From assembly GCA_025057635.1 (NCBI GenBank), contig JANXBD010000001.1, positions 1-64,000 on the forward strand: a stretch of DNA of 64,000 bases, in the 5' to 3' direction. Below the pieces are notes generated by a model, which made no database searches, was not told the origin of the DNA, and was given only the letters and a program-made list of their open reading frames with translations. This DNA comes from Thermoflexus sp. (GTDB lineage: Bacteria > Chloroflexota > Anaerolineae > Thermoflexales > Thermoflexaceae). Made by a program: the position numbers and the translations under genes. Positions 1 through 64,000 of the stretch are shown one piece after another (positions within the stretch are counted from its first letter, which is position 1; each line of letters starts with the position of its first letter).

Positions 1-114
1 TCTTCTGTTCCATCGCCATCTTAGCCTTTCCTGTCATTGAACGCTGTTCTCCTGGGGGCCTGAGGGGTCGGGGCAGCCGCCACAGCCCCAGAAATTTTTC
101 TTGAGGAAAGCGAC

Positions 115-381
115 ATGCCTGGAGCGCTGATCTCCCTCATCGATGCGCTGGTCAATCTCTATGTTCTTCTGATCGTGTTCTATGTGCTCACCTCCTGGAT
201 CGGCCTCGACCCGTGGCATCCGGCCCGGCGTTTCCTGGCGAGCGTGGTGGAGCCGGTATTGAACCCCCTGCGGCGCTATCTCCCTCCGATAGGTGGTCTG
301 GATTTCAGCCCCATCGTGGCGATCCTGTTGATCGAACTGGCAGGCTGGTTCCTTCGGGCATTCCTGAGGGGATGGTTCTGA
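115..381 (+). CDS. YggT family membrane protein
   Basis: 88 aa ORF, two hydrophobic segments, YggT-like 'P..R.FL..V.EP.L.P.RR..PP.GGLDFSPIVAILL'. Confidence 0.85.
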   Translation: MPGALISLIDALVNLYVLLIVFYVLTSWIGLDPWHPARRFLASVVEPVLNPLRRYLPPIGGLDFSPIVAILLIELAGWFLRAFLRGWF

Positions 382-717
382 GGCTCAGCTTCTCTCTCCG
401 CGCCCCGCTGCCTTGGGCGCGTCACGGCATGGGGGGAAATCCACAGACTCTGGGCGTCATTCGGCAACGTCTGGCTTTCCCGTTTGTCCAATGTCCAACG
501 CCAGCCGAGAGGGTGCTGGCAATTTCCTCCGGTTGGCTCTTAATTTTCCCAGATTCCGTTGACGCGCTAGAACAGGCGGATTAGAATCGAGAGTGTCGCG
601 AGGGGAATCGAATCCGCCTTTCTTGGGACCAATCAAGAGCCGGGGGGCAGGCCTGCTCTCCAAGGCATCCCTGAAATCGCTCTTAGAGAACACACGAGGG
701 GAGGAGGAGATCGGGAA

Positions 718-912
718 ATGCTGGTCAAGCGGATTGCCGTGATCGTTGGAGGCCTCATCATCGGGATCGCGCTGGAGCTGTGCGTTCTGTCGCTCTATGC
801 GATCCCGCCGGCCAAATACGGGTGGCTTTATCATCTGGGGACGATCGTGCCGCTTGCCCTTGCGGCGATGATCGTGCTGGATGCGGTTTTAAAGACAGAA
901 ATACTGCCTTGA
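718..912 (+). CDS. Small two-TM hypothetical membrane protein
   Basis: 64 aa ORF preceded by a GA-rich SD (gaggaggagatcggga), two hydrophobic helices. Confidence 0.55.
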   Translation: MLVKRIAVIVGGLIIGIALELCVLSLYAIPPAKYGWLYHLGTIVPLALAAMIVLDAVLKTEILP

Positions 913-945
913 CAGGATTGAAAAGCCGCTCCGCTGGATCGTATA

Positions 946-984
946 AAACAAAAGGGTGGGAGGAACTCCCACCCCTTTGTTTTT
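946..984. terminator. Bidirectional intrinsic terminator
   Basis: AAAACAAAAGGGTGGGAGGAACTCCCACCCCTTTGTTTTT between convergent genes; GGGTGGGA/TCCCACCC stem with T-runs on both strands. Confidence 0.85.
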
Positions 985-1000
985 CACCGCATTGCTGCGC

Positions 1001-1249
1001 TCAGAGCAAACCGGCGGCTCGCAACGCCTTCATAGTGGTCCGACGGCTTTTGCGCAGTTTGGCGGCCTTCTTCCGTTTGCGGATCACGCTAGGCGGCTCG
1101 TAGTATCGGCGCCTCCGCAATTCCGAGAGCAATTTGTCGGCCTGGATCTGCTTGTTGAATCGCTTCAGGGCCGACTCGAAAGATTCCCCTTCCTCCAGGA
1201 TCACACGGGCCAATCCTACCACCTCCTTCTGTGTGTTGGGATTTTTCAC
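1001..1249 (-). CDS. rpsU: 30S ribosomal protein S21
   Basis: Basic protein with S21 signature 'ESFESALKRFNKQIQADKLLSELRRRRYYEPPSVIRKRKKAAKLRK'. Confidence 0.95.
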   Translation of the reverse strand: MKNPNTQKEVVGLARVILEEGESFESALKRFNKQIQADKLLSELRRRRYYEPPSVIRKRKKAAKLRKSRRTTMKALRAAGLL

Positions 1250-1260
1250 CCTGTCTTGAA

Positions 1261-1290
1261 TTATACCTATTTGCTTCGGGGAATGTCAAC
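1261..1290 (-). promoter_or_regulatory. Sigma70-type promoter for rpsU
   Basis: Minus strand TTGACA-N18-TATAAT immediately upstream of rpsU. Confidence 0.75.
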
Positions 1291-1396
1291 CCTGGAGATC
1301 TATCAGCCTATTCCATCCATTCGCGGTGCAGGTATGATTTTGGGCGGCGACCCAGCGCAAGGTCTGTCCTTTCTGCCCTCTGAAGTGCGGGGATCT

Positions 1397-2323
1397 TTAA
1401 GGCCAGATCCGGAAGGATGCAAACGCCTCTGCTTGTCGGAAGCCGTCTGAGGCGGTTACATGGACTTCCACCAACGATCCTGAGGGGAACGCGCCTACGA
1501 TGAAATCCCCCTCCGCTATGCCAGCGTCATTTGTCTCTAAAAGCAGCGGACTATGCCCAGGAACACGAATTCGAACTCGAGCTCGGGAGATGGGTTGGCT
1601 TTCCTCATCGGTGACGAATACTGTGATCGTCTGCAGATCTCCAGTCGCCAAGACGGAGCGATGTAGGACAACATGAACTTGGAGGGTCGAGGGGGTCGGA
1701 AAGACACGGGCGGGAACGCGGGGATTCATCCCGCGCATTCGAGCGTAGGATTCCCCAAGGCTGATGGGACGCACCATCTGGGCTGTGGGATCCCACATGA
1801 GTTTCATCCGTTGGAAGACTTGGACTACTCGCCCATTCTCCACGAAGGGCTCGGTGATGGGGTTGCCGATGATCCTTGAACCGCCGTGGCGTAACCAGAA
1901 AGCGAGGAACATCCCCCGTATGGTATGCCCGGTCTCTAAGATATACCGCCGGAAGGGCCGGCTAAGGAGGTTCGGTTGAGGCGGGATTGGCGGACTTCCT
2001 AGGCCCATAGCCTCAGCGATAGGAAGCGGTTGCACCATTTGATTTGGGGGAGCCAAGGGATCCCAGCGCAAGCAAGCGTTCTGGAAACACTGGACTTGAT
2101 AAGGAGGCTCCGCAATCATTGGGGTGATCGGATAGCCAAATAAACTCAACCCCCCAAGGGCCTCAAAAAACCCTAGGAAAGGTTCTCGAACGGTATACCC
2201 AGTTTCTGGGAAGAACCGCTCCGCTGTTCCCTGGGCCAATTCCCTGCCAAGGCCTCCCAGCCCTAGGAGCAGCGCCCCGATCATCACTTGCACAGAAATG
2301 AGGGATGATCGGTTCATGTCCAT
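1397..2323 (-). CDS. Secreted protein with repeated 'FxETGxTxRxxFLxFxxxxGGxxxxGxPIT' motif
   Basis: N-terminal hydrophobic signal; the motif occurs twice (FFPETGYTVREPFLGFFEALGGLSLFGYPIT / YILETGHTIRGMFLAFWLRHGGSRIIGNPIT); C-terminal Ig-like segment. Confidence 0.7.
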   Translation of the reverse strand: MDMNRSSLISVQVMIGALLLGLGGLGRELAQGTAERFFPETGYTVREPFLGFFEALGGLSLFGYPITPMIAEPPYQVQCFQNACLRWDPLAPPNQMVQPLPIAEAMGLGSPPIPPQPNLLSRPFRRYILETGHTIRGMFLAFWLRHGGSRIIGNPITEPFVENGRVVQVFQRMKLMWDPTAQMVRPISLGESYARMRGMNPRVPARVFPTPSTLQVHVVLHRSVLATGDLQTITVFVTDEESQPISRARVRIRVPGHSPLLLETNDAGIAEGDFIVGAFPSGSLVEVHVTASDGFRQAEAFASFRIWP

Positions 2324-2549
2324 TCCCTCTCATCACCAGCCCTCCCAGGTCAGCTTACGAGTTTCCAACCAAGAAATCCTCTATTCAATGGATAGACATT
2401 TCCCGAATCCGACCTCGGGAGGTTGGCAGGACCCTTAGAGGCTGTAAAGAGGCCACCGGTCTTTCATTTATATATAGTGTCATGGATCGACGGAGGATAC
2501 AAGGGTGAGCGATCAAGAACTTTATTGTAGGCGGTCAGACCTCCTTCTA

Positions 2550-3668
2550 TCATTCCATAGGAACTTGAGGGATCACCCGGTCGCGCAGGCGCTCCATAAT
2601 GTCATCCAGATCGCGGCCGGTCACCGTGATCCCATGGTTGCGCAGCCCGATCACCGCCCGCGCGGGATCCGGGGAGCGATGCACCAGCTCGGCCACCTCC
2701 GCGGCCAGCTCCCATGTCCCACATGGATAGTTCACTGTGGTCACTGGAATGCCTTCCATCCAGGCATGCACGTGAATAATGGCTCCTACCTGGGGATGTT
2801 GCCGATAGATCATCCAGTGCTCGATGGCATCCACAGAGACGCGGCGGGGCTCAATGTGCGGGGGAACGCTGAGGAGGATCACGTTTCGCTTGGCATCATA
2901 TCCCTTGACCAGGAGGATATCCCGTCCAATCACCTGGAGGTTGCCCTTGTCGACTCCGCTTGCGCTCATCCAGAACCGCTCCGAGTCCTCCCGCACGCTG
3001 AGATTCCCATAGCTCAGGCCGCCCAGTCCATATAGCCGCTTCACATGCCGGAAATCTCGGGACGGGAGGATTTCCTGCAGGGGGAACGGAGCGGGCAGGA
3101 GGTTTAGGGAAGCCAGGAAACGACCCGCTTCTTTTAATTTCTCCGTCCGCGCGTTGCCATTCCAGAGCTCCGGCGGTAGGTCATGGTGAAACTCGTTGTT
3201 GATCACCAGACGGGCCTGGGCCAGCGGCGCTAGTCGTCGGAAGATCCGCTCGAAGAAATCGGCTTCATCTTCTCCGCATTTCTCCACATAATGCCCAAGT
3301 TCCAGCGTGACGAAATGGGCCTCCCAGCGGATGCCATTCGAGGAGGCCGTGCGGGCTCCTGGGATCAATACGATCAGGAGGTTAGAAAGGGCGCGAACCA
3401 GGATGGGATAACAGGTCTTCAGAAAATCGGCGGTGGGCTCCGGCAATTCAACGATCGATGCAACGAAGGTTCCCTGCGACTTGCGCCGGAAGGGACGGGG
3501 TCTGGAGGGGTTCGTGAAGTTGAGAACCAGACGGATGTCTGGGGTGGGTTCCTCCTGGAAGATAAATCCATGAGCCCGGAGGGTTTGCCACAATCCCTGG
3601 CAGAACCATCGCAGTCCGGGTGTATCCGCCTGTCCGACAATCGCGAAATCCATTCTTCCTCCCTTCAA
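2550..3668 (-). CDS. Class II aldolase/adducin family protein with about 180 aa N-terminal extension
   Basis: C-terminal half has class II aldolase motifs (GNLSVR, SASGVDKG, HVHAW, RNHG). Confidence 0.8.
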   Translation of the reverse strand: MKGGRMDFAIVGQADTPGLRWFCQGLWQTLRAHGFIFQEEPTPDIRLVLNFTNPSRPRPFRRKSQGTFVASIVELPEPTADFLKTCYPILVRALSNLLIVLIPGARTASSNGIRWEAHFVTLELGHYVEKCGEDEADFFERIFRRLAPLAQARLVINNEFHHDLPPELWNGNARTEKLKEAGRFLASLNLLPAPFPLQEILPSRDFRHVKRLYGLGGLSYGNLSVREDSERFWMSASGVDKGNLQVIGRDILLVKGYDAKRNVILLSVPPHIEPRRVSVDAIEHWMIYRQHPQVGAIIHVHAWMEGIPVTTVNYPCGTWELAAEVAELVHRSPDPARAVIGLRNHGITVTGRDLDDIMERLRDRVIPQVPME

Positions 3669-3890
3669 TTTTGGTTGAAGACCGAAGTGATAAGCGGAGG
3701 CGCTGGCAAATCAGTTCGCGCTCCGTCTCAAAATCGTGAATCGCTGGAGCCATCGTCCCGCATCTCTGCATTCTCCTACCCCGGCAGGTCCGATCCAGGA
3801 TCTTTAGGAGAAGAAGCACATCCTGGCTTCCCAGCATGCGGAGGAGCTCAGATGGAGGCGGGAATAATCAGGCGATTTTCGCTTCTGGAA

Positions 3891-5321
3891 TTAATAAGCT
3901 CTTGCGAAGACGGCCATCTCACTTGCAACTTCCCCGCAGATGATGCATCGATCTCGTCCGTTCGGCTGCTCTAAGGGGATGCAGCGGTTAGTGGCCGTTG
4001 TATCCGCTTTGATCTTCGCCTCGCACTCCGGGCTTCCGCACCACCAGGCCCATGCGAACCCATCAGCGACAGCTTTCCGAAGCTGATCGTAGGTCTCCGG
4101 GTAGTGAGTGTGGGCCTTGTGGAAGGCCAGCGCCCGCTGATAGAGATCCGCCTGGATGGCGCTCAGGGTTTCGTGCACCGCGTCCAGAAGTCCCTCCATG
4201 GGCACCACCCGCTTCCCTGGGGCGCCCGGCTGATCCCGGCGGGCCAGCACCACCCTTCGCTCGGCCACGTCCCGCGGGCCGATCTCGATCCGCAGGGGCA
4301 CCCCTCGTAGCTCCCACTCGTTGAATTTCCAGCCTGGGGTGTATTCCTCCCGCGCATCCACCTCAGCCCGGATCTCTGGCTCCAGCATCCGTCGGACTTG
4401 CTCGCAGGCCTCCAGCACCTGGGAGCGCTCCTCGTCGCTCTTCCAAATGGGCACCACGATCACCTGGATAGGTGCCAGGCGGGGCGGCAGGATCAATCCC
4501 TTATCATCCCCATGCACCATGATCACCGCCCCTACTATTCTCGTCGAGAGGCCATGGGAGGTAGTCCAGGCGTATTGCATCTGGTTCTGGGCATCCAGGA
4601 ACCGGATCTCGAAAGCCTTAGAGAAGTTTTGCCCGAGGTTGTGGGAAGTGGCCGACTGCAATGCGCGTCCGTCGCCCATCATCGCCTCGATCGTGTAGCT
4701 GCGTAGCGCCCCAGCGAACTTTTCCCCCTCGCTCTTGCGGCCTTGGATCACCGGGATGGCTGCGTCCTCCACTGCGAAGTCGGTATATATATCGAGCACC
4801 CGCAACGCTTCTTCCTCTGCTTCTCTATAGGTGGCAAAGACAGAATGGGCCTCCTGCCACAGGAACTCCAGCGTCCGCAGGAAGGGCCGCGTTCGCTTCT
4901 CCCAGCGCACCACATTGCACCATTGATTGATCCGCAACGGCAGATCCCGATAGGACTGGATCCATTGGGCATACATATAGCCGATGATGGTCTCTGAGGT
5001 GGGTCGCACCACCAGCGGTTCCTCTAAAGTCTCCCCCCCTCCAATGGTCACCACCGCCAGCTCTGGGGAAAAACCGCTCACATGTTCTTTCTCCTTCTGG
5101 ATGAAGGAATAGGGAATTAGCATCGGAAAGTACGCATTCCGATAGCCATGAGCCTTCAGCCGCCGATCTACCGCTGACTGAATGTTCTCCCAAATCGCAT
5201 AACCATACGGCCGGAAGACTATGCACCCTCGAACCGGGGCATAATCGGCTAGCTCTGCCTCTCGGATGACATCTAAATACCATTGGCTGTAATCCTCATG
5301 GCGCGGTGTGATTCGAGCCAT
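3891..5321 (-). CDS. proS: Prolyl-tRNA synthetase, archaeal/eukaryote-type
   Basis: 'EDYSQWYLDVIREAELADYAPVRGCIVFRPYGYAIWENIQ', 'VRPTSETIIGYMY', C-terminal Cys cluster; start assigned to MARITPRHED. Confidence 0.93.
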   Translation of the reverse strand: MARITPRHEDYSQWYLDVIREAELADYAPVRGCIVFRPYGYAIWENIQSAVDRRLKAHGYRNAYFPMLIPYSFIQKEKEHVSGFSPELAVVTIGGGETLEEPLVVRPTSETIIGYMYAQWIQSYRDLPLRINQWCNVVRWEKRTRPFLRTLEFLWQEAHSVFATYREAEEEALRVLDIYTDFAVEDAAIPVIQGRKSEGEKFAGALRSYTIEAMMGDGRALQSATSHNLGQNFSKAFEIRFLDAQNQMQYAWTTSHGLSTRIVGAVIMVHGDDKGLILPPRLAPIQVIVVPIWKSDEERSQVLEACEQVRRMLEPEIRAEVDAREEYTPGWKFNEWELRGVPLRIEIGPRDVAERRVVLARRDQPGAPGKRVVPMEGLLDAVHETLSAIQADLYQRALAFHKAHTHYPETYDQLRKAVADGFAWAWWCGSPECEAKIKADTTATNRCIPLEQPNGRDRCIICGEVASEMAVFARAY

Positions 5322-5723
5322 CTTCCCGCCTCCTGTTCCTCCTGTTGAGGAAGTCAGTTTATCGCCGAAGGTGGGAACGGGGGGCAAATCCTGCCACCTC
5401 CCGGTGAGAGTTATTGTAGCTGGGCCCAAGCACCCTTTCAAGCGGATTCGGACCTGATGAGGGGCTTGAGGGGGGAACGATCTGAGCAACAGGTTTCCTG
5501 CGCTTAGAGTTCCAAAGGCTTTCCATCATGAAATCCCAACGATATAGGCGGTTCGGCAGATCTGCTGCGTGTGTGGTAGAACGGAGAAGGGGTGAGAGAC
5601 AGGCTTTCCCTTAGACCTAAATCGATGTGAGACGATAAGCGCGTGAGCCTCGAATTCTGCTTCCAGATCAGGGTTTAGTGTTATACTTACATTTTGAGAC
5701 ATCTAACGAGTGGGGGATCGACA

Positions 5724-7982
5724 ATGGGAGAGGATCGCCTGCGCTACGAGCAGGCGTTGAGGCGTGGACATGAGGCTCTCTGGCAAAAGCAGTGGGCGGT
5801 GGCCATCGCGGCCTACCGGGAGGCGTTGCATGTCTTTGCAGATCATCCGGAGGCCCTGACCGGACTAGGAATAGCATGCATGGAGGCCGGTCAATACGAG
5901 GAAGCGCTAGCGGCTTTCCAGCAACTAGCCCGGCTGCGTCCAGGGGATCCGATGTTAACGCTTCGCCTCGCCGAGGTATACCAGCGCGCAGGCCGCGCGA
6001 CAGAGGCGGCAGCGCACTATCACCAAGCCGGCTGTTCGTTTGCGGCGCAGGCAGACCTCCAACGGGCCGTTCAGGCATGGGTGCATGCGATTCGATTGGA
6101 ACCCGGGCGGGTCGAGACGTTAGAGGCGCTGGCTCAAGCGTATCAGCAACTTCATCAGCCAGAAGCGGCGATTCGGGTGAATCTCGCTCGGGCTCGAGCC
6201 TGGGTCCAGCAAGGGAATTTGCAGCGAGCTCTAGAAGCAGTTGATGAGGCGCTCGCTTTGGATCCTCAACATCCTCAAGCCCTTCAGGCACGGGACTGGC
6301 TACGGGCCCAGCTCGCTCGTCAAACGGGCACAGGCCCGCTGCCAGCGCTTCCCGCTCGAGGCTCCGAGGCTTCAGTGGAGCAAGCCCGAGCGGAAGCCTT
6401 CTGGATGTTGACCGCAGAGGACACCGAAGCTCCTGTCGATCCCATCCGCCGGGCGCTTTCCCAAGCGCTTCGGGTCTTGGCTGATCTGGTGTTCTCGGAG
6501 GATCGTGGCTCACTCTCCGAAGCAGAATGGTTTCGAATCAATGCCGCATTAGGACGGGCAGTGGACGCCCACTCGCGGGGCCAACCGCGGGAGGCTCTGG
6601 CCCTTTATGAGCAGGTGCAGGCCGCTGGCCTAGAACATCCGGCTTTAATGTTTGCCACAGGAGCGATCTTGGCGGAGTTAAAGCGCTGTGATGAGGCGGC
6701 TTCTCGACTTCAGCATGCTATGACCTCCTCGGACTATTACTTGGCTAGCCTGCTTCTGCTGGCTCTTTGCGAGGAGCGTCGCGGAGCCTTAGAGCGGGCG
6801 GTGGAGCATTATTTAGAAGCCCTCGAGTATATTGAACGGGAGTGGCTGCGTCAGGATCAACCGGAGTGGCTGCGCGAGCGCTATCGTTTCCTGCGCGCCT
6901 GGATCCTACGATATCCAGATCTGCAGAGGATCCTTCAGAAGGAGGCTCAACAGATCCTCGAAAGCCCGATGTGGTTGGATCGTGTGTCCATGATCCGGCA
7001 AGCATTGGATCAGTGGACGGCAGGGACATCCTTCCGATTGACCTTGGTGGAAGCATTGATGTCTCCGGAGGGAGAGCGTCTGCTGAGCGAGCTGGGACAA
7101 GCATATGTCTGGGCGCGGCAGGGCCTGTTCTATAGCGCGGTCGAGGAGGCCATGCGGATCATTGCGGAGAGGCCCTTTGCGCCCTTAGCTCATCTGGCCC
7201 TAAGCCAGCTACTTGCCTGGAGCCATCACGGCCAAGCAGCGGTGGGGAAATTCCGGGCGCTGGGCGAATATTTCTTGTTCATGGGGGATCCACACTTAGC
7301 CCTGGCTGCCTTTGAGCAGGCCCTTCAGCTGGCTCCCTTCGATCTGCCGACCCTGCGCCGGTTGCTTCGGCTCGCTCAGGAGTTAGGAGATCCCTCTCGA
7401 ACTCTCCAGGCCTTCACCGGCATGGCGGACGCATATATCCAGATGGCCAATCTGGAGGACGCAGAACGGATTTGCCAAGAGGGACTGGATTGGGCCTCGC
7501 GACGGGGCCTTCCAATCTCTATGCTTCGGCCGCTCTTACTTCGGTTGGTGGAAATTGCTGTTCAGCGTTTGGATTGGGCTCGGGCAATCGAACCCCTGGA
7601 GCGACTCCGGACGATCAATCCCAAGGACATGGAGATCCGGTGGGGGCTGGCGGAAGCTTACATGCGGGCCCATCGGCTGGAGTCGGGGCTGCGAGAGACG
7701 CGCGATTTGATAGAGCTGGCGCGGGCAACTGGCCGGCTGAGCGAGGCGGCATCTAACTTGGAAGAACTGATCGCGCTCTTCCCAGACGAGCTGGGCTTGC
7801 GGCAGCTGGCGGCTCAGGTTCACCTAGAGCTCGGCCAGACGGAATCTGCAATCACCCATTTAGAGCAAATTGGTGAGCACTATCTTCGACAGGGCCGCCT
7901 GAACGACGCTCGGGCGGTCTATCAATCCCTGATCCAGTTGAATCCGGATCGTGCCACGCATTATCGGGCTCTGATCGGTTAA
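5724..7982 (+). CDS. Large tetratricopeptide-repeat protein
   Basis: Multiple TPR units ('EALTGLGIACMEAGQYEEALAAFQQLARLRPGDP', 'HLALAAFEQALQLAPFDLPTLRRLL'). Confidence 0.85.
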   Translation: MGEDRLRYEQALRRGHEALWQKQWAVAIAAYREALHVFADHPEALTGLGIACMEAGQYEEALAAFQQLARLRPGDPMLTLRLAEVYQRAGRATEAAAHYHQAGCSFAAQADLQRAVQAWVHAIRLEPGRVETLEALAQAYQQLHQPEAAIRVNLARARAWVQQGNLQRALEAVDEALALDPQHPQALQARDWLRAQLARQTGTGPLPALPARGSEASVEQARAEAFWMLTAEDTEAPVDPIRRALSQALRVLADLVFSEDRGSLSEAEWFRINAALGRAVDAHSRGQPREALALYEQVQAAGLEHPALMFATGAILAELKRCDEAASRLQHAMTSSDYYLASLLLLALCEERRGALERAVEHYLEALEYIEREWLRQDQPEWLRERYRFLRAWILRYPDLQRILQKEAQQILESPMWLDRVSMIRQALDQWTAGTSFRLTLVEALMSPEGERLLSELGQAYVWARQGLFYSAVEEAMRIIAERPFAPLAHLALSQLLAWSHHGQAAVGKFRALGEYFLFMGDPHLALAAFEQALQLAPFDLPTLRRLLRLAQELGDPSRTLQAFTGMADAYIQMANLEDAERICQEGLDWASRRGLPISMLRPLLLRLVEIAVQRLDWARAIEPLERLRTINPKDMEIRWGLAEAYMRAHRLESGLRETRDLIELARATGRLSEAASNLEELIALFPDELGLRQLAAQVHLELGQTESAITHLEQIGEHYLRQGRLNDARAVYQSLIQLNPDRATHYRALIG

Positions 7983-8186
7983 CGCCGCTTCCTCACTCTA
8001 AGGAGCGAGTTTTTCCGGAGGCCCTCAGGAGACGGAGGATTTTAGAGCTGGCGCGCTGCCGAATCAGGATCGCAAAATCTATATACCCGCTTAGGATCTG
8101 TGTTTCCCCAGGATGTCGATTGCCTTTGGCGGCTCGCCGTCTAAGGAACGTTCTCCTTGAAGATCCGGCCAAATAGGTGAGCTTTC

Positions 8187-9059
8187 GTGCGGGATCTGAT
8201 CTATCTCCTAGATCAGCTGAATTGGATTAGCCTAATTGACATCGGTCTGGTGGCCCTCCTGCTCTTCGGCATCTTATATTCCCTAAGGGGAACGCCAGCG
8301 ATCACGCTGATCCGGGGTCTGTTCATTCTGTTCATGCTGGTGTTGATTCTGAGCGGGCCCCTAAGTTCCTTTCGGGCGATGCGCTGGCTGCTGGGGCGGG
8401 TCTTGCCAGCTCTCCTCATCGCGATCCCAATCATTTTCCAGCCTGAACTCCGTCGAGCGCTAGAGCGGTTGGGCCGCTTTCGGCTCTGGCTGCAGCAAGA
8501 TACCCAGGAGGCTCGAAGCACTGAGGTCATCCAGGCGCTGGTGCAGGCCTGTCCACGCTTGGCCGAGCGTCGCCATGGGGCTTTGATTGTTCTGGAACGC
8601 ACCACCGGCCTAGAGAATTACATTGAAACGGGAATTCGACTAGATGCGCGCGTGACGCCCGAGCTGTTGATGACCATCTTCGCACCTAACACCATTTTGC
8701 ACGACGGCGCTGTAATTATCCGAGATGGTCGGATAGTGGCCGCCGGTTGCATTTTGCCGCTCACGACGGGATGGGTAGGGGATCCCCAACTGGGCTTGCG
8801 CCATCGGGCGGCGATTGGGATCACCGAAGTGAGCGATGCCCTGGCCATTGTGATCTCCGAGGAGCGGGGCACGATCTCGGTAGTCTTGAACGGACGGATA
8901 GTGCGCCGATTGGATGCCCGGCGCCTGGAATTGGTGTTGCGGAACTTCTATAGCCCTCCGCCTGAGGTTGCGCGAACAGAACGTTGGCTTCGGGAGTTGC
9001 GAGATCTGGGGCGACGGGCGTGGGTGCTGTTCTTTCCCCAACATGGAGGTCGATCATAA
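8187..9059 (+). CDS. cdaA: Diadenylate cyclase (c-di-AMP synthase), CdaA type
   Basis: N-terminal TM helices followed by DAC domain with DGA (ILHDGAVIIRDGRI) and RHR (LGLRHRAAIGI) motifs. Confidence 0.93.
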   Translation: MRDLIYLLDQLNWISLIDIGLVALLLFGILYSLRGTPAITLIRGLFILFMLVLILSGPLSSFRAMRWLLGRVLPALLIAIPIIFQPELRRALERLGRFRLWLQQDTQEARSTEVIQALVQACPRLAERRHGALIVLERTTGLENYIETGIRLDARVTPELLMTIFAPNTILHDGAVIIRDGRIVAAGCILPLTTGWVGDPQLGLRHRAAIGITEVSDALAIVISEERGTISVVLNGRIVRRLDARRLELVLRNFYSPPPEVARTERWLRELRDLGRRAWVLFFPQHGGRS

Positions 9060-9233
9060 CCCGATCCGGGGCATCCGATGGTCACCCGTGGTTCTTCCAA
9101 AGATGAGAGGCCGGAAATCGGGGAGCCAAAGTTAGCCAGAGAGATCATAGTGTCCTTCCATGAGAAACCGTCCCCGCCATGATGGGCAGCGAAAGGCTTC
9201 CTGTGGGTTGCTCGTCTGCACCTCGCCAATCTG

Positions 9234-10484
9234 GTGAGGGAAATGGCAAGGACTCGATGGGCACGGGAGAACTTAGGCTTAGCCCTGCTTGCCTTCGGAC
9301 TGGCCTTCGCCCTCTGGGCCGTTGCGGTGTGGGAGGAGAACCCACCGACCGAGCGGACCCTGGCTGATCTACCGCTGGTGTTCCATGGACTGAGGCCCGA
9401 TGATGTGATTTTTGAAACCTCAACCGGTCAGGTTCGCCTTCGCCTCCGTGTGCCGCGTGCGATCGAAAACAGCATCAGCTCTCAGGATGTGGAGGCCTTT
9501 GTAGATGTTCAGGGGCTTGAGGAAGGCACCTATGAGCGGCCGGTGCAGATCCAGATCCGGCGACGGGGCATTCAGATCCTAGCGGTGGATCCCCCACGGG
9601 TTCGCTTCCGGCTGGAGCGGATGGAAAGCCGGGAGGTCCCCGTGTCCATTCAGATCCTGGGACAACCCGCCATCGGCTATCAGGTGGGGATCCCTCTTCC
9701 GGCGCTCTCCCAGGTGCGAGTGAACGGTCCGCGCTCGCGGGTGTCGGTGGCGGCGATGGCGGTGGGAAGGATCCAGATCGATGGCCTGCGGCAATCGGTG
9801 GAAACCCAGGTCCGGCTGGCCGCTGTCGACCCGCAGGGGGAGCTGCTTTCAGAGTTGAAAGTCGAGCCAGAGCAGATTACGGTCACCGTCCCGATCGAGC
9901 AACGTATGGGCTTCCGCGAGCTGCCGGTTCGGGTAGCATTGCAGGGGCGCCCGGCCCGGGGCTATCAGCTCACGGAGATCTCAGTGGATCCACCGACGGT
10001 GACCCTCACCGGGGATCCCCGGCGACTGGAGGAGATCGGAAGCTATATCTCCACGGAGCCTATCGACCTCTCCGAGGCGCGAGGGGAATGGATCGCAGAG
10101 GTTCCGCTTGTCCTCCCAGCGGGAGTAACCGTAGTGGGTGGTTCTACGGCCGCGGAGGTTCGACTTCGGGTGGAACCAATCCTCAGCACCCAGGTTTTCC
10201 AGCAGATCCCCATTCTAGTGGAGGGCCTTGGGGCAGGGATAATCGCCCGACTCTCCCCGGAAACGGTGGACCTCATTTTGCGAGGGCCGCTGCCGTATGT
10301 GGAAAACCTCCGGCCGGATGAGTTGCGGGTGTGGATCGATGTGGGAGGTCTGGAGCGAGGAACCTACACGCTCACCCCCACCGTCACCCTCAGCGCCCCT
10401 GTGGCCAATCTCTCGTGGACGCTGATCCCGCCCAACCTCCAAGTATCGCTCATGCCTGCACCCACCCCCACTCGTTCCCGTTAG
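9234..10484 (+). CDS. YbbR-like domain protein (CdaR-like)
   Basis: Downstream of cdaA; N-terminal TM and repeated YbbR-type modules ('PPRVRFRLERMESREVPVSIQILGQPAIGYQVG', 'PPTVTLTGDPRRLEEIGSYISTEPIDLS'). Confidence 0.85.
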   Translation: MREMARTRWARENLGLALLAFGLAFALWAVAVWEENPPTERTLADLPLVFHGLRPDDVIFETSTGQVRLRLRVPRAIENSISSQDVEAFVDVQGLEEGTYERPVQIQIRRRGIQILAVDPPRVRFRLERMESREVPVSIQILGQPAIGYQVGIPLPALSQVRVNGPRSRVSVAAMAVGRIQIDGLRQSVETQVRLAAVDPQGELLSELKVEPEQITVTVPIEQRMGFRELPVRVALQGRPARGYQLTEISVDPPTVTLTGDPRRLEEIGSYISTEPIDLSEARGEWIAEVPLVLPAGVTVVGGSTAAEVRLRVEPILSTQVFQQIPILVEGLGAGIIARLSPETVDLILRGPLPYVENLRPDELRVWIDVGGLERGTYTLTPTVTLSAPVANLSWTLIPPNLQVSLMPAPTPTRSR

Positions 10485-10676
10485 CTTTTTCGCTTGACGT
10501 TGGGCGTTCCTTCTTCAACAAAAGGGGATGGTTCTTCCCCCTCGCAGCCCAGCAGGCTCCGAGGGATCACGTCTTCGGACGGAGGAAGCGGCCGGCATCC
10601 AACTATACTCAGAAATCACGCCGTGGAGGGTGCAGGGAAGAAATGAAGCCGGGAGGGGACGACTCGCGCTGCGCGT

Positions 10677-11054
10677 TTATCCGGAGGAAGGCTCCGCGCG
10701 CTCATACACCCAGATGGTCTCTCGCGCCAGCGTTTGGTAAAACCGGCTTCCCCGATCCAGCGCCTCCCACTCCTCGCGGGTGTAAATCAGCAGATCCGCT
10801 GGAACGGGAAGCGAGGAGGTGTCCCATTCGACCGCGCGCCGCTCGAAGGGAGCAGCGGAATGGCGGACGATCACGATCAGATCCACATCGCTGCCCACCC
10901 CCCAATCCCCTCGGGCATACGATCCAAAATATCCGATCCGCAGCACCTCCGGGCGTTCTCGAGCGACTTGCTCCGCCCATATCCGCACCGCCTGATCAAC
11001 GGCCGCCCGGTCCGGCCATTTGAGCACGGACGAACGCAAGGATTTAACGGGCAT
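10677..11054 (-). CDS. MNT-type minimal nucleotidyltransferase
   Basis: 'RIGYFGSYARGDWGVGSDVDLIVIV' GSxxxG..SDxDL motif; start MPVKSL overlaps the 3' end of the HEPN reading frame. Confidence 0.85.
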   Translation of the reverse strand: MPVKSLRSSVLKWPDRAAVDQAVRIWAEQVARERPEVLRIGYFGSYARGDWGVGSDVDLIVIVRHSAAPFERRAVEWDTSSLPVPADLLIYTREEWEALDRGSRFYQTLARETIWVYERAEPSSG

Positions 11055-11400
11055 AGCGGATTGCCTCCTCACTCTGGAGGGGTCCGTAATGCTCAAAGGG
11101 CGCGCCCGCTGGATGGCTGTTCGGATATCGAGGAGGGATGTAGAAATTATCCAGCACCCGCGCCTTCTCAATCAGATCGCGGGGGACCAGGATGGTGTTC
11201 GGGAGCTCCTGAAGCAGGCGGGCGATTACATGGCCCTATGCTTCCTGCCCGCAAGAGAGGTGCAACGCTTTCACAGCCTTCTCCGCCGCCTGCTGGGCGG
11301 CAAAGCATGCCCATTCATGCCGTTCGGCCCGGCGGGAATCCTCCGCCTGCTCCAGATCTCGCTCCGCTTGACGAAACCAGTCCATGGCCCGATTGCTCAT
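11044..11400 (-). pseudogene. HEPN-domain gene interrupted by an in-frame TAG
   Basis: Manual minus-strand reading: MSNRAMDWFRQAERDLEQAEDSRRAERHEWACFAAQQAAEKAVKALHLSCGQEA*GHVIARLLQELPNTILVPRDLIEKARVLDNFYIPPRYPNSHPAGAPFEHYGPLQSEEAIRYAR; TAG at 11236-11238. Confidence 0.8.
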
Positions 11401-11526
11401 GGCCCCTCTCGTTGTGATAGGAGGTGGGACCGCTGAGGACGGTCCTCATCCCCTCACACCTAAGGGCTTTCCCCACTGGATAAAAAGGGAGTCTCGGGCG
11501 ACCTGGGAAAGATCTGATTCGGCGAT

Positions 11527-12867
11527 TTATGGCCGATAGCGATAGAGCATCCGCGGGAAGGCGATGGCCTCCCGGATATGATCCAGGTGGCAGATCCAGG
11601 CCACCGTGCGCTCGATCCCCAGCCCGAATCCACTGTGAGGTACTGATCCGTAGCGGCGCAGGTCCAGATACCATTGATATTCCTCAACCGAGAGATTGTG
11701 CTCCCGGATCCGCCGCAGCAGGAGGTCGTAGTCCGCGATGCGCTCGCTGCCTCCGATGATCTCCCCATAGCCTTCTGGGGCCAGCAGATCAGCGCAGCGG
11801 ACCACCTCGGGGCGCTGAGGATCTGGCTGCATATAGAAGGCCTTGATGGCGGCCGGGTAGTGGGTGATGAAGACCGGCTTTTCGAAATGCAGGGAGAGCG
11901 TAGTCTCATGGGGCGCCCCGAAGTCATCCCCCCATTCGATCCGTAGCGCGGTTTTCTGATCCGGGTCTGTGGCCTCCTCCGCCCACTCGTTCAGCAGGCG
12001 GATGGCCTCATCGTAAGAGAGGCGTGGAAAAGGAGGGGTCACCTTCTCTAAAGGCGCGGTGTCACGCTCTAACACCCGGAGCTCACTCCACCGTTCTTCC
12101 AAAACGCGAGCAACCACATACGAGACCAGTTGCTCAGCGATCTCCAGCATCTCCTCGAAGGTGCAGAAAGCCATCTCTGGTTCCACCATCCAGAACTCCA
12201 GCAGATGCCGCCGGGTTTTGGAGCGCTCCGCCCGGAAGGCCGGCCCGAAGCAATACACCCGGCCGAAGGCGAAGATGTTGGCCTCGTTGTAAAGCTGCCC
12301 GGTTTGCGCCAGATAGAGACGCTCCCCGAAGTAATCCACCGGGAAAAGGGTGGTCGTCCCCTCCGCCGCCGTCCCCGTGAGCAACGGCGTGTCCACGTTC
12401 AGGAACCCATGCCCATCCAGCCAGTCCCGGATCGCCCGGATCACCGTCGCGCGGATGCGCTGGATCGCCCACTGGCGGGAGGAACGCAGCCACAGGTGCC
12501 GGTGGTCCAGCAAGAACTCCACCCCGTGCTCTTTGGGGCCGATGGGGTAATCCTGAGCTAGGTGAACGATGCGGATCTCGCGGACGGCGATCTCGTAGCC
12601 CCCGGGCACCCCGGGTGCCCGGGCGTCCTGGCGGACGGTGCCGGTGACCATCAGGGAGGACTCCTGGGTCACGCGGCGGGCGGCTTCGAAGGTCTCTGGG
12701 GAGACATCCCGCATGGATACTACGCATTGGACGATGCCCGTTCCATCGCGCACCAGCAGGAAGTAGAGACGCCCTTTGTCGGTCTTATGATGCAGCCAGC
12801 CCCGAACAGTGACGTCCTGACCCAGATAATCCGCGATCTGCTCAACGCGCATGATCGACGCTGTCAT
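11527..12867 (-). CDS. asnS: Asparaginyl-tRNA synthetase
   Basis: Class II aaRS with OB-fold N-terminus '[27 protein letters not shown]', '[22 protein letters not shown]', '[14 protein letters not shown]'; start assigned to [10 protein letters not shown]. Confidence 0.92.
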
Positions 12868-13004
12868 CCTAAACACCCTCCGATGGCGACCGGAAGAATG
12901 GCCTCTTCCCACCGTCCTAAGAGCTGAGGGGAGGACGAGCAAAGATCAGTCCCCACGCCGATGATGCTACGTGCAGCTTCGAGCAGGAAGTTCAATTTAA
13001 GAGC

Positions 13005-13045
13005 CTTCGGGAGGGAAGTGGGGGTGCGTTTTTCCCCTCCCGAAG
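13005..13045. repeat. Perfect 11-bp inverted repeat, hairpin between recR and asnS
   Basis: CTTCGGGAGGG (13005-13015) and CCCTCCCGAAG (13035-13045), 19-nt loop, no clear T-tract. Confidence 0.7.
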
Positions 13046-13211
13046 TCTCTAGGGATCCAGGGAAGTAGGAGAAAAGACGTTCTTAGGCGGGAGGGCTCAG
13101 AAGTTATCCATACACTAAACCGAGAAAAGCCTCAGGAGTATGTGGGCTTCCTCAGGAGACCCCGAGGGCGAAGCTGGTCATGCTATAAGGATCGAGCGCG
13201 CTGAGCGCTTT

Positions 13212-13826
13212 TCATTCCATCTCCTGTCGTCCCTGGAGAGCGCGGACAAGGGTGATTTCGTCCGCATATTCCAAGTCGCCGCCTACGGGCAAGCCTCGCG
13301 CTAGGCGGGTGACGCGCACCCCTAGCGGGGCCAGCAATCGATAAATATACACCGCGGTGTTCTCCCCCTCTAAGCTGGGATTGGTGGCTAAGATTACCTC
13401 CCGCGGGGCCTCGCGCCGTATTCGCTCCACGAGCTCCCGGATCCGGAGGTGCTCCGGCCCGATCCCGTCCATCGGGGAGATCACTCCGTGCAGCACGTGA
13501 TACACGCCGCGGTATTCACCGGTGCGCTCGATGGCCAACACATCCAGCGGCTCTTCGACCACACAAATCAGCCCGCGGTCGCGCTGCTCATCCCGGCAGA
13601 TCGCGCATGGGCTCTCATCGGTGATATGGAAGCAGATCTCACACAGGCGTGTGCGCTGCTTGAGCTCCCGCAGCGCTTCAGCAAGGGCCAGCACTTCTTC
13701 CTCCGGTGCCCGGAGCATGTAGAAGGCGAGCCGCAAGGCGGTCTTCGGCCCGATCCCGGGCAGCTTCACCAGCGCCTCGATCAGCCGGGCGATCGGAGGA
13801 GGGGTGATGGTCGTTACCGGACGCAT
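13212..13826 (-). CDS. recR: Recombination protein RecR
   Basis: 'LIEALVKLPGIGPKTALRLAFYML', Cys4 zinc motif, Toprim 'LATNPSLEGENTAVYIYRLL', 'GLPVGGDLEYADEITLVRAL'. Confidence 0.95.
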   Translation of the reverse strand: MRPVTTITPPPIARLIEALVKLPGIGPKTALRLAFYMLRAPEEEVLALAEALRELKQRTRLCEICFHITDESPCAICRDEQRDRGLICVVEEPLDVLAIERTGEYRGVYHVLHGVISPMDGIGPEHLRIRELVERIRREAPREVILATNPSLEGENTAVYIYRLLAPLGVRVTRLARGLPVGGDLEYADEITLVRALQGRQEME

Positions 13827-14095
13827 ATGGGCTCACCGGATCGGGATTCCAGGGAAAGTCCTTCAGAGGGAGAAACCGTCTTCTATTCCGCCATAAAACC
13901 ATAATACCACATCGTCTGGCTGCGATCGGTGAGAGATCTGCTTCCCCCGCGCCGGGAGCAGCTTAAGGCGGATCTCGGAGGCGAACCGTTCGCTTCCGTG
14001 GGGGCTTTGAGGAGGGCCCGTTTCACCTCGTCCGATTAGCCCTCACCCGGGTGATCCGAATACTCTGTCGGAATCCTGACGACTGAGGCCATCCA

Positions 14096-15235
14096 TCAGG
14101 TTCTGCCTTCGGACGTCGTTTGTAGCGCCTGATCGAGATCCTCGATCAGGTCGTCCGGATGTTCGAGGCCAATGGAGAGCCGGAGGAGGTTATCGGGGGT
14201 GGCGGTCCCCGGCCCCTCGATGGAGGCGCGGTGCTCGATCAGGCTGTGCGGCCCTCCGAAACTGGTCGCCCGGATGAACAGCCGCGTCCGCTCGGCCACC
14301 CGGAACGCCGTCTTCCGCCCGCCCCGGACTTGGAAGGAGAGCAGGCCGCTGAACATCGACATCTGCCGGGCGGCCACCTGGTGTCCTGGGTGATCCGGCA
14401 GACCTGGATAGTGCACGGCCTCCACCGCGGGGTGTTGGGCCAGGAAGGCGGCCACCCGCATGGCGTTCTCCGAGTGCGCCCGCATCCGGTAAGGGAGTGT
14501 GCGCAGGCCGCGCAGGATCAGCCAGCTCTCAAAGGGCGAGAGGATCGCGCCGCCGGCCGTCTGGATCTCCCGCAGGCGCCGGGCGAAGGCGTCCGCTTCC
14601 TTCAGCACCACGACCCCTCCCATCGCGTCGCTGTGCCCCCCCAGATACTTGGTGGCCGAGTGCACGACCCCATCCGCCCCGAGGGCCAGGGGACGTTGAA
14701 GGACCGGGGTGGCCAGCGTGTTGTCGCAAAAGCAGAGGGCGCCCACCCGGTGAGCCAGCGCGGCGATTTGGGGGATGTCCGTGATGCGCAACATCGGATT
14801 CGAGGGCGTCTCCACCCAGATGAGGCGGGTCTCCGGCCGGATCGCCGACTCCACTTCAGCGGGATCCGTCATGTCCACAAACGAGACGGAGATCCCCCAT
14901 GCGGAGGCGATCTCCCGGAACAGGCGGGCGAGGCCGAAATAAATGTCCTTTGGGGCCAGCACATGGGCTTCGGGGGCAAGGGCCTGCAGCACTGCAGAGG
15001 CCGCTGCGGAGCCGGAGGCGAAGGCCATCGCCACTGCGCCGCCCTCTAAGGCCGCAACGGCGGCCTCGAGGGCCTCGCGGTTAGGGTTGCCCTCCCGCGC
15101 GTAGACGTAGCCGCGGGGATAGCTCCCGTCCGCAGCCCGCTCGAAGGTGGTGGAAAGATAAATCGGCATCGCCACCGCCCCAGTGGCCGGGTCAATCCGC
15201 GATCCGGCGTGAACGGCCAGGGTCTCTAAGCGCAT
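14096..15235 (-). CDS. PLP-dependent trans-sulfuration enzyme (cystathionine gamma-synthase/lyase family)
   Basis: 'YAREGNPNREALEAAVAALEGG', 'VETPSNPMLRITDI', 'GADGVVHSATKYLGGHSDAMGG' (PLP Lys). Confidence 0.9.
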   Translation of the reverse strand: MRLETLAVHAGSRIDPATGAVAMPIYLSTTFERAADGSYPRGYVYAREGNPNREALEAAVAALEGGAVAMAFASGSAAASAVLQALAPEAHVLAPKDIYFGLARLFREIASAWGISVSFVDMTDPAEVESAIRPETRLIWVETPSNPMLRITDIPQIAALAHRVGALCFCDNTLATPVLQRPLALGADGVVHSATKYLGGHSDAMGGVVVLKEADAFARRLREIQTAGGAILSPFESWLILRGLRTLPYRMRAHSENAMRVAAFLAQHPAVEAVHYPGLPDHPGHQVAARQMSMFSGLLSFQVRGGRKTAFRVAERTRLFIRATSFGGPHSLIEHRASIEGPGTATPDNLLRLSIGLEHPDDLIEDLDQALQTTSEGRT

Positions 15236-15386
15236 CGTCCTCCCTCCTGCCTCGGCGATGTCTGGGCGACGAGGCCAGGTGCCTTCAGGGGGTCTGGTGT
15301 GGCGTTCGGGCGGAAGGGGTCCCGCTCCGTCCCGGGGGCTGTGTGTCGGAATTCACCGCCCCAAGGGCGCTGCGGTCGTCCCTGTT

Positions 15387-15713
15387 CTACAGCAGTCCGC
15401 TCAGCCCCATCTGACCGGCCAACGCGTTCAGGCGCTCCGCGGCGTAGGTCTGGGAGCGCTCGATCGCTTGGTTGATCGCGGCCACCAGCAGGTCCTGGAG
15501 CATTTCGATGTCCCCGGAGGCGAGAAGGGCCGGGTCGATGGTGATGGAGCGCACTCGCTGATCCCCAGTGATCACCACCGTGATCGCCCCTCCGCCCGCG
15601 GTCACCGTCAAAGTTTCCTGGGCCAGCGCCTCCTTAGTTTTGACCATCTCTTCCTGGAGGCGTTGGATCTGCTGGAGAAGTTGCATCGGGTTGCTAGGCA
15701 GGCGTCCTTTCAT
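15387..15713 (-). CDS. YbaB/EbfC family nucleoid-associated protein
   Basis: 'MQLLQQIQRLQEEMVKTKEALAQETLTVTAGGGAITVVITGDQRVRSITIDPALL' and location next to dnaX. Confidence 0.9.
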   Translation of the reverse strand: MKGRLPSNPMQLLQQIQRLQEEMVKTKEALAQETLTVTAGGGAITVVITGDQRVRSITIDPALLASGDIEMLQDLLVAAINQAIERSQTYAAERLNALAGQMGLSGLL

Positions 15714-15958
15714 CATCAGGCAGCTCCTGAAAAGGATCATGCCATCTTCGATCGAGGAGCCATCCGTCTGGCTCTCTGGGCCTTCATAAGTGATGGGCCC
15801 TTCCTTGCCTCGCGAGGATCGGGGATTTGAGATCACTTTCCACCAGCTTATTTCCCTTTTCTCTCAAAAAGAACCGTATTCGACAATGGGGAAATGCGAC
15901 ATCACCCGGGCACGCTCGCCTGGCTGAGGCAACTGAGAAGAGCGAGCGAGAGAGGCGG

Positions 15959-17518
15959 CTATTCCTCTTCCACTTGGGCACCGAATTCTTCCATCGCATG
16001 TCGGATCAGAGGATCCTCTGTGGCCAGAGGCCTCCGACGAGTTTTCCGCGCTACGATGTTTTGGATCATCACCGGAAACCCGAACGTGTGGCTTAGGATA
16101 TCCTCCACCAGCGCCTGGGCCTTGGTCCGGGGATCCTGGAATTTTTCCCGTAGCAATTCGGAGGGCCAGATAAGGACTACCGTGTTCCCCTCCACGCTAT
16201 GAAGGACGCATGATTTCAACAACGCTTCCGTGGGGAGGCTCTGGGCCCGAACCGCTTTCAGGATGCTGGCCCAGCGTTCTCGAAGCGCTTCTAGGGTCAG
16301 GCTACCGCTCGCCGTCTCGGCCTTAGGGGCGACTGTTGGGGCGGGGGAGGGCGGTGTCCCTGCTATTGCGGAGGGGAGAGCAACCGGGGGAGGGGAAGCC
16401 GGGGTCGGGGCCGGAGCCATCCGAGTCGTTTGAGCTTGCTGGCAGGCAATTGAGGCCTCGACGAAGGCCAGTTCCAGCGCTAGCTGAGGCTGCCATGCGG
16501 CTCGCATGTCCGATGCGGCTGCTGTGAACAAGCGGATAAGACGGGGGAGGACTTCTGGAGGGAATGCGCGCGCATGCCGCTGCACCGCTGAGATCTGCTC
16601 AATGGGGAGATCCAAGGTCTCGGTATCCCCCCACTGGATCCACATCACAGCCCGGAGATGCTCCACCAACTGGCGGGCCAGTTGCTGCGGATGAGCGCCC
16701 TCCTCGATGGCACGGGCAATTAATGTCAAACCTCGGGCCGTTTCGCGCTCCGCAAGGGCCTCGACGATCTGACTAACCAGATCCCAGCGCCCAGCTCCCA
16801 AAGCTCGCTGAACCCGTTCCACGCTGATCAGCTCCGCATCGGCGGCCAGCTGATCCAACAGCGTGACTGCATCCCGGAGACTGCCGGTGGCCTGGCGCGC
16901 GATCCAGGTGAGAGCTTCTGGCTCCGCTGCGATCCCCTCGATTGCCACAATCTCCTCTAAGCGTCGGACGATCTCTGCCGTGCTCAGTCGGCGGAAGTCG
17001 AAGCGCTGACAGCGCGAAAGGATAGTGGCCGGGATTCGATGGGGTTCGGTGGTTGCTAGAATGAAGATGACATGCGGAGGAGGCTCCTCCAGGGTCTTGA
17101 GGAGCGCGTTGAACGCCTCCGAGGTGAGCATATGAGCTTCATCGATCACATAAACTTTATAGCGGGCCTCGCTGGGCGAGAACCGAACCCTCTCTCGGAG
17201 ATCCCGGATTTCGTCGATGCCCCGGTTGGATGCTGCATCGATCTCGATGAGATCGATCAGGCGGCCTTCGTTGACCGCCTGACAGATCCGGCAGCCATCG
17301 CAGGGGCGCTCATCTACAGACTCCGCCAGGCAGTTTACTGCCTTCGCCAACAGGCGCGCCGTGGTCGTCTTGCCCGTTCCTCGGGGGCCCGCAAAGAGAT
17401 AGGCATGAGCAATGCGGCCCAGGCGCAGGGCGTTGCGCAGAGTGCGGGTAACGTGCTCCTGGCCGACCACCTCTTCAAAGCGTCGAGGGCGCCACTTGCG
17501 ATAGAGGGCGAATGGCAT
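15959..17518 (-). CDS. dnaX: DNA polymerase III subunit gamma/tau
   Basis: 'MPFALYRKWRPRRFEEVVGQEHVTRTLRNAL', Walker A GPRGTGKTT, Cys4 zinc module, SRC motif. Confidence 0.95.
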   Translation of the reverse strand: MPFALYRKWRPRRFEEVVGQEHVTRTLRNALRLGRIAHAYLFAGPRGTGKTTTARLLAKAVNCLAESVDERPCDGCRICQAVNEGRLIDLIEIDAASNRGIDEIRDLRERVRFSPSEARYKVYVIDEAHMLTSEAFNALLKTLEEPPPHVIFILATTEPHRIPATILSRCQRFDFRRLSTAEIVRRLEEIVAIEGIAAEPEALTWIARQATGSLRDAVTLLDQLAADAELISVERVQRALGAGRWDLVSQIVEALAERETARGLTLIARAIEEGAHPQQLARQLVEHLRAVMWIQWGDTETLDLPIEQISAVQRHARAFPPEVLPRLIRLFTAAASDMRAAWQPQLALELAFVEASIACQQAQTTRMAPAPTPASPPPVALPSAIAGTPPSPAPTVAPKAETASGSLTLEALRERWASILKAVRAQSLPTEALLKSCVLHSVEGNTVVLIWPSELLREKFQDPRTKAQALVEDILSHTFGFPVMIQNIVARKTRRRPLATEDPLIRHAMEEFGAQVEEE

Positions 17519-17792
17519 CGCTGATACCACTCCAGAGTCCTGCCGGTCTGGCCGGGATTATAGCTGACGCCCGGCAAATGGACAACGATCCACTCTAGCA
17601 GGCCTTGAGTCTCCGGGCCAATTGCGCTAACATTAAACCTCAGCCTAAGGCAGGTCGAAAGAGGGGAAGCATGGGGTAGGGCATTAGGGCATGTTTTCGC
17701 TATCTGCCGATTTGCATCTTGGAGATCTTCATCGATAACAACCTGGAGGGGCCCTGGGCTCTGACAACCATGGAACAGGTGGAAGACTGGAC

Positions 17793-18728
17793 ATGGAACG
17801 GGAGGAGAAGCTTCCCCTTTCCCTGGACGGCCGGATATTCATTGAGGATCGGTTGCATTTCTCCACGGTAGGGGCTGTGCGGACAGAGCGAGGATGGGTC
17901 TGCATTGATACGCCAGCAGATCCGTTGCATGCGGCCTGGTGGCAGCAAACCTTGAAAGCCATTGCTCCTCTCCCGATCCTTGCCGTGATTTATACGGATG
18001 CAGGCCGGGATCGAGTCCTGGGAACAGCGATCCTCACGGAGGAACGTCCGGCTTTGGTCATCGCCCATCATCAGGCCTTCGACCGGATCAAGGGCCATGG
18101 GGAGCTTGGACGTCAACAGGTGGTCGATACCCTGATTAACGTGGGCCAGAGCGAATCCGCAGAGCTTCTGAATCGAACCCCGTTGGTGTTGCCGAACGTC
18201 ACCTTCTCAGACCGCTTGATCCTGGACTTTGGGTCGCCAAGGTTGATCCTAGAGCATGTTGGTGGAGCCTCTCCAGGGCAGATCTGGGTTCGGATTCCGG
18301 AGCACGACGTAGTATTTGTTGGCGACACCGTGACGTTGAACGCGCATCCGAATCTCAGCGAAGCCGATCTAGAGCGCTGGCTGGAACAGCTGCGGCAATT
18401 GCATGCCGGACAAGTGGCCTATCGTGTCGTCCCCGGGCGAGGCCCGCTGGTGGAGCCGAAGGGGGTTTTCCCAGTCCTCCACTACCTAAAGATCCTCCAT
18501 AAGCGGGTGAAATCTCTCTCCCGGGGCCGTCGAAAAGTTGAGCTGAGCCCCCTCGTGAGTGAGTTTATGGGGTATTTTCCCGTTCCCGAACATGACCGCG
18601 AGCGGATTCAGCGCCGGATTCGTCTCTCCCTCGAGCGCTTGCTGGAGTTGTATGCCGAAGGAAAGAAGGCAGGATCTAGATCTAAAAAAGCCGCCACTGC
18701 GAAGACTGGATCACGCAAGAAAACGTGA
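17793..18728 (+). CDS. MBL-fold metallo-hydrolase with Lys-rich C-terminal tail
   Basis: Overall MBL-like organisation ('DTPADPLHAAWWQQTLKAI', 'VFVGDTVTLNAHPNL', 'VVPGRGPLVEPKGVFPVLHYL'); canonical HxHxDH not clear. Confidence 0.6.
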   Translation: MEREEKLPLSLDGRIFIEDRLHFSTVGAVRTERGWVCIDTPADPLHAAWWQQTLKAIAPLPILAVIYTDAGRDRVLGTAILTEERPALVIAHHQAFDRIKGHGELGRQQVVDTLINVGQSESAELLNRTPLVLPNVTFSDRLILDFGSPRLILEHVGGASPGQIWVRIPEHDVVFVGDTVTLNAHPNLSEADLERWLEQLRQLHAGQVAYRVVPGRGPLVEPKGVFPVLHYLKILHKRVKSLSRGRRKVELSPLVSEFMGYFPVPEHDRERIQRRIRLSLERLLELYAEGKKAGSRSKKAATAKTGSRKKT

Positions 18729-19029
18729 GGATTCGTGCTGGGGAGATCGAATCGAAGGGATAGAGCAGACGACTTTGTCATAGAATGATCCTCTTGCTTT
18801 CATCGCTGTATGTGTAAGTCAAGCATAAGGAGAGGAACCAGGGGGAGGCAAAGGCAGATTCTTGCTATCCTGGAAGCGACAACCTTGCATGATGCAGTGG
18901 TATTTCTAGCTATCTGACGTAATAGACGCTTGAACGCTGCGCAGTTCAATTCCCGGACTTGCGCTCCCTTTCTCTTTGATTTTAGGATAAGCGCAACCTG
19001 CTTATTCTTACTTACAGGAGAGGTGGCGA

Positions 19030-20019
19030 ATGGCTTCCACGATCCGCGAGTCGATCCCCTTGGAAATGGCCTCTGCCTCCCCACCCCAACTCTCTCGGCG
19101 TCCGGAGTGGTTGAAGGTTCGAGCTCCCCATGGGGAGAGCTATGAATTTGTGCTCCGGTTGATGCGGGGCAAGCGGCTTCATACGGTTTGCGAGGAGGCC
19201 CGCTGTCCGAACATCGGGGAGTGCTGGGGACATGGCACGGCCACGTTCATGATCTTGGGGGATGTATGCACGCGCTCCTGCCGGTTCTGTGCGGTCAAGA
19301 CTGGTCGTCCTTTGACGGTGGATTGGGATGAGCCGAACCGGGTGGCGGAAGCGGTCCGAGCGATGGGGCTTTCCCATGTCGTCGTGACTTCGGTCAATCG
19401 GGACGAATTGCCGGATGGGGGGGCCACGCTCTTCGCGATGACCATCCGCCGGATCCGGGAGCAGGTTCCGGGCTGCACGGTGGAGGTGCTCACCCCGGAT
19501 TTCAAGGGGTCCGTGGAGGCCTTGCGCATTGTCATTGAGGCGCGCCCGGATATTTTCAACCATAACGTGGAGACGGTGCCGCGGCTTTTCAAGAAGGTGC
19601 AGCCTCAGGATCGCTACGAATGGGCGATGGCTACGCTTTCGAATGCCAAGAAACTGTGGCCAGAGTGTGTTACCAAATCCGGGATCATGGTCGGGTTGGG
19701 GGAGACATCGGAGGAGATCATCGACGTGATGAAAGACCTGCGGGCGGTGGACGTGGATATTCTCACCATCGGACAGTATCTCCAGCCGTCCCGGAATCAT
19801 CTGCCAGTGGAACGGTTCTATCGCCCGGAGGAGTTTGAGGAGCTGAAGCAGATTGGCTATGAGCTGGGCTTTCGGTGGGTGGAAAGCGGGCCCTTAGTTC
19901 GCAGCAGCTATCGGGCGGAAGCCCAAGCCCGTGCCCTCTCCCGGGTGCCTCGGCTAAACAAACACGAGACGTGGTTGGGACCTTCCTTCGATCGAAATGG
20001 GCGGAGCCAGCCCGGATGA
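19030..20019 (+). CDS. lipA: Lipoyl synthase
   Basis: '[41 protein letters not shown]' (both Fe-S motifs), '[10 protein letters not shown]', '[11 protein letters not shown]'. Confidence 0.96.
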
Positions 20020-20120
20020 CAGCGATCTTTCTAGGTCATTTTCCTCCTAGTTCTAATAAAGCAACACTAAGCGCGATGCGGATGAGGAAAACAGTCCCGT
20101 GCTTGTGGAAACAGAAGCAA

Positions 20121-20161
20121 AAAAGCAGAACGCCGGGGGCCGCCGTCCCCGGCGCTCTGCT
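20121..20161 (-). terminator. Intrinsic terminator, minus strand
   Basis: Minus strand AGCAGAGCGCCGGGG...CCCCGGCGTTCTGCTTTTTT: long stem then T6. Confidence 0.75.
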
Positions 20162-20379
20162 AAGGAGGAGAAGAGGTTCCGCCCGCTGCTCACCTTTACT
20201 ATATCGCGTCGCCCGTTCTGGATCTGGACGCAAACCTCACGCTTTCTTGACGCCTTCCCAACACCATTGACCTCTTAAGCTCTTAGCTCTGAAAGGCCAA
20301 AAAATGAATTCTTCGGCATGACGTTCGCGCGTTGGCGCACGAGGACACGAGGAGAGGTTAGGTGTATGTATGGTGCATT

Positions 20380-20915
20380 CAGAGTAGGGACAGATATGAG
20401 AGGAGCAAAATCCACCCACTCGCCCCGCGCTGTCCACAACCTGGATCACCCATCGGCTTCCATCCCACCGTGAATATTTCAAGTCCCCTTTCGTGTGGTC
20501 GAAGTAGCAGATGTGTGGTCACCTCTGCCTGTCTAGCGCCAAGGAGGTGCAGAAGCCTACATTACCCTTGGCTATCCACCGCTTGGATCAGCCATTCGTT
20601 TCCATCCCAACGCGCATATTTCAAGTCCCCGTTCGTTCGGTCATAGTAGCTGATGTAGGGGCGTCCTTGACCATCCAGTGCCAGAGAGGTGTAATCGCCT
20701 ACACTCTTCGCGCTGTCTACCACTTGGATCATTCACCGGTTTTCATCCCATCGCGCGCATTTCAGATGCTTGTAAGTCTGATCATAGTAGCTAATCCTCG
20801 GATTGCCTGTGGTGTCTATCTCTGACGATGTGTGTTGCATTGGAATTCCGTCTCCGACATCTACCCGCTCGATGCACCGCGACATCGTTGCCTGCACGTG
20901 AGACACGCGACCCAT
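20380..20915 (-). pseudogene. Degenerate copy of the ISYYD-repeat secreted protein
   Basis: Repeat units in shifted frames with stops: '...[80 protein letters not shown]' then after a frameshift 'NVGFCTSLALDRQR*PHICYFDHTKGDLKYSRWDGSRWVIQVVDSAGRVGGF'. Confidence 0.85.
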
Positions 20916-21057
20916 TCCCCAGATCGTGCCTCAGATTATTAATCCTGCGAGCAACCCAGCCAGTAACCGCCTCCTGTTGGCCTTCCTAGCTTTCCCTCCG
21001 TGGGCTTCTACAGGCTGGAATCCTCACACGCGAACAGGCGCAGGTTAGGAATTACAG

Positions 21058-22491
21058 TCAGCGGTTGTTCAGCACCAGGGGCAGGTAAAGGACATGCGGC
21101 GCTGCCCCGGGGGTTGGGGTGGGCGTGGGCGTTCGGGTGGGTGTGGCCGTTGGGACGGGTGCTGTTGTGGGTGTCGGCGTAGGCGTGGCTGTTGGGGTGG
21201 GCGTTGCTGTGGATGTCGGCGTGGGCGTTCGGGTGGGTGTGGCCGTTGGGACGGGTGCTGTTGTGGGTGTCGGCGTGGGTGTCTCTGTTGGAGTGGGCGT
21301 CTCTGTGGGTGTCGGCGTAGGCGTGGGCGTTCGGGTGGGTATGGCCGTTGGGACGGGTGTTGTTGTGGGTGTCGGCGTGGGTGTCTCTGTTGGAGTGGGC
21401 GTCTCTGTAGGTGTCGGCGTGGGTGTGGCTGTTGGTGTAGGCGTCTCCGTAGGTGTCGGCGTGGGCGTGGCTGTTGGAGTGGGCGTCTCCGTAGGTGTTG
21501 GCGTAGGTGTGGCCGTTGGAGTAGGCGTCTCCGTAGGTGTCGGCGTGGGTGTGGCCGTTGGAGTGGGCGTCTCCGTAGGTGTTGGCGTAGGTGTGGCTGT
21601 TGGGGTGGGTGTCTCCGTAGGTGTTGGCGTAGGTGTGGCTGTTGGGGTGGGCGTCTCCGTGGGTGTCGGCGTGGGGGTAGGGAGGGCTTCATCCCTCGCG
21701 TATTTGAGATCCCTGTAGGTCTCATCATAGTAGCTGATGTGCGGATTCCCTGTGCTATCTAGCGCTAGTGACGAATACTGCCCCACGTTCCCATCAGCGT
21801 CTACCTTTTGGATTTCCCAACCATTCCCCGTCCAGCGCGCATACTTTAAGGCCCCGTTGCTTGCGTCATAGTAGCTGATGTGCGGATTCCCCGCGCTATC
21901 CAGCGCCAGTGACGTATACTGCCCCACATTCCCATCAGCGTCCACCTTCTGAATATCCCAACCACTCTCCGTCCAACGTGCATACCTCAAGACCCCGTTG
22001 GCCACATCATAGTAGCTGATGTGCGGATTCCCTGTGCTATCTAGCGCTAGTGACGAATACTGCCCCACGTTCCCATCAGTGTCTACCTTTTGGATTTCCC
22101 AACCACTCCCCGTCCAGTGCGCATACTTTAAGGCCCCGTTGCTTGCGTCATAGTAGCTGATGTGCGGATTCCCTGCGCTATCCAGCGCCAGTGACGTATA
22201 CTGCCCCACATCCCCACCAGCGTCTACCTTTTGGATTTCCCAACCACTCCCCGTCCAGCGCGCATACTTTAAGGCCCCGTTGCTTGCGTCATAGTAGCTG
22301 ATGTGTGGATTCCCCGTACCATCCAATGCCAGCGACATATACTGCCCAACATCCCATATTTCGTCTACCACCTGTATCCTCCACTCCTGAGCCCCTATCC
22401 GAGGTGCCTGAGCCGCCCACAATAGCCCGCCCCCCACCGCCACTCCCAAAACCAGTAGCACCACCGGCTGTCTCACCTTCATCTCTTGCAT
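21058..22491 (-). CDS. Secreted repeat protein: about 47-aa beta-propeller-like repeats plus long Pro/Thr-rich C-terminal segment
   Basis: Signal peptide '[19 protein letters not shown]'; tandem '[46 protein letters not shown]' units; [14 protein letters not shown] array; C-terminal '[12 protein letters not shown]'. Confidence 0.85.
21110..21690 (-). repeat. Low-complexity DNA repeat encoding (PT)n with interspersed TE/TA units
   Basis: Plus strand GGTGTCGGCGTGGGTGTGGCTGTTGG-type near-identical units repeated throughout. Confidence 0.9.
21715..22360 (-). repeat. Tandem about 141-bp repeats encoding 47-aa ISYYD units
   Basis: Recurring 'catagtagctgatgtgcggattccc...ctatccagcgccagtgacgtatactgcccc' blocks with high nucleotide identity. 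Confidence 0.9.
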
Positions 22492-22944
22492 CTCCTCGCG
22501 TGCGCTTAAGATCCTATCTTCTATGTTTAATTATATTAACCATACCTCCTTTCCGTCAACCCATGACCACAGTTCCCTGCTTCATTTCCTCATCTACTAT
22601 GCTCCTTGCCCACTTCCAACATCTTCTCACTTCCCCGCGCGGGCCATACCTCTCTCCCTGAGATTACGGTGCCTTCACAGACCCGAACACTGCTCGCTAC
22701 CCCCCTATCTATCAATAGCGCTTGGGGCCCTACTCCCCTGAATCTCATGAATGCGATCCATCCTCCTCTTTCGTGCTGAATGCCCGCAACCCCACTATCC
22801 TCGATGTGCGTCGATCAATGATTCAGATTATTCGCAACGGGATTGAGGGAGCCATCAATTCTATGGCTCGGGAATTCCCTTGCGAACCGTGATTGCTCCA
22901 TGATCGCATCAGCTAGGAACATCGCTCTGGAGTCTGGCTGCTCT

Positions 22945-22972
22945 TTGACAATGCTCAGGTTCTGGGTATAAT
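22945..22972 (+). promoter_or_regulatory. Sigma70-type promoter driving the riboswitch-nrdAB transcript
   Basis: TTGACA (22945-22950), N16, TATAAT (22967-22972). Confidence 0.75.
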
Positions 22973-22979
22973 CGCAAGA

Positions 22980-23205
22980 AGGTCAGATCGTTTGGCGGAT
23001 GGGTGGCGGGAAGTCCGGTGGGAATCCGGCGCTGCCCCGCAGCGGTAACCAGGGACGAAAGCCGCTGAGTGCGGCCCGCCCCAAAGGGCTGCACGATCCG
23101 CCACTGGGAGAGACATCTCCTGGGAAGGCGCGGCGAGTAGGACGATCTGGAAGCCCGAAGACCGGCCCATCCTCCTCAACCCGTTGATCGCCTCGCGGGA
23201 GGGTG
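22980..23205 (+). ncRNA. Cobalamin (B12) riboswitch
   Basis: Conserved core 'gggaagtccggtgggaatccggcgctgccccgcagcggtaacc...gccgctgagtgcgg...gccactgggag...tctcctgggaaggcg...gaagcccgaagaccggcc'; boundaries approximate. Confidence 0.9.
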
Positions 23206-23397
23206 ATCGAGGCTGCCTTCCTCATTCAAAAGGCAGAACCCTCCGCCAGCTGGTTCCCGTGGGAGCCATCTTCGCGCGGTCTCTCCGCCCTCAGGGTCCT
23301 CTCATCACCGCGAGGGCGGGATCATCATTTCCTCTTCCGGTAGATCTGTCGCGGAAGGGGAGATTCTCTTAATTCTCTCCTTAATAGGGAGGCTGCG

Positions 23398-25782
23398 ATG
23401 ATCGCACAAGGAGTTTCCCACGGTGAGGCGCTCCTGCGCCGCTGGATCCGGATCACCGACCTTCCAGAGCCCCTGCAGGTTCAATTTCTCGCCGAAGCCC
23501 GGGAGAGCATGCTCGACCATCTGGAGCCTTTCCAAGCGATAGAAGGGTTGCTCTTAATTGCCACCGCTCACGTTTGGGAAGATCCTTTGTGGGAACGGGC
23601 AGCTGCTGCCCTGTTGCGACAGCGTATTCTTCTGGAGACCACAGGCTTGGAGGATCCAGACTATATTTCCTGGTTTCCTCGATATATTCGGGCAGGTGTA
23701 GAAAAGGGCGCACTCCACCCCGACCTGCTTCGTTTTGACCTGGAGCGGCTGGCCCGAGCAATCGACCCGCGGCGAGATGCCCTTCTGCCCTACATCGGCC
23801 TGGCCACTCTCTACGACCGGTATCTAGTGCGCGATCCGGAGAGCCGACAGGTGCTGGAGCTTCCTCAGGCGATGTGGATGCGGGTGGCCATGGGGCTGGC
23901 GCTGGCCGAGGCGGATCGAGAGGCGTGGGCGCTCCACTTCTACGATCGGATTAGCACCCTGCGCTATCTGCCGAGCACCCCCACTCTCTTCAACAGTGGG
24001 ACGCCGCATCACCAACTGGCCTCGTGCTATCTCTACGAAGTGCACGATACCCTAGACCACATTTTGGACGCCGCGGCCGCCTTCGGGATGCTGGCGAAAT
24101 ACGCGGGAGGGATCGGAGCCTCGGTCACCCGCCTGAGGGCCGCCGGCGCTCCAGTCCGTGGCATCAACGGCCGCAGCGGCGGCCTCATCCCCTTCCTGCA
24201 CTTTTACGACGCCCTGATCCACTCCATCAATCAGGGCGGCCGACGGCGAGGAACTATGGCCGCCTACCTGGAGCCGTGGCACTTGGAAGTCGAGGCCTTC
24301 TTAGATCTGCGCCGCAACGCCGGCGATCCCTACCAGCGCACCCCCTCCCTCGACACCGCCCTCTGGATCCCCGACGTCTTCATGGAGCGGGTGCTGGCTG
24401 ATGGCGATTGGTATCTCTTCGACCCGCTCGTCGCCGGCGACTTGGTCGACTGCTACGGAGAGAACTTCCGAAGGCGGTATGAGGATTACATCGAGCAGGC
24501 GGAACGAGGACAGCTCCCCCGCCGAGCCTGGCGCAAGGTGCGGGCGCGGGAGCTCTACCGCAAGATCCTGGCCGCCCTGATGGAAACCGGCCACCCGTGG
24601 ATCACCTTTAAGGACAGCGCCAACCTGCGCAGCATGCTGCGCCACGCCGGCGTGATCCACTCGCTCAACCTGTGCACCGAGGTCGCCCTCCCCACCAACC
24701 GCGACGAGATCGCCGTGTGCAACCTGGCCAGCGTCAACCTCGTCCGCCATCTGCGGCCGGACGGCCAGCTGGACGAGACGGAGCTGGCCCGCACGGTGGA
24801 AATCGCCCTCCGGGGGCTGGACAACGCGATCGACCTGAATCTGTATCCGGATGAGCGGGCTCGACACAGCAACCTCTTGAATCGGCCAGTGGGACTTGGG
24901 CTGATGGGATTTGCCGAGCTGATGGCCCGTTGGGGCCTCTCCTTCAATGATCCGGAGGCAGCGGAGCATGCCGACCGCATCCTGGAGTTCCTCTCCTATC
25001 ACGCCATCCGCACCAGCGTCGCCCTGGCCCGGGAGCGCGGCCCCTTCCCCCGCTTCGACGGAAGCGAGTGGTCCAACGGCCGCCTCCCCCTGGACACCCT
25101 CGCCGACGTGGAACGGGCACGCGGCCGCCCGGTGCCCGTCGACCGCTCCTGTCGCGGTGACCTGGACTGGGAGGGCCTGCGCGAGGAGGTGCGTCGAGGG
25201 ATCCGCAACGGAACGGTGATGGCCATCGCCCCCACGGCGACGATCGCCCTGATCGCCGGCACCAGCCCCAGCATGGACCCTTACTTCAGCAACCTGTTCG
25301 TCCGGTCTACCCTTTCCGGACGGTTTGTAGAGTTTCACCCTGTGTTGGTGGAGACGCTTCGGGAACTCAGGTTGTGGGAACGAGTCCGAGAACGGCTGGT
25401 GGAGTCCCAAGGGGACGTGATGAGCATCCCCGAGATCCCCGAGCCGGTGCGCCGGCGCTTTCCCACCGCTTTCCAGATCCGGCCGGAGGCCCTGCTGGAG
25501 ATCACTGCCCGGGCTCAGAAATGGGTGGATATGGGCATCAGCCGCAACCTGTATTTCGCCGCTCACTCGCCTGCCGAGCTTGAGGGGGTTTATCTCCAGG
25601 CTTGGGAGATGGGGTTGAAAGCCACTTACTACTGCTACACGATGCCCCGCATGCGGGCCGAACCGGCGACGGTTGCCGTGAATAAGACCGTCCAACGACC
25701 CCGCTGGGTGGAAGCGGTGGAGGCCGAGCTGCAAGAAGGTGCCGCCTGTGCGCTAAATGAATCCTGCGAGGCCTGTCAGTAG
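23398..25782 (+). CDS. nrdA: Ribonucleoside-diphosphate reductase alpha subunit (class I)
   Basis: 'RYLPSTPTLFNSGTPHHQLASCYLYEV', 'NLCTEVALPTNRDEIAVCNLASVNL', 'SMDPYFSNLFVR', 'KATYYCYTMPRM' Tyr dyad, C-terminal CEACQ; no obvious N-terminal ATP-cone. Confidence 0.92.
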   Translation: MIAQGVSHGEALLRRWIRITDLPEPLQVQFLAEARESMLDHLEPFQAIEGLLLIATAHVWEDPLWERAAAALLRQRILLETTGLEDPDYISWFPRYIRAGVEKGALHPDLLRFDLERLARAIDPRRDALLPYIGLATLYDRYLVRDPESRQVLELPQAMWMRVAMGLALAEADREAWALHFYDRISTLRYLPSTPTLFNSGTPHHQLASCYLYEVHDTLDHILDAAAAFGMLAKYAGGIGASVTRLRAAGAPVRGINGRSGGLIPFLHFYDALIHSINQGGRRRGTMAAYLEPWHLEVEAFLDLRRNAGDPYQRTPSLDTALWIPDVFMERVLADGDWYLFDPLVAGDLVDCYGENFRRRYEDYIEQAERGQLPRRAWRKVRARELYRKILAALMETGHPWITFKDSANLRSMLRHAGVIHSLNLCTEVALPTNRDEIAVCNLASVNLVRHLRPDGQLDETELARTVEIALRGLDNAIDLNLYPDERARHSNLLNRPVGLGLMGFAELMARWGLSFNDPEAAEHADRILEFLSYHAIRTSVALARERGPFPRFDGSEWSNGRLPLDTLADVERARGRPVPVDRSCRGDLDWEGLREEVRRGIRNGTVMAIAPTATIALIAGTSPSMDPYFSNLFVRSTLSGRFVEFHPVLVETLRELRLWERVRERLVESQGDVMSIPEIPEPVRRRFPTAFQIRPEALLEITARAQKWVDMGISRNLYFAAHSPAELEGVYLQAWEMGLKATYYCYTMPRMRAEPATVAVNKTVQRPRWVEAVEAELQEGAACALNESCEACQ

Positions 25783-25860
25783 CCCGCCGACCCCGGCGGT
25801 CAGCGCCCATGCATCCGGCCCATCGACACCCTCACTACCTCACAGAAAGGAGGCTGCGCG

Positions 25861-26856
25861 ATGCGCTCTGCCCAAGGGCTGTTCAGCAGCGATCCACTGG
25901 AGCCGATGCGTCTGTTCCCGCTGCGCTACCCATGGGCCTACGCCCACGTGCAGCAGGCCAAGCGCAACACCTGGTTTCCCGAGGAAGCGCCGCTCCAAGA
26001 TGACGTCCAGGATTGGCATGAACGGCTCAGCCTGGAAGAGCGACGTGCGGTCGAGATCCTCCTCGGGTTTTTCAATCCGATGGAATCCATGGTCACCAGC
26101 AATCTGCTGATGGCTCTTTACCCTTATCTAACCGCTCCTGAGATCCGGCTGTATTTGATCCGACAGGCCTGGGAAGAGGCAAACCATACGATGGCCTTTG
26201 AATACGTGATCAAGACCCTTCCTGTGGATCGGGAGCGGGTGTTTGGGATGTTGGAAGATCATCCCGCTGTTGCAGCCAAAGCGGCCTTCCAGCGTCAGCT
26301 TACCGCCGAAATCCTGCAGCCGGGGCTGAACCTCAGCGCTGCCGCAGGACGTCGGCGATTCCTCCGCAACCTGGTGGGCTTCTTTGTGGTCCTGGAGGGG
26401 ATCTTCTTCTATTCCGGGTTTGCCTTTGCTCTCTCCTTCCGTCGGCGAAACCTGCTGCGAGGCCTGAACACGATCATCGATTGGGTGCTGAAGGATGAGA
26501 GCCTGCATTTGTCCTTCGGCATCCATCTTATCCAGACCTTTCTCCAGGAGCACCCTGAGGTGCGGACGGAAGACCTGATGGGGGAGCTGCGGGAGATGAT
26601 CCTGGAAGCGGTCTCCCTGGAGGAGAACTACAATCGATCCCTTCTGCCCCAGCCGATCCTGGGAATGCATGCCGAGCTTCTCAACGGGTATGTGCGCTAC
26701 GTAGCAGACCGGCGGATGGAGGAGCTGGGGATCGGCGCCCAGTTTCACAGTCCAAATCCCTTACGCTGGCTGGCGATCGAGATCGACCTGCCCGAGCAGG
26801 TCAACTTCTTTGAAGCTCGCAATGTGAGCTATGAGGTAGGTCGGCCTCGTACATGA
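25861..26856 (+). CDS. nrdB: Ribonucleoside-diphosphate reductase beta subunit, class Ic-like (Phe at radical-Tyr position)
   Basis: SD AGGAGG; ligand motifs 'NPMESMVTSNL', 'WEEANHTMAFEYV', 'LEGIFFYSGF', 'KDESLHLSFGI'; C-terminal 'NFFEARNVSYEVG'. Confidence 0.9.
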   Translation: MRSAQGLFSSDPLEPMRLFPLRYPWAYAHVQQAKRNTWFPEEAPLQDDVQDWHERLSLEERRAVEILLGFFNPMESMVTSNLLMALYPYLTAPEIRLYLIRQAWEEANHTMAFEYVIKTLPVDRERVFGMLEDHPAVAAKAAFQRQLTAEILQPGLNLSAAAGRRRFLRNLVGFFVVLEGIFFYSGFAFALSFRRRNLLRGLNTIIDWVLKDESLHLSFGIHLIQTFLQEHPEVRTEDLMGELREMILEAVSLEENYNRSLLPQPILGMHAELLNGYVRYVADRRMEELGIGAQFHSPNPLRWLAIEIDLPEQVNFFEARNVSYEVGRPRT

Positions 26857-27059
26857 AGCATGAACTTCAAGCGCTCCCACGAAGGGCTGCTAAGAGCGAG
26901 ATCTAGACCTTAATCGAGCTCATCCTGTGGGTAAGGGAGCAGGTAGGAAGGTGGATAAGGGATAAGAAAGTGAAGTAGAGTGAAGTTAAGGAGATCTAAT
27001 CAGTCTGATGCCCTTAGGGATGGCCCAGAACCACCTCAACCCCACAGCGCAATCGGGTC

Positions 27060-27087
27060 TTGACAGAACTCCCGGTCTTCCTATAAT
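27060..27087 (+). promoter_or_regulatory. Consensus sigma70-type promoter for the purine operon
   Basis: TTGACA-N16-TATAAT about 60 nt upstream of purL. Confidence 0.75.
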
Positions 27088-27144
27088 GTCATACGAGGGA
27101 TCTCCCCTTACTTCTACGGTAGCTCGGACTCAAGGATCCTGCAG

Positions 27145-30100
27145 GTGATGGATCGGGAGGCTATCTCAGCTGATGAAACCTGTCGGATGCCCCCGGATCC
27201 GGGAGGGGTCATTTTCCGTGTCGAAATCCGCCGTCGAGATCCAGTGGATCCGGAGGGCATCCGAATGGTCGATGGAGCCCGTGCTCATGGCATCAGGGGG
27301 TTGCGGGCATGCCGCGTGGAACGCCTGTGTTTCTTGAAAGGCCCCCTTTCTCCCGCTGAAGTAGATCGCCTCAGCCGCCTCCTGCTAACGGATCCCGTTG
27401 CCGAGTGCTTCCGTGTCACTAAGGTGGAGCATGCTCATCTAACTCTCCGACCCTTCGGGGCCCCAGATCACTGGATTGAGGTGACGTGGCGTCCTGGGGT
27501 GACGGATCCCTCTAGCGAGAGCCTCCTTCGAGCAGCCCGGGAGGCCGGCTTTGAGGTGCAACAGGCTGCCTGGGGGACGCGCTTTCTCCTCTGGGGAGAC
27601 CTGGGGGATACTGAGCTGGAACGGCTAGCCCTCGAGCTGTGTTGCAACCCCGTCATCCAGCGTTATGCTGTTGACCGAGCGATCTCCCCCCCGTTTCTGG
27701 AACCGGCCCCTCCGAATCCGATCGTGGAGGTCATCCCCATCCGGGAAGCCAGCGAGGAGGACCTCGTCGCCCTGAGCGAGCACCGCCGGTTGGCGCTAAA
27801 TCAGTGCGAGATGAGGGCCATTCAGGAGCATTTCCGTCGTCTGGGCCGGGATCCGACGGATGTGGAGCTGGAAACCCTGGCGCAGACATGGAGCGAGCAC
27901 TGTGTCCATAAAACCTTTAAGGCCCGAATTCGATACACCGGGCCTGCTCCCGGAATGCCATCCGATGCGCCGGCTGTCACGATGGAGATTAATGGCCTGT
28001 TGCGCACATATATCCAGGCCGCCACGGAGCGGGCCGATCGCTCGTGGGTCCGCTCGGCCTTTGTGGATAATGCGGGCATCATCGCTCTAGATGATCGGTG
28101 GGATGTGGCGATTAAGGTGGAAACCCATAATCATCCCTCAGCTGTGGAACCTTTCGGCGGAGCGAGCACCGGCGTAGGTGGGGTGATCCGAGATATCCTT
28201 GGGGTAAGTGCTCGCCCAATCGCCAATCTGGATGTGCTGTGTTTTCCCCCATCGGATCTGCTTCCTTCCGACCGCCTTCCCGGAACCTTGCCTCCTCAGC
28301 GGATCATCGAAGGGGTGATCCGCGGGATTGAGGACTACGGAAATAAGATGGGCATTCCCACCGTATGTGGGGCAGTGCGCTACCATCCCGGCTATCGAGT
28401 CACTCCCCTCGTATTCTGCGGATGTCTAGGCATCCTTCCCCGAGGAAGCCATCCGACGGCCCCTCAACCCGGTGATCTGATCGTATTAATCGGGGGGCGC
28501 ACAGGCCGCGATGGCCTCGGTGGAGCCACCTTTTCCAGCGCCCGGTTGGATCCAGAGTCCGCCACAGCGGCTCGTCAGGCGGTTCAGATCGGCCACCCGA
28601 TCCTGGAAAAGCAACTCCTCGAGGTGATTCTGCAGGCTCGAGAGGAAGGCCTTTACCATGCCATTACCGATTGTGGCGCGGGTGGCCTCTCTTCCGCTGT
28701 CGGCGAGATGGCCCGTTCCCTCGGAGCCCAGGTTCACCTGGATCAAGTGCCTTTGAAGGACCACGGCCTACGCCCATGGGAGATCTGGCTCAGCGAGTCC
28801 CAGGAGCGAATGGTTTTGGCCATTCCTCCCGAGAACTGGCCTCGTTTCCATGAGATCTGCATGATCCATGGGGTGGAGGCAGCCGTCATTGGCACCTTCG
28901 AGGCAAGTGGTCGCCTGCAGATTTTCTACCGAGGGCACCGGGTAGGTGAGCTGGAGATGGCCTTCCTCCATGAAGGCCGGCCTTCAATGATCCTGGAGGC
29001 CCGATGGGGTGCCCGGAGCCCATCCCCTTCCGATTTAGCCTCTTCAGGCCCGATGGAGCTTTCCCAAGCATTGCTGGCCCTGCTCAGCCATCCCAACATA
29101 CGAAGCCGAGAAGAGATCCTACGTCGCTATGATCACGAAGTTCAGGGAGCAACTGCCATTAAGCCTCTCGTCGGAGTTGCCAACCAGGGCCCCAGCGATG
29201 CTGTCGTGCTGGTCCCCCGAGAGTTGCTATCATCTGTGGGATCGCTCCCAGGGATCGCACTGGCTGTAGGCCTGGCCCCTCAGTACGGAGAACGAGATCC
29301 CTATCTGATGGCATGGGCCGCGATTGACGAAGCCTTCCGCAACCTGATTGCGGTAGGAGCAGACCCAGATCGAGTGGCCTTGCTGGACAACTTTTGCTGG
29401 GGAAATCCTCACGATCCAGAACAGCTCGGAGGATTGGTTCGCTGTGCTCAGGGTTGTTTTGACGCTGCCCGCGCTTATCAAGCCCCATTCGTATCCGGAA
29501 AGGATAGCCTGCATAACGAACACGTGGATGCCACAGGCCGTGTCCATGCGATCCCCGGCACGATTCTAATCACCGCTGTTGGCCGGGTGCCCGACATCCA
29601 GCGAGCGGTTACGATGGATCTGAAGTGTGCGGGGGATTGGCTCTATCTTGTGGGCGATACTCGACCGGAGCTAGGCAACAGCCACTATGCCATGATCGGC
29701 GGGGCCGTATCTCCAGAGGCAGACCGCCTTCCTCAGCCGGTTCCCCAGGCTTTAGATCGAATGCGCGCGCTTCATCGGGCGATAGCCGCTGGGTGGGTTC
29801 AGGCCTGCCACGATCTCTCCGAGGGAGGCCTAGGAGTGGCCCTGGCAGAGATGTGTCTGGCAGGCCGCCTGGGCGCTCACGTCGATCTGCGCCGGGTGCC
29901 CGGGATCGAACATCTGAGAACCGATGAGGAGGCGCTTTTCTCAGAATCCCTCAGCCGTTTCCTCGTAGAGGTTCGTCCCGAGGACGCAACCGCCTTTGAG
30001 GCTTGTCTGACCGGTCATCCTGTCGCTCGGATTGGGATTGTGACGGAGGAGCCCCTTTTACAGGTCATCGGCCAGGATGGATCTGAGCGCCTCCGCCTTC

Positions 30101-30990
30101 CGGTAGAGGCGCTGGAGCGTGCTTGGAGAGGGGAGCCTGCTCCCTCCGGGAGTCAAGCGTCCTCCCCTAGTACCCCCAGGCCATCGGCGCGACCTACCAT
30201 ATATGTGCCGCGGGGCCGACCCCGTGTTTTGATCCTCCAAGCCCCGGGAACCAATCGGGACGGGGAGGCTGCTTTGGCCTGCCGAGAGGCTGGAGGGGAG
30301 CCGGAAATCGTGCCGATGACGCGGCTCCTGCGCGGAGAGCGCAGCCTTTTAGATTACGCGATGCTCATTCTTCCTGGCGGGTTCTCGTATGGCGACGATC
30401 TAGGTGCAGGGACTCTGTGGGCGCTGGAGCTTCGTCATCGGTGGACAGAGATGCTGGAACGCTTCATCGCCAGCGGACGACCTGTGCTGGGGATCTGCAA
30501 TGGGTTCCAGGCCCTGGTGAAAGCAGGGTTGCTCCCCGGCCCGGAGTTTTTGGAGCCCGATGGAAGTCGGCTCCTTACCTTAGCTCCTAATGCCTCCGGT
30601 CGTTTTGAATGCCGATGGGTATGGCTACGGGTCAACCCCCAGAGCCCCTGTCTTTTCACCGAAGGCGTGGAGGAGCTCCTGTATTGCCCGGTCGCTCATG
30701 GGGAGGGGCGGGTGATGGCCCGTTCTGAGGACATCCTGGATCGTCTTGAGGCGCAGGGCCTGATCGCGCTTACCTATGTGGATCCTGATGGCCAACCGGC
30801 ATCCTATCCCTTCAATCCGAACGGCTCTCAACGAGGGATCGCTGGGATCTGTAATGCGGCTGGCAACGTGCTGGGGCTTATGCCTCATCCGGAGGATCAT
30901 ATTTTTCCGTGGCAGCATCCTCGCTGGCGCCGTGGGGAGAGTGGAGGCCTCGGGCTTATTCTATTCCAGAACGCCCTCAGGAGGTGTTGA
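27145..30990 (+). CDS. purL: Phosphoribosylformylglycinamidine synthase, PurS-PurL-PurQ fusion
   Basis: 1281 aa: PurS-like N-terminus, PurL core ('LAQTWSEHCVHKTFKARI', 'KVETHNHPSAVEPFGGASTGVGGVIRDILG'), C-terminal class I GATase ('LILPGGFSYGDDLGAG', 'GICNGFQALVKAGLLPG', 'LMPHPEDH'). Confidence 0.95.
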   Translation: MMDREAISADETCRMPPDPGGVIFRVEIRRRDPVDPEGIRMVDGARAHGIRGLRACRVERLCFLKGPLSPAEVDRLSRLLLTDPVAECFRVTKVEHAHLTLRPFGAPDHWIEVTWRPGVTDPSSESLLRAAREAGFEVQQAAWGTRFLLWGDLGDTELERLALELCCNPVIQRYAVDRAISPPFLEPAPPNPIVEVIPIREASEEDLVALSEHRRLALNQCEMRAIQEHFRRLGRDPTDVELETLAQTWSEHCVHKTFKARIRYTGPAPGMPSDAPAVTMEINGLLRTYIQAATERADRSWVRSAFVDNAGIIALDDRWDVAIKVETHNHPSAVEPFGGASTGVGGVIRDILGVSARPIANLDVLCFPPSDLLPSDRLPGTLPPQRIIEGVIRGIEDYGNKMGIPTVCGAVRYHPGYRVTPLVFCGCLGILPRGSHPTAPQPGDLIVLIGGRTGRDGLGGATFSSARLDPESATAARQAVQIGHPILEKQLLEVILQAREEGLYHAITDCGAGGLSSAVGEMARSLGAQVHLDQVPLKDHGLRPWEIWLSESQERMVLAIPPENWPRFHEICMIHGVEAAVIGTFEASGRLQIFYRGHRVGELEMAFLHEGRPSMILEARWGARSPSPSDLASSGPMELSQALLALLSHPNIRSREEILRRYDHEVQGATAIKPLVGVANQGPSDAVVLVPRELLSSVGSLPGIALAVGLAPQYGERDPYLMAWAAIDEAFRNLIAVGADPDRVALLDNFCWGNPHDPEQLGGLVRCAQGCFDAARAYQAPFVSGKDSLHNEHVDATGRVHAIPGTILITAVGRVPDIQRAVTMDLKCAGDWLYLVGDTRPELGNSHYAMIGGAVSPEADRLPQPVPQALDRMRALHRAIAAGWVQACHDLSEGGLGVALAEMCLAGRLGAHVDLRRVPGIEHLRTDEEALFSESLSRFLVEVRPEDATAFEACLTGHPVARIGIVTEEPLLQVIGQDGSERLRLPVEALERAWRGEPAPSGSQASSPSTPRPSARPTIYVPRGRPRVLILQAPGTNRDGEAALACREAGGEPEIVPMTRLLRGERSLLDYAMLILPGGFSYGDDLGAGTLWALELRHRWTEMLERFIASGRPVLGICNGFQALVKAGLLPGPEFLEPDGSRLLTLAPNASGRFECRWVWLRVNPQSPCLFTEGVEELLYCPVAHGEGRVMARSEDILDRLEAQGLIALTYVDPDGQPASYPFNPNGSQRGIAGICNAAGNVLGLMPHPEDHIFPWQHPRWRRGESGGLGLILFQNALRRC

Positions 30991-30991
30991 G

Positions 30992-31981
30992 ATGGGTCTT
31001 TCGGCGGCTGAACTACAGGCGGCCCTTCCATACGCGTTGCAACGGGTCGATCTGCCCAATCTGGGCCCGAAGCGCGAGGGGAAGGTGCGGGAGATCTACG
31101 AATATGAAGACTCCCTGATTCTCATTTCCACCGATCGGATCTCGGCCTTCGATCGGGTGCTGGGCGTGATTCCCTTCAAGGGTCAGGTGCTTAACCAGCT
31201 CAGCGCTTGGTGGTTTGAGCAGACCCGGGATATCGTGCCGAATCATCTGATCGCCGTGCCCGATCCGAACGTCATGGTGGTTCGTCGCGCGAATCCCTTG
31301 CCGGTCGAGGTGATCGTGCGCGGTTACATTACCGGCGTGACCCGCACTTCGCTTTGGACGTTGTATGCCCAAGGAGAACGTCGTCCCTATGGGATTCCTC
31401 TGCCCGATGGCCTGCAGAAGAACGATCCCCTGCCCTATCCGATCCTCACGCCAACCACCAAGGCTCCCTCCGGCGCGCATGACGAGATCCTCACCCGGGA
31501 GGAGATCCTGAACCGCGGGCTGGTGTCCAAGGATCTGTGGGAACGGATCGAGGCGATCGCCCTAGCCCTCTTTCAGCGCGGCCAGGAGCGCGCCCGAGAG
31601 GCCGGCTTGATCCTAGTGGACACTAAATACGAGTTCGGCCTCATAGATGGCGAGCTGGTTCTGATCGATGAGCTCCACACCCCGGACTCCAGCCGCTTCT
31701 GGTTGGCGGAAACCTATGCGCGAGGCCGGGAGCCCGAGTCCTATGACAAGGAATTCGTCCGGGCATGGTTTGCTGCCCGAGGCTATCGGGGGGATGGAGC
31801 ACCGCCGACGATGCCCGAGGAGCTGATCGTGGCTGCAGCGGCCCGCTATATCGCTGCCTACGAACGGCTGACCGGTCAGCCCTTTGTACCAGGCGAGCAA
31901 CCCGCTGTGACGCGGATCGCCCGTCATCTCGAACGCTTCAAGGAGGAGTTTCTGATGCCTGTTAGCAGGAGGAACAAATGA
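30992..31981 (+). CDS. purC: Phosphoribosylaminoimidazole-succinocarboxamide synthase
   Basis: 'REGKVREIYEYEDSLILISTDRISAFDRVLG', 'VEVIVRGYITGV'; start at MGLSAAELQ, stop overlaps purE start. Confidence 0.95.
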   Translation: MGLSAAELQAALPYALQRVDLPNLGPKREGKVREIYEYEDSLILISTDRISAFDRVLGVIPFKGQVLNQLSAWWFEQTRDIVPNHLIAVPDPNVMVVRRANPLPVEVIVRGYITGVTRTSLWTLYAQGERRPYGIPLPDGLQKNDPLPYPILTPTTKAPSGAHDEILTREEILNRGLVSKDLWERIEAIALALFQRGQERAREAGLILVDTKYEFGLIDGELVLIDELHTPDSSRFWLAETYARGREPESYDKEFVRAWFAARGYRGDGAPPTMPEELIVAAAARYIAAYERLTGQPFVPGEQPAVTRIARHLERFKEEFLMPVSRRNK

Positions 31982-32466
31982 AGCCGCAGGTGATCATCAT
32001 CATGGGATCTCGCTCCGATCTAGAGCATGCGCAGGCAGTCGCTCGAGCGCTGGAAGAATTCGGCATAGAATGGGAGATGCGCATCGCCTCGGCGCACAAG
32101 ATCCCAGCTTATCTGTTGGATCTCCTGCAAGCTTACGAATCGGATCCCCGCCCCAAGGTTTACATTACCATCGCTGGGCGCTCCAACGCATTAAGCGGGA
32201 TGGTAGATGGGCAGGTGGCATCGCCAGTGATCGCATGTCCACCCATCTCAGAGGCCTTTGGGGGAGCTGATGTGTTCTCCTCCCTGCGGATGCCCGGTGG
32301 GATCGCGCCCGCTGTAGTGCTGGATCCAGCGGGTGCCGCTCTGATGGCCGCGAAGATCCTCGGGCTGACCGATCCGGAAGTGCGGAAACGGGTGGTGCAG
32401 TTCCAGGAACAACAACGACAGCGTGTGATCGGAGATGACGCCGCCGTCTGTGCTGGAAACCGTTGA
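31978..32466 (+). CDS. purE: N5-carboxyaminoimidazole ribonucleotide mutase
   Basis: 'IIMGSRSDLEHAQAVARALEEFGIEWEMRIASAHKIP', 'YITIAGRSNALSGMVDG'. Confidence 0.93.
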   Translation: MKPQVIIIMGSRSDLEHAQAVARALEEFGIEWEMRIASAHKIPAYLLDLLQAYESDPRPKVYITIAGRSNALSGMVDGQVASPVIACPPISEAFGGADVFSSLRMPGGIAPAVVLDPAGAALMAAKILGLTDPEVRKRVVQFQEQQRQRVIGDDAAVCAGNR

Positions 32467-32586
32467 GGGATTGAGCTCGATCTTCGCCGCGGTTTGGGAG
32501 CCCGAAGGCAAAAGATCGAGGAGGTGAGGAAGGATCGAAGAGTCATCCATATCGGCCTCTCCGGATCTGGAAAGGAGGCGGGCCAA

Positions 32587-34107
32587 ATGATGGAGATCCG
32601 TTCAGATCGTCCGCAGGAGGCCTGTGGGGTTTTCGGGATCTACACGCCCGGTCGCGAGGCTGCCCGTCTAGCTTTCCTAGCCCTCTGCGCTCTGCAACAC
32701 CGTGGCCAAGAGAGCGCCGGGATCGCTACCAGCGATGGCTGGGCAGCTTATCTTCACAAGGGCATGGGGCTGGTGGCTCAGGTGTTCGATCAAGGCATCT
32801 TAGCGCAGCTCCGGGGCCCGTTCGCGATCGGGCATACTCGATACTCCACTACGGGCGTGTCTCATGTCCGGAACGCTCAGCCCTTTCTGATCGAGACCAT
32901 TCTCGGCCCTTTAGGCATCGCTCATAACGGCAACCTGGTCCATGCTTCTCTGCTACGCCGTCGTCTGCTGGAACGGGGCGTCGGTCTTTCCTCGGGTAGC
33001 GACAGCGAGCTGATTCTCCAGATCCTGGCCTCTCCACCGGAAGCCTGGGAGCTCCCTTCGGAGCTTCGCGGCTCGAGCGGAGACCCATGGATTGAACGGA
33101 TTCGCACTTTGATGCACTTAGCCCCTGGTGCCTATTCGCTGGTGATTCTTACCCGGGAGGCCATTTACGCTGTTCGGGATCCATTTGGTTTTCGTCCCCT
33201 CTGTTTAGGGGAGCTGGAGCACGGATACGCGGTGGCCTCCGAGTCCTGCGCCCTCCGGTTGATCGGCGCCCGCCTCCTCCGGGAGCTGGAGCCTGGCGAA
33301 ATCCTCCGCCTGGATCCTCATGGCGTAGCGGTTTTTCAGGGCCCTGTTCCTCCGTCTCCAGCCTTCTGCATCTTTGAATACATCTATTTCATGCGCCCGG
33401 ATTCTATACGGGAAGATGGAACCATCTATGCGGCCCGGATGGCCCTGGGCCGTCAACTGGCTCGCGAGGCTCCAGCCCCGGCGGATCTGGTGGTGGGGGT
33501 CCCCGATTCCGCGACTCCTCATGCCATCGGCTACAGCCTGGAATCTGGCATTCCCTTTGTGGAAGGCCTGATCAAGAACCGGTATATTGGCCGCACATTC
33601 ATCCAGCCCGATGACCACACCCGCCAACAAAGCGTCCACCTGAAATACAGTCCGTTGTCCGAAATCCTTCGAGGGCGGCGAGTGGTGCTGGTGGACGACT
33701 CCATCGTCCGTGGCCATACGACGCGGCAACTGGTGCAGTTGCTCCGCGAAGGCGGTGCTGCTGAAGTCCACGTCCGAATCGCCTCTCCGCCTATCCGTCA
33801 CCCCTGCTTTATGGGAATCGATATGGCCACCTACGCGGAACTGATCGCCCACCGTCGTTCGGAGGAGGCGATTTGTCGCTTTCTCCAGGCCGATAGCCTG
33901 GCTTATCTCAGTCTCCCGGGTATGCTGTCGGCCATTCGCGAGGCCCTCCCTGCCTCCAAGGGCAGCTATTGCACCGCCTGCTTCTCCGGTGATTACCCGC
34001 TTCCCCTTCCAGAGGAGCAAAACGGCCTGCAGGAAGTCAAAGCGGCTTTCGAGCGAATTCGGAACGTGAGCTGGAGTCCGCTCCCGGAAATATCCGGCCA
34101 GGGATGA
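32587..34107 (+). CDS. purF: Amidophosphoribosyltransferase
   Basis: Ntn-type 'ACGVFGIYTPG...LQHRGQESAGIA' with short propeptide; PRPP motif 'VVLVDDSIVRGHTTRQLVQLLREGGA'. Confidence 0.95.
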   Translation: MMEIRSDRPQEACGVFGIYTPGREAARLAFLALCALQHRGQESAGIATSDGWAAYLHKGMGLVAQVFDQGILAQLRGPFAIGHTRYSTTGVSHVRNAQPFLIETILGPLGIAHNGNLVHASLLRRRLLERGVGLSSGSDSELILQILASPPEAWELPSELRGSSGDPWIERIRTLMHLAPGAYSLVILTREAIYAVRDPFGFRPLCLGELEHGYAVASESCALRLIGARLLRELEPGEILRLDPHGVAVFQGPVPPSPAFCIFEYIYFMRPDSIREDGTIYAARMALGRQLAREAPAPADLVVGVPDSATPHAIGYSLESGIPFVEGLIKNRYIGRTFIQPDDHTRQQSVHLKYSPLSEILRGRRVVLVDDSIVRGHTTRQLVQLLREGGAAEVHVRIASPPIRHPCFMGIDMATYAELIAHRRSEEAICRFLQADSLAYLSLPGMLSAIREALPASKGSYCTACFSGDYPLPLPEEQNGLQEVKAAFERIRNVSWSPLPEISGQG

Positions 34108-34291
34108 AACCGGCGAGGGATCTCGACGGGTTGGGCGATCTCCAGAGACTCGCCCCCATCACGGTAAAGATTTTTCCCTCCCCGAAACCGCTAGGGTTTG
34201 ATCGGTCTTCAACAGGCTTCGCCATGGATCTGGTCTCTATGCCATTCCCTTCCTCACATGTTCAGGTAAGGAATTCTTCTAGGGATCATCA

Positions 34292-35602
34292 GTGATGGGC
34301 GAGCAGAAGAAACGGATTCTGGTCGTTGGATCTGGGGGACGAGAGCATGCCCTGGCCTGGGCGCTGGCCCGCTCCCCACAGGTGGAGGCAGTATACGTGG
34401 CGCCGGGAAACGCCGGGACTCAATGGCCCGCTCGCCCGGGCCAGGCTCCTGCGATCTCGGTTCCCATCCCAGTCGAGCGTGTTGAAGAGCTGATGACCTT
34501 CGCCAGCAAGCATCACATCGCTCTCACCGTGGTGGGGCCGGAGGCTCCACTGGCGCTGGGGATTGTGGATGCTTTCCAAGCTGCCGGCCTGCGGATCTTC
34601 GGGCCGACCCGAGCAGCTGCTCGCATCGAATCCTCGAAAGCTTTCGCCAAAGCGTTGATGCACCGCTGCGGCATTCCTACCGCGGCTTTCGCTGTGTTCC
34701 ACGAGCTCGATGCGGCGCGCGCTTACGTGCGTCGTCACTCAGGCCCTCTGGTCGTGAAGGCCAGCGGGCTCGCTGGCGGAAAGGGCACCTTCGTATGCGA
34801 AACCCCCCAGGAGGCCGAGGAGGCGCTACATCTCTTGATGGCAGAGCGGATCTTCGGCGAGGCGGGGGAGACTGTTGTGATCGAAGAACGCCTGGAAGGG
34901 CGGGAGCTCTCTCTGCTGGCGGTTACAGACGGTCAGGTGGTGAAGCCACTTCTGCCTGCCCGTGACCACAAGCGCTTGTGCGACGGCGATCGCGGGCCCA
35001 ACACTGGCGGCATGGGAGCCTACGCCCCCGTTCCCGACGTCTCCGAACAGCAGATCGTCGAGATCGTCCAAACCATCCTTGAGCCTACAGTGGAGGCCCT
35101 GGCTCAGCAGGGAACCCCTTTCATCGGAGTGCTCTACGCTGGTCTGATGCTCACCCCGCGTGGCCCCTTCGTCCTGGAATTCAACGCCCGGCTGGGCGAC
35201 CCCGAAACTCAAGCCATCCTGCCGTTGTTGGAGAGCGATCTGCTGGAAGTCCTAGAGGCATGCCTAGATCGCCGACTGGAAGGAATCTCCTTCCGCTGGC
35301 GTTCCGGTTCATGCGTCACAGTCGTTCTCGCCGCCCCGGGATATCCCGGCCCGATCACGAAGGGCCTTCCGATTTTTGGGCTGGAAGAGGCAGGGGCGCT
35401 GGACGATGTGTGGATTTTCCATGCCGGGACTATGGAGCAGGAAGGACAGATCGTCACCGCAGGCGGAAGGGTGCTCGCGGTCAGCGCGTGGGGTCCTGAT
35501 CTGAGCACCGCGGCAGACCGCGCTTATGCCGCTGTCTCTCGGATCCATTTCGAGGGAATGCAATTCCGCCGCGATATCGGTCGCCCGGGGTGGTATCACT
35601 GA
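34292..35602 (+). CDS. purD: Phosphoribosylamine-glycine ligase
   Basis: '[24 protein letters not shown]', '[12 protein letters not shown]', '[17 protein letters not shown]'. Confidence 0.95.
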
Positions 35603-35629
35603 TGCCGAGAACAGATGGAGGCGGATTCG

Positions 35630-36664
35630 ATGAAACCGGCGGAATCCTATGCTCGCGCGGGGGTAGATCTGGAAGTGGCTCGCCGGATTCCACAACGGAT
35701 CGCGGCGGCTGTCCGATCCACTCACCGGCCAGAAGTGATCTCTGACTTGGCTGCCTTCGCAGGCCTTTATCGAGCGGATGCCCTGAAAGCCATGAAGGAA
35801 CCGGTGCTGGTGGCTTCAACTGATGGCGTGGGAACTAAGGTGAAGGTGGCTGCCCGCCTTGGCCGCTGGGAAACGATCGGTTACGATCTGGTTCATCACT
35901 GCGTGAACGACATCCTGGTTCATGGGGCCCGGCCCCTCTTTTTTCTGGATTACATCGCCGCCGCCCGCATAGATCTCGAGGTCGTCGCCCAGATCGTGGA
36001 AAGCGTGGCTGCTGCCTGTCGGGCAGTCGGATGCGCATTGTTGGGCGGGGAGACTGCAGAGATGCCCGGGATCTATGTGCCCGGCGAACTGGATCTGGTG
36101 GGGACGATCGTAGGAGTGGTCGAACGCCATCGGATCCGTGATGGACGTGGGATCCGACCCGGAGACCGGCTGCTGGCCCTTCCCTCCAACGGTCTGCACA
36201 CGAACGGGTATAGTTTGGCGCGCAAGGTCTTAGAAAATCTGAACTGGGAACGGTACATGCCAGAGCTAGACACCTCAATCGGTGAAGCCCTCCTGGCCCC
36301 CCACCGGTGTTATCTGGAGCCTGTCCAAGCGCTGGAAGAGGCAGGGATCGAAATCAAAGGATTGGCTCATATCACCGGCGGCGGCGTTATGGAAAACCTT
36401 CCGCGCATCCTCCCGCCCGGAACGGCGGCTATACTCCACCGGGGCACTTGGCCGGAGCCCCCGATTTTCTCCCTGATCCAGCGCCTCGGCGCCGTGGATC
36501 CGGAGGAAATGTTCCGGGTATTCAATATGGGACTGGGGATGATCCTAGTAGTTAGCCCGGAGATGGCAGAGCGCGCCCTTGCGCTACGCCCGAGCGAGCT
36601 CTTCGCTGTGGGAGAGATCACAGCAGGAGAACCCACGGTTCACGTCCAGGGTATCCACGGTTGA
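35630..36664 (+). CDS. purM: Phosphoribosylformylglycinamidine cyclo-ligase
   Basis: 'SYARAGVDLEVARRIPQRI', 'STDGVGTKVKVAARLGRWETIGYDLVHHCVNDILVHGARPLFFLDYIA', 'GGETAEMPGIY'. Confidence 0.95.
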   Translation: MKPAESYARAGVDLEVARRIPQRIAAAVRSTHRPEVISDLAAFAGLYRADALKAMKEPVLVASTDGVGTKVKVAARLGRWETIGYDLVHHCVNDILVHGARPLFFLDYIAAARIDLEVVAQIVESVAAACRAVGCALLGGETAEMPGIYVPGELDLVGTIVGVVERHRIRDGRGIRPGDRLLALPSNGLHTNGYSLARKVLENLNWERYMPELDTSIGEALLAPHRCYLEPVQALEEAGIEIKGLAHITGGGVMENLPRILPPGTAAILHRGTWPEPPIFSLIQRLGAVDPEEMFRVFNMGLGMILVVSPEMAERALALRPSELFAVGEITAGEPTVHVQGIHG

Positions 36665-36835
36665 TGGGATCGCGATCAACCACCAAATTGTCATCGCGCG
36701 CTCGCCTGCGACCGCTCGGTGTCTGTTGAACCGAGCGGCCTGCTTCCAATCACACGTTCTTCTCTTCTCTTGGAATCCGAAGTCAATCGAAAAGACGGCA
36801 CGTCGGGAGACGGTCCGACTTCAAGGGGCTCAGCC

Positions 36836-37468
36836 ATGGAAGAGCGGGTTTATCGTCTTGTCGTGATGATCTCTGGGTTTGGAAGCAACCTGCAGGCGAT
36901 ATTGGATGCCTGCGCCGAGGGGAGGCTTCCAGCTCGCGTAGTGCTTGTGGTCTCCAACCGCAAGGATGCTTACGGATTGGTGCGGGCCCAACGGGCTGGT
37001 GTTCCCACCCTGTATTTTCCTTTCAAACCCTATCGCGATCGCGGTTTGGATCGGACAGCCTACGATCGCGATCTGGCTGAGCGAATCGCTCCATATCATC
37101 CGGATCTCATCGTCCTGGCCGGATGGATGCATATCCTGAGCTCAGCGTTTCTGGATCGCTTTCCGGGACGGGTGATCAATCTCCACCCAGCGCTCCCTCA
37201 CATGTTTCCGGGCATGAATGCAATCCAGCAGGCCTTCGAGGCCTATCAACGGGGACAAATCGAATACAGCGGATGTATGGTGCATATCGTCACCCCCGAG
37301 GTGGATGAGGGGCCTGTGCTAGCCCAAGCGATCGTGCCCATCTTTCCCCATGATACGCTGGAGACCTTTGAGGAGCGCATGCATCAAACCGAGCATCGCC
37401 TGATCATCGAGGGGATCATCCGCGCCCTCCGAACCTGCCTCGAAACCCCCACGGATCCGGCTCGCTGA
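36836..37468 (+). CDS. purN: Phosphoribosylglycinamide formyltransferase
   Basis: 'VVMISGFGSNLQAILDACAEGRLPARVVLVVSNRKDAYGLVRAQRAGVPTL', 'INLHPALPHMFPGMNAIQQAFEAY', 'VDEGPVLAQ'. Confidence 0.94.
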   Translation: MEERVYRLVVMISGFGSNLQAILDACAEGRLPARVVLVVSNRKDAYGLVRAQRAGVPTLYFPFKPYRDRGLDRTAYDRDLAERIAPYHPDLIVLAGWMHILSSAFLDRFPGRVINLHPALPHMFPGMNAIQQAFEAYQRGQIEYSGCMVHIVTPEVDEGPVLAQAIVPIFPHDTLETFEERMHQTEHRLIIEGIIRALRTCLETPTDPAR

Positions 37469-37579
37469 GACGACAGAGAACTCTTGATTCCGCTCGCTTC
37501 CGTTTGCGATTCGCTATTTGGGCTCAACCGATTGCTCGAACATCCATCACAGCTACTTCGGGCCCGATCCTCCCGTCTC

Positions 37580-38254
37580 TCAGCCGGATGGGGAGCGGGA
37601 TCGGTTCATGCTTTCGCCAGACGATCCCTGATTATCGAGGAGATCAAATCCTGCTGCAGCAGACGAGGAGAGCTCCGGATTGAGAGGGAGCTGCCAATCC
37701 CGAACGCGACCGCTGGTAAGGTCGATCCATTCATACCGCAGATCCGCCGGTCTGACGTGGAGGAGACCCACCGTTGGCCCTCGCTGGACGTAATAATCCG
37801 GAGCCACAGGGCCTGGGTTCACCAGCCAGACCCCATTCACGCGGGCCAGGTGTGGCCGATGCGTGTGCCCGGAGAGGATCACATGCACCCCATCCGGAAA
37901 AGCGAAACGCGCATATCGCAGATAACGCAACGGTTCGAAGCCGATGGTCGCTTCCCGAATTTTGTTCCTTAAATAAACCGGCCAGCCCCCATGGCCATGT
38001 ACCAGCCCGATCCGAACCCCGTTGATTTCCACGACCTCCCGCCACGGCAGCCGAAGGCCCAGATCGGCGTTCCCCCGGACCGCCACGACGGGGGCCAGGC
38101 GGGCCAGCTCATCGAGCACTGCCCAGCAATTCAGATCCCCAGCGTGCAGGATGAGGGCCACGCCGCGAAACACCTCAGCCACCTGTGGTGGGAGACGTTC
38201 TATCCGCTGCGGGACATGGGTGTCGGTGATCAGACCAGCGGTCAACGTGCGCAT
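37580..38254 (-). CDS. YfcE/MJ0936-type metallophosphoesterase
   Basis: 'GLITDTHVP', 'LILHAGDLN', 'VRGNAD', 'GLVHGHG', 'ILSGHTHRPHLARVNGVWLVNPG'. Confidence 0.88.
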   Translation of the reverse strand: MRTLTAGLITDTHVPQRIERLPPQVAEVFRGVALILHAGDLNCWAVLDELARLAPVVAVRGNADLGLRLPWREVVEINGVRIGLVHGHGGWPVYLRNKIREATIGFEPLRYLRYARFAFPDGVHVILSGHTHRPHLARVNGVWLVNPGPVAPDYYVQRGPTVGLLHVRPADLRYEWIDLTSGRVRDWQLPLNPELSSSAAAGFDLLDNQGSSGESMNRSRSPSG

Positions 38255-38264
38255 GCCCTCCACC

Positions 38265-39101
38265 TCAGCGCTCCGCTCCCCCACGCGTCCCCTGCGCTAC
38301 CACGCGCCGGATGAAGCGTTCGATCTGCTCAAAGGCCTCCTCTCGCTCGATGTCCTCCGGGATGATGTGGCCGCTGTGGGCCAGCCAGTGGATCGTCTTG
38401 TCGGAGCTCCCCAATCGGTGATAGATCGCCCATCCCTGATCCGGAAGGACCGCGCGATCGGACCGGGAGTAGATCAGCAAGGCCGGACAGCGCACCTGGG
38501 GGAGGCGAGCGGTCGTCGCCCGGATGATCTGAAGCAGTTCCTCGACCACTGCGAGCGGATACCACGAGTAGGAGACCCGCTCCGCCTTCGCCTCCGGATC
38601 CTGGAGATCCGAGGATGGTTTCCCCACATTCGGGATCAGCCATTTCAGCAGCCACAGAAACCGAAGACGGATATCCCGGATCTGATAAGGAGAGGCCATG
38701 ACGATCAGGCCGTCCGGCGGTTGTCGGGCCGCCTCATAGAGGGCGAGAACACCACCCATAGAGAGGCCGCACAGGAATACGTGCTCGCATCGGTCTCGCA
38801 AGGTCTCCGCACCCCTGGCCACCGTCTCCGTCCAGTCCCGCCAATGGACCTGGCGCAGATCTTCCGGCCGCGTCCCGTGGCCGGGCAATCGAATCCCCAG
38901 CGCGGTCATCCCGCGATCGGCCAGGAAGACGCCTAAGGGGCGCATCTCCTGAGGGGCACCCGTGAACCCGTGGATCAGCAACACGCCCACCGGCCCTCCG
39001 GGGAAGAAGAACGGCTCGCCTCCCGGACGCAACGGCCCTTCTCCAGGACGGAGCTCCCAGAACGTTCGGATCGCCTCATCGAAGGAATCCCGAGCCACCA
39101 T
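38265..39101 (-). CDS. Alpha/beta hydrolase (carboxylesterase-like)
   Basis: 'VLLIHGFTGAPQEMRPLG', nucleophile elbow 'LCGLSMGG', 'HSGHIIPEDIEREEAF'. Confidence 0.85.
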   Translation of the reverse strand: MVARDSFDEAIRTFWELRPGEGPLRPGGEPFFFPGGPVGVLLIHGFTGAPQEMRPLGVFLADRGMTALGIRLPGHGTRPEDLRQVHWRDWTETVARGAETLRDRCEHVFLCGLSMGGVLALYEAARQPPDGLIVMASPYQIRDIRLRFLWLLKWLIPNVGKPSSDLQDPEAKAERVSYSWYPLAVVEELLQIIRATTARLPQVRCPALLIYSRSDRAVLPDQGWAIYHRLGSSDKTIHWLAHSGHIIPEDIEREEAFEQIERFIRRVVAQGTRGGAER

Positions 39102-39228
39102 GCGAGATCGTTTCTCCTTCCCGAGTCAACACCTGGAGGTTTCCAGGTGAGGAAGCCTGCCCACCCCTGAAATCCTTCAGACCCGTTGCATAATTCATAT
39201 GGGAGCTACATCGTAAGGTCCTTATCGG

Positions 39229-39927
39229 ATGATCGCCAACCCTCGAAGGCCTGAACAAATTCGGGCGATGTTCGCCCGCATTGCCCATCGGTATGATCTG
39301 ATGAACCGCCTGATGACCGGCGGGATGGATCTCCGCTGGCGCCGGCATACGATCCGGGCATGCGCTCTTCCGCCGGACGCCCGAGTGCTGGATGTGGGGG
39401 CCGGGACCGGCGATCTGGCGGCGGAAGCGCTGCGCCAGCATCCTGCTGCCTTCGTGGTGGGCTGCGACTTCACCCTCCCGATGATGCTTCGCGGGCGCGA
39501 GAAGCCCGGCCGCGATCGCATCCGATGGGTAGGGGGGGACGCGCTGCGCCTCCCCTTTCCGGATGGGGAATTCGACGCAGTGGTCTCCGGCTTCGTGATG
39601 CGCAATGTCGCGGATCTGGACCTCGCCTTCCGGGAACAGGCCCGGGTGACGCGCCCGGGCGGCCGGGTGGCGTGCTTGGAGGCCATCCGCCTGCCTCCGC
39701 GATGGTGGACTCCATTTTATCGCTTTTATTTTCATCGCGTGGTTCCATGGATTGGAGCGATCGTGGCGGGCGATCGCGCAGCCTACACCTACCTCCCTCA
39801 ATCCGTGGAAGATTTCTTCACACTGGAGGAGCTAGCTCAGGCGATGATCCGGGCCGGCCTCATTCTGCTAGAGACCCGAGCATTCCTGTTCGGAGCTGTG
39901 GGCCTCGTAGTCGGCGTCCGGCCTTGA
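39229..39927 (+). CDS. ubiE: Demethylmenaquinone methyltransferase, UbiE/MenG family
   Basis: 'IRAMFARIAHRYDLMNRLMTGGMDLRWRRHTIR', 'LDVGAGTGDLAAEAL', 'DAVVSGFVMRNVADLDLAFREQARVTRPGGRVACLE'. Confidence 0.92.
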   Translation: MIANPRRPEQIRAMFARIAHRYDLMNRLMTGGMDLRWRRHTIRACALPPDARVLDVGAGTGDLAAEALRQHPAAFVVGCDFTLPMMLRGREKPGRDRIRWVGGDALRLPFPDGEFDAVVSGFVMRNVADLDLAFREQARVTRPGGRVACLEAIRLPPRWWTPFYRFYFHRVVPWIGAIVAGDRAAYTYLPQSVEDFFTLEELAQAMIRAGLILLETRAFLFGAVGLVVGVRP

Positions 39928-40394
39928 TTTTCTTCCCTCGAGAGACCCGCGCAGGGCCGCCCGCCCTCCGGAGACAATCCCATCCGCGCCGGTCGGTTTG
40001 GCTGTGCCCTGATGCAAGCCCAGGGGTTGGGGGAGTTGCGTCCCTTCCCTATGCTGGGAAGCGACAAAGAAGCAAGTCCAGAACCCACCATGGGGATCGC
40101 TCCGATCGCAGGAACATGTTCGGGAGGGAGCCGTCCACGAATGCAAGCACGAGTCCCTGAGCGGAAGGGCCTGCGGGCTACGAACACGGCGGGCAGTGGC
40201 CTGGCAAGCCTTGAGGCCGCTCTTCCTTTGGATTGTGCAAGACGATCTGCTCAGAGGACCCGGGCGGATGGAAACGCATCGGCTACGAACGGTTTAACGC
40301 GCTGATATGGAAGGCAGCCACCGAACGGGAGGAGACCAATGAGGCGTAAGGGATCGGGGAGCCCTCCTCGAACTTCCAGGGTCATGCTGTCTAG

Positions 40395-41158
40395 CTTCGG
40401 CTGCGCACCGTTTACACGTTGCGAGAAAGCATCGCGACCGTATGGCGGATCCTCCGCTGGGCTGTCGCCGGTGCCGTCGGCTATAGTGCGCTCTTTTTCC
40501 CTGATCTCGCCGTGAGGACGTCGGGATCGGCCGGGCTGGGATGGTGAGCGTATATCCTCGCCGCCGGCGCGATGCTTGGGCTGGGCCTCACGATGTCCTG
40601 CCGCCATCGGTAGCTCGTCCGCGCCCTCCAGGTCATGTTCCTCAAGCATTCATCGGACGCGATCCTGCTGGATGTCGGTCGGGCTCTGCTCGATGCCTTT
40701 CGGGAGGCCGGTGTGATTCAGGGCGAGCTCTCCGCGGACCATCCGCGGGGTCTCATCCACCCGGACGGCGCCCTCTCGCGGCAACTGGAAAACGCGCCTC
40801 TGAGGACGCGGAGGTTTTCCTGCGGGTGTATCGGGAGATATTCGCGCTGATCTGCAACCCGCGCTACCTGCTGTTGTGTCGGGACGAGCACCCTCCGGAC
40901 TGGCCGTTCACCGGCCTGTGACGGAAACTGGGGGCTTGGATCCCGGAATCCCCGCGCTGCCCGGCCTACTACCCGGTGCCTCCGGCACTGGGGGTTAAGC
41001 GTTCTCACGCAGAGGCCTTCGCCTGGGCCTGGCGCCGCTACGTGGGCGACGCCGAGCTGATCTACACCCGTACCCCGAAGGGACGCTCCCATCTCTATCG
41101 CGCCCGGACACGGGAAGGCCTCGCGTTCCAGGATCTCCTGATGGACTTCTGGCGATAG
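40395..41158 (+). pseudogene. Decayed two-TM membrane protein gene of unidentified family
   Basis: Composite reading '[117 protein letters not shown]...' then a +frame shift near 40795 to 'SEDAEVFLRVYREIFALICNPRYLLLCRDEHPPDWPFTGL*RKLGAWIPESPRCPAYYPVPPALGVKRSHAEAFAWAWRRYVGDAELIYTRTPKGRSHLYRARTREGLAFQDLLMDFWR*'. Confidence 0.7.
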
Positions 41159-41511
41159 CGCGCCCCGATGGTTCTCCGGCTGACTAAGGGACCAGAGCAG
41201 GATCACCAGGAGCTCCAAATGGGTCTCGCAACACTCGTTCCAATCGGCCTCATGAAGCTTTGCATGACTTGACCGTTTCCTTCGTTAGCTTGCGCGGACA
41301 ATTGTATAATTAAGCGGAGGTGTGTTCCGAACCGCCCCAGTGCAGCAGAGTGAAGCAGCAGTCAGTGCTGAGCGCTATGCGGGGCGTTGAAATGCTTGTT
41401 CAGGACGTTGCAAATGTAATCCGAGAGGATAAAAAGGCGATAAACAGGAATTTTATATTTCTAAATTCCAAACTTTGTGGGCTTTCAAAATTACAAAAAG
41501 GAGATAAAATA

Positions 41512-41739
41512 ATGAAGTATCCACGAATTACCATTGATCCAAATCAGATGGGCGGCGTCCCGTGCATCCGAGGCTTGCGGATTCCAGTGGCGACTGTGAT
41601 CGGGATGATCGCGGATGGAATGAAAGAGGAGGAGATCCTAGAGGCCTACCCAGATCTGGAGCCAGAGGACATCCGGGAAGCGCTACGCTATGCAGCGGAG
41701 GCCCTGCAAGAGGAAGAGTTGCCCTTGAGGACGACATGA
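41512..41739 (+). CDS. DUF433 family protein (putative antitoxin)
   Basis: '[61 protein letters not shown]'; SD aaaaaggag. Confidence 0.9.
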
Positions 41740-42116
41740 GGTTTCTGGTGGACAACGCACTATCGCCACGGGTGGCCGAGGGATTGCGCAGGGCCGGTCA
41801 CGATGCCGTGCATGTTCGGGATTATGGCTTGCAGACGGCCAGCGATGCGGAGATCCTCAGGCGGGCCACGGAGGAGAATCGCGTTCTCATCTCCGCAGAT
41901 ACTGACTTCGGAGCATTGCTGGCCCAGCGGGAAAGCGGCTGGCCGTCTGTGATCCTCTTCCGCCGAATATCCGGCCGCCGGCCAGAGGAACAGGTTCGCC
42001 TGCTCCTAGCCAATATGCCGCAGATCCAGGAGGCGCTGGCTCAGGGAAGTGTTGTCGTCCTGGAGGAAACCCGGATCCGGATCCGGCGATTCCCCATCGG
42101 CGGCCGGGCGAAGTGA
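41736..42116 (+). CDS. DUF5615 PIN-like protein (putative toxin)
   Basis: '[63 protein letters not shown]'; ATGA overlap with the DUF433 gene. Confidence 0.9.
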
Positions 42117-42436
42117 AGGGGGAGCGCTCGCGGCTTCGCGACGCGTGACAGGCGCTCAAGCCCGTGGAAGCGCGAGCGGTTCGCAAGCGCAGCGCGCCGG
42201 CGCAGTCGAATCACCCACCTTGCCCTCTAAGTTCCCAGCGAACCGTCAACTCTCTCGTCCGCTTTCCTCATCGCAGACCCCCTGAATCCCTGATGGATGA
42301 GCTCGGTGTATCACCCACGCCGGATTGGTCGCATGCCAACCAGTCTACATTGAGCGATCCCTCTATTCCCGTCCGGCTTGGTCATGCTTTGCCGCAAATT
42401 TAGAAGCTAAGGGAACTTTGCCCCTTGCCTGCCATC

Positions 42437-43477
42437 CTATGGAAGCAAATCTCGGATTATCCGTAAGATCCCTTGATCCCATGCCACCCGATGGGTGATG
42501 CCCACCTTGCCTGTAAGCTCTGTCTTGTGGGCTAAATACCATTGGTAAGTCCGAATGAGAGATTCCGCATTGCTGTAGCGGGGCTGCCATCCCAGCTTGT
42601 CTCTCGCCCGATTAATGCTCACATAAGAATCCTTATCTGCGGTTCCATAGACCCATCGATAGAGCGGAGATAGATGCAGTGCCTCGAAGAGAGCGAGGGC
42701 CGCCTTGATCGGGCGGGCCGGCAGAGGCCAGGCCCGCGCGCCCGTGCCTGCGTAATCGCAAAGCGCCTGTATATCCTCCCAGACCGTGCCGAAGCGCTCG
42801 GCCCCGATATTGAACGTATCATTCACTCGATCCGCATCCATCGTCAGGGCCAAGGTGATCGCACCGGTCAGATCATCTACGTCCAGTAGTTGATAGCGGT
42901 TTCTGCCGTTGCCAATGATCGGGATTGGCTTTCCCCGTTCCACCCAATCGAACAGGATCTGAAAAACCCCCAGTCGGCCAGGGCCAATGAAGGTCTTAGG
43001 CCGGATGGTGGTCACAATCAGCCCCCGTTCCCGAAAGGACTGGCAGACTTGCTCGGCTAGGATCTTGCTCTGACCATACGGCCCAACCCCTTGGAGCGGA
43101 TCATCCTCCAGAATGGGATGTTTCTTCGGTATGCCATAAACTGCCGTGGAAGAGATGAAGACTACCCGTTGCACGCCATGGGACATGGCGATCTCCAGCA
43201 CTGTTCGAGTGCCTTCCACATTCACCGAGAAGATTTCCCGCCGGGGCCACAGCGGCAACGCTGCTGCGGCGTGGATCACTGCATCGACGCCTTCCATCAC
43301 CCGATTCACCACTTCTCGGTCGCGCACATCTCCCTTGTTGAACGAAACCGGCCCCACGTAATCCTCCTCGATGTAATCCGCGATGTCTAGCAGGACAACC
43401 TCATGGCCATGCTGAAGCAGTTTGTTGGCCATATGGAAGCCAAAGAATCCTGCACCACCGGTGATCAGAACTCGCAT
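42437..43477 (-). CDS. NAD-dependent epimerase/dehydratase (extended SDR)
   Basis: 'MRVLITGGAGFFGFHMANKLLQHGHEVVLLD', 'VIHAAAALP', 'YGQSK'. Confidence 0.9.
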   Translation of the reverse strand: MRVLITGGAGFFGFHMANKLLQHGHEVVLLDIADYIEEDYVGPVSFNKGDVRDREVVNRVMEGVDAVIHAAAALPLWPRREIFSVNVEGTRTVLEIAMSHGVQRVVFISSTAVYGIPKKHPILEDDPLQGVGPYGQSKILAEQVCQSFRERGLIVTTIRPKTFIGPGRLGVFQILFDWVERGKPIPIIGNGRNRYQLLDVDDLTGAITLALTMDADRVNDTFNIGAERFGTVWEDIQALCDYAGTGARAWPLPARPIKAALALFEALHLSPLYRWVYGTADKDSYVSINRARDKLGWQPRYSNAESLIRTYQWYLAHKTELTGKVGITHRVAWDQGILRIIRDLLP

Positions 43478-43796
43478 AGCGCCTCCCCAAGAAGAGAGAT
43501 CCTGAAGCTAAGCAGGCGGCCAGATCGCACAGAAAGCGGAAATCCGTTGCTGTCTTTACACCAAGCCAACCAAAAGGCCAGTAAACATTAAATCCTTGCC
43601 CGTCGCAATTCCCATATATAGAGATCATATTCGCCTTTGCTGTCTTCTTCCTCTTCGATGGTTTCACGAGAACCCTCAAGGCATTATGGGCTCTCACTTT
43701 GATTCCGAACCTCTTGGATTGGCTGACTTCGCCCGCCGATGGCGTACGCACAAGCTGAGTTAAAATGTAGAGCGCACCTATGGTAAGGAGACGGTT

Positions 43797-44114
43797 ATGA
43801 TGGAAACCGGAAAGCGGAAATCGCAAGAAGAACGAGTTCGGCTTCATGCCATCGTGCATGGGATCGTTCAGGGAGTGAACTTTCGATATTATACCCGGCT
43901 GCGGGCGGAGACCTTCGGTCTGAGCGGCTGGGTGGCCAATCGTTCGGATGGCACCGTGGAGGTGGTGGCGGAAGGACCGCGATCGGCCGTAGAGGCGTTG
44001 CTTCAGTTCCTGCACCAGGGTCCACCAGCAGCGCGAGTGGATTACGTAGAAACCTACTGGGAGAGGCCAACGGGTGAATTCCGGGGATTCCGTATCCGCT
44101 ACGAGGTGGACTGA
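43797..44114 (+). CDS. acyP: Acylphosphatase
   Basis: '[45 protein letters not shown]'. Confidence 0.92.
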
Positions 44115-45396
44115 GGCGCAGGTGCAGCGCCTGGCCTGGATTATCCTCATGCTATCCTTCAGTATCTGCATGGGGCTCAGCGTCCTTGTCCCATGGCAGA
44201 TCCTGACCTACCTTCGCACCTCCCATATCGGCACGCATGCCCGAGTTGCAGCTCTATCCGGGATTCTCCGTCTCGAGAGTCCGGAGAGAGAGCCGGTGGC
44301 GATCGCGCCCGGCGCTGCATATTCCAAACTGGTGGAGGGCGATCTTCTGATCACCGATGCCCAATCCCAGGGGCTGGTGATCTTCTCCGAGCCATTGTTT
44401 TCGAGGCCCCAAGATATTGCGGCCATGCAAATTTATCCGAACACCCAGGTGGAGGTGCGACGCGCTCGCTACCCTCGTTTTGAGATCAGCCCAGAACCAG
44501 CACGCCTCACCCTGTATGTTCGCGCTGGCCGAATCCGGTCGACCCGCCTCGAGGGCCGTCGAGCGCTTGAACTGGTGATCCAGACCCCCCATGGGCAAGC
44601 GGAAGTGATCTCTGGAACGCTGGCTGTGGAGGTTCAAAACGACCGGACAGATTTCACCATACGTTCCGGTGAGGCGCGGGTGGGAAATTCCACAGGAATC
44701 CAAACCCTGCGAAGCGATCAGCGGGCACGGATTGGGCTGGATGGCCGGGTGGCAGGGCCGTTGGAGGCCGGGCGGAACCTGCTGCCGGACCTCTTCCAGA
44801 TGCCACTCCCTGTGCGCAACGCTGATGAGCCTGTTCCGCCCCACCAGTGGGCTGTTTTCACCTTCGCGAGCCAACCCGGCGAGAGTCAGGGGAACGTGGC
44901 CCAAACCGTGGAAGCCGGTCGTCGAGTGCTCGTGATATCGCGCATCGGATTCGATCATGCCCAAACCGGAGTCTTCTTAGTGCTCAACCAGGACGTGCGG
45001 GATTTCCGTTCGCTTCAATTACACATCTCCTTCAAGATCCTATCTCAGGATGTTGCCGTATGTGGGGTGGTAGGAACGGAATGTCCTCTGATGATCCGCC
45101 TAGAATACAAAGACATTCATGGAAGTGATCGCCAGTGGTTGCAGGGCTTTTACGCCCTCGGAGAGGTAAGTCCACAAACCCCCGAGAGCTGCCTCCCCCA
45201 TATCTGTCCTCCTCCTCACAACATACACATCCGGGTTCCTCTCGAAGAGTGGTATACGTTTGATTCCGGGAACCTGATGGAATCGCTTCGAGCTGCTGGG
45301 GCACCTCCGGCGACGCTCACTCGACTGCGTGTCTATGCTTCCGGCCACAGTTATTCGGTGATGCTTTCAGAGCTGGAGCTCATCGGTGAGGAGTAG
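44074..45396 (+). CDS. FecR-domain-like membrane protein
   Basis: N-terminal TM '[22 protein letters not shown]', FecR-like '[16 protein letters not shown]...[40 protein letters not shown]'; GTG start overlapping acyP or a later ATG at 44150. Confidence 0.7.
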
Positions 45397-46536
45397 TGGA
45401 ACACTCGTCCGGGAGCGAAGCAGGGGCTGAGGAGGCCTAGCGTTGCTCCCAAAGATCCCAAGGGAAGGAAAATTCCTTAGCTCCTGCGCTCGTATAATCC
45501 CGCGGCGGGCCAGGTCCTCCAGATCGATCGGTTCGATCCTAATGCCTTGAAGGATCTCCGCCGTATGTTCCCCCAGGCGAGGAGGAGGGCCCACTATGAT
45601 GAGCCGTTGACCCTCCCGCGTGAGCGGCAAGCCGGGAAGCTCCGCATGGAGGGCAGGGGTGAGATCGCCCAAGAACCGGATGGCTTCCTCCGGCTCCAGC
45701 ACCGGTTCTAAGCAGGCATCGATCGCTTCCTAGAGCGCTTCCCGTTCCTGCCGGGTTCAGCTCCGGAATAGCGCCGCCACCTTTGGGATTAACGTCGGGT
45801 GGCATACATCAGGCATCCATTTGGAATGCCCAACTGCTTCGCAGAGGGCTTGCCAGAAAGCGGGCTCTAAAGCCGCTAGCGCCATCGCTTCCCCATCCGC
45901 TGCGATGTAGACCTGATAGCACGCTAAGGCGCCGTTCAGCGGCATCCCTTCGCAGACTGCTGGAATTCCCTTCCGATGGGCCCTTTTGAGAAAGGCTGCG
46001 TCCAGGTCGCCCCAGCTTTGAAGATTGAGACGTCTGAAAGACCCCCTGGTCGGCTCGTTCACGACGGACGGAGGGGGCCGCCAGCATAGCGATCAGCAAC
46101 GTTGTTTCCCCACCAAAATCGGCAACCGGAACAGCTGGCGGCATGGGAGGATCTTTCCGTGGCCTGTTCAGCCCTAAAACGCCTGACAGCTCCAGGTAGT
46201 TCAGATCATGCCCGGTCTGTTCCCATCAGCGGCTACCCCTTTCCATACCCATCGAGAGAAGCGCATACCAGACGCGGTTGCTGGTTAAGGAGGAACTTCG
46301 AAACCAGATGCAGCCGGGCCTTTCAGATCGATGGCCACGCTTTTCTTGCCGCGATTCACTGCAAACAACCATTCCCCCAGCTCTTCTGTGGAAAGGGGAC
46401 ATCTTCCGGAGCCAGTCCCTCCAATCGGGAGCTCCACCCGGATGACCTCTGCGCCCATCGCAATCAACCATTCCGTGGCAAAGGGCCCCGGCAACAAGTG
46501 GATGAGGTCTATCACCCGGATCCCGGATAAGATCAC
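45367..46536 (-). pseudogene. CaiB/BaiF family (family III) CoA-transferase, degraded
   Basis: Fragments in multiple frames: 'MILSGIRVIDLIHLLPGPFATEWLIAMGAEVIRVELPIGG...FAVNRGKKSVAIDLKGPA', 'NQQPRLVCASLDGYGKG*', 'MPPAVPVADFGGETTLLIAMLAA', 'WGDLDAAFLKRAHRKGIPAVCEGMPLNGALACYQVYIAADGEAMALAALEPAFWQALCEAVG', 'PPPRLGEHTAEIL'. Confidence 0.88.
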
Positions 46537-46866
46537 AGGGCTTCCTCCTAATCCTACGATCCTAGGGGTGAGGGCCTATACGAAAACGGCAGTGTTCAAT
46601 GACCGCCGGATGGGGACGTCCGGAAGGATGGGCCGTCTCTGACAAACCTTGCCCGCACCCTCATTATTCTAAGGGGCGGCAGGGAAGAGGAACGCCGGAT
46701 GCGACTTTCAAGCTCTTCCAAAGTGGGGAGGGGCCTGGCTTGCTTTCCTCACTAAAGGCGCTTGAGTCGGATGCTCCGCCTAAGGTGACATATGGCATGA
46801 GAATTCTTGGGAGAGGAGAAGCGCGCCGTCCCTTCTGGGAGCACCTTGAGCGAGCGGCACGGGTTG

Positions 46867-47625
46867 TTAGCGGAACAGATCATGCGTGCGCTCTCGGATA
46901 AGCTCGCGGGCGGAGCTTTCCCGCCGAGTGAAGGGAACCCCTCGGATCAGCACAGCAGGGATGCCTTCGGCCGCCTGCCCCATCAACAGGGTCGCCGCCG
47001 AGGCCAGCAGATCCCCCAAAGCCACCTCGGTGTGCTGCAGGATGTAGCCGAAGAGATCCGGACGTCCTCGCCAGTCTTCCAGCGCCGGAAGGCCGCTGAC
47101 CCCAATTGCTACCCCAATCACCCCCTTCCGGTGCGCTCGGCCGTGGCTATCGGCGATGACCACGCCGACATCCACACCAAACCGTTGTCGGATCCCCTCT
47201 CGAATGCGATGGGCGGAGCCGTCAGGATCCTCCGGTAGGCGCAGCACAATCTCCTCCCCTTCGGGGGCTACGTTCGAGCGATCTACACCAGCGTTAGCGC
47301 AGATGAATCCCAGGTGGTGTTCAACGATGATCAATCCCGGTTGCGCTCGGAGTATCTCATTGGTGTCCCAGAGGATGACCTCCAGCAAGCGAGGATCCTT
47401 GCCTGTGGTCTGGGCCAGGTCTCGCGCACGTGGCGAGGGGGTCACCTCGGACAAACGAACGAAACGGCCTTCAGCTTTTGAAACGATCTTGTGGGCTATG
47501 ACCAGCACGTCTCCTTCCTGCGCTCCCCCCCAGCAGCGCAACGCCTCCGCTAGCAGGGCGACCAGATCGTCCCCAGGCTGAATAATGGGTAGCCCCCTTA
47601 GTGGCAACAGTACGATTGGTTTCAT
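46867..47625 (-). CDS. cofE: Coenzyme F420-0:L-glutamate ligase
   Basis: 'VIAHKIVSKAEGRFVRLSEVTPS', 'GFICANAGVDRSNVAPEGEEIVLRLPEDPDGSAHRIREGI', 'ADSHGRAHRKGVIGVAIGVSGLPAL'. Confidence 0.92.
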   Translation of the reverse strand: MKPIVLLPLRGLPIIQPGDDLVALLAEALRCWGGAQEGDVLVIAHKIVSKAEGRFVRLSEVTPSPRARDLAQTTGKDPRLLEVILWDTNEILRAQPGLIIVEHHLGFICANAGVDRSNVAPEGEEIVLRLPEDPDGSAHRIREGIRQRFGVDVGVVIADSHGRAHRKGVIGVAIGVSGLPALEDWRGRPDLFGYILQHTEVALGDLLASAATLLMGQAAEGIPAVLIRGVPFTRRESSARELIRERTHDLFR

Positions 47626-47730
47626 TGGTCTTCGAATTGATGAGTTTCTTCATATTTGGGACGGGATAGGATGTCGAGGACAACCTTCGCCAATCTAAGA
47701 TGGGCCATTCTTGGTTCATAGTAATAAATA

Positions 47731-48408
47731 CTACGATTGTTTTTTGCTGGAAATCCCCGTGATCCGAATTCCCGTGCCATGTGCTTTATAGCGAATATTC
47801 AGTCCGATCAGCACGGCGGTGAGCCCTTCTACAGCAGGGGCGTTTGCCAAGGGGCCCGCGTCATAAGCAGTGAATCCAATCGCTTCGGCCAGGGCAATGA
47901 CCCTCGCTTTGGCCTCTCGATGATCTCCTACCACCAGCACATCGCATTCGGGCGTCTCCTCCAGGTTGTGTAGATGTAAATGAGAGATATGATGGAAGGC
48001 GCCCACCACCGGGGTCTTGGGGCCCAAGATCCGTTGAGCCTCGGCGGTCGCGGAGCCGTCTGGTGGTGGGACGTAACGGCGAGGATTTTGGGGATCTAAG
48101 GGGACCACTACATCGATAATTAGCTTGTGGGCCAAAAGATCCCGAAGGCCCTGGAGGATCGGCGCATGGCCTTCGTAAGGTACTGTGACGACCACGACTT
48201 CGCCCTGAGCTGCTGCCTCCGCGTTCGAGAGGCCTATGAGTTCTCCTCCGGGAACTATCGCGCGCAGGCGCTCCGCTGTGTGACGTGCCCGCTCTGGATC
48301 CCGCGATCCAATCAGGATCGGGAAACCTGCCCGAGCCCAGCGGAGCGCTAGCCCCGACCCCTCCTTGCCAGTCCCTCCCAAAATGGCAATCTGTGGATGG
48401 GAAGTCAT
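47731..48408 (-). CDS. npdG: NADPH-dependent F420 reductase
   Basis: 'IAILGGTGKEGSGLALRWARAGFPILIGSRDPERARHTAERL', 'VVTVPYEGHAPILQGL', 'GAFHHISHLHLHNLEE'. Confidence 0.88.
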   Translation of the reverse strand: MTSHPQIAILGGTGKEGSGLALRWARAGFPILIGSRDPERARHTAERLRAIVPGGELIGLSNAEAAAQGEVVVVTVPYEGHAPILQGLRDLLAHKLIIDVVVPLDPQNPRRYVPPPDGSATAEAQRILGPKTPVVGAFHHISHLHLHNLEETPECDVLVVGDHREAKARVIALAEAIGFTAYDAGPLANAPAVEGLTAVLIGLNIRYKAHGTGIRITGISSKKQS

Positions 48409-48634
48409 CGAAGTATACCTCCCTGCTGAAGATGTAGCGCTTTCCATACCTAATCCTTAGGAAGAGATGATGCCTGCTTGCACTGTGCACCTTTTTAAGG
48501 TTTGGTTCGTCAATGCGCGCAATCGATCCGATACGGGATGTGGGAGTGAGGCTATAATTATAGAGGCATAAGGAATCCCTGTGGTCGTATCTGTGAGCAT
48601 TTGGGCCATATTCCTAACAGGAGGAGGTGCCTGA

Positions 48635-48973
48635 ATGACCCCGGATCAAGAGTTGGGAGATCTGGATGCGTTCTTTCGCCGTTTAGAATCCGATCCGGAA
48701 TCCATCGATGCGCAAGCGCTCGTCAGCGCATTCCAGGCGATCCGTCGCTGGATGACCATCTCCTCCTTGCGTCTCCGGCTCTTGGAGGAGCGGATGGAAG
48801 AGCTGGAGGCAGCCCGCCGTCGGCTGGAGGAGCGAATGGCGCAATTGGAGGCCGCTATGGAGGAATTGCAACGGCGATATGAAGAGACCGAAGCCCTGCT
48901 TCGGCAAGTTCTCGTCCGTAATCTCTGGTGGGATCTCGCGCGAGGAGCGATATCTTTGTTTTCCTCGAATTAA
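48635..48973 (+). CDS. Small coiled-coil hypothetical protein
   Basis: 'LLEERMEELEAARRRLEERMAQLEAAMEELQRRYEETEALLRQVL' heptads; SD aggaggtg. Confidence 0.6.
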   Translation: MTPDQELGDLDAFFRRLESDPESIDAQALVSAFQAIRRWMTISSLRLRLLEERMEELEAARRRLEERMAQLEAAMEELQRRYEETEALLRQVLVRNLWWDLARGAISLFSSN

Positions 48974-49172
48974 TGATTAGGGCTTGCAAGCAGTTCTGTG
49001 CTGAGCCGGATGTTCTTTCAAGTTTTGTCGTTAATAGCAGGCTGGCGCTGAAGGATAAGGGCTTTTGGTCCAGCACCGTCATGTCTCCACTCATTCTCGT
49101 GCTTGGATTGGGCATAGGTTTCTAAGCTGTAAAGCAGGCAAGTCAACGGTGGTCAACCTTATAAATGGAGCG

Positions 49173-50369
49173 TTAAGTTTCCGTGCCTGGCTCGCGCTTG
49201 ATAGCGAGCGAAGCGTGATTCTCCGCCGCGGCGGCCCGGAAGTCGGCAAATCGTCCCTCTACGATTGCCTGGCGCATTTCTTCCATGAAGCGAAACATCG
49301 TGTGAAGGTTGTGCAATGTAGTCAGGTGCATCGCCAAAGGCTCTCCGACATTAAACAGGTGTCGCAGATAGGCGCGGGAGAACCGCCGGCAGGTGGGACA
49401 CTCGCACTGCTCATCGATGGGTCGGAGATCCTCAGCGTAAGCCGCGTTGCGCAAATTCAAGCGTCCAGTCCGCGTGAGGGCGGTCCCGTGACGGGCGACA
49501 CGGGTGGGCATCACACAATCGAAGAGATCTACTCCCCGAGCCACCGCTTCCACAAGATCCACTAAGGTTCCCACTCCCATCAGGTAGCGGGGCTTTTGCT
49601 CTGGCAGCAAGGCATCCATTAACTCTAGGACGCGATGGGTCATACCTCGAGGCTCGCCGACAGAAAGCCCGCCAATCGCATAGCCTGGGAAGTCTAGGCC
49701 GGTCAGAAAGCGAGCGCTCTGGGCGCGCAGGTCTTCGAAGATTCCTCCTTGCACAATCCCGAAGAGGGCCTGATCCCTGCGGGTGTGAGCAGCTCGACAG
49801 CGCTCCGCCCAGCGGTGGGTGCGCTCTAGGGCCTTCACGTTGTAATCGTAATCCATTGGCGGGGCGCACTCGTCTAGGCACATGATGAGATCTGCCCCCA
49901 GGTTCTCCTGGATACGGATGGCTTTCTCTGGGGTGAACCGATGGAGAGAGCCATCTAGGTGAGAGCGGAAGATCACCCCGTCATCGTCCACCTCTCGTAG
50001 TCCCTGGAGGCTAAAGATCTGGAAGCCACCACTGTCAGTAAGGATCGGCCGGTTCCATCCCATAAAGCGATGCAGTCCGCCCATGCTGGCGATCCGCTGA
50101 TCGCCAGGCCGAAGATATAGATGATATGCGTTGGCTAGAATGAGCGGGGCCCCTAATGCTTCTAAATCCCAGACGGGTATGGTCTTCACGGCTCCATAGG
50201 TGCCAACCGGAGCAAAACATGGGGTCGGGATGCGTCCGTGAGGAGTATCGATGAATCCTGCTCGGGCTTGTCCGTCCCGGGCCGCTAGAATGAACCGAAA
50301 ACCTTCTCCCTCCATCTTCCGGCTTTCCAAGTTGCTCGCACGGTCGGCTGATCGAAGCTCTTCTATCAT
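49173..50369 (-). CDS. tgt: Queuine tRNA-ribosyltransferase
   Basis: 'MGWNRPILTDSGGFQIFSL', 'GIVQGGIFEDLRAQSARFL', 'CVMPTRVARHGTAL', Zn-site 'CECPTCRRFSRAYLRHLF'; start possibly MEGEGFRF. Confidence 0.95.
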   Translation of the reverse strand: MIEELRSADRASNLESRKMEGEGFRFILAARDGQARAGFIDTPHGRIPTPCFAPVGTYGAVKTIPVWDLEALGAPLILANAYHLYLRPGDQRIASMGGLHRFMGWNRPILTDSGGFQIFSLQGLREVDDDGVIFRSHLDGSLHRFTPEKAIRIQENLGADLIMCLDECAPPMDYDYNVKALERTHRWAERCRAAHTRRDQALFGIVQGGIFEDLRAQSARFLTGLDFPGYAIGGLSVGEPRGMTHRVLELMDALLPEQKPRYLMGVGTLVDLVEAVARGVDLFDCVMPTRVARHGTALTRTGRLNLRNAAYAEDLRPIDEQCECPTCRRFSRAYLRHLFNVGEPLAMHLTTLHNLHTMFRFMEEMRQAIVEGRFADFRAAAAENHASLAIKREPGTET

Positions 50370-50459
50370 GCCTTCGGTATGCTTTCCTCCGTCCGCTTTC
50401 GGAATCTCAAGGGATTCCTGAAAATAGGAGCAGGGACTGTGCTTGTTCCCCAGCAGCCG

Positions 50460-52817
50460 CTATGAATCCCCCTGCCTTGGCCCTAAGTAGGCCATCGCCT
50501 CTTCGTGATCGCCATCCATTACCAGATGAAGGTAGCGTCCACCGGTGACTTGAGGGATGTCGATCGCCTTAATACATGAGGCGTAGGAAGCATCCTCGGG
50601 CAGCAAATCCGGCAGGCTGTTCGGTGCCTGAGCGAAGAAATCCGCCCGGAAGATCGCTCGCTCATCGTCCGGAACGATGGCTAGGGGATAGATCTGGGCT
50701 TCAATCAGATCACGGAAGAAATGAGTCCCATATGAAAGCTCTGGCGACCCCTGGGCGCCTCGCAGTCCGATCTCCACCAGAGCTCGGGCATTGTAAATGT
50801 CAGCATAACCCACCTTCACCCCCAGATAGGGGTTCACACTCCCCCAGCGGCCTGGCCCGATGAGGATGAACCGCTCTCCGGCCAGCTGCCGGTTCAGCCG
50901 TCCGATCACCCGTGCGATCTCTAAGCGCTCGCTTAGCTGTGAAATCTGGGTATAAGCCATCGGATCCACGTAAATCACATAACGAACGTTGAACACAATC
51001 CCGTGGGGCACCATATGATATGAGGTGAACAACACATCCTCCGCCGGGATGTTCTTCGGCACGCGGGGGCTGGCCGCCTGCTCGCGATCGGTCTGAGGGC
51101 GGCACTGCAACAACCGCAACATAGGCCGGGGCGGCCGTCCGCTCTCTAGGAGGACTGCGAACTCTACATCCACAGGACGGCCGTAGTAGCGCTCAAGCTT
51201 GCAGAGCACCGCTTTCATCAGAGGCACAAAGTCTGTCTCCTGAAGCAGACGATCGAACGTGATGACCAGCGAGCGGGGATCCACGTTGCGCCCGATGAGA
51301 GGCTGAAGGTAATCCCCCTTGTGAATCACCGCCAAATACGCCAGGCCCGGATAATCGCTCCCTAGCACTTCATGGATGGGCAGTGTTCGAAAGATGTTAT
51401 CTTCTAGATCGATCACGTCGATGAAATGCTGAGCATAGCGGGCGATCGCCTGAGGGTCCTTCTCTGGGCGCAGGCCAGGGTGGCTGAGGGCGACCATGCG
51501 TGGGTAGTCATGCGCCACCCGTTCCACCGCACGGGTGCCCAACCCCACCACCATCCGGAGGAAGCCATCCTCCCGCCGGATCCGAGGGCTCCATCGGAAA
51601 GGATTCCGGGAGTAAGCGACTCCGGCGACCGGCGGGAAGAAGTAACGGCCATACCGAGTCCCTTCGACCTTTTGAAGCAAGATGGCCATCCGTTCGTCGT
51701 AATCCAGTAGCCCCACATGCCGCCGGTAGATCAAAGGATCCGGATGGAAGACGCTAGCGTAAACCCGCTTAATCGCTGTCAGCAGCGTCTCTAGGTTCTC
51801 CTCTATAGACCCATGGTTAGGACAGAAGTGGCTCTCGTATTTCCCCGCGAAGGAAGCCCCGAAGTTGTCCTCCAAGAGACTGGAGGATCGAACAATCAGC
51901 GGATGAGCCCCAACCTCCCGCAGCAATTCCCGCAGCCGCTGGACAAACCAGGCTGGGAAATGCCCTTCCAGGAAGGCATGCTGAATCTCGGGAAACTCTG
52001 CCCGGATCTCCTCTTCGGTCTTATATTTCTGGTTTAAATAAGGAAGCAATCCATTGCGTTCCATGAACTCGTAGAAGACGTCGGCCCCAATGAACCAGGA
52101 CGGCGGGATGTCCACCCGCTCCGTCAGAGGGAGTGGATCCTCACGGTCCGGTACTTGAAGGACGCGCCAAGCCAGCAGCATTCCGGCCGCTTTGCCCCCG
52201 ATCTTCCCCTGGCCGATGCGCCGCTCATAAATCGCTCGTAAATCTGAGGTAGTGAAGTGCTCCCGGGCAATCCCAACAAAGGCCAGCTGATCGCTAATCA
52301 GGCTTTTGATGAGGACAACCCGGATCTCTTTCAGATGGGGAAGGACTGCCTTGCGCTGCTCCGGAGGGGCTGCCTCATAGGCCTCGGCCTGAGCAAAGAG
52401 GGCTTCCACAGGGGCTAACTCTGGGTTAAAGGAAAGGACTGGCCGGTGCCCTGGCACTCGCTCTTCCAGCACTGAGCGCACGATCTCCACAAACAGGCTG
52501 TGAGGGAGATTATACGCGAAATAGAACTCCGTCAGCTGGTCTCGGATCTGGGCCAGCCGCTCTTCCCATTCCTCTGCCGACTCCTGGCCGAAAGGATCCA
52601 CCAACCCTTCGAGGCGCTGGGAGATCAGGGCTTTCTCTCGAACCTCTGCCTCGAAGGCTTCGGGGGTGATTACGCCGCGGGCGAACAGCTCTTGACGCAT
52701 GCGCTCTCGGATCCGACGGGCCAGAATCGGGTAGCGCAGGATCTCTAAATGCAAAGCGAGCGCTGGTGGCAAATGCCACGGATAGCCATACTCACCGTCC
52801 ATTTCCTCTCCCGCCAC
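50460..52817 (-). CDS. PEP/pyruvate-binding domain protein (PPDK_N-like) with uncharacterised C-terminal region
   Basis: 'GQGKIGGKAAGMLLAWRVL', 'PLIVRSSSLLEDNFGASFAGKYES', 'VAYSRNPF'; no swivelling phospho-His domain recognised. Confidence 0.8.
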   Translation of the reverse strand: MAGEEMDGEYGYPWHLPPALALHLEILRYPILARRIRERMRQELFARGVITPEAFEAEVREKALISQRLEGLVDPFGQESAEEWEERLAQIRDQLTEFYFAYNLPHSLFVEIVRSVLEERVPGHRPVLSFNPELAPVEALFAQAEAYEAAPPEQRKAVLPHLKEIRVVLIKSLISDQLAFVGIAREHFTTSDLRAIYERRIGQGKIGGKAAGMLLAWRVLQVPDREDPLPLTERVDIPPSWFIGADVFYEFMERNGLLPYLNQKYKTEEEIRAEFPEIQHAFLEGHFPAWFVQRLRELLREVGAHPLIVRSSSLLEDNFGASFAGKYESHFCPNHGSIEENLETLLTAIKRVYASVFHPDPLIYRRHVGLLDYDERMAILLQKVEGTRYGRYFFPPVAGVAYSRNPFRWSPRIRREDGFLRMVVGLGTRAVERVAHDYPRMVALSHPGLRPEKDPQAIARYAQHFIDVIDLEDNIFRTLPIHEVLGSDYPGLAYLAVIHKGDYLQPLIGRNVDPRSLVITFDRLLQETDFVPLMKAVLCKLERYYGRPVDVEFAVLLESGRPPRPMLRLLQCRPQTDREQAASPRVPKNIPAEDVLFTSYHMVPHGIVFNVRYVIYVDPMAYTQISQLSERLEIARVIGRLNRQLAGERFILIGPGRWGSVNPYLGVKVGYADIYNARALVEIGLRGAQGSPELSYGTHFFRDLIEAQIYPLAIVPDDERAIFRADFFAQAPNSLPDLLPEDASYASCIKAIDIPQVTGGRYLHLVMDGDHEEAMAYLGPRQGDS

Positions 52818-53192
52818 CTCGCCGATTCTGGACTCTGAGGATACCCTGAGCGTTGTGGATGGTCAATACCCTCAAGCGAAGCATGGCTTCCATTACGGCG
52901 TGGCGTTGCCGATTTCTGTCGTTTCGGGAGACCACGTGGGCAGTTTTGCCTGCTGCCGGACTGCCGATATGAGTCTTTCTGCTCCAGGGGGAATACACAT
53001 TCCCCTCCCTCCTCCTCGTAGCTCATGAGCAGGGGAAGATGAAGAAGAGATAGCATAAGGGACACTCCTCGGCTATGCAATCTCAAAGCTTGTAGCCCAG
53101 CATGCCGATTCGCGTGCTCTTGCGATCAGCACCGATAGGGCAACTTTTAGCGTCTCTCACCGCTCGAGGGAGGGATTATGTGAATAGGCTAA

Positions 53193-54527
<1,335 letters not shown>

Positions 54528-54570
54528 TCCTATCAGCAGACTTTCCTACGAGACTTGGAGTGCCTGTTGA

Positions 54571-55197
54571 ATGAACCGTCTGGGCCTATTGGGAGGAACT
54601 TTCGATCCACCTCACTATGGGCATCTAGTGCTGGCGGAGCAGGCTCGGATTCAGCTGGATCTGGATCGGGTGCTGTTTATTCCAGCAGCACAACCTCCGC
54701 ATAAGCCAGCGACAGAAGTTACGCCCATCCAGCATCGCCTGAACATGCTGGCTAGGGCGATCGCGGGCAATCCGTTTTTCGAACTTTCCAGGGCCGATAT
54801 TGATCGCCCAGGTCCGCATTACACAGTCGATCTGTTGGCTCAACTTCAGATCGCCTATCCGGACGTAGAGTTCTTTTTTTTGATGGGATCCGATTCGCTG
54901 GTGGATCTTCCCCGATGGCGGGAGCCTTATCGTCTGATCCAGATGGCCTGGCTAGCCGTGATGCCAAGGCCCGGATACGCAGTCCACATGCTGCTTCTGG
55001 AACAAGCATTGCCAGGAATCAGCAAGCGGCTGATCTGGTTGGATGCCCCGTTTCTGGATATTTCCTCCCAGGATCTGCGGCGGCGTGTGGGGAGTGGAGG
55101 TTCGATCCGATATCTAGTCCCTCCTGACGTGGAGATCTATATCTACACGCATGGGCTTTATCGGAATTCGACCGCTTCCACGCGCGAAAAGCCATGA
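54571..55197 (+). CDS. nadD: Nicotinate-nucleotide adenylyltransferase
   Basis: 'GLLGGTFDPPHYGHLVLAEQARIQL', 'FLMGSDSLVDLPRWREPYRL', 'DISSQDLRRRV'. Confidence 0.94.
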   Translation: MNRLGLLGGTFDPPHYGHLVLAEQARIQLDLDRVLFIPAAQPPHKPATEVTPIQHRLNMLARAIAGNPFFELSRADIDRPGPHYTVDLLAQLQIAYPDVEFFFLMGSDSLVDLPRWREPYRLIQMAWLAVMPRPGYAVHMLLLEQALPGISKRLIWLDAPFLDISSQDLRRRVGSGGSIRYLVPPDVEIYIYTHGLYRNSTASTREKP

Positions 55198-55738
55198 CCT
55201 CCGATCTGCTCGAAGCTTTGAATGAACCGGCGGCATCGCTGCCACGAGGTATACGGAGGTTAAGTTTCGATTTAGCTCGTCGCAATTCAGGTGCGATGGT
55301 CTGATGAGGATGGATTCTCCTCCCTTGCCTGTGTCCCCCGGATGGATAACCTGATGACCTAGGTGGTCAGGCAGGTGGATCCTCAGGAGCCGATTCTGGT
55401 GTTCTTTTCGGAGAACATAATCCTGCTATGGGAGATCGGCCTGATGTCCAGTTTTCTGAAGGTGGCTCATAGGGGATAATTGCGAGGAGATTCTGGTGGC
55501 GCGAGTGCTAGGTCTAAAGAGGGCGTAAGACCGGTCAAGGCGGGGGAGATCTTAGAAATCCCGAGCGTGCCGCATCGGGCGTAGGGGAAGGCCACAGGGA
55601 TCTATGCGCCCTTTGCGGTTGAGTGTTGAGTCCAGGCTGAGGCTTTTCGCGCTGGTCTAAGACATCCGGGCGAGGAGAGCCTTCGCATGGTTCCGTATGG
55701 GATAGAGGCGCTCCGGTATGAGTTAGGAGGGCCGAGAA

Positions 55739-55766
55739 GGGCAGGGACAAAGGCATGTCCCTGCCC
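55739..55766. terminator. Hairpin downstream of argG
   Basis: GGGCAGGGACA-AAGGCA-TGTCCCTGCCC perfect 11-bp stem just past the argG stop; weak T-tract. Confidence 0.6.
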
Positions 55767-55782
55767 CTATCCGGTGAATCCC

Positions 55783-57015
55783 TCAGTCCCGCTCCTCCGG
55801 AGCGCGGGGTTCCCCGCGCAGGCCCCGAGTAACCAAGCCCTGAACCTTTAGAGGAAGCCCGAACAGCCGGATGAAGCCAGCAGCATCCTTATGATCGTAA
55901 GCCCCTGCTGTGTCAAAGGAGACAATATCCTCCCGGTAGAGGCTATAGGGCGAACGTCGACCTACTACGAAAACGTTCCCTTTATATAGCTTTAGCCGCA
56001 CTTCCCCAGTGACATTCCGCATCACAGTCCTCACGAAGGCATCCATTGCCTCCCGCAGAGGGCTGAACCACCAGCCGTAGTAAACCAGCTCCGCATATCG
56101 CAACGCCAGGCCCTGTTTGAAATGCATCGTCTCGCGATCTAAGCACAAACTTTCCAACGCTCTTAGGGCCTCGATCAGGATGGTGCCTCCTGGCGTCTCG
56201 TAAACGCCACGGGATTTCATCCCTACCAGTCGATTCTCTACGAGGTCTACCCGCCCGACGCCGTGCTTCGCGCCCAGGGCATTGAGCGCCTCCATAAGAG
56301 GAACGAGCTCTATGGGCTGGCCGTTCAGGGCAACAGGAACTCCCTGTTCGAAGGCCAAGGTAAGGATCTCTGGAGTTTCCGGCGCCTTTATGGGATCCAC
56401 CGTCCATAGGAAGACATCATCCTCGGGCTCCCAGTCGGGATTCTCCAGCGGACCGCCTTCGTGGGAGATGTGCCAGAGGTTGCGATCGCGGCTGTAGCGG
56501 CTAGCACTCCATTCGATGGGAACACCACGGGCTCGTGCGTATTCGTAAGCTTCTCGGCGGGAGGTGATAGACCACTCCCGCCATGGGGCAATCACCCGCA
56601 GATGCGGTGCGAGGGCTTGATAGGCCAGCTCAAAGCGAACTTGGTCGTTGCCCTTCCCAGTCGCTCCATGGGCCACCGCGTCCGCCCCCTCTTGGAGAGC
56701 GATCTCCACCTGATGCTTAGCGATCAGGGGGCGTGCCATCGCTGTCCCCAGCAGGTATTTGCCCTCATAGACTGCTCCGGCCTGCACGGTAGGAAGCACA
56801 TAATCCCGCAGAAACTCCTCTCGCAGATCCCGAATGATCACCTTCGAGGCCCCACCGGCATAGGCGCGCTCCTCGAGCCCCTTCATCTCTTCAGCCCCCT
56901 GGCCGATGTCAGCGCAGAAGGCGATCACCTCGCACCCGTAAGTCTCCCGCAACCATGGGATAATTGTGGAGGTGTCCAGACCGCCGGAATAGGCCAGCAC
57001 CACTTTGCGAACCAT
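55783..57015 (-). CDS. argG: Argininosuccinate synthase
   Basis: '[40 protein letters not shown]', '[19 protein letters not shown]'. Confidence 0.96.
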
Positions 57016-57117
57016 TTCTGCCTCCGAAAGTTTATGATGGTCAGGGCGGTGTTGCGTTGCCGACGAACAGGGGATGAGGCATCCGTCGCTCCCTCCCCTG
57101 ATTTCCTCATCTGTTGC

Positions 57118-57570
57118 TCATTCCAGGCTTAAAGCTACTGCCACTTCATCACAGCGCTCCCGAAGCGGGCAATTTACACAATCGCGCCATACCTTCTCGG
57201 GGAAGCGGTCTCGTTCTGAGAGGGTAAAGCCTAGGCGCTCGAAGAAGGGAACCGCTCGGGTGAGAGCGAAGACCGTGCGGGCACCCGCAGATCGTGCCCG
57301 TTCCACTAACGCTCGCACGATCGCTCCCCCCACCCCGTTCCCTTGATAGGCTTCATCTACAGCTAAAGAACGGATTTCAACTAGAGTGGGGGACATCCAC
57401 ACCAAGGAGCCACAGCCGGCGATCCGGCCCTCCGCCTCAGCGACTACCCAGTCTGGGAGTGTGGCAGCGATCTCTTCCGCGCTCCGTGGAAGGAGCCATC
57501 CCCGCCGGGCGTAGTCGTTCACCAGCGCATGGAGGATCGGGATGTCCTCCGGACGGGCCGGACGGATTTG
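57118..57570 (-). CDS. argA: GNAT N-acetyltransferase, short ArgA-type (putative N-acetylglutamate synthase)
   Basis: 'IRPARPEDIPILHALVNDYARRGWLLPRS', 'EIRSLAVDEAYQGNGVGGAIV', 'FPEKVWRDCVNCPLRERCDEVAV' tail; located inside the arg cluster. Confidence 0.75.
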   Translation of the reverse strand, partial: QIRPARPEDIPILHALVNDYARRGWLLPRSAEEIAATLPDWVVAEAEGRIAGCGSLVWMSPTLVEIRSLAVDEAYQGNGVGGAIVRALVERARSAGARTVFALTRAVPFFERLGFTLSERDRFPEKVWRDCVNCPLRERCDEVAVALSLE

Positions 57571-57666
57571 CATGGGTTTCCCTCCCTTCCAGTTTTGGTG
57601 AAGGTTGTCAGCTCCCTTAGAAGCCACTGCAGATGAAACTTTCATAGCAACCCGAAGAACCTATTC

Positions 57667-58854
57667 CTAGGCCCTCATGGCCTCATGAAGGATGGCAATT
57701 GCTTCGTCGATATGAGATTTCTCCACGACCAGCGGGGGGATCATACGCACTACGTAATCGCCAGCTGTAGTGAGAAGCAGCCCTCGCTCTAGGGCGGCTG
57801 TCGTTACATTCCGAGCCTCGCCTTCGATCTCGATCCCTACGAGAAGGCCCCGTCCACGAATCTCCCGAACGCCGGGAAGCGCCGCCGCACGCAAGCGTTC
57901 CATCAGATAGGCTCCCATTTCCCTTACGTGAGCGAGGAAAGCGGGCGATCGGAGGCGCTCGAAGACGTAAAGGGCGACTGCGCTCACTAGTGGCCCTCCC
58001 GCGAATGTGCTGCCGTGATCGCCCGGTTGCAATACGGTGGCCACTTTCTCCTTCATCAGCACTGCGCCGATAGGCAACCCGTTGGCCAACGGTTTGGCTA
58101 TCGTCAGCAGGTCGGGCTCCACCTCATACGCCTCATATGCCCATAGCGTCCCCGTGCGCCCCAGGCCGCATTGCACCTCATCAAAAATCAGAAGAGCTCC
58201 TACTTCATCGCACCGCTTCCGAAGCACCCGCAGAAATTCCGGCGAGGCGACATATACGCCTCCCTCCCCCTGAATCGGCTCTACGATCACAGCACAGGTT
58301 TCTGAGGTGATGGCTGAGCTAGCTGCCTCCACATCATTAAAGGGGGCGAAAGTCACACCGGGAATCAGGGGGATGAAGGGCTCACGGTAGGCAGGCTTCT
58401 CGGTCACCGAAAGGGCACCCATGGTGCGCCCATGGAAGCTATGAGTGAAGGCGACCAAACCGGTCTTATGGGCGCCATAGTGAGTCCGGGCGAACTTGCG
58501 AGCGAACTTGAGGGCCGCTTCCACCGCTTCCGCTCCGGAATTACAGAAGAAGACGCGGTCAGCGAAGCTGTAAGCCACCAAAGCTTCTGCTAGGCGCAAA
58601 TGGGGCTCCGTATGATAGAGGTTGCTGAGGTGAACCAATCGTCGGGCCTGCTCCGCAATCACTTGAGCGACTCCAGGGTCGGCATGGCCCAGAGCGCACA
58701 CCGCGATCCCAGCCACGAAGTCCAGGTAGCGTCGGCCGGCTGTATCGTATACGTACATCCCCTCGCCATGGGTGAAGATGATGGGCGGCCGTCGGTAGGT
58801 TGGTGCCAGTGCCCGCTCCGCGAGGGCCATCAGTTCTTCTACGTTTACGTTCAT
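57667..58854 (-). CDS. argD: Acetylornithine aminotransferase
   Basis: 'FCNSGAEAVEAALKFARKF', 'FDEVQCGLGRTGTLWAYE', 'IAKPLANGLPIGAVL', 'GDHGSTFAGGPL'. Confidence 0.92.
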   Translation of the reverse strand: MNVNVEELMALAERALAPTYRRPPIIFTHGEGMYVYDTAGRRYLDFVAGIAVCALGHADPGVAQVIAEQARRLVHLSNLYHTEPHLRLAEALVAYSFADRVFFCNSGAEAVEAALKFARKFARTHYGAHKTGLVAFTHSFHGRTMGALSVTEKPAYREPFIPLIPGVTFAPFNDVEAASSAITSETCAVIVEPIQGEGGVYVASPEFLRVLRKRCDEVGALLIFDEVQCGLGRTGTLWAYEAYEVEPDLLTIAKPLANGLPIGAVLMKEKVATVLQPGDHGSTFAGGPLVSAVALYVFERLRSPAFLAHVREMGAYLMERLRAAALPGVREIRGRGLLVGIEIEGEARNVTTAALERGLLLTTAGDYVVRMIPPLVVEKSHIDEAIAILHEAMRA

Positions 58855-59618
58855 GCGTTTATTTCCCTCCTCACGATCTCAGTGCCCCCTTGCCGAAGCC
58901 CTACCAGGTTTGTGATCCGCACGCGGCGCACGCCAGCTGCAAGAGCCTCCAAGGCTGAACGAACCTTGGGCACCATTCCATCGCGGATGATTCCAGCATT
59001 AATCAGGGCTTCCGCCTCTTCTTCATTGAGTGAGGGCCGGACTGTTTCGCCCACCCAAACCCCAGGCACATTAGTGAGGAAGACGAGCTCATCCGCGGGG
59101 AGTGCGGCAGCGATGGCTGCTGCCATATGGTCGGCATTCACATTGTAGAGCCCATCTGGCCCGAGGCCGATAGGGGCGATCACGGGGAGAATCCCCTCCA
59201 CAATCCATCGTCGAAGCCGTCCGACATCCACCTCGACGGGTTTTCCGACCCATCCCAGGTCCGGCACAGGACTCACCCGCACTAAACCCAGATCCACCCC
59301 GCATACTCCCAAGACAGGTAGGCCGGCCCGCAGGAGGGCAGCCACTAAACTCTTGTTGGTCAGTCCCGCTAGGGTCATCACAGCCAGCTCACGGGTCTCC
59401 TCGTCGGTCACCCGCAGGCCATTCACGTAGCGAGGGGTGATACCAACTCGTTGCTGCCAGGCGCTCATCGACTTTCCACCGCCATGAACGAGAATTGGGG
59501 GCAGGGGGAGCTCCTTTAGGGCAATTCCCAGATGCTCTAAAAAGGAGGGCTGGTCTAACTCATTTCCCCCGATCTTAATCACTTGCAGCGGTTGTCCATT
59601 CTCGGTTGTATACCTCAT
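58851..59618 (-). CDS. argB: Acetylglutamate kinase
   Basis: 'VIKIGGNELDQ', 'ILVHGGGKSMSAW', 'YNVNADHMAAAIAAAL', 'GMVPKVRSALEAL'; stop overlaps argD start. Confidence 0.93.
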   Translation of the reverse strand: MRYTTENGQPLQVIKIGGNELDQPSFLEHLGIALKELPLPPILVHGGGKSMSAWQQRVGITPRYVNGLRVTDEETRELAVMTLAGLTNKSLVAALLRAGLPVLGVCGVDLGLVRVSPVPDLGWVGKPVEVDVGRLRRWIVEGILPVIAPIGLGPDGLYNVNADHMAAAIAAALPADELVFLTNVPGVWVGETVRPSLNEEEAEALINAGIIRDGMVPKVRSALEALAAGVRRVRITNLVGLRQGGTEIVRREINA

Positions 59619-59689
59619 TCCCTAAACCTCCTATCCATTTCATCTCGGGAACTACACGGGCTGGTGTGCGATCGGCGGAGGCTCAGTCC

Positions 59690-60703
59690 TTACATCAGTC
59701 CGGCGGTCTCCGGTATTCCGAACATCACGTTCATGTTCTGCACGGCCTGCCCGGCAGCGCCCTTGATGAGGTTGTCAATTGAAACAGTCAGAATGACCAT
59801 GCCAGCCTCCGGAACGCCGGTCACCGCTAGCACGCAAAAGTTTGTGCCAACGCTATGGCGGAGCGTAGCCACGGTGCCTGACGGGAGCACCTTCACAAAC
59901 GGCTCCAGACGGTAAGTCTCCACCAGCAGCTCCCGAACCATCCCCTCCGTCCAGTTGGGGGCTAAAGGCACGTAGATCGTGGCTAGGATCCCCCGGGCTA
60001 CCGGAAGCAACTGAGGAGAGAACACCAGAGGGCCAATCGATCCGTTGAACGCATGAAGCATCTGCTCGATCTCCGGAAGATGCCGGTGAACCCGGCCGAT
60101 ACTATAAGGAGAGAGATTCTCATCCACTTCCACAAAGTGGGTGTTCAGAGAAGGCTTACGGCCTGCCCCCGAGACACCTGACTTGGCGTCCACGATGATC
60201 GGGCCAGGGCCGACAGCGCCCGCCTGAGCAAGCGGAAGTAAAGCCAGCAAGGTCGCCGTTGGGTAGCAGCCCGGGTTAGCGATCAGACGAGCGGAGCAGA
60301 TCGCGGGTCGGTTCCATTCCGTCAGTCCATAAACCGCTTCCGCGAGAAGATCAGGGGCGGGATGTTCCTCCTTATACCATCGCGCATAAGACGAGGGGTC
60401 TTTCAGCCGGAAATCGGCTGAGAGATCGATCACGCGGACTCCCATCGCGAGGGCCTGGCGGGCAACAGAAGCGGAGACGCCATGGGGCAATGCGAGGAAC
60501 ACCACATCGACCTGATCCAGCGGAGCTTCGGCAAAGCCTACAACTCGAAAGTCTTCCGTCACTGGGAACAACTGGGCAAGAGAGCTCCCAGCCCCACTCT
60601 CCGAAGCAGAGAAGACGATTCGCACCATCGGGTGTCGTCGTAACAGCCGGAAGACCTCAAACCCGGCATATCCGCTTACTCCATAAATCCCTGCCCGAAT
60701 CAT
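59690..60703 (-). CDS. argC: N-acetyl-gamma-glutamyl-phosphate reductase
   Basis: 'IRAGIYGVSGYAGFEVFRLLRRHP', 'IANPGCYPTATLLALLPL', 'DAKSGVSGAGRKP'; SD AAGGAGG 6 nt before ATGATTCGG. Confidence 0.94.
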   Translation of the reverse strand: MIRAGIYGVSGYAGFEVFRLLRRHPMVRIVFSASESGAGSSLAQLFPVTEDFRVVGFAEAPLDQVDVVFLALPHGVSASVARQALAMGVRVIDLSADFRLKDPSSYARWYKEEHPAPDLLAEAVYGLTEWNRPAICSARLIANPGCYPTATLLALLPLAQAGAVGPGPIIVDAKSGVSGAGRKPSLNTHFVEVDENLSPYSIGRVHRHLPEIEQMLHAFNGSIGPLVFSPQLLPVARGILATIYVPLAPNWTEGMVRELLVETYRLEPFVKVLPSGTVATLRHSVGTNFCVLAVTGVPEAGMVILTVSIDNLIKGAAGQAVQNMNVMFGIPETAGLM

Positions 60704-60835
60704 CGCCATCCTCCTTAGAGAAGGCCCTTGTGATTTACCAGGGACTTCTTCTCTTTGTCGAGATGAGGGGCCACGCGGTGTATTCGTGCGGAGATGAGCG
60801 ACCCGTAATGCGAAGGGTTGGGTTTTAGACCAAAT

Positions 60836-60868
60836 AAAAACCCCCCGAGCATCGGAGCCCGGGGGGTT
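60836..60868 (-). terminator. Intrinsic terminator in the argC leader (putative attenuator)
   Basis: Minus strand AACCCCCCGGGC-TCCGAT-GCTCGGGGGGTT then TTTATTT: 12-bp stem with one G-U and a T-run. Confidence 0.85.
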
Positions 60869-60897
60869 GGAATTTACACCTATGAAATGATTAGGGT

Positions 60898-60993
60898 TCA
60901 ACAGCCAAACCCTCGCCTCCCCGCACCGGACCCCGTGCCCGGCGGTGTCTCTGGGCGACGGATGCGTGGGAAGCGAGCGAGGCCGTTCAACAT
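60898..60993 (-). CDS. Putative 31-aa leader peptide upstream of argC
   Basis: MLNGLARFPRIRRPETPPGTGSGAGRRGFGC*; SD GAGGTGAGG directly upstream; between promoter and terminator. Confidence 0.55.
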   Translation of the reverse strand: MLNGLARFPRIRRPETPPGTGSGAGRRGFGC

Positions 60994-61024
60994 CCTCACC
61001 TCGATCTTGGTAGATTACGCATAG

Positions 61025-61053
61025 ATGATAACCCGCTTTCGGCAACTTGTCAA
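61025..61053 (-). promoter_or_regulatory. Sigma70-type promoter of the arg leader/operon
   Basis: Minus strand TTGACA (61048-61053), N17, TATCAT (61025-61030). Confidence 0.75.
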
Positions 61054-61235
61054 GAAACGCCATGCTAAGATGGCAAGCAACGATTTTCTCTCCTTGGTTC
61101 TTGATAGGGAGATCCTTTGCCTGCGCAAGCAGCGTCGAATTCACAGCGCGCGTATGTCCAACCGAAGCCACATTCCGTTATGGAAGTTTATCAAAGAAGA
61201 GCAGCAGCCTCAGCTTCCTCCCGCTTTCCAAATGC

Positions 61236-61451
61236 TCATCCAAAGCCGCTACTCTCCATGGAGCTTACTGCCCGATTGATTAGCTCCACGAGCTCATGCC
61301 ACTCTTCCTCGGTCAGGTGGATTGACACATTCCCCAGCTCGAGGTGGAAAAGGGACTGGCCATCATCGCTGATGCTGCGCCAAAGGGTGAAATGATCAGT
61401 TTCTGCCAGGGGCTCCATCTCAAACTCGTCTTCGGGATCGTCCATAAACAT
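61236..61451 (-). CDS. Small acidic hypothetical protein
   Basis: 71 aa 'FTLWRSISDDGQSLFHLELGNVSIHLTEEEWHELVELINRAV'; coding-like composition. Confidence 0.6.
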   Translation of the reverse strand: MFMDDPEDEFEMEPLAETDHFTLWRSISDDGQSLFHLELGNVSIHLTEEEWHELVELINRAVSSMESSGFG

Positions 61452-61574
61452 GGGATCCTCCCTTGCCTCTTAAGGATCTTCTGAAAATGTGAAAAACAAT
61501 CCCTCAGTCCCACGACTCCTAACAGAAGCTTGTCAGTTCTCCATGTTGCGGTTCCTGTCGGATCCCTCTCCAAA

Positions 61575-62609
61575 TCAAGAGGGGTTCTCTTGCTTGCGCC
61601 ATGCGGCTAAATCCACAGTAAGGCGGGTAAAGAAGCTGTTTGGAGGGAGCGCTCCGGTGCCGTACTCCATTTCGACCACCCGAGCCCGCAACCGTAGATC
61701 CCGGGTCTCGATTTCGAGGATGGCACCAGGGCTTGCCAACATCAGATCCCCCTTCTGACGCAACCGCGCTTGAAGCCCAGCATCCCGATAAGCATACTCG
61801 CTGGCCAGCACTTTAGTGACTGTCTTGATATCATTCTTATCGAACAGCCAGACTTCAAAAGCAGTAACCTTCGCTGGGTCTCCTACTCCAATGGTCTCTG
61901 AGATGCTGACCCCATATTCACCAAGAAACTCCCCGTTGGGCAGCTCCAGAGCGAACGAGAGGTCAAAATGATCGTCTCCCAGTTTGTAGGTCACCTGATG
62001 CTGGGATAGAGGAGGTAACCAAGTCGCAGGATAAGCTTCTCCGGGAGCCGGTCGTTCAGGGGTGAGGGGCGCCGCTGGCGGACCTTTAGGAGCAGGGGGT
62101 GGAGCCAAACGTCGGGGGAGGGACGTTGAAAATGGACGGCGCAGGAGCCAGAATCCGCCGATACCCACCAGAACCAGCACAGCTAAGCCAATCAGACATG
62201 GGAACAAAATCCCCCCCCTCTGGGCGGGCGCGGGAGGCAAAGGGATCTGCTCCCATACCTCTCCCAATCGCTCCATGGTGTCCCGACGAGCAGGATCGGT
62301 CTCCGTCTGGGCCAACCGGCGAATCTCCCGCGCCGCATCCCGGGGGTTCCATCGCTGTCCTAGCCAGTCAGCGCTGTCCTCTAGGCTTAGGAACCCAGCT
62401 CGGACTGCATCCGCTAACAGGCGCAGGTAATTCTCTCGGTAGTCCACCCGTAGATCCACAGGCGCGGCATCTATCCATTCCACCGGGGCGATGTACCAGC
62501 CGTATATCAGGCCGCTGGCCAATCCGAGCACAAAGGCTACCGATCCGACCACAAGGAACTGACGGTAGGGTCTAAGGAGAATTTCAAGGGCTTGGAGCAG
62601 TATTTTCAC
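61575..62609 (-). CDS. Membrane protein of unknown function
   Basis: 344 aa, N-terminal TM, second TM 'GILFPCLIGLAVLVLVGIGGFWLL', C-terminal soluble domain. Confidence 0.75.
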   Translation of the reverse strand: MKILLQALEILLRPYRQFLVVGSVAFVLGLASGLIYGWYIAPVEWIDAAPVDLRVDYRENYLRLLADAVRAGFLSLEDSADWLGQRWNPRDAAREIRRLAQTETDPARRDTMERLGEVWEQIPLPPAPAQRGGILFPCLIGLAVLVLVGIGGFWLLRRPFSTSLPRRLAPPPAPKGPPAAPLTPERPAPGEAYPATWLPPLSQHQVTYKLGDDHFDLSFALELPNGEFLGEYGVSISETIGVGDPAKVTAFEVWLFDKNDIKTVTKVLASEYAYRDAGLQARLRQKGDLMLASPGAILEIETRDLRLRARVVEMEYGTGALPPNSFFTRLTVDLAAWRKQENPS

Positions 62610-62712
62610 GGCGAACCTCCTTCCTATGTTCTTGGAGCTTCAATTGGATTATGCCCTTAGTGATCGGACAGCGCATGAGCCTTCCGGTCTCCAAGGCCTC
62701 CCGCGTTCAGAT

Positions 62713-63807
62713 TCACCGTACGGGGATCCGTGGATCCCGCGAGGCGCGAGTTAGCACCTCACGCACACCATCGATGTCGATTACCACCATGTCCTCGATC
62801 CGGATGCCCCCCCATCCATGGAGGTAGATCCCAGGCTCGACCGTAAAGACTGCACCGGCCGGGACGGGATCTTCCGAGACGGGCCCGATGAAAGGCCGTT
62901 CATGGATCTCCAATCCGATCCCGTGTCCTAGTCCGTGGCCGAAGGCATCTGCATAGCCTGCCTCTTGAATCACCGCTCGGGCCAGCGCATCGATCTCCTT
63001 GCCAGACATCCCTGCCCGCATATTCCGGATCGCCGCTTCCTGGGCGCGCAGCACGACTTCATATAGCTTCTGGAAGCGGCGGGACATCCGGCCCAGGATG
63101 AAGGTTCGGGTGATATCGGAATGATAGCCATTCACTCGCACGCCAAGGTCTACGATGATCGGCTCCCCAATCTTAAGCCGATGACTGCCCGAAGGATGAT
63201 GGGCCATAGCAGCGTTTGGGCCGGAGGCTACGATGATATCAAAGGCTTCGCGTTCTCCCCCGTGAGTGCGTATGTATCGTTCGGCCAACCAGGCCGCCTC
63301 GCGCTCCGTCATCCCGGGTCGCAGCCGCCGGCGCAAATAGGTCACCGCATCGTCAGCGATCCGCGCTGCCTCCCGCAGGTAATCCAGTTCGTTATCCTTC
63401 TTAACCGCCCGTAGCGTTTCAATCCAGTCCTTAATTGGAATCCATTCGGTATCCGGGGTGGCTTCTTTCCAGGACATCCACTGGTCTACGGTGAGGTGGG
63501 CGCTCTCGAAAGCTGCGCGGCGAGGCGAACCGATCTCAACCAGGAATTCGGGAAGGATCTCTGCGAAGCGACGGCTCGGCAAACGATAGAGGGTGAAATC
63601 GGGCGCTTCGCGAGCTGCTTGTTCCCAATAACGGAAATCGGTTAGGATCCAGGCTCCCGAGCGTGTGATGCAGATTGTCGCCGCAGAGCCGGTAAATCCG
63701 GAGAGATAGCGCACGTTCGGGAGATGGGTGAAGAAAACAGCTTCCAGATTTTCCTCGACTAAGCGGCGACGCACTGCTTCCAAGCGCTCCCGATGCTGGG
63801 TGGCCAT
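62713..63807 (-). CDS. Xaa-Pro peptidase family protein (M24)
   Basis: 'FDIIVASGPNAAMAHHPSG', 'IVDLGVRVNGYHSDITRTF', 'GHGLGHGIGLEIHERPFIG', 'VEPGIYLHGWGGIRIEDMV' metal ligands. Confidence 0.93.
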   Translation of the reverse strand: MATQHRERLEAVRRRLVEENLEAVFFTHLPNVRYLSGFTGSAATICITRSGAWILTDFRYWEQAAREAPDFTLYRLPSRRFAEILPEFLVEIGSPRRAAFESAHLTVDQWMSWKEATPDTEWIPIKDWIETLRAVKKDNELDYLREAARIADDAVTYLRRRLRPGMTEREAAWLAERYIRTHGGEREAFDIIVASGPNAAMAHHPSGSHRLKIGEPIIVDLGVRVNGYHSDITRTFILGRMSRRFQKLYEVVLRAQEAAIRNMRAGMSGKEIDALARAVIQEAGYADAFGHGLGHGIGLEIHERPFIGPVSEDPVPAGAVFTVEPGIYLHGWGGIRIEDMVVIDIDGVREVLTRASRDPRIPVR

Positions 63808-63809
63808 TC

Positions 63810-63843
63810 CGAATGCTCCAGAAATTCGAATGCTCCAGAAATT
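63810..63843. repeat. 17-bp direct tandem repeat x2
   Basis: CGAATGCTCCAGAAATT repeated back-to-back, just upstream of the M24 peptidase start. Confidence 0.85.
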
Positions 63844-64000
63844 GAGAAATCCACTCTGGAATAGCGGATGTTTGATTTTCTATGGTAATAGATTTCTCCC
63901 AGCTAAGCAAGAACCTTTAAGAGGATGGCAAGGTTTTGATCGGCTGATGATTTCATGATTTTTCCCGTTTCTTTATGGCGAACACACGCTAGCACCTCCG

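Follow-up and report, generated by a model that had tools for sequence, protein, structure and literature searches.

In the trp, his, leu and thr attenuators of the Escherichia coli type, a leader ORF with clustered codons for the cognate amino acid is combined with a terminator and with an antiterminator that excludes it. Leader-peptide attenuation is textbook material for Trp, His, Leu, Ile/Val, Thr and Phe, and arginine operons are taught as being controlled by ArgR: this DNA-binding repressor (ArgR/AhrC) is the usual control of the argC operon in many bacteria. In fungi, the arginine attenuator peptide encoded by the upstream ORF of arg-2/CPA1 acts at translation, where excess arginine arrests the ribosome through the nascent peptide. 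In Actinobacteria, a survey predicted leader regulation for trp, leu (including leuS), ilv and cys genes (PMC1262725). The speF leader of Salmonella harbours ORF34 with two consecutive Arg codons and acts via Rho, ribosome-site masking and RNase G (PMC6386406). A survey of RNA regulons that covers Chloroflexi does not mention arginine (PMC3766115), and a bacterial transcription attenuator for arginine biosynthesis was not found in the searchable literature. Here a leader upstream of argC in Thermoflexus sp. is described which, as read from sequence, is a complete and conserved arginine attenuator with a predicted response in vivo, and one instance of an arrangement that recurs in Anaerolineae.

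Architecture of the argC leader

The window, that is, the whole 64,000-nt stretch of DNA analysed, carries on its minus strand (the strand of all window features below) the series that had been proposed from its letters: promoter, Shine-Dalgarno sequence, 31-codon ORF, strong terminator and then argC. All of these were recovered, with the leader peptide exactly as originally quoted. The sigma-70-type promoter TTGACA-N17-TATCAT (61025..61053) matches the consensus at 11 of 12 positions. It is followed by a Shine-Dalgarno sequence, GAGGTGAGG (60994..61002), which has a comparable purine-rich stretch in most relatives, and by the leader ORF (60898..60993), whose 31 codons plus TGA encode MLNGLARFPRIRRPETPPGTGSGAGRRGFGC. 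Four Arg codons (7, 10, 12 and 13) fall within codons 7–13, RFPRIRR (60955..60975), as had been noted, and two further ones are codons 26 and 27. The intrinsic terminator with its T tract occupies 60832..60868 (hairpin 60868-60839), and argC starts at the ATG at 60703, behind its own Shine-Dalgarno sequence AAGGAGGA (60709..60716, assigned by sequence). The leader as a whole is more stable than 100 of 100 dinucleotide shuffles (folding z = −4.35).

Two further features of this region were observed. The argC frame is open through the whole leader, forming a 493-codon GTG ORF (59690-61171), thus automated gene calling could start argC too early, take in the leader and hide the attenuator. In addition, a hairpin AGAGAAG...CTTCTCT (60756-60713) lies immediately 5′ of the argC Shine-Dalgarno sequence, in a spacer that is unconserved in relatives.

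The genes downstream had been read as argC-argB-argD-argA-argG, and for four of them Pfam domains support that reading: argC, encoding N-acetyl-gamma-glutamyl-phosphate reductase (59690..60703; PF01118, PF22698 and PF02774), argB, of the amino acid kinase family (58851..59618; PF00696), argD, a class-III aminotransferase (57667..58854; PF00202), and argG, encoding argininosuccinate synthase (55783..57015; PF00764 and PF20979). The presumed argA encodes a GNAT acetyltransferase (57118..57573; PF00583; its start is uncertain, as the ORF may open at 57645) and is retained as a candidate only. A second argC-like gene, 40% identical, is located outside the window in the vicinity of a leuA/homocitrate-synthase-like gene (G000:C116:17824-23486); this locus may be a cluster for a lysine pathway of the LysW type. 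Many Anaerolineae have comparable second copies.

Conservation of the leader within the genus

When 41 genomes were searched at the DNA level, each of the eight further genus members proved to carry the leader, and no match to it appeared in the 32 genomes belonging to other families. The leader core was also made into a covariance model (R1), which counted one copy per genus genome and gave no convincing match among 388 genomes from the rest of the class; its best match outside the genus (G049, L023) turned out on reading to be no such leader, in a genome without an argC match at 1e-30.

The order of elements is identical in the alignment of all nine genus genomes. The promoter is kept in each as TTGACA-17-TAT(C/G)AT. 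The leader ORF has exactly 31 codons from one fixed start point in all nine, with ATG in eight and ACG in one (G003, which has alternative starts), and always ends in TGA or TAA. The terminator is likewise kept in nine of nine, with an invariant CGATG in or near its loop and a compensatory replacement of G-C by A-U, and it begins 24–51 nt after the ORF stop. Codons 7–13 encode RFPRIRR throughout, and not one of the Arg codons at 7, 10, 12 and 13 is replaced. Conservation of ORF and terminator among relatives, and the fixity of the Arg codons, were the sequence-level points on which the original prediction had staked itself, and both have been borne out. A further idea, that a Pro-Pro-Gly motif assists stalling, lost its ground, since codons 17–18 are Pro-Pro solely in the window genome: seven of the eight relatives have LPG and one (G003) has LLG.

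The third positions of codons 7–13 are also nearly invariant across the nine genomes. Constraint from RNA pairing is thus inseparable from constraint on the peptide within the genus, and the case for arginine is carried by the other families.

Predicted switch between antiterminator and terminator

Codons 16–25 of the leader ORF (60946-60919) are complementary to the 5′ arm, the loop and the 3′ arm of the terminator, with which they can form 24 pairs. In each of the nine genomes this complementarity is equalled by at most 2 of 1,000 dinucleotide shuffles, and the duplex of ORF and terminator is computed at −42 to −56 kcal mol−1, compared with averages of −27 to −37 kcal mol−1 for the shuffles. 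Over the nine genomes, 98.1% of the cells of the 24 pairs are paired, compared with 30–67% if the alignment of the two segments is slid by 1–3 columns. Seven of the 24 pairs vary among the genomes, mostly via wobble and without two-sided changes, so that the evidence is of compatibility and not of covariation. The window genome itself has two mismatches (ATC to ACG), and its antiterminator still folds. An earlier candidate for this pairing, GGGTTTGG with CCAACCC of the terminator 5′ arm, does exist in the window genome but is unconserved and private to it; the conserved antiterminator is that of codons 16–25 with the terminator core and loop.

A third helix, here termed the protector hairpin (60911..60978), joins codons 6–11 to codons 23–28 and buries the antiterminator; the control codons 7–13 thereby serve also as its 5′ arm. 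Its 24-pair consensus is mostly retained in the genus through C-G to U-A and wobble changes. The complementarity of CCTCGC and GCGAGG that had been pointed out in the leader is genuine and forms the outer part of this hairpin.

The RNA downstream of a ribosome set at each codon in turn was folded. In all nine leaders, at both 37 and 65 °C, the antiterminator is dominant with the ribosome at codons 8–11; the limits of this range extend from codon 4 in several genomes and up to codon 12 in most, with codon 13 mixed. The terminator is favoured without a ribosome, at codons 1–2 and from codon 15 onward. A variant of the scan that also let the RNA behind the ribosome pair gave a similar but less clean trend. 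As computed, therefore, the antiterminator is mutually exclusive with the terminator and would become available once a ribosome sits on the control codons, and the protector hairpin is predicted to make termination the default when the leader is not translated. In most genomes the stall window takes in Arg codons 7, 10 and 12, with Arg codon 13 on its border. Codons for Phe, Pro and Ile share this window, thus specificity for arginine would arise through the number of Arg codons and not through their exclusivity.

Taken together, the parts conserved in nine genomes, the conserved antiterminator pairing and the class-wide Arg-cluster ORFs described below support the original reading of a leader in which ribosomes stall on Arg codons: the leader is very probably a classical ribosome-mediated transcription attenuator by which the availability of charged Arg-tRNA is sensed. 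All defining features of such an attenuator that a sequence can reveal are found, or predicted, in the window leader. We infer that in the cell the leader ORF is translated, that ribosomes stall on it and that antitermination follows, in the following way. Transcription would begin at the conserved promoter, with a ribosome translating the 31-codon ORF in the wake of RNA polymerase. A shortage of charged Arg-tRNA would make this ribosome halt on the Arg codons within 7–13, covering the 5′ arm of the protector hairpin and leaving codons 16–25 bare; these would then engage the terminator core and loop through 24 pairs, no terminator would form, and argC-argB-argD-GNAT-argG would be transcribed. 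When arginine is plentiful, the ribosome would proceed and cover the antiterminator; after its departure the protector hairpin would re-form, the terminator would fold and transcription would end. Without translation the protector hairpin would also form, making termination the default.

Recurrence of arginine clusters in Anaerolineae

Arg-cluster ORFs, defined as short ORFs with at least four Arg in eight codons that end shortly before a terminator upstream of argC, were found in 34 of 57 other Anaerolineae regions with a terminator, as compared with 5.0 expected from dinucleotide shuffles; since the surveyed genomes are related, such counts are not those of independent events. Amino acids other than Arg were near chance in the 57 regions, none being clearly enriched. 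The 34 positives are spread over about 15 families, and examples of their peptides, each ending at a stop codon, are RSPRSPRRMQPDRWSG, FPRRPRPPRTTGLVFKVA, RYPRRPRMVAPDDVSG and ELRRPRRRPQTNPVWQG. A second set (Anaerolineales, Caldilineaceae and other Anaerolineae/Chloroflexi MAGs), which includes some close relatives of the first, gave nine of 10 against 0.5 expected. At control loci of the same class, an Arg-cluster ORF was found at trpE in one of 17 regions with a terminator, and the 29 leuA regions held no terminator.

When a terminator was no longer required, Arg clusters at argC numbered 37 in the class (8.8 expected), 14 elsewhere in the phylum (10.1 expected) and 8 in other phyla (5.0 expected). 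Most other argC upstream regions outside Anaerolineae showed no Arg leader; in another Chloroflexota class, an ORF beginning MKKQMLTNLFSPALRLRRPRTNEVRW before a terminator is common to five genomes of one family. In other Chloroflexota classes, Arg-rich short ORFs were also seen upstream of argC (L199, L207 and L214; for example, RTLRRFRRPGCTGLEG) where the scan found no terminator, and these may be a variant of the arrangement. The Arg clusters at argC in other phyla (three of 21 regions with terminators) were rejected as leaders: all end in an ARRRKQFSKR-like sequence resembling the C terminus of ribosomal protein S9. Such an S9-like Arg-rich sequence just upstream of argC, which mimics an Arg leader, was noted in some Proteobacteria (L155, L188 and L193).

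In the clusters of other families all six Arg codons are used (CGT 80, CGC 71, AGG 29, CGA 19, CGG 11 and AGA 1), thus the constraint acts on arginine. Near the ORF end of many of these leaders GTCTGG matches CCAGAC of the terminator, in reading frames that differ (WSG followed by the stop in some, GLVF in others), thus the segment appears to be conserved as RNA. With a ribosome placed so that the last Arg codon is in its A site, the terminator 5′ arm was sequestered in 42 of 48 leaders, a modest excess over the shuffle expectation of 27.1; with the ribosome at the stop codon it was sequestered in 10 of 48, a contrast partly due to the available length. Equilibrium folding in other families seldom favoured the antiterminator over the completed terminator. 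With that test mostly negative and the 5′-arm test alone supportive, the mechanism is less well supported outside the genus than within it.

The DNA-binding domain of ArgR was found in none of the nine genus genomes, control genomes scoring positive, and it is essentially absent from the class: 200 genomes gave five weak partial matches, one of them barely over the cut-off. On balance, we lean towards arginine attenuation being an old trait that takes the place of ArgR throughout the class Anaerolineae and in one or more families of another Chloroflexota class, with only the Arg codons and the logic inherited and with the peptide, the antiterminator frame and the terminator sequence repeatedly rebuilt.

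Alternative explanations

Beyond arginine, residues F8, P9, I11, G19, G21, G23 and G25 of the leader peptide are invariant in the genus, as would be expected if free arginine or some other ligand, and not a lack of charged tRNA, made the conserved peptide RFPRIRRPExLPGIGSGAGR arrest the ribosome, as happens with the fungal peptide. The downstream ones among these residues, however, coincide with the antiterminator and protector RNA, and the peptide, conserved in the genus where it overlaps conserved RNA structure, is not conserved in other families, which share only the Arg cluster. Moreover, stalling at high arginine would cause antitermination when the amino acid is abundant, the opposite of what a biosynthetic operon needs. 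Nascent-peptide arrest is thus an improbable account of the leader, if the best of the alternatives.

The distance between terminator and argC, predicted at about 130 nt and measured at 135 nt in the window, ranges from 40 to 260 nt across the genus, and the longer gaps would leave room for a promoter of argC's own, with the terminator ending either a distinct short RNA or a transcript from upstream. Yet the gap is only about 40 nt in three relatives, and its sequence varies, in contrast to the conserved promoter, ORF and terminator. Within 60000-62000 the only promoter-like site is TTGACA-17-TATCAT at 61053-61025, which leaves none 3′ of the terminator. Given this and the 40-nt spacers, a separate argC promoter is highly unlikely.

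Least probable of all is a small-molecule riboswitch or T-box in place of a translated leader: the very high nucleotide conservation and stable hairpins would suit one, but Rfam families gave only sub-threshold matches at the argC leaders (none at the gathering score and no T-box, RF00230), ORF position and length are kept in nine genomes despite two different stop codons, and Arg is enriched across families with unrelated sequences through all six of its codons.

As a separate observation, a T-box leader (RF00230) lies upstream of trpE in an Anaerolineae genome (L278:1024-1351, plus strand), and in the trpE regions of the genus (L289-L291), which also have a strong terminator, no T-box exceeds the gathering score. 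The class may use one RNA mechanism to sense arginine and another for tryptophan.

Discussion

If the leader acts as a charged-tRNA-sensing attenuator, an Arg-specific attenuator recurrent in a class that lacks ArgR would account for the control of arginine synthesis there, and attenuation would gain one amino acid and one phylum. The leaders of the class would also form a set of naturally rewired attenuators whose RNA switch varies while their control codons are kept.

Among known systems, ArgR/AhrC control is set apart by the absence of the ArgR domain from the genus of the window. The fungal arginine attenuator peptide resembles the leader in that a short upstream ORF controls a gene of arginine synthesis, but it is eukaryotic and translational and has no transcription terminator. 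T-boxes likewise sense tRNA charging and switch a terminator, but do so without a translated ORF. The speF leader of Salmonella is similar in that slowing of the ribosome on Arg codons at low arginine refolds the RNA and raises expression; it differs in controlling ornithine decarboxylase, not arginine biosynthesis, and in having no switch between an intrinsic terminator and an antiterminator (PMC6386406).

The likeness is closest to the classical trp, his, leu and thr attenuators, with which the leader shares an ORF of cognate codons, an intrinsic terminator, an exclusive antiterminator and a third hairpin that is predicted to make termination the default. Unlike them, its cognate amino acid is arginine and its phylum Chloroflexota, and its antiterminator, located within the ORF, is complementary to almost all of the terminator, that is, 5′ arm, loop and 3′ arm, instead of mainly to the 5′ arm.
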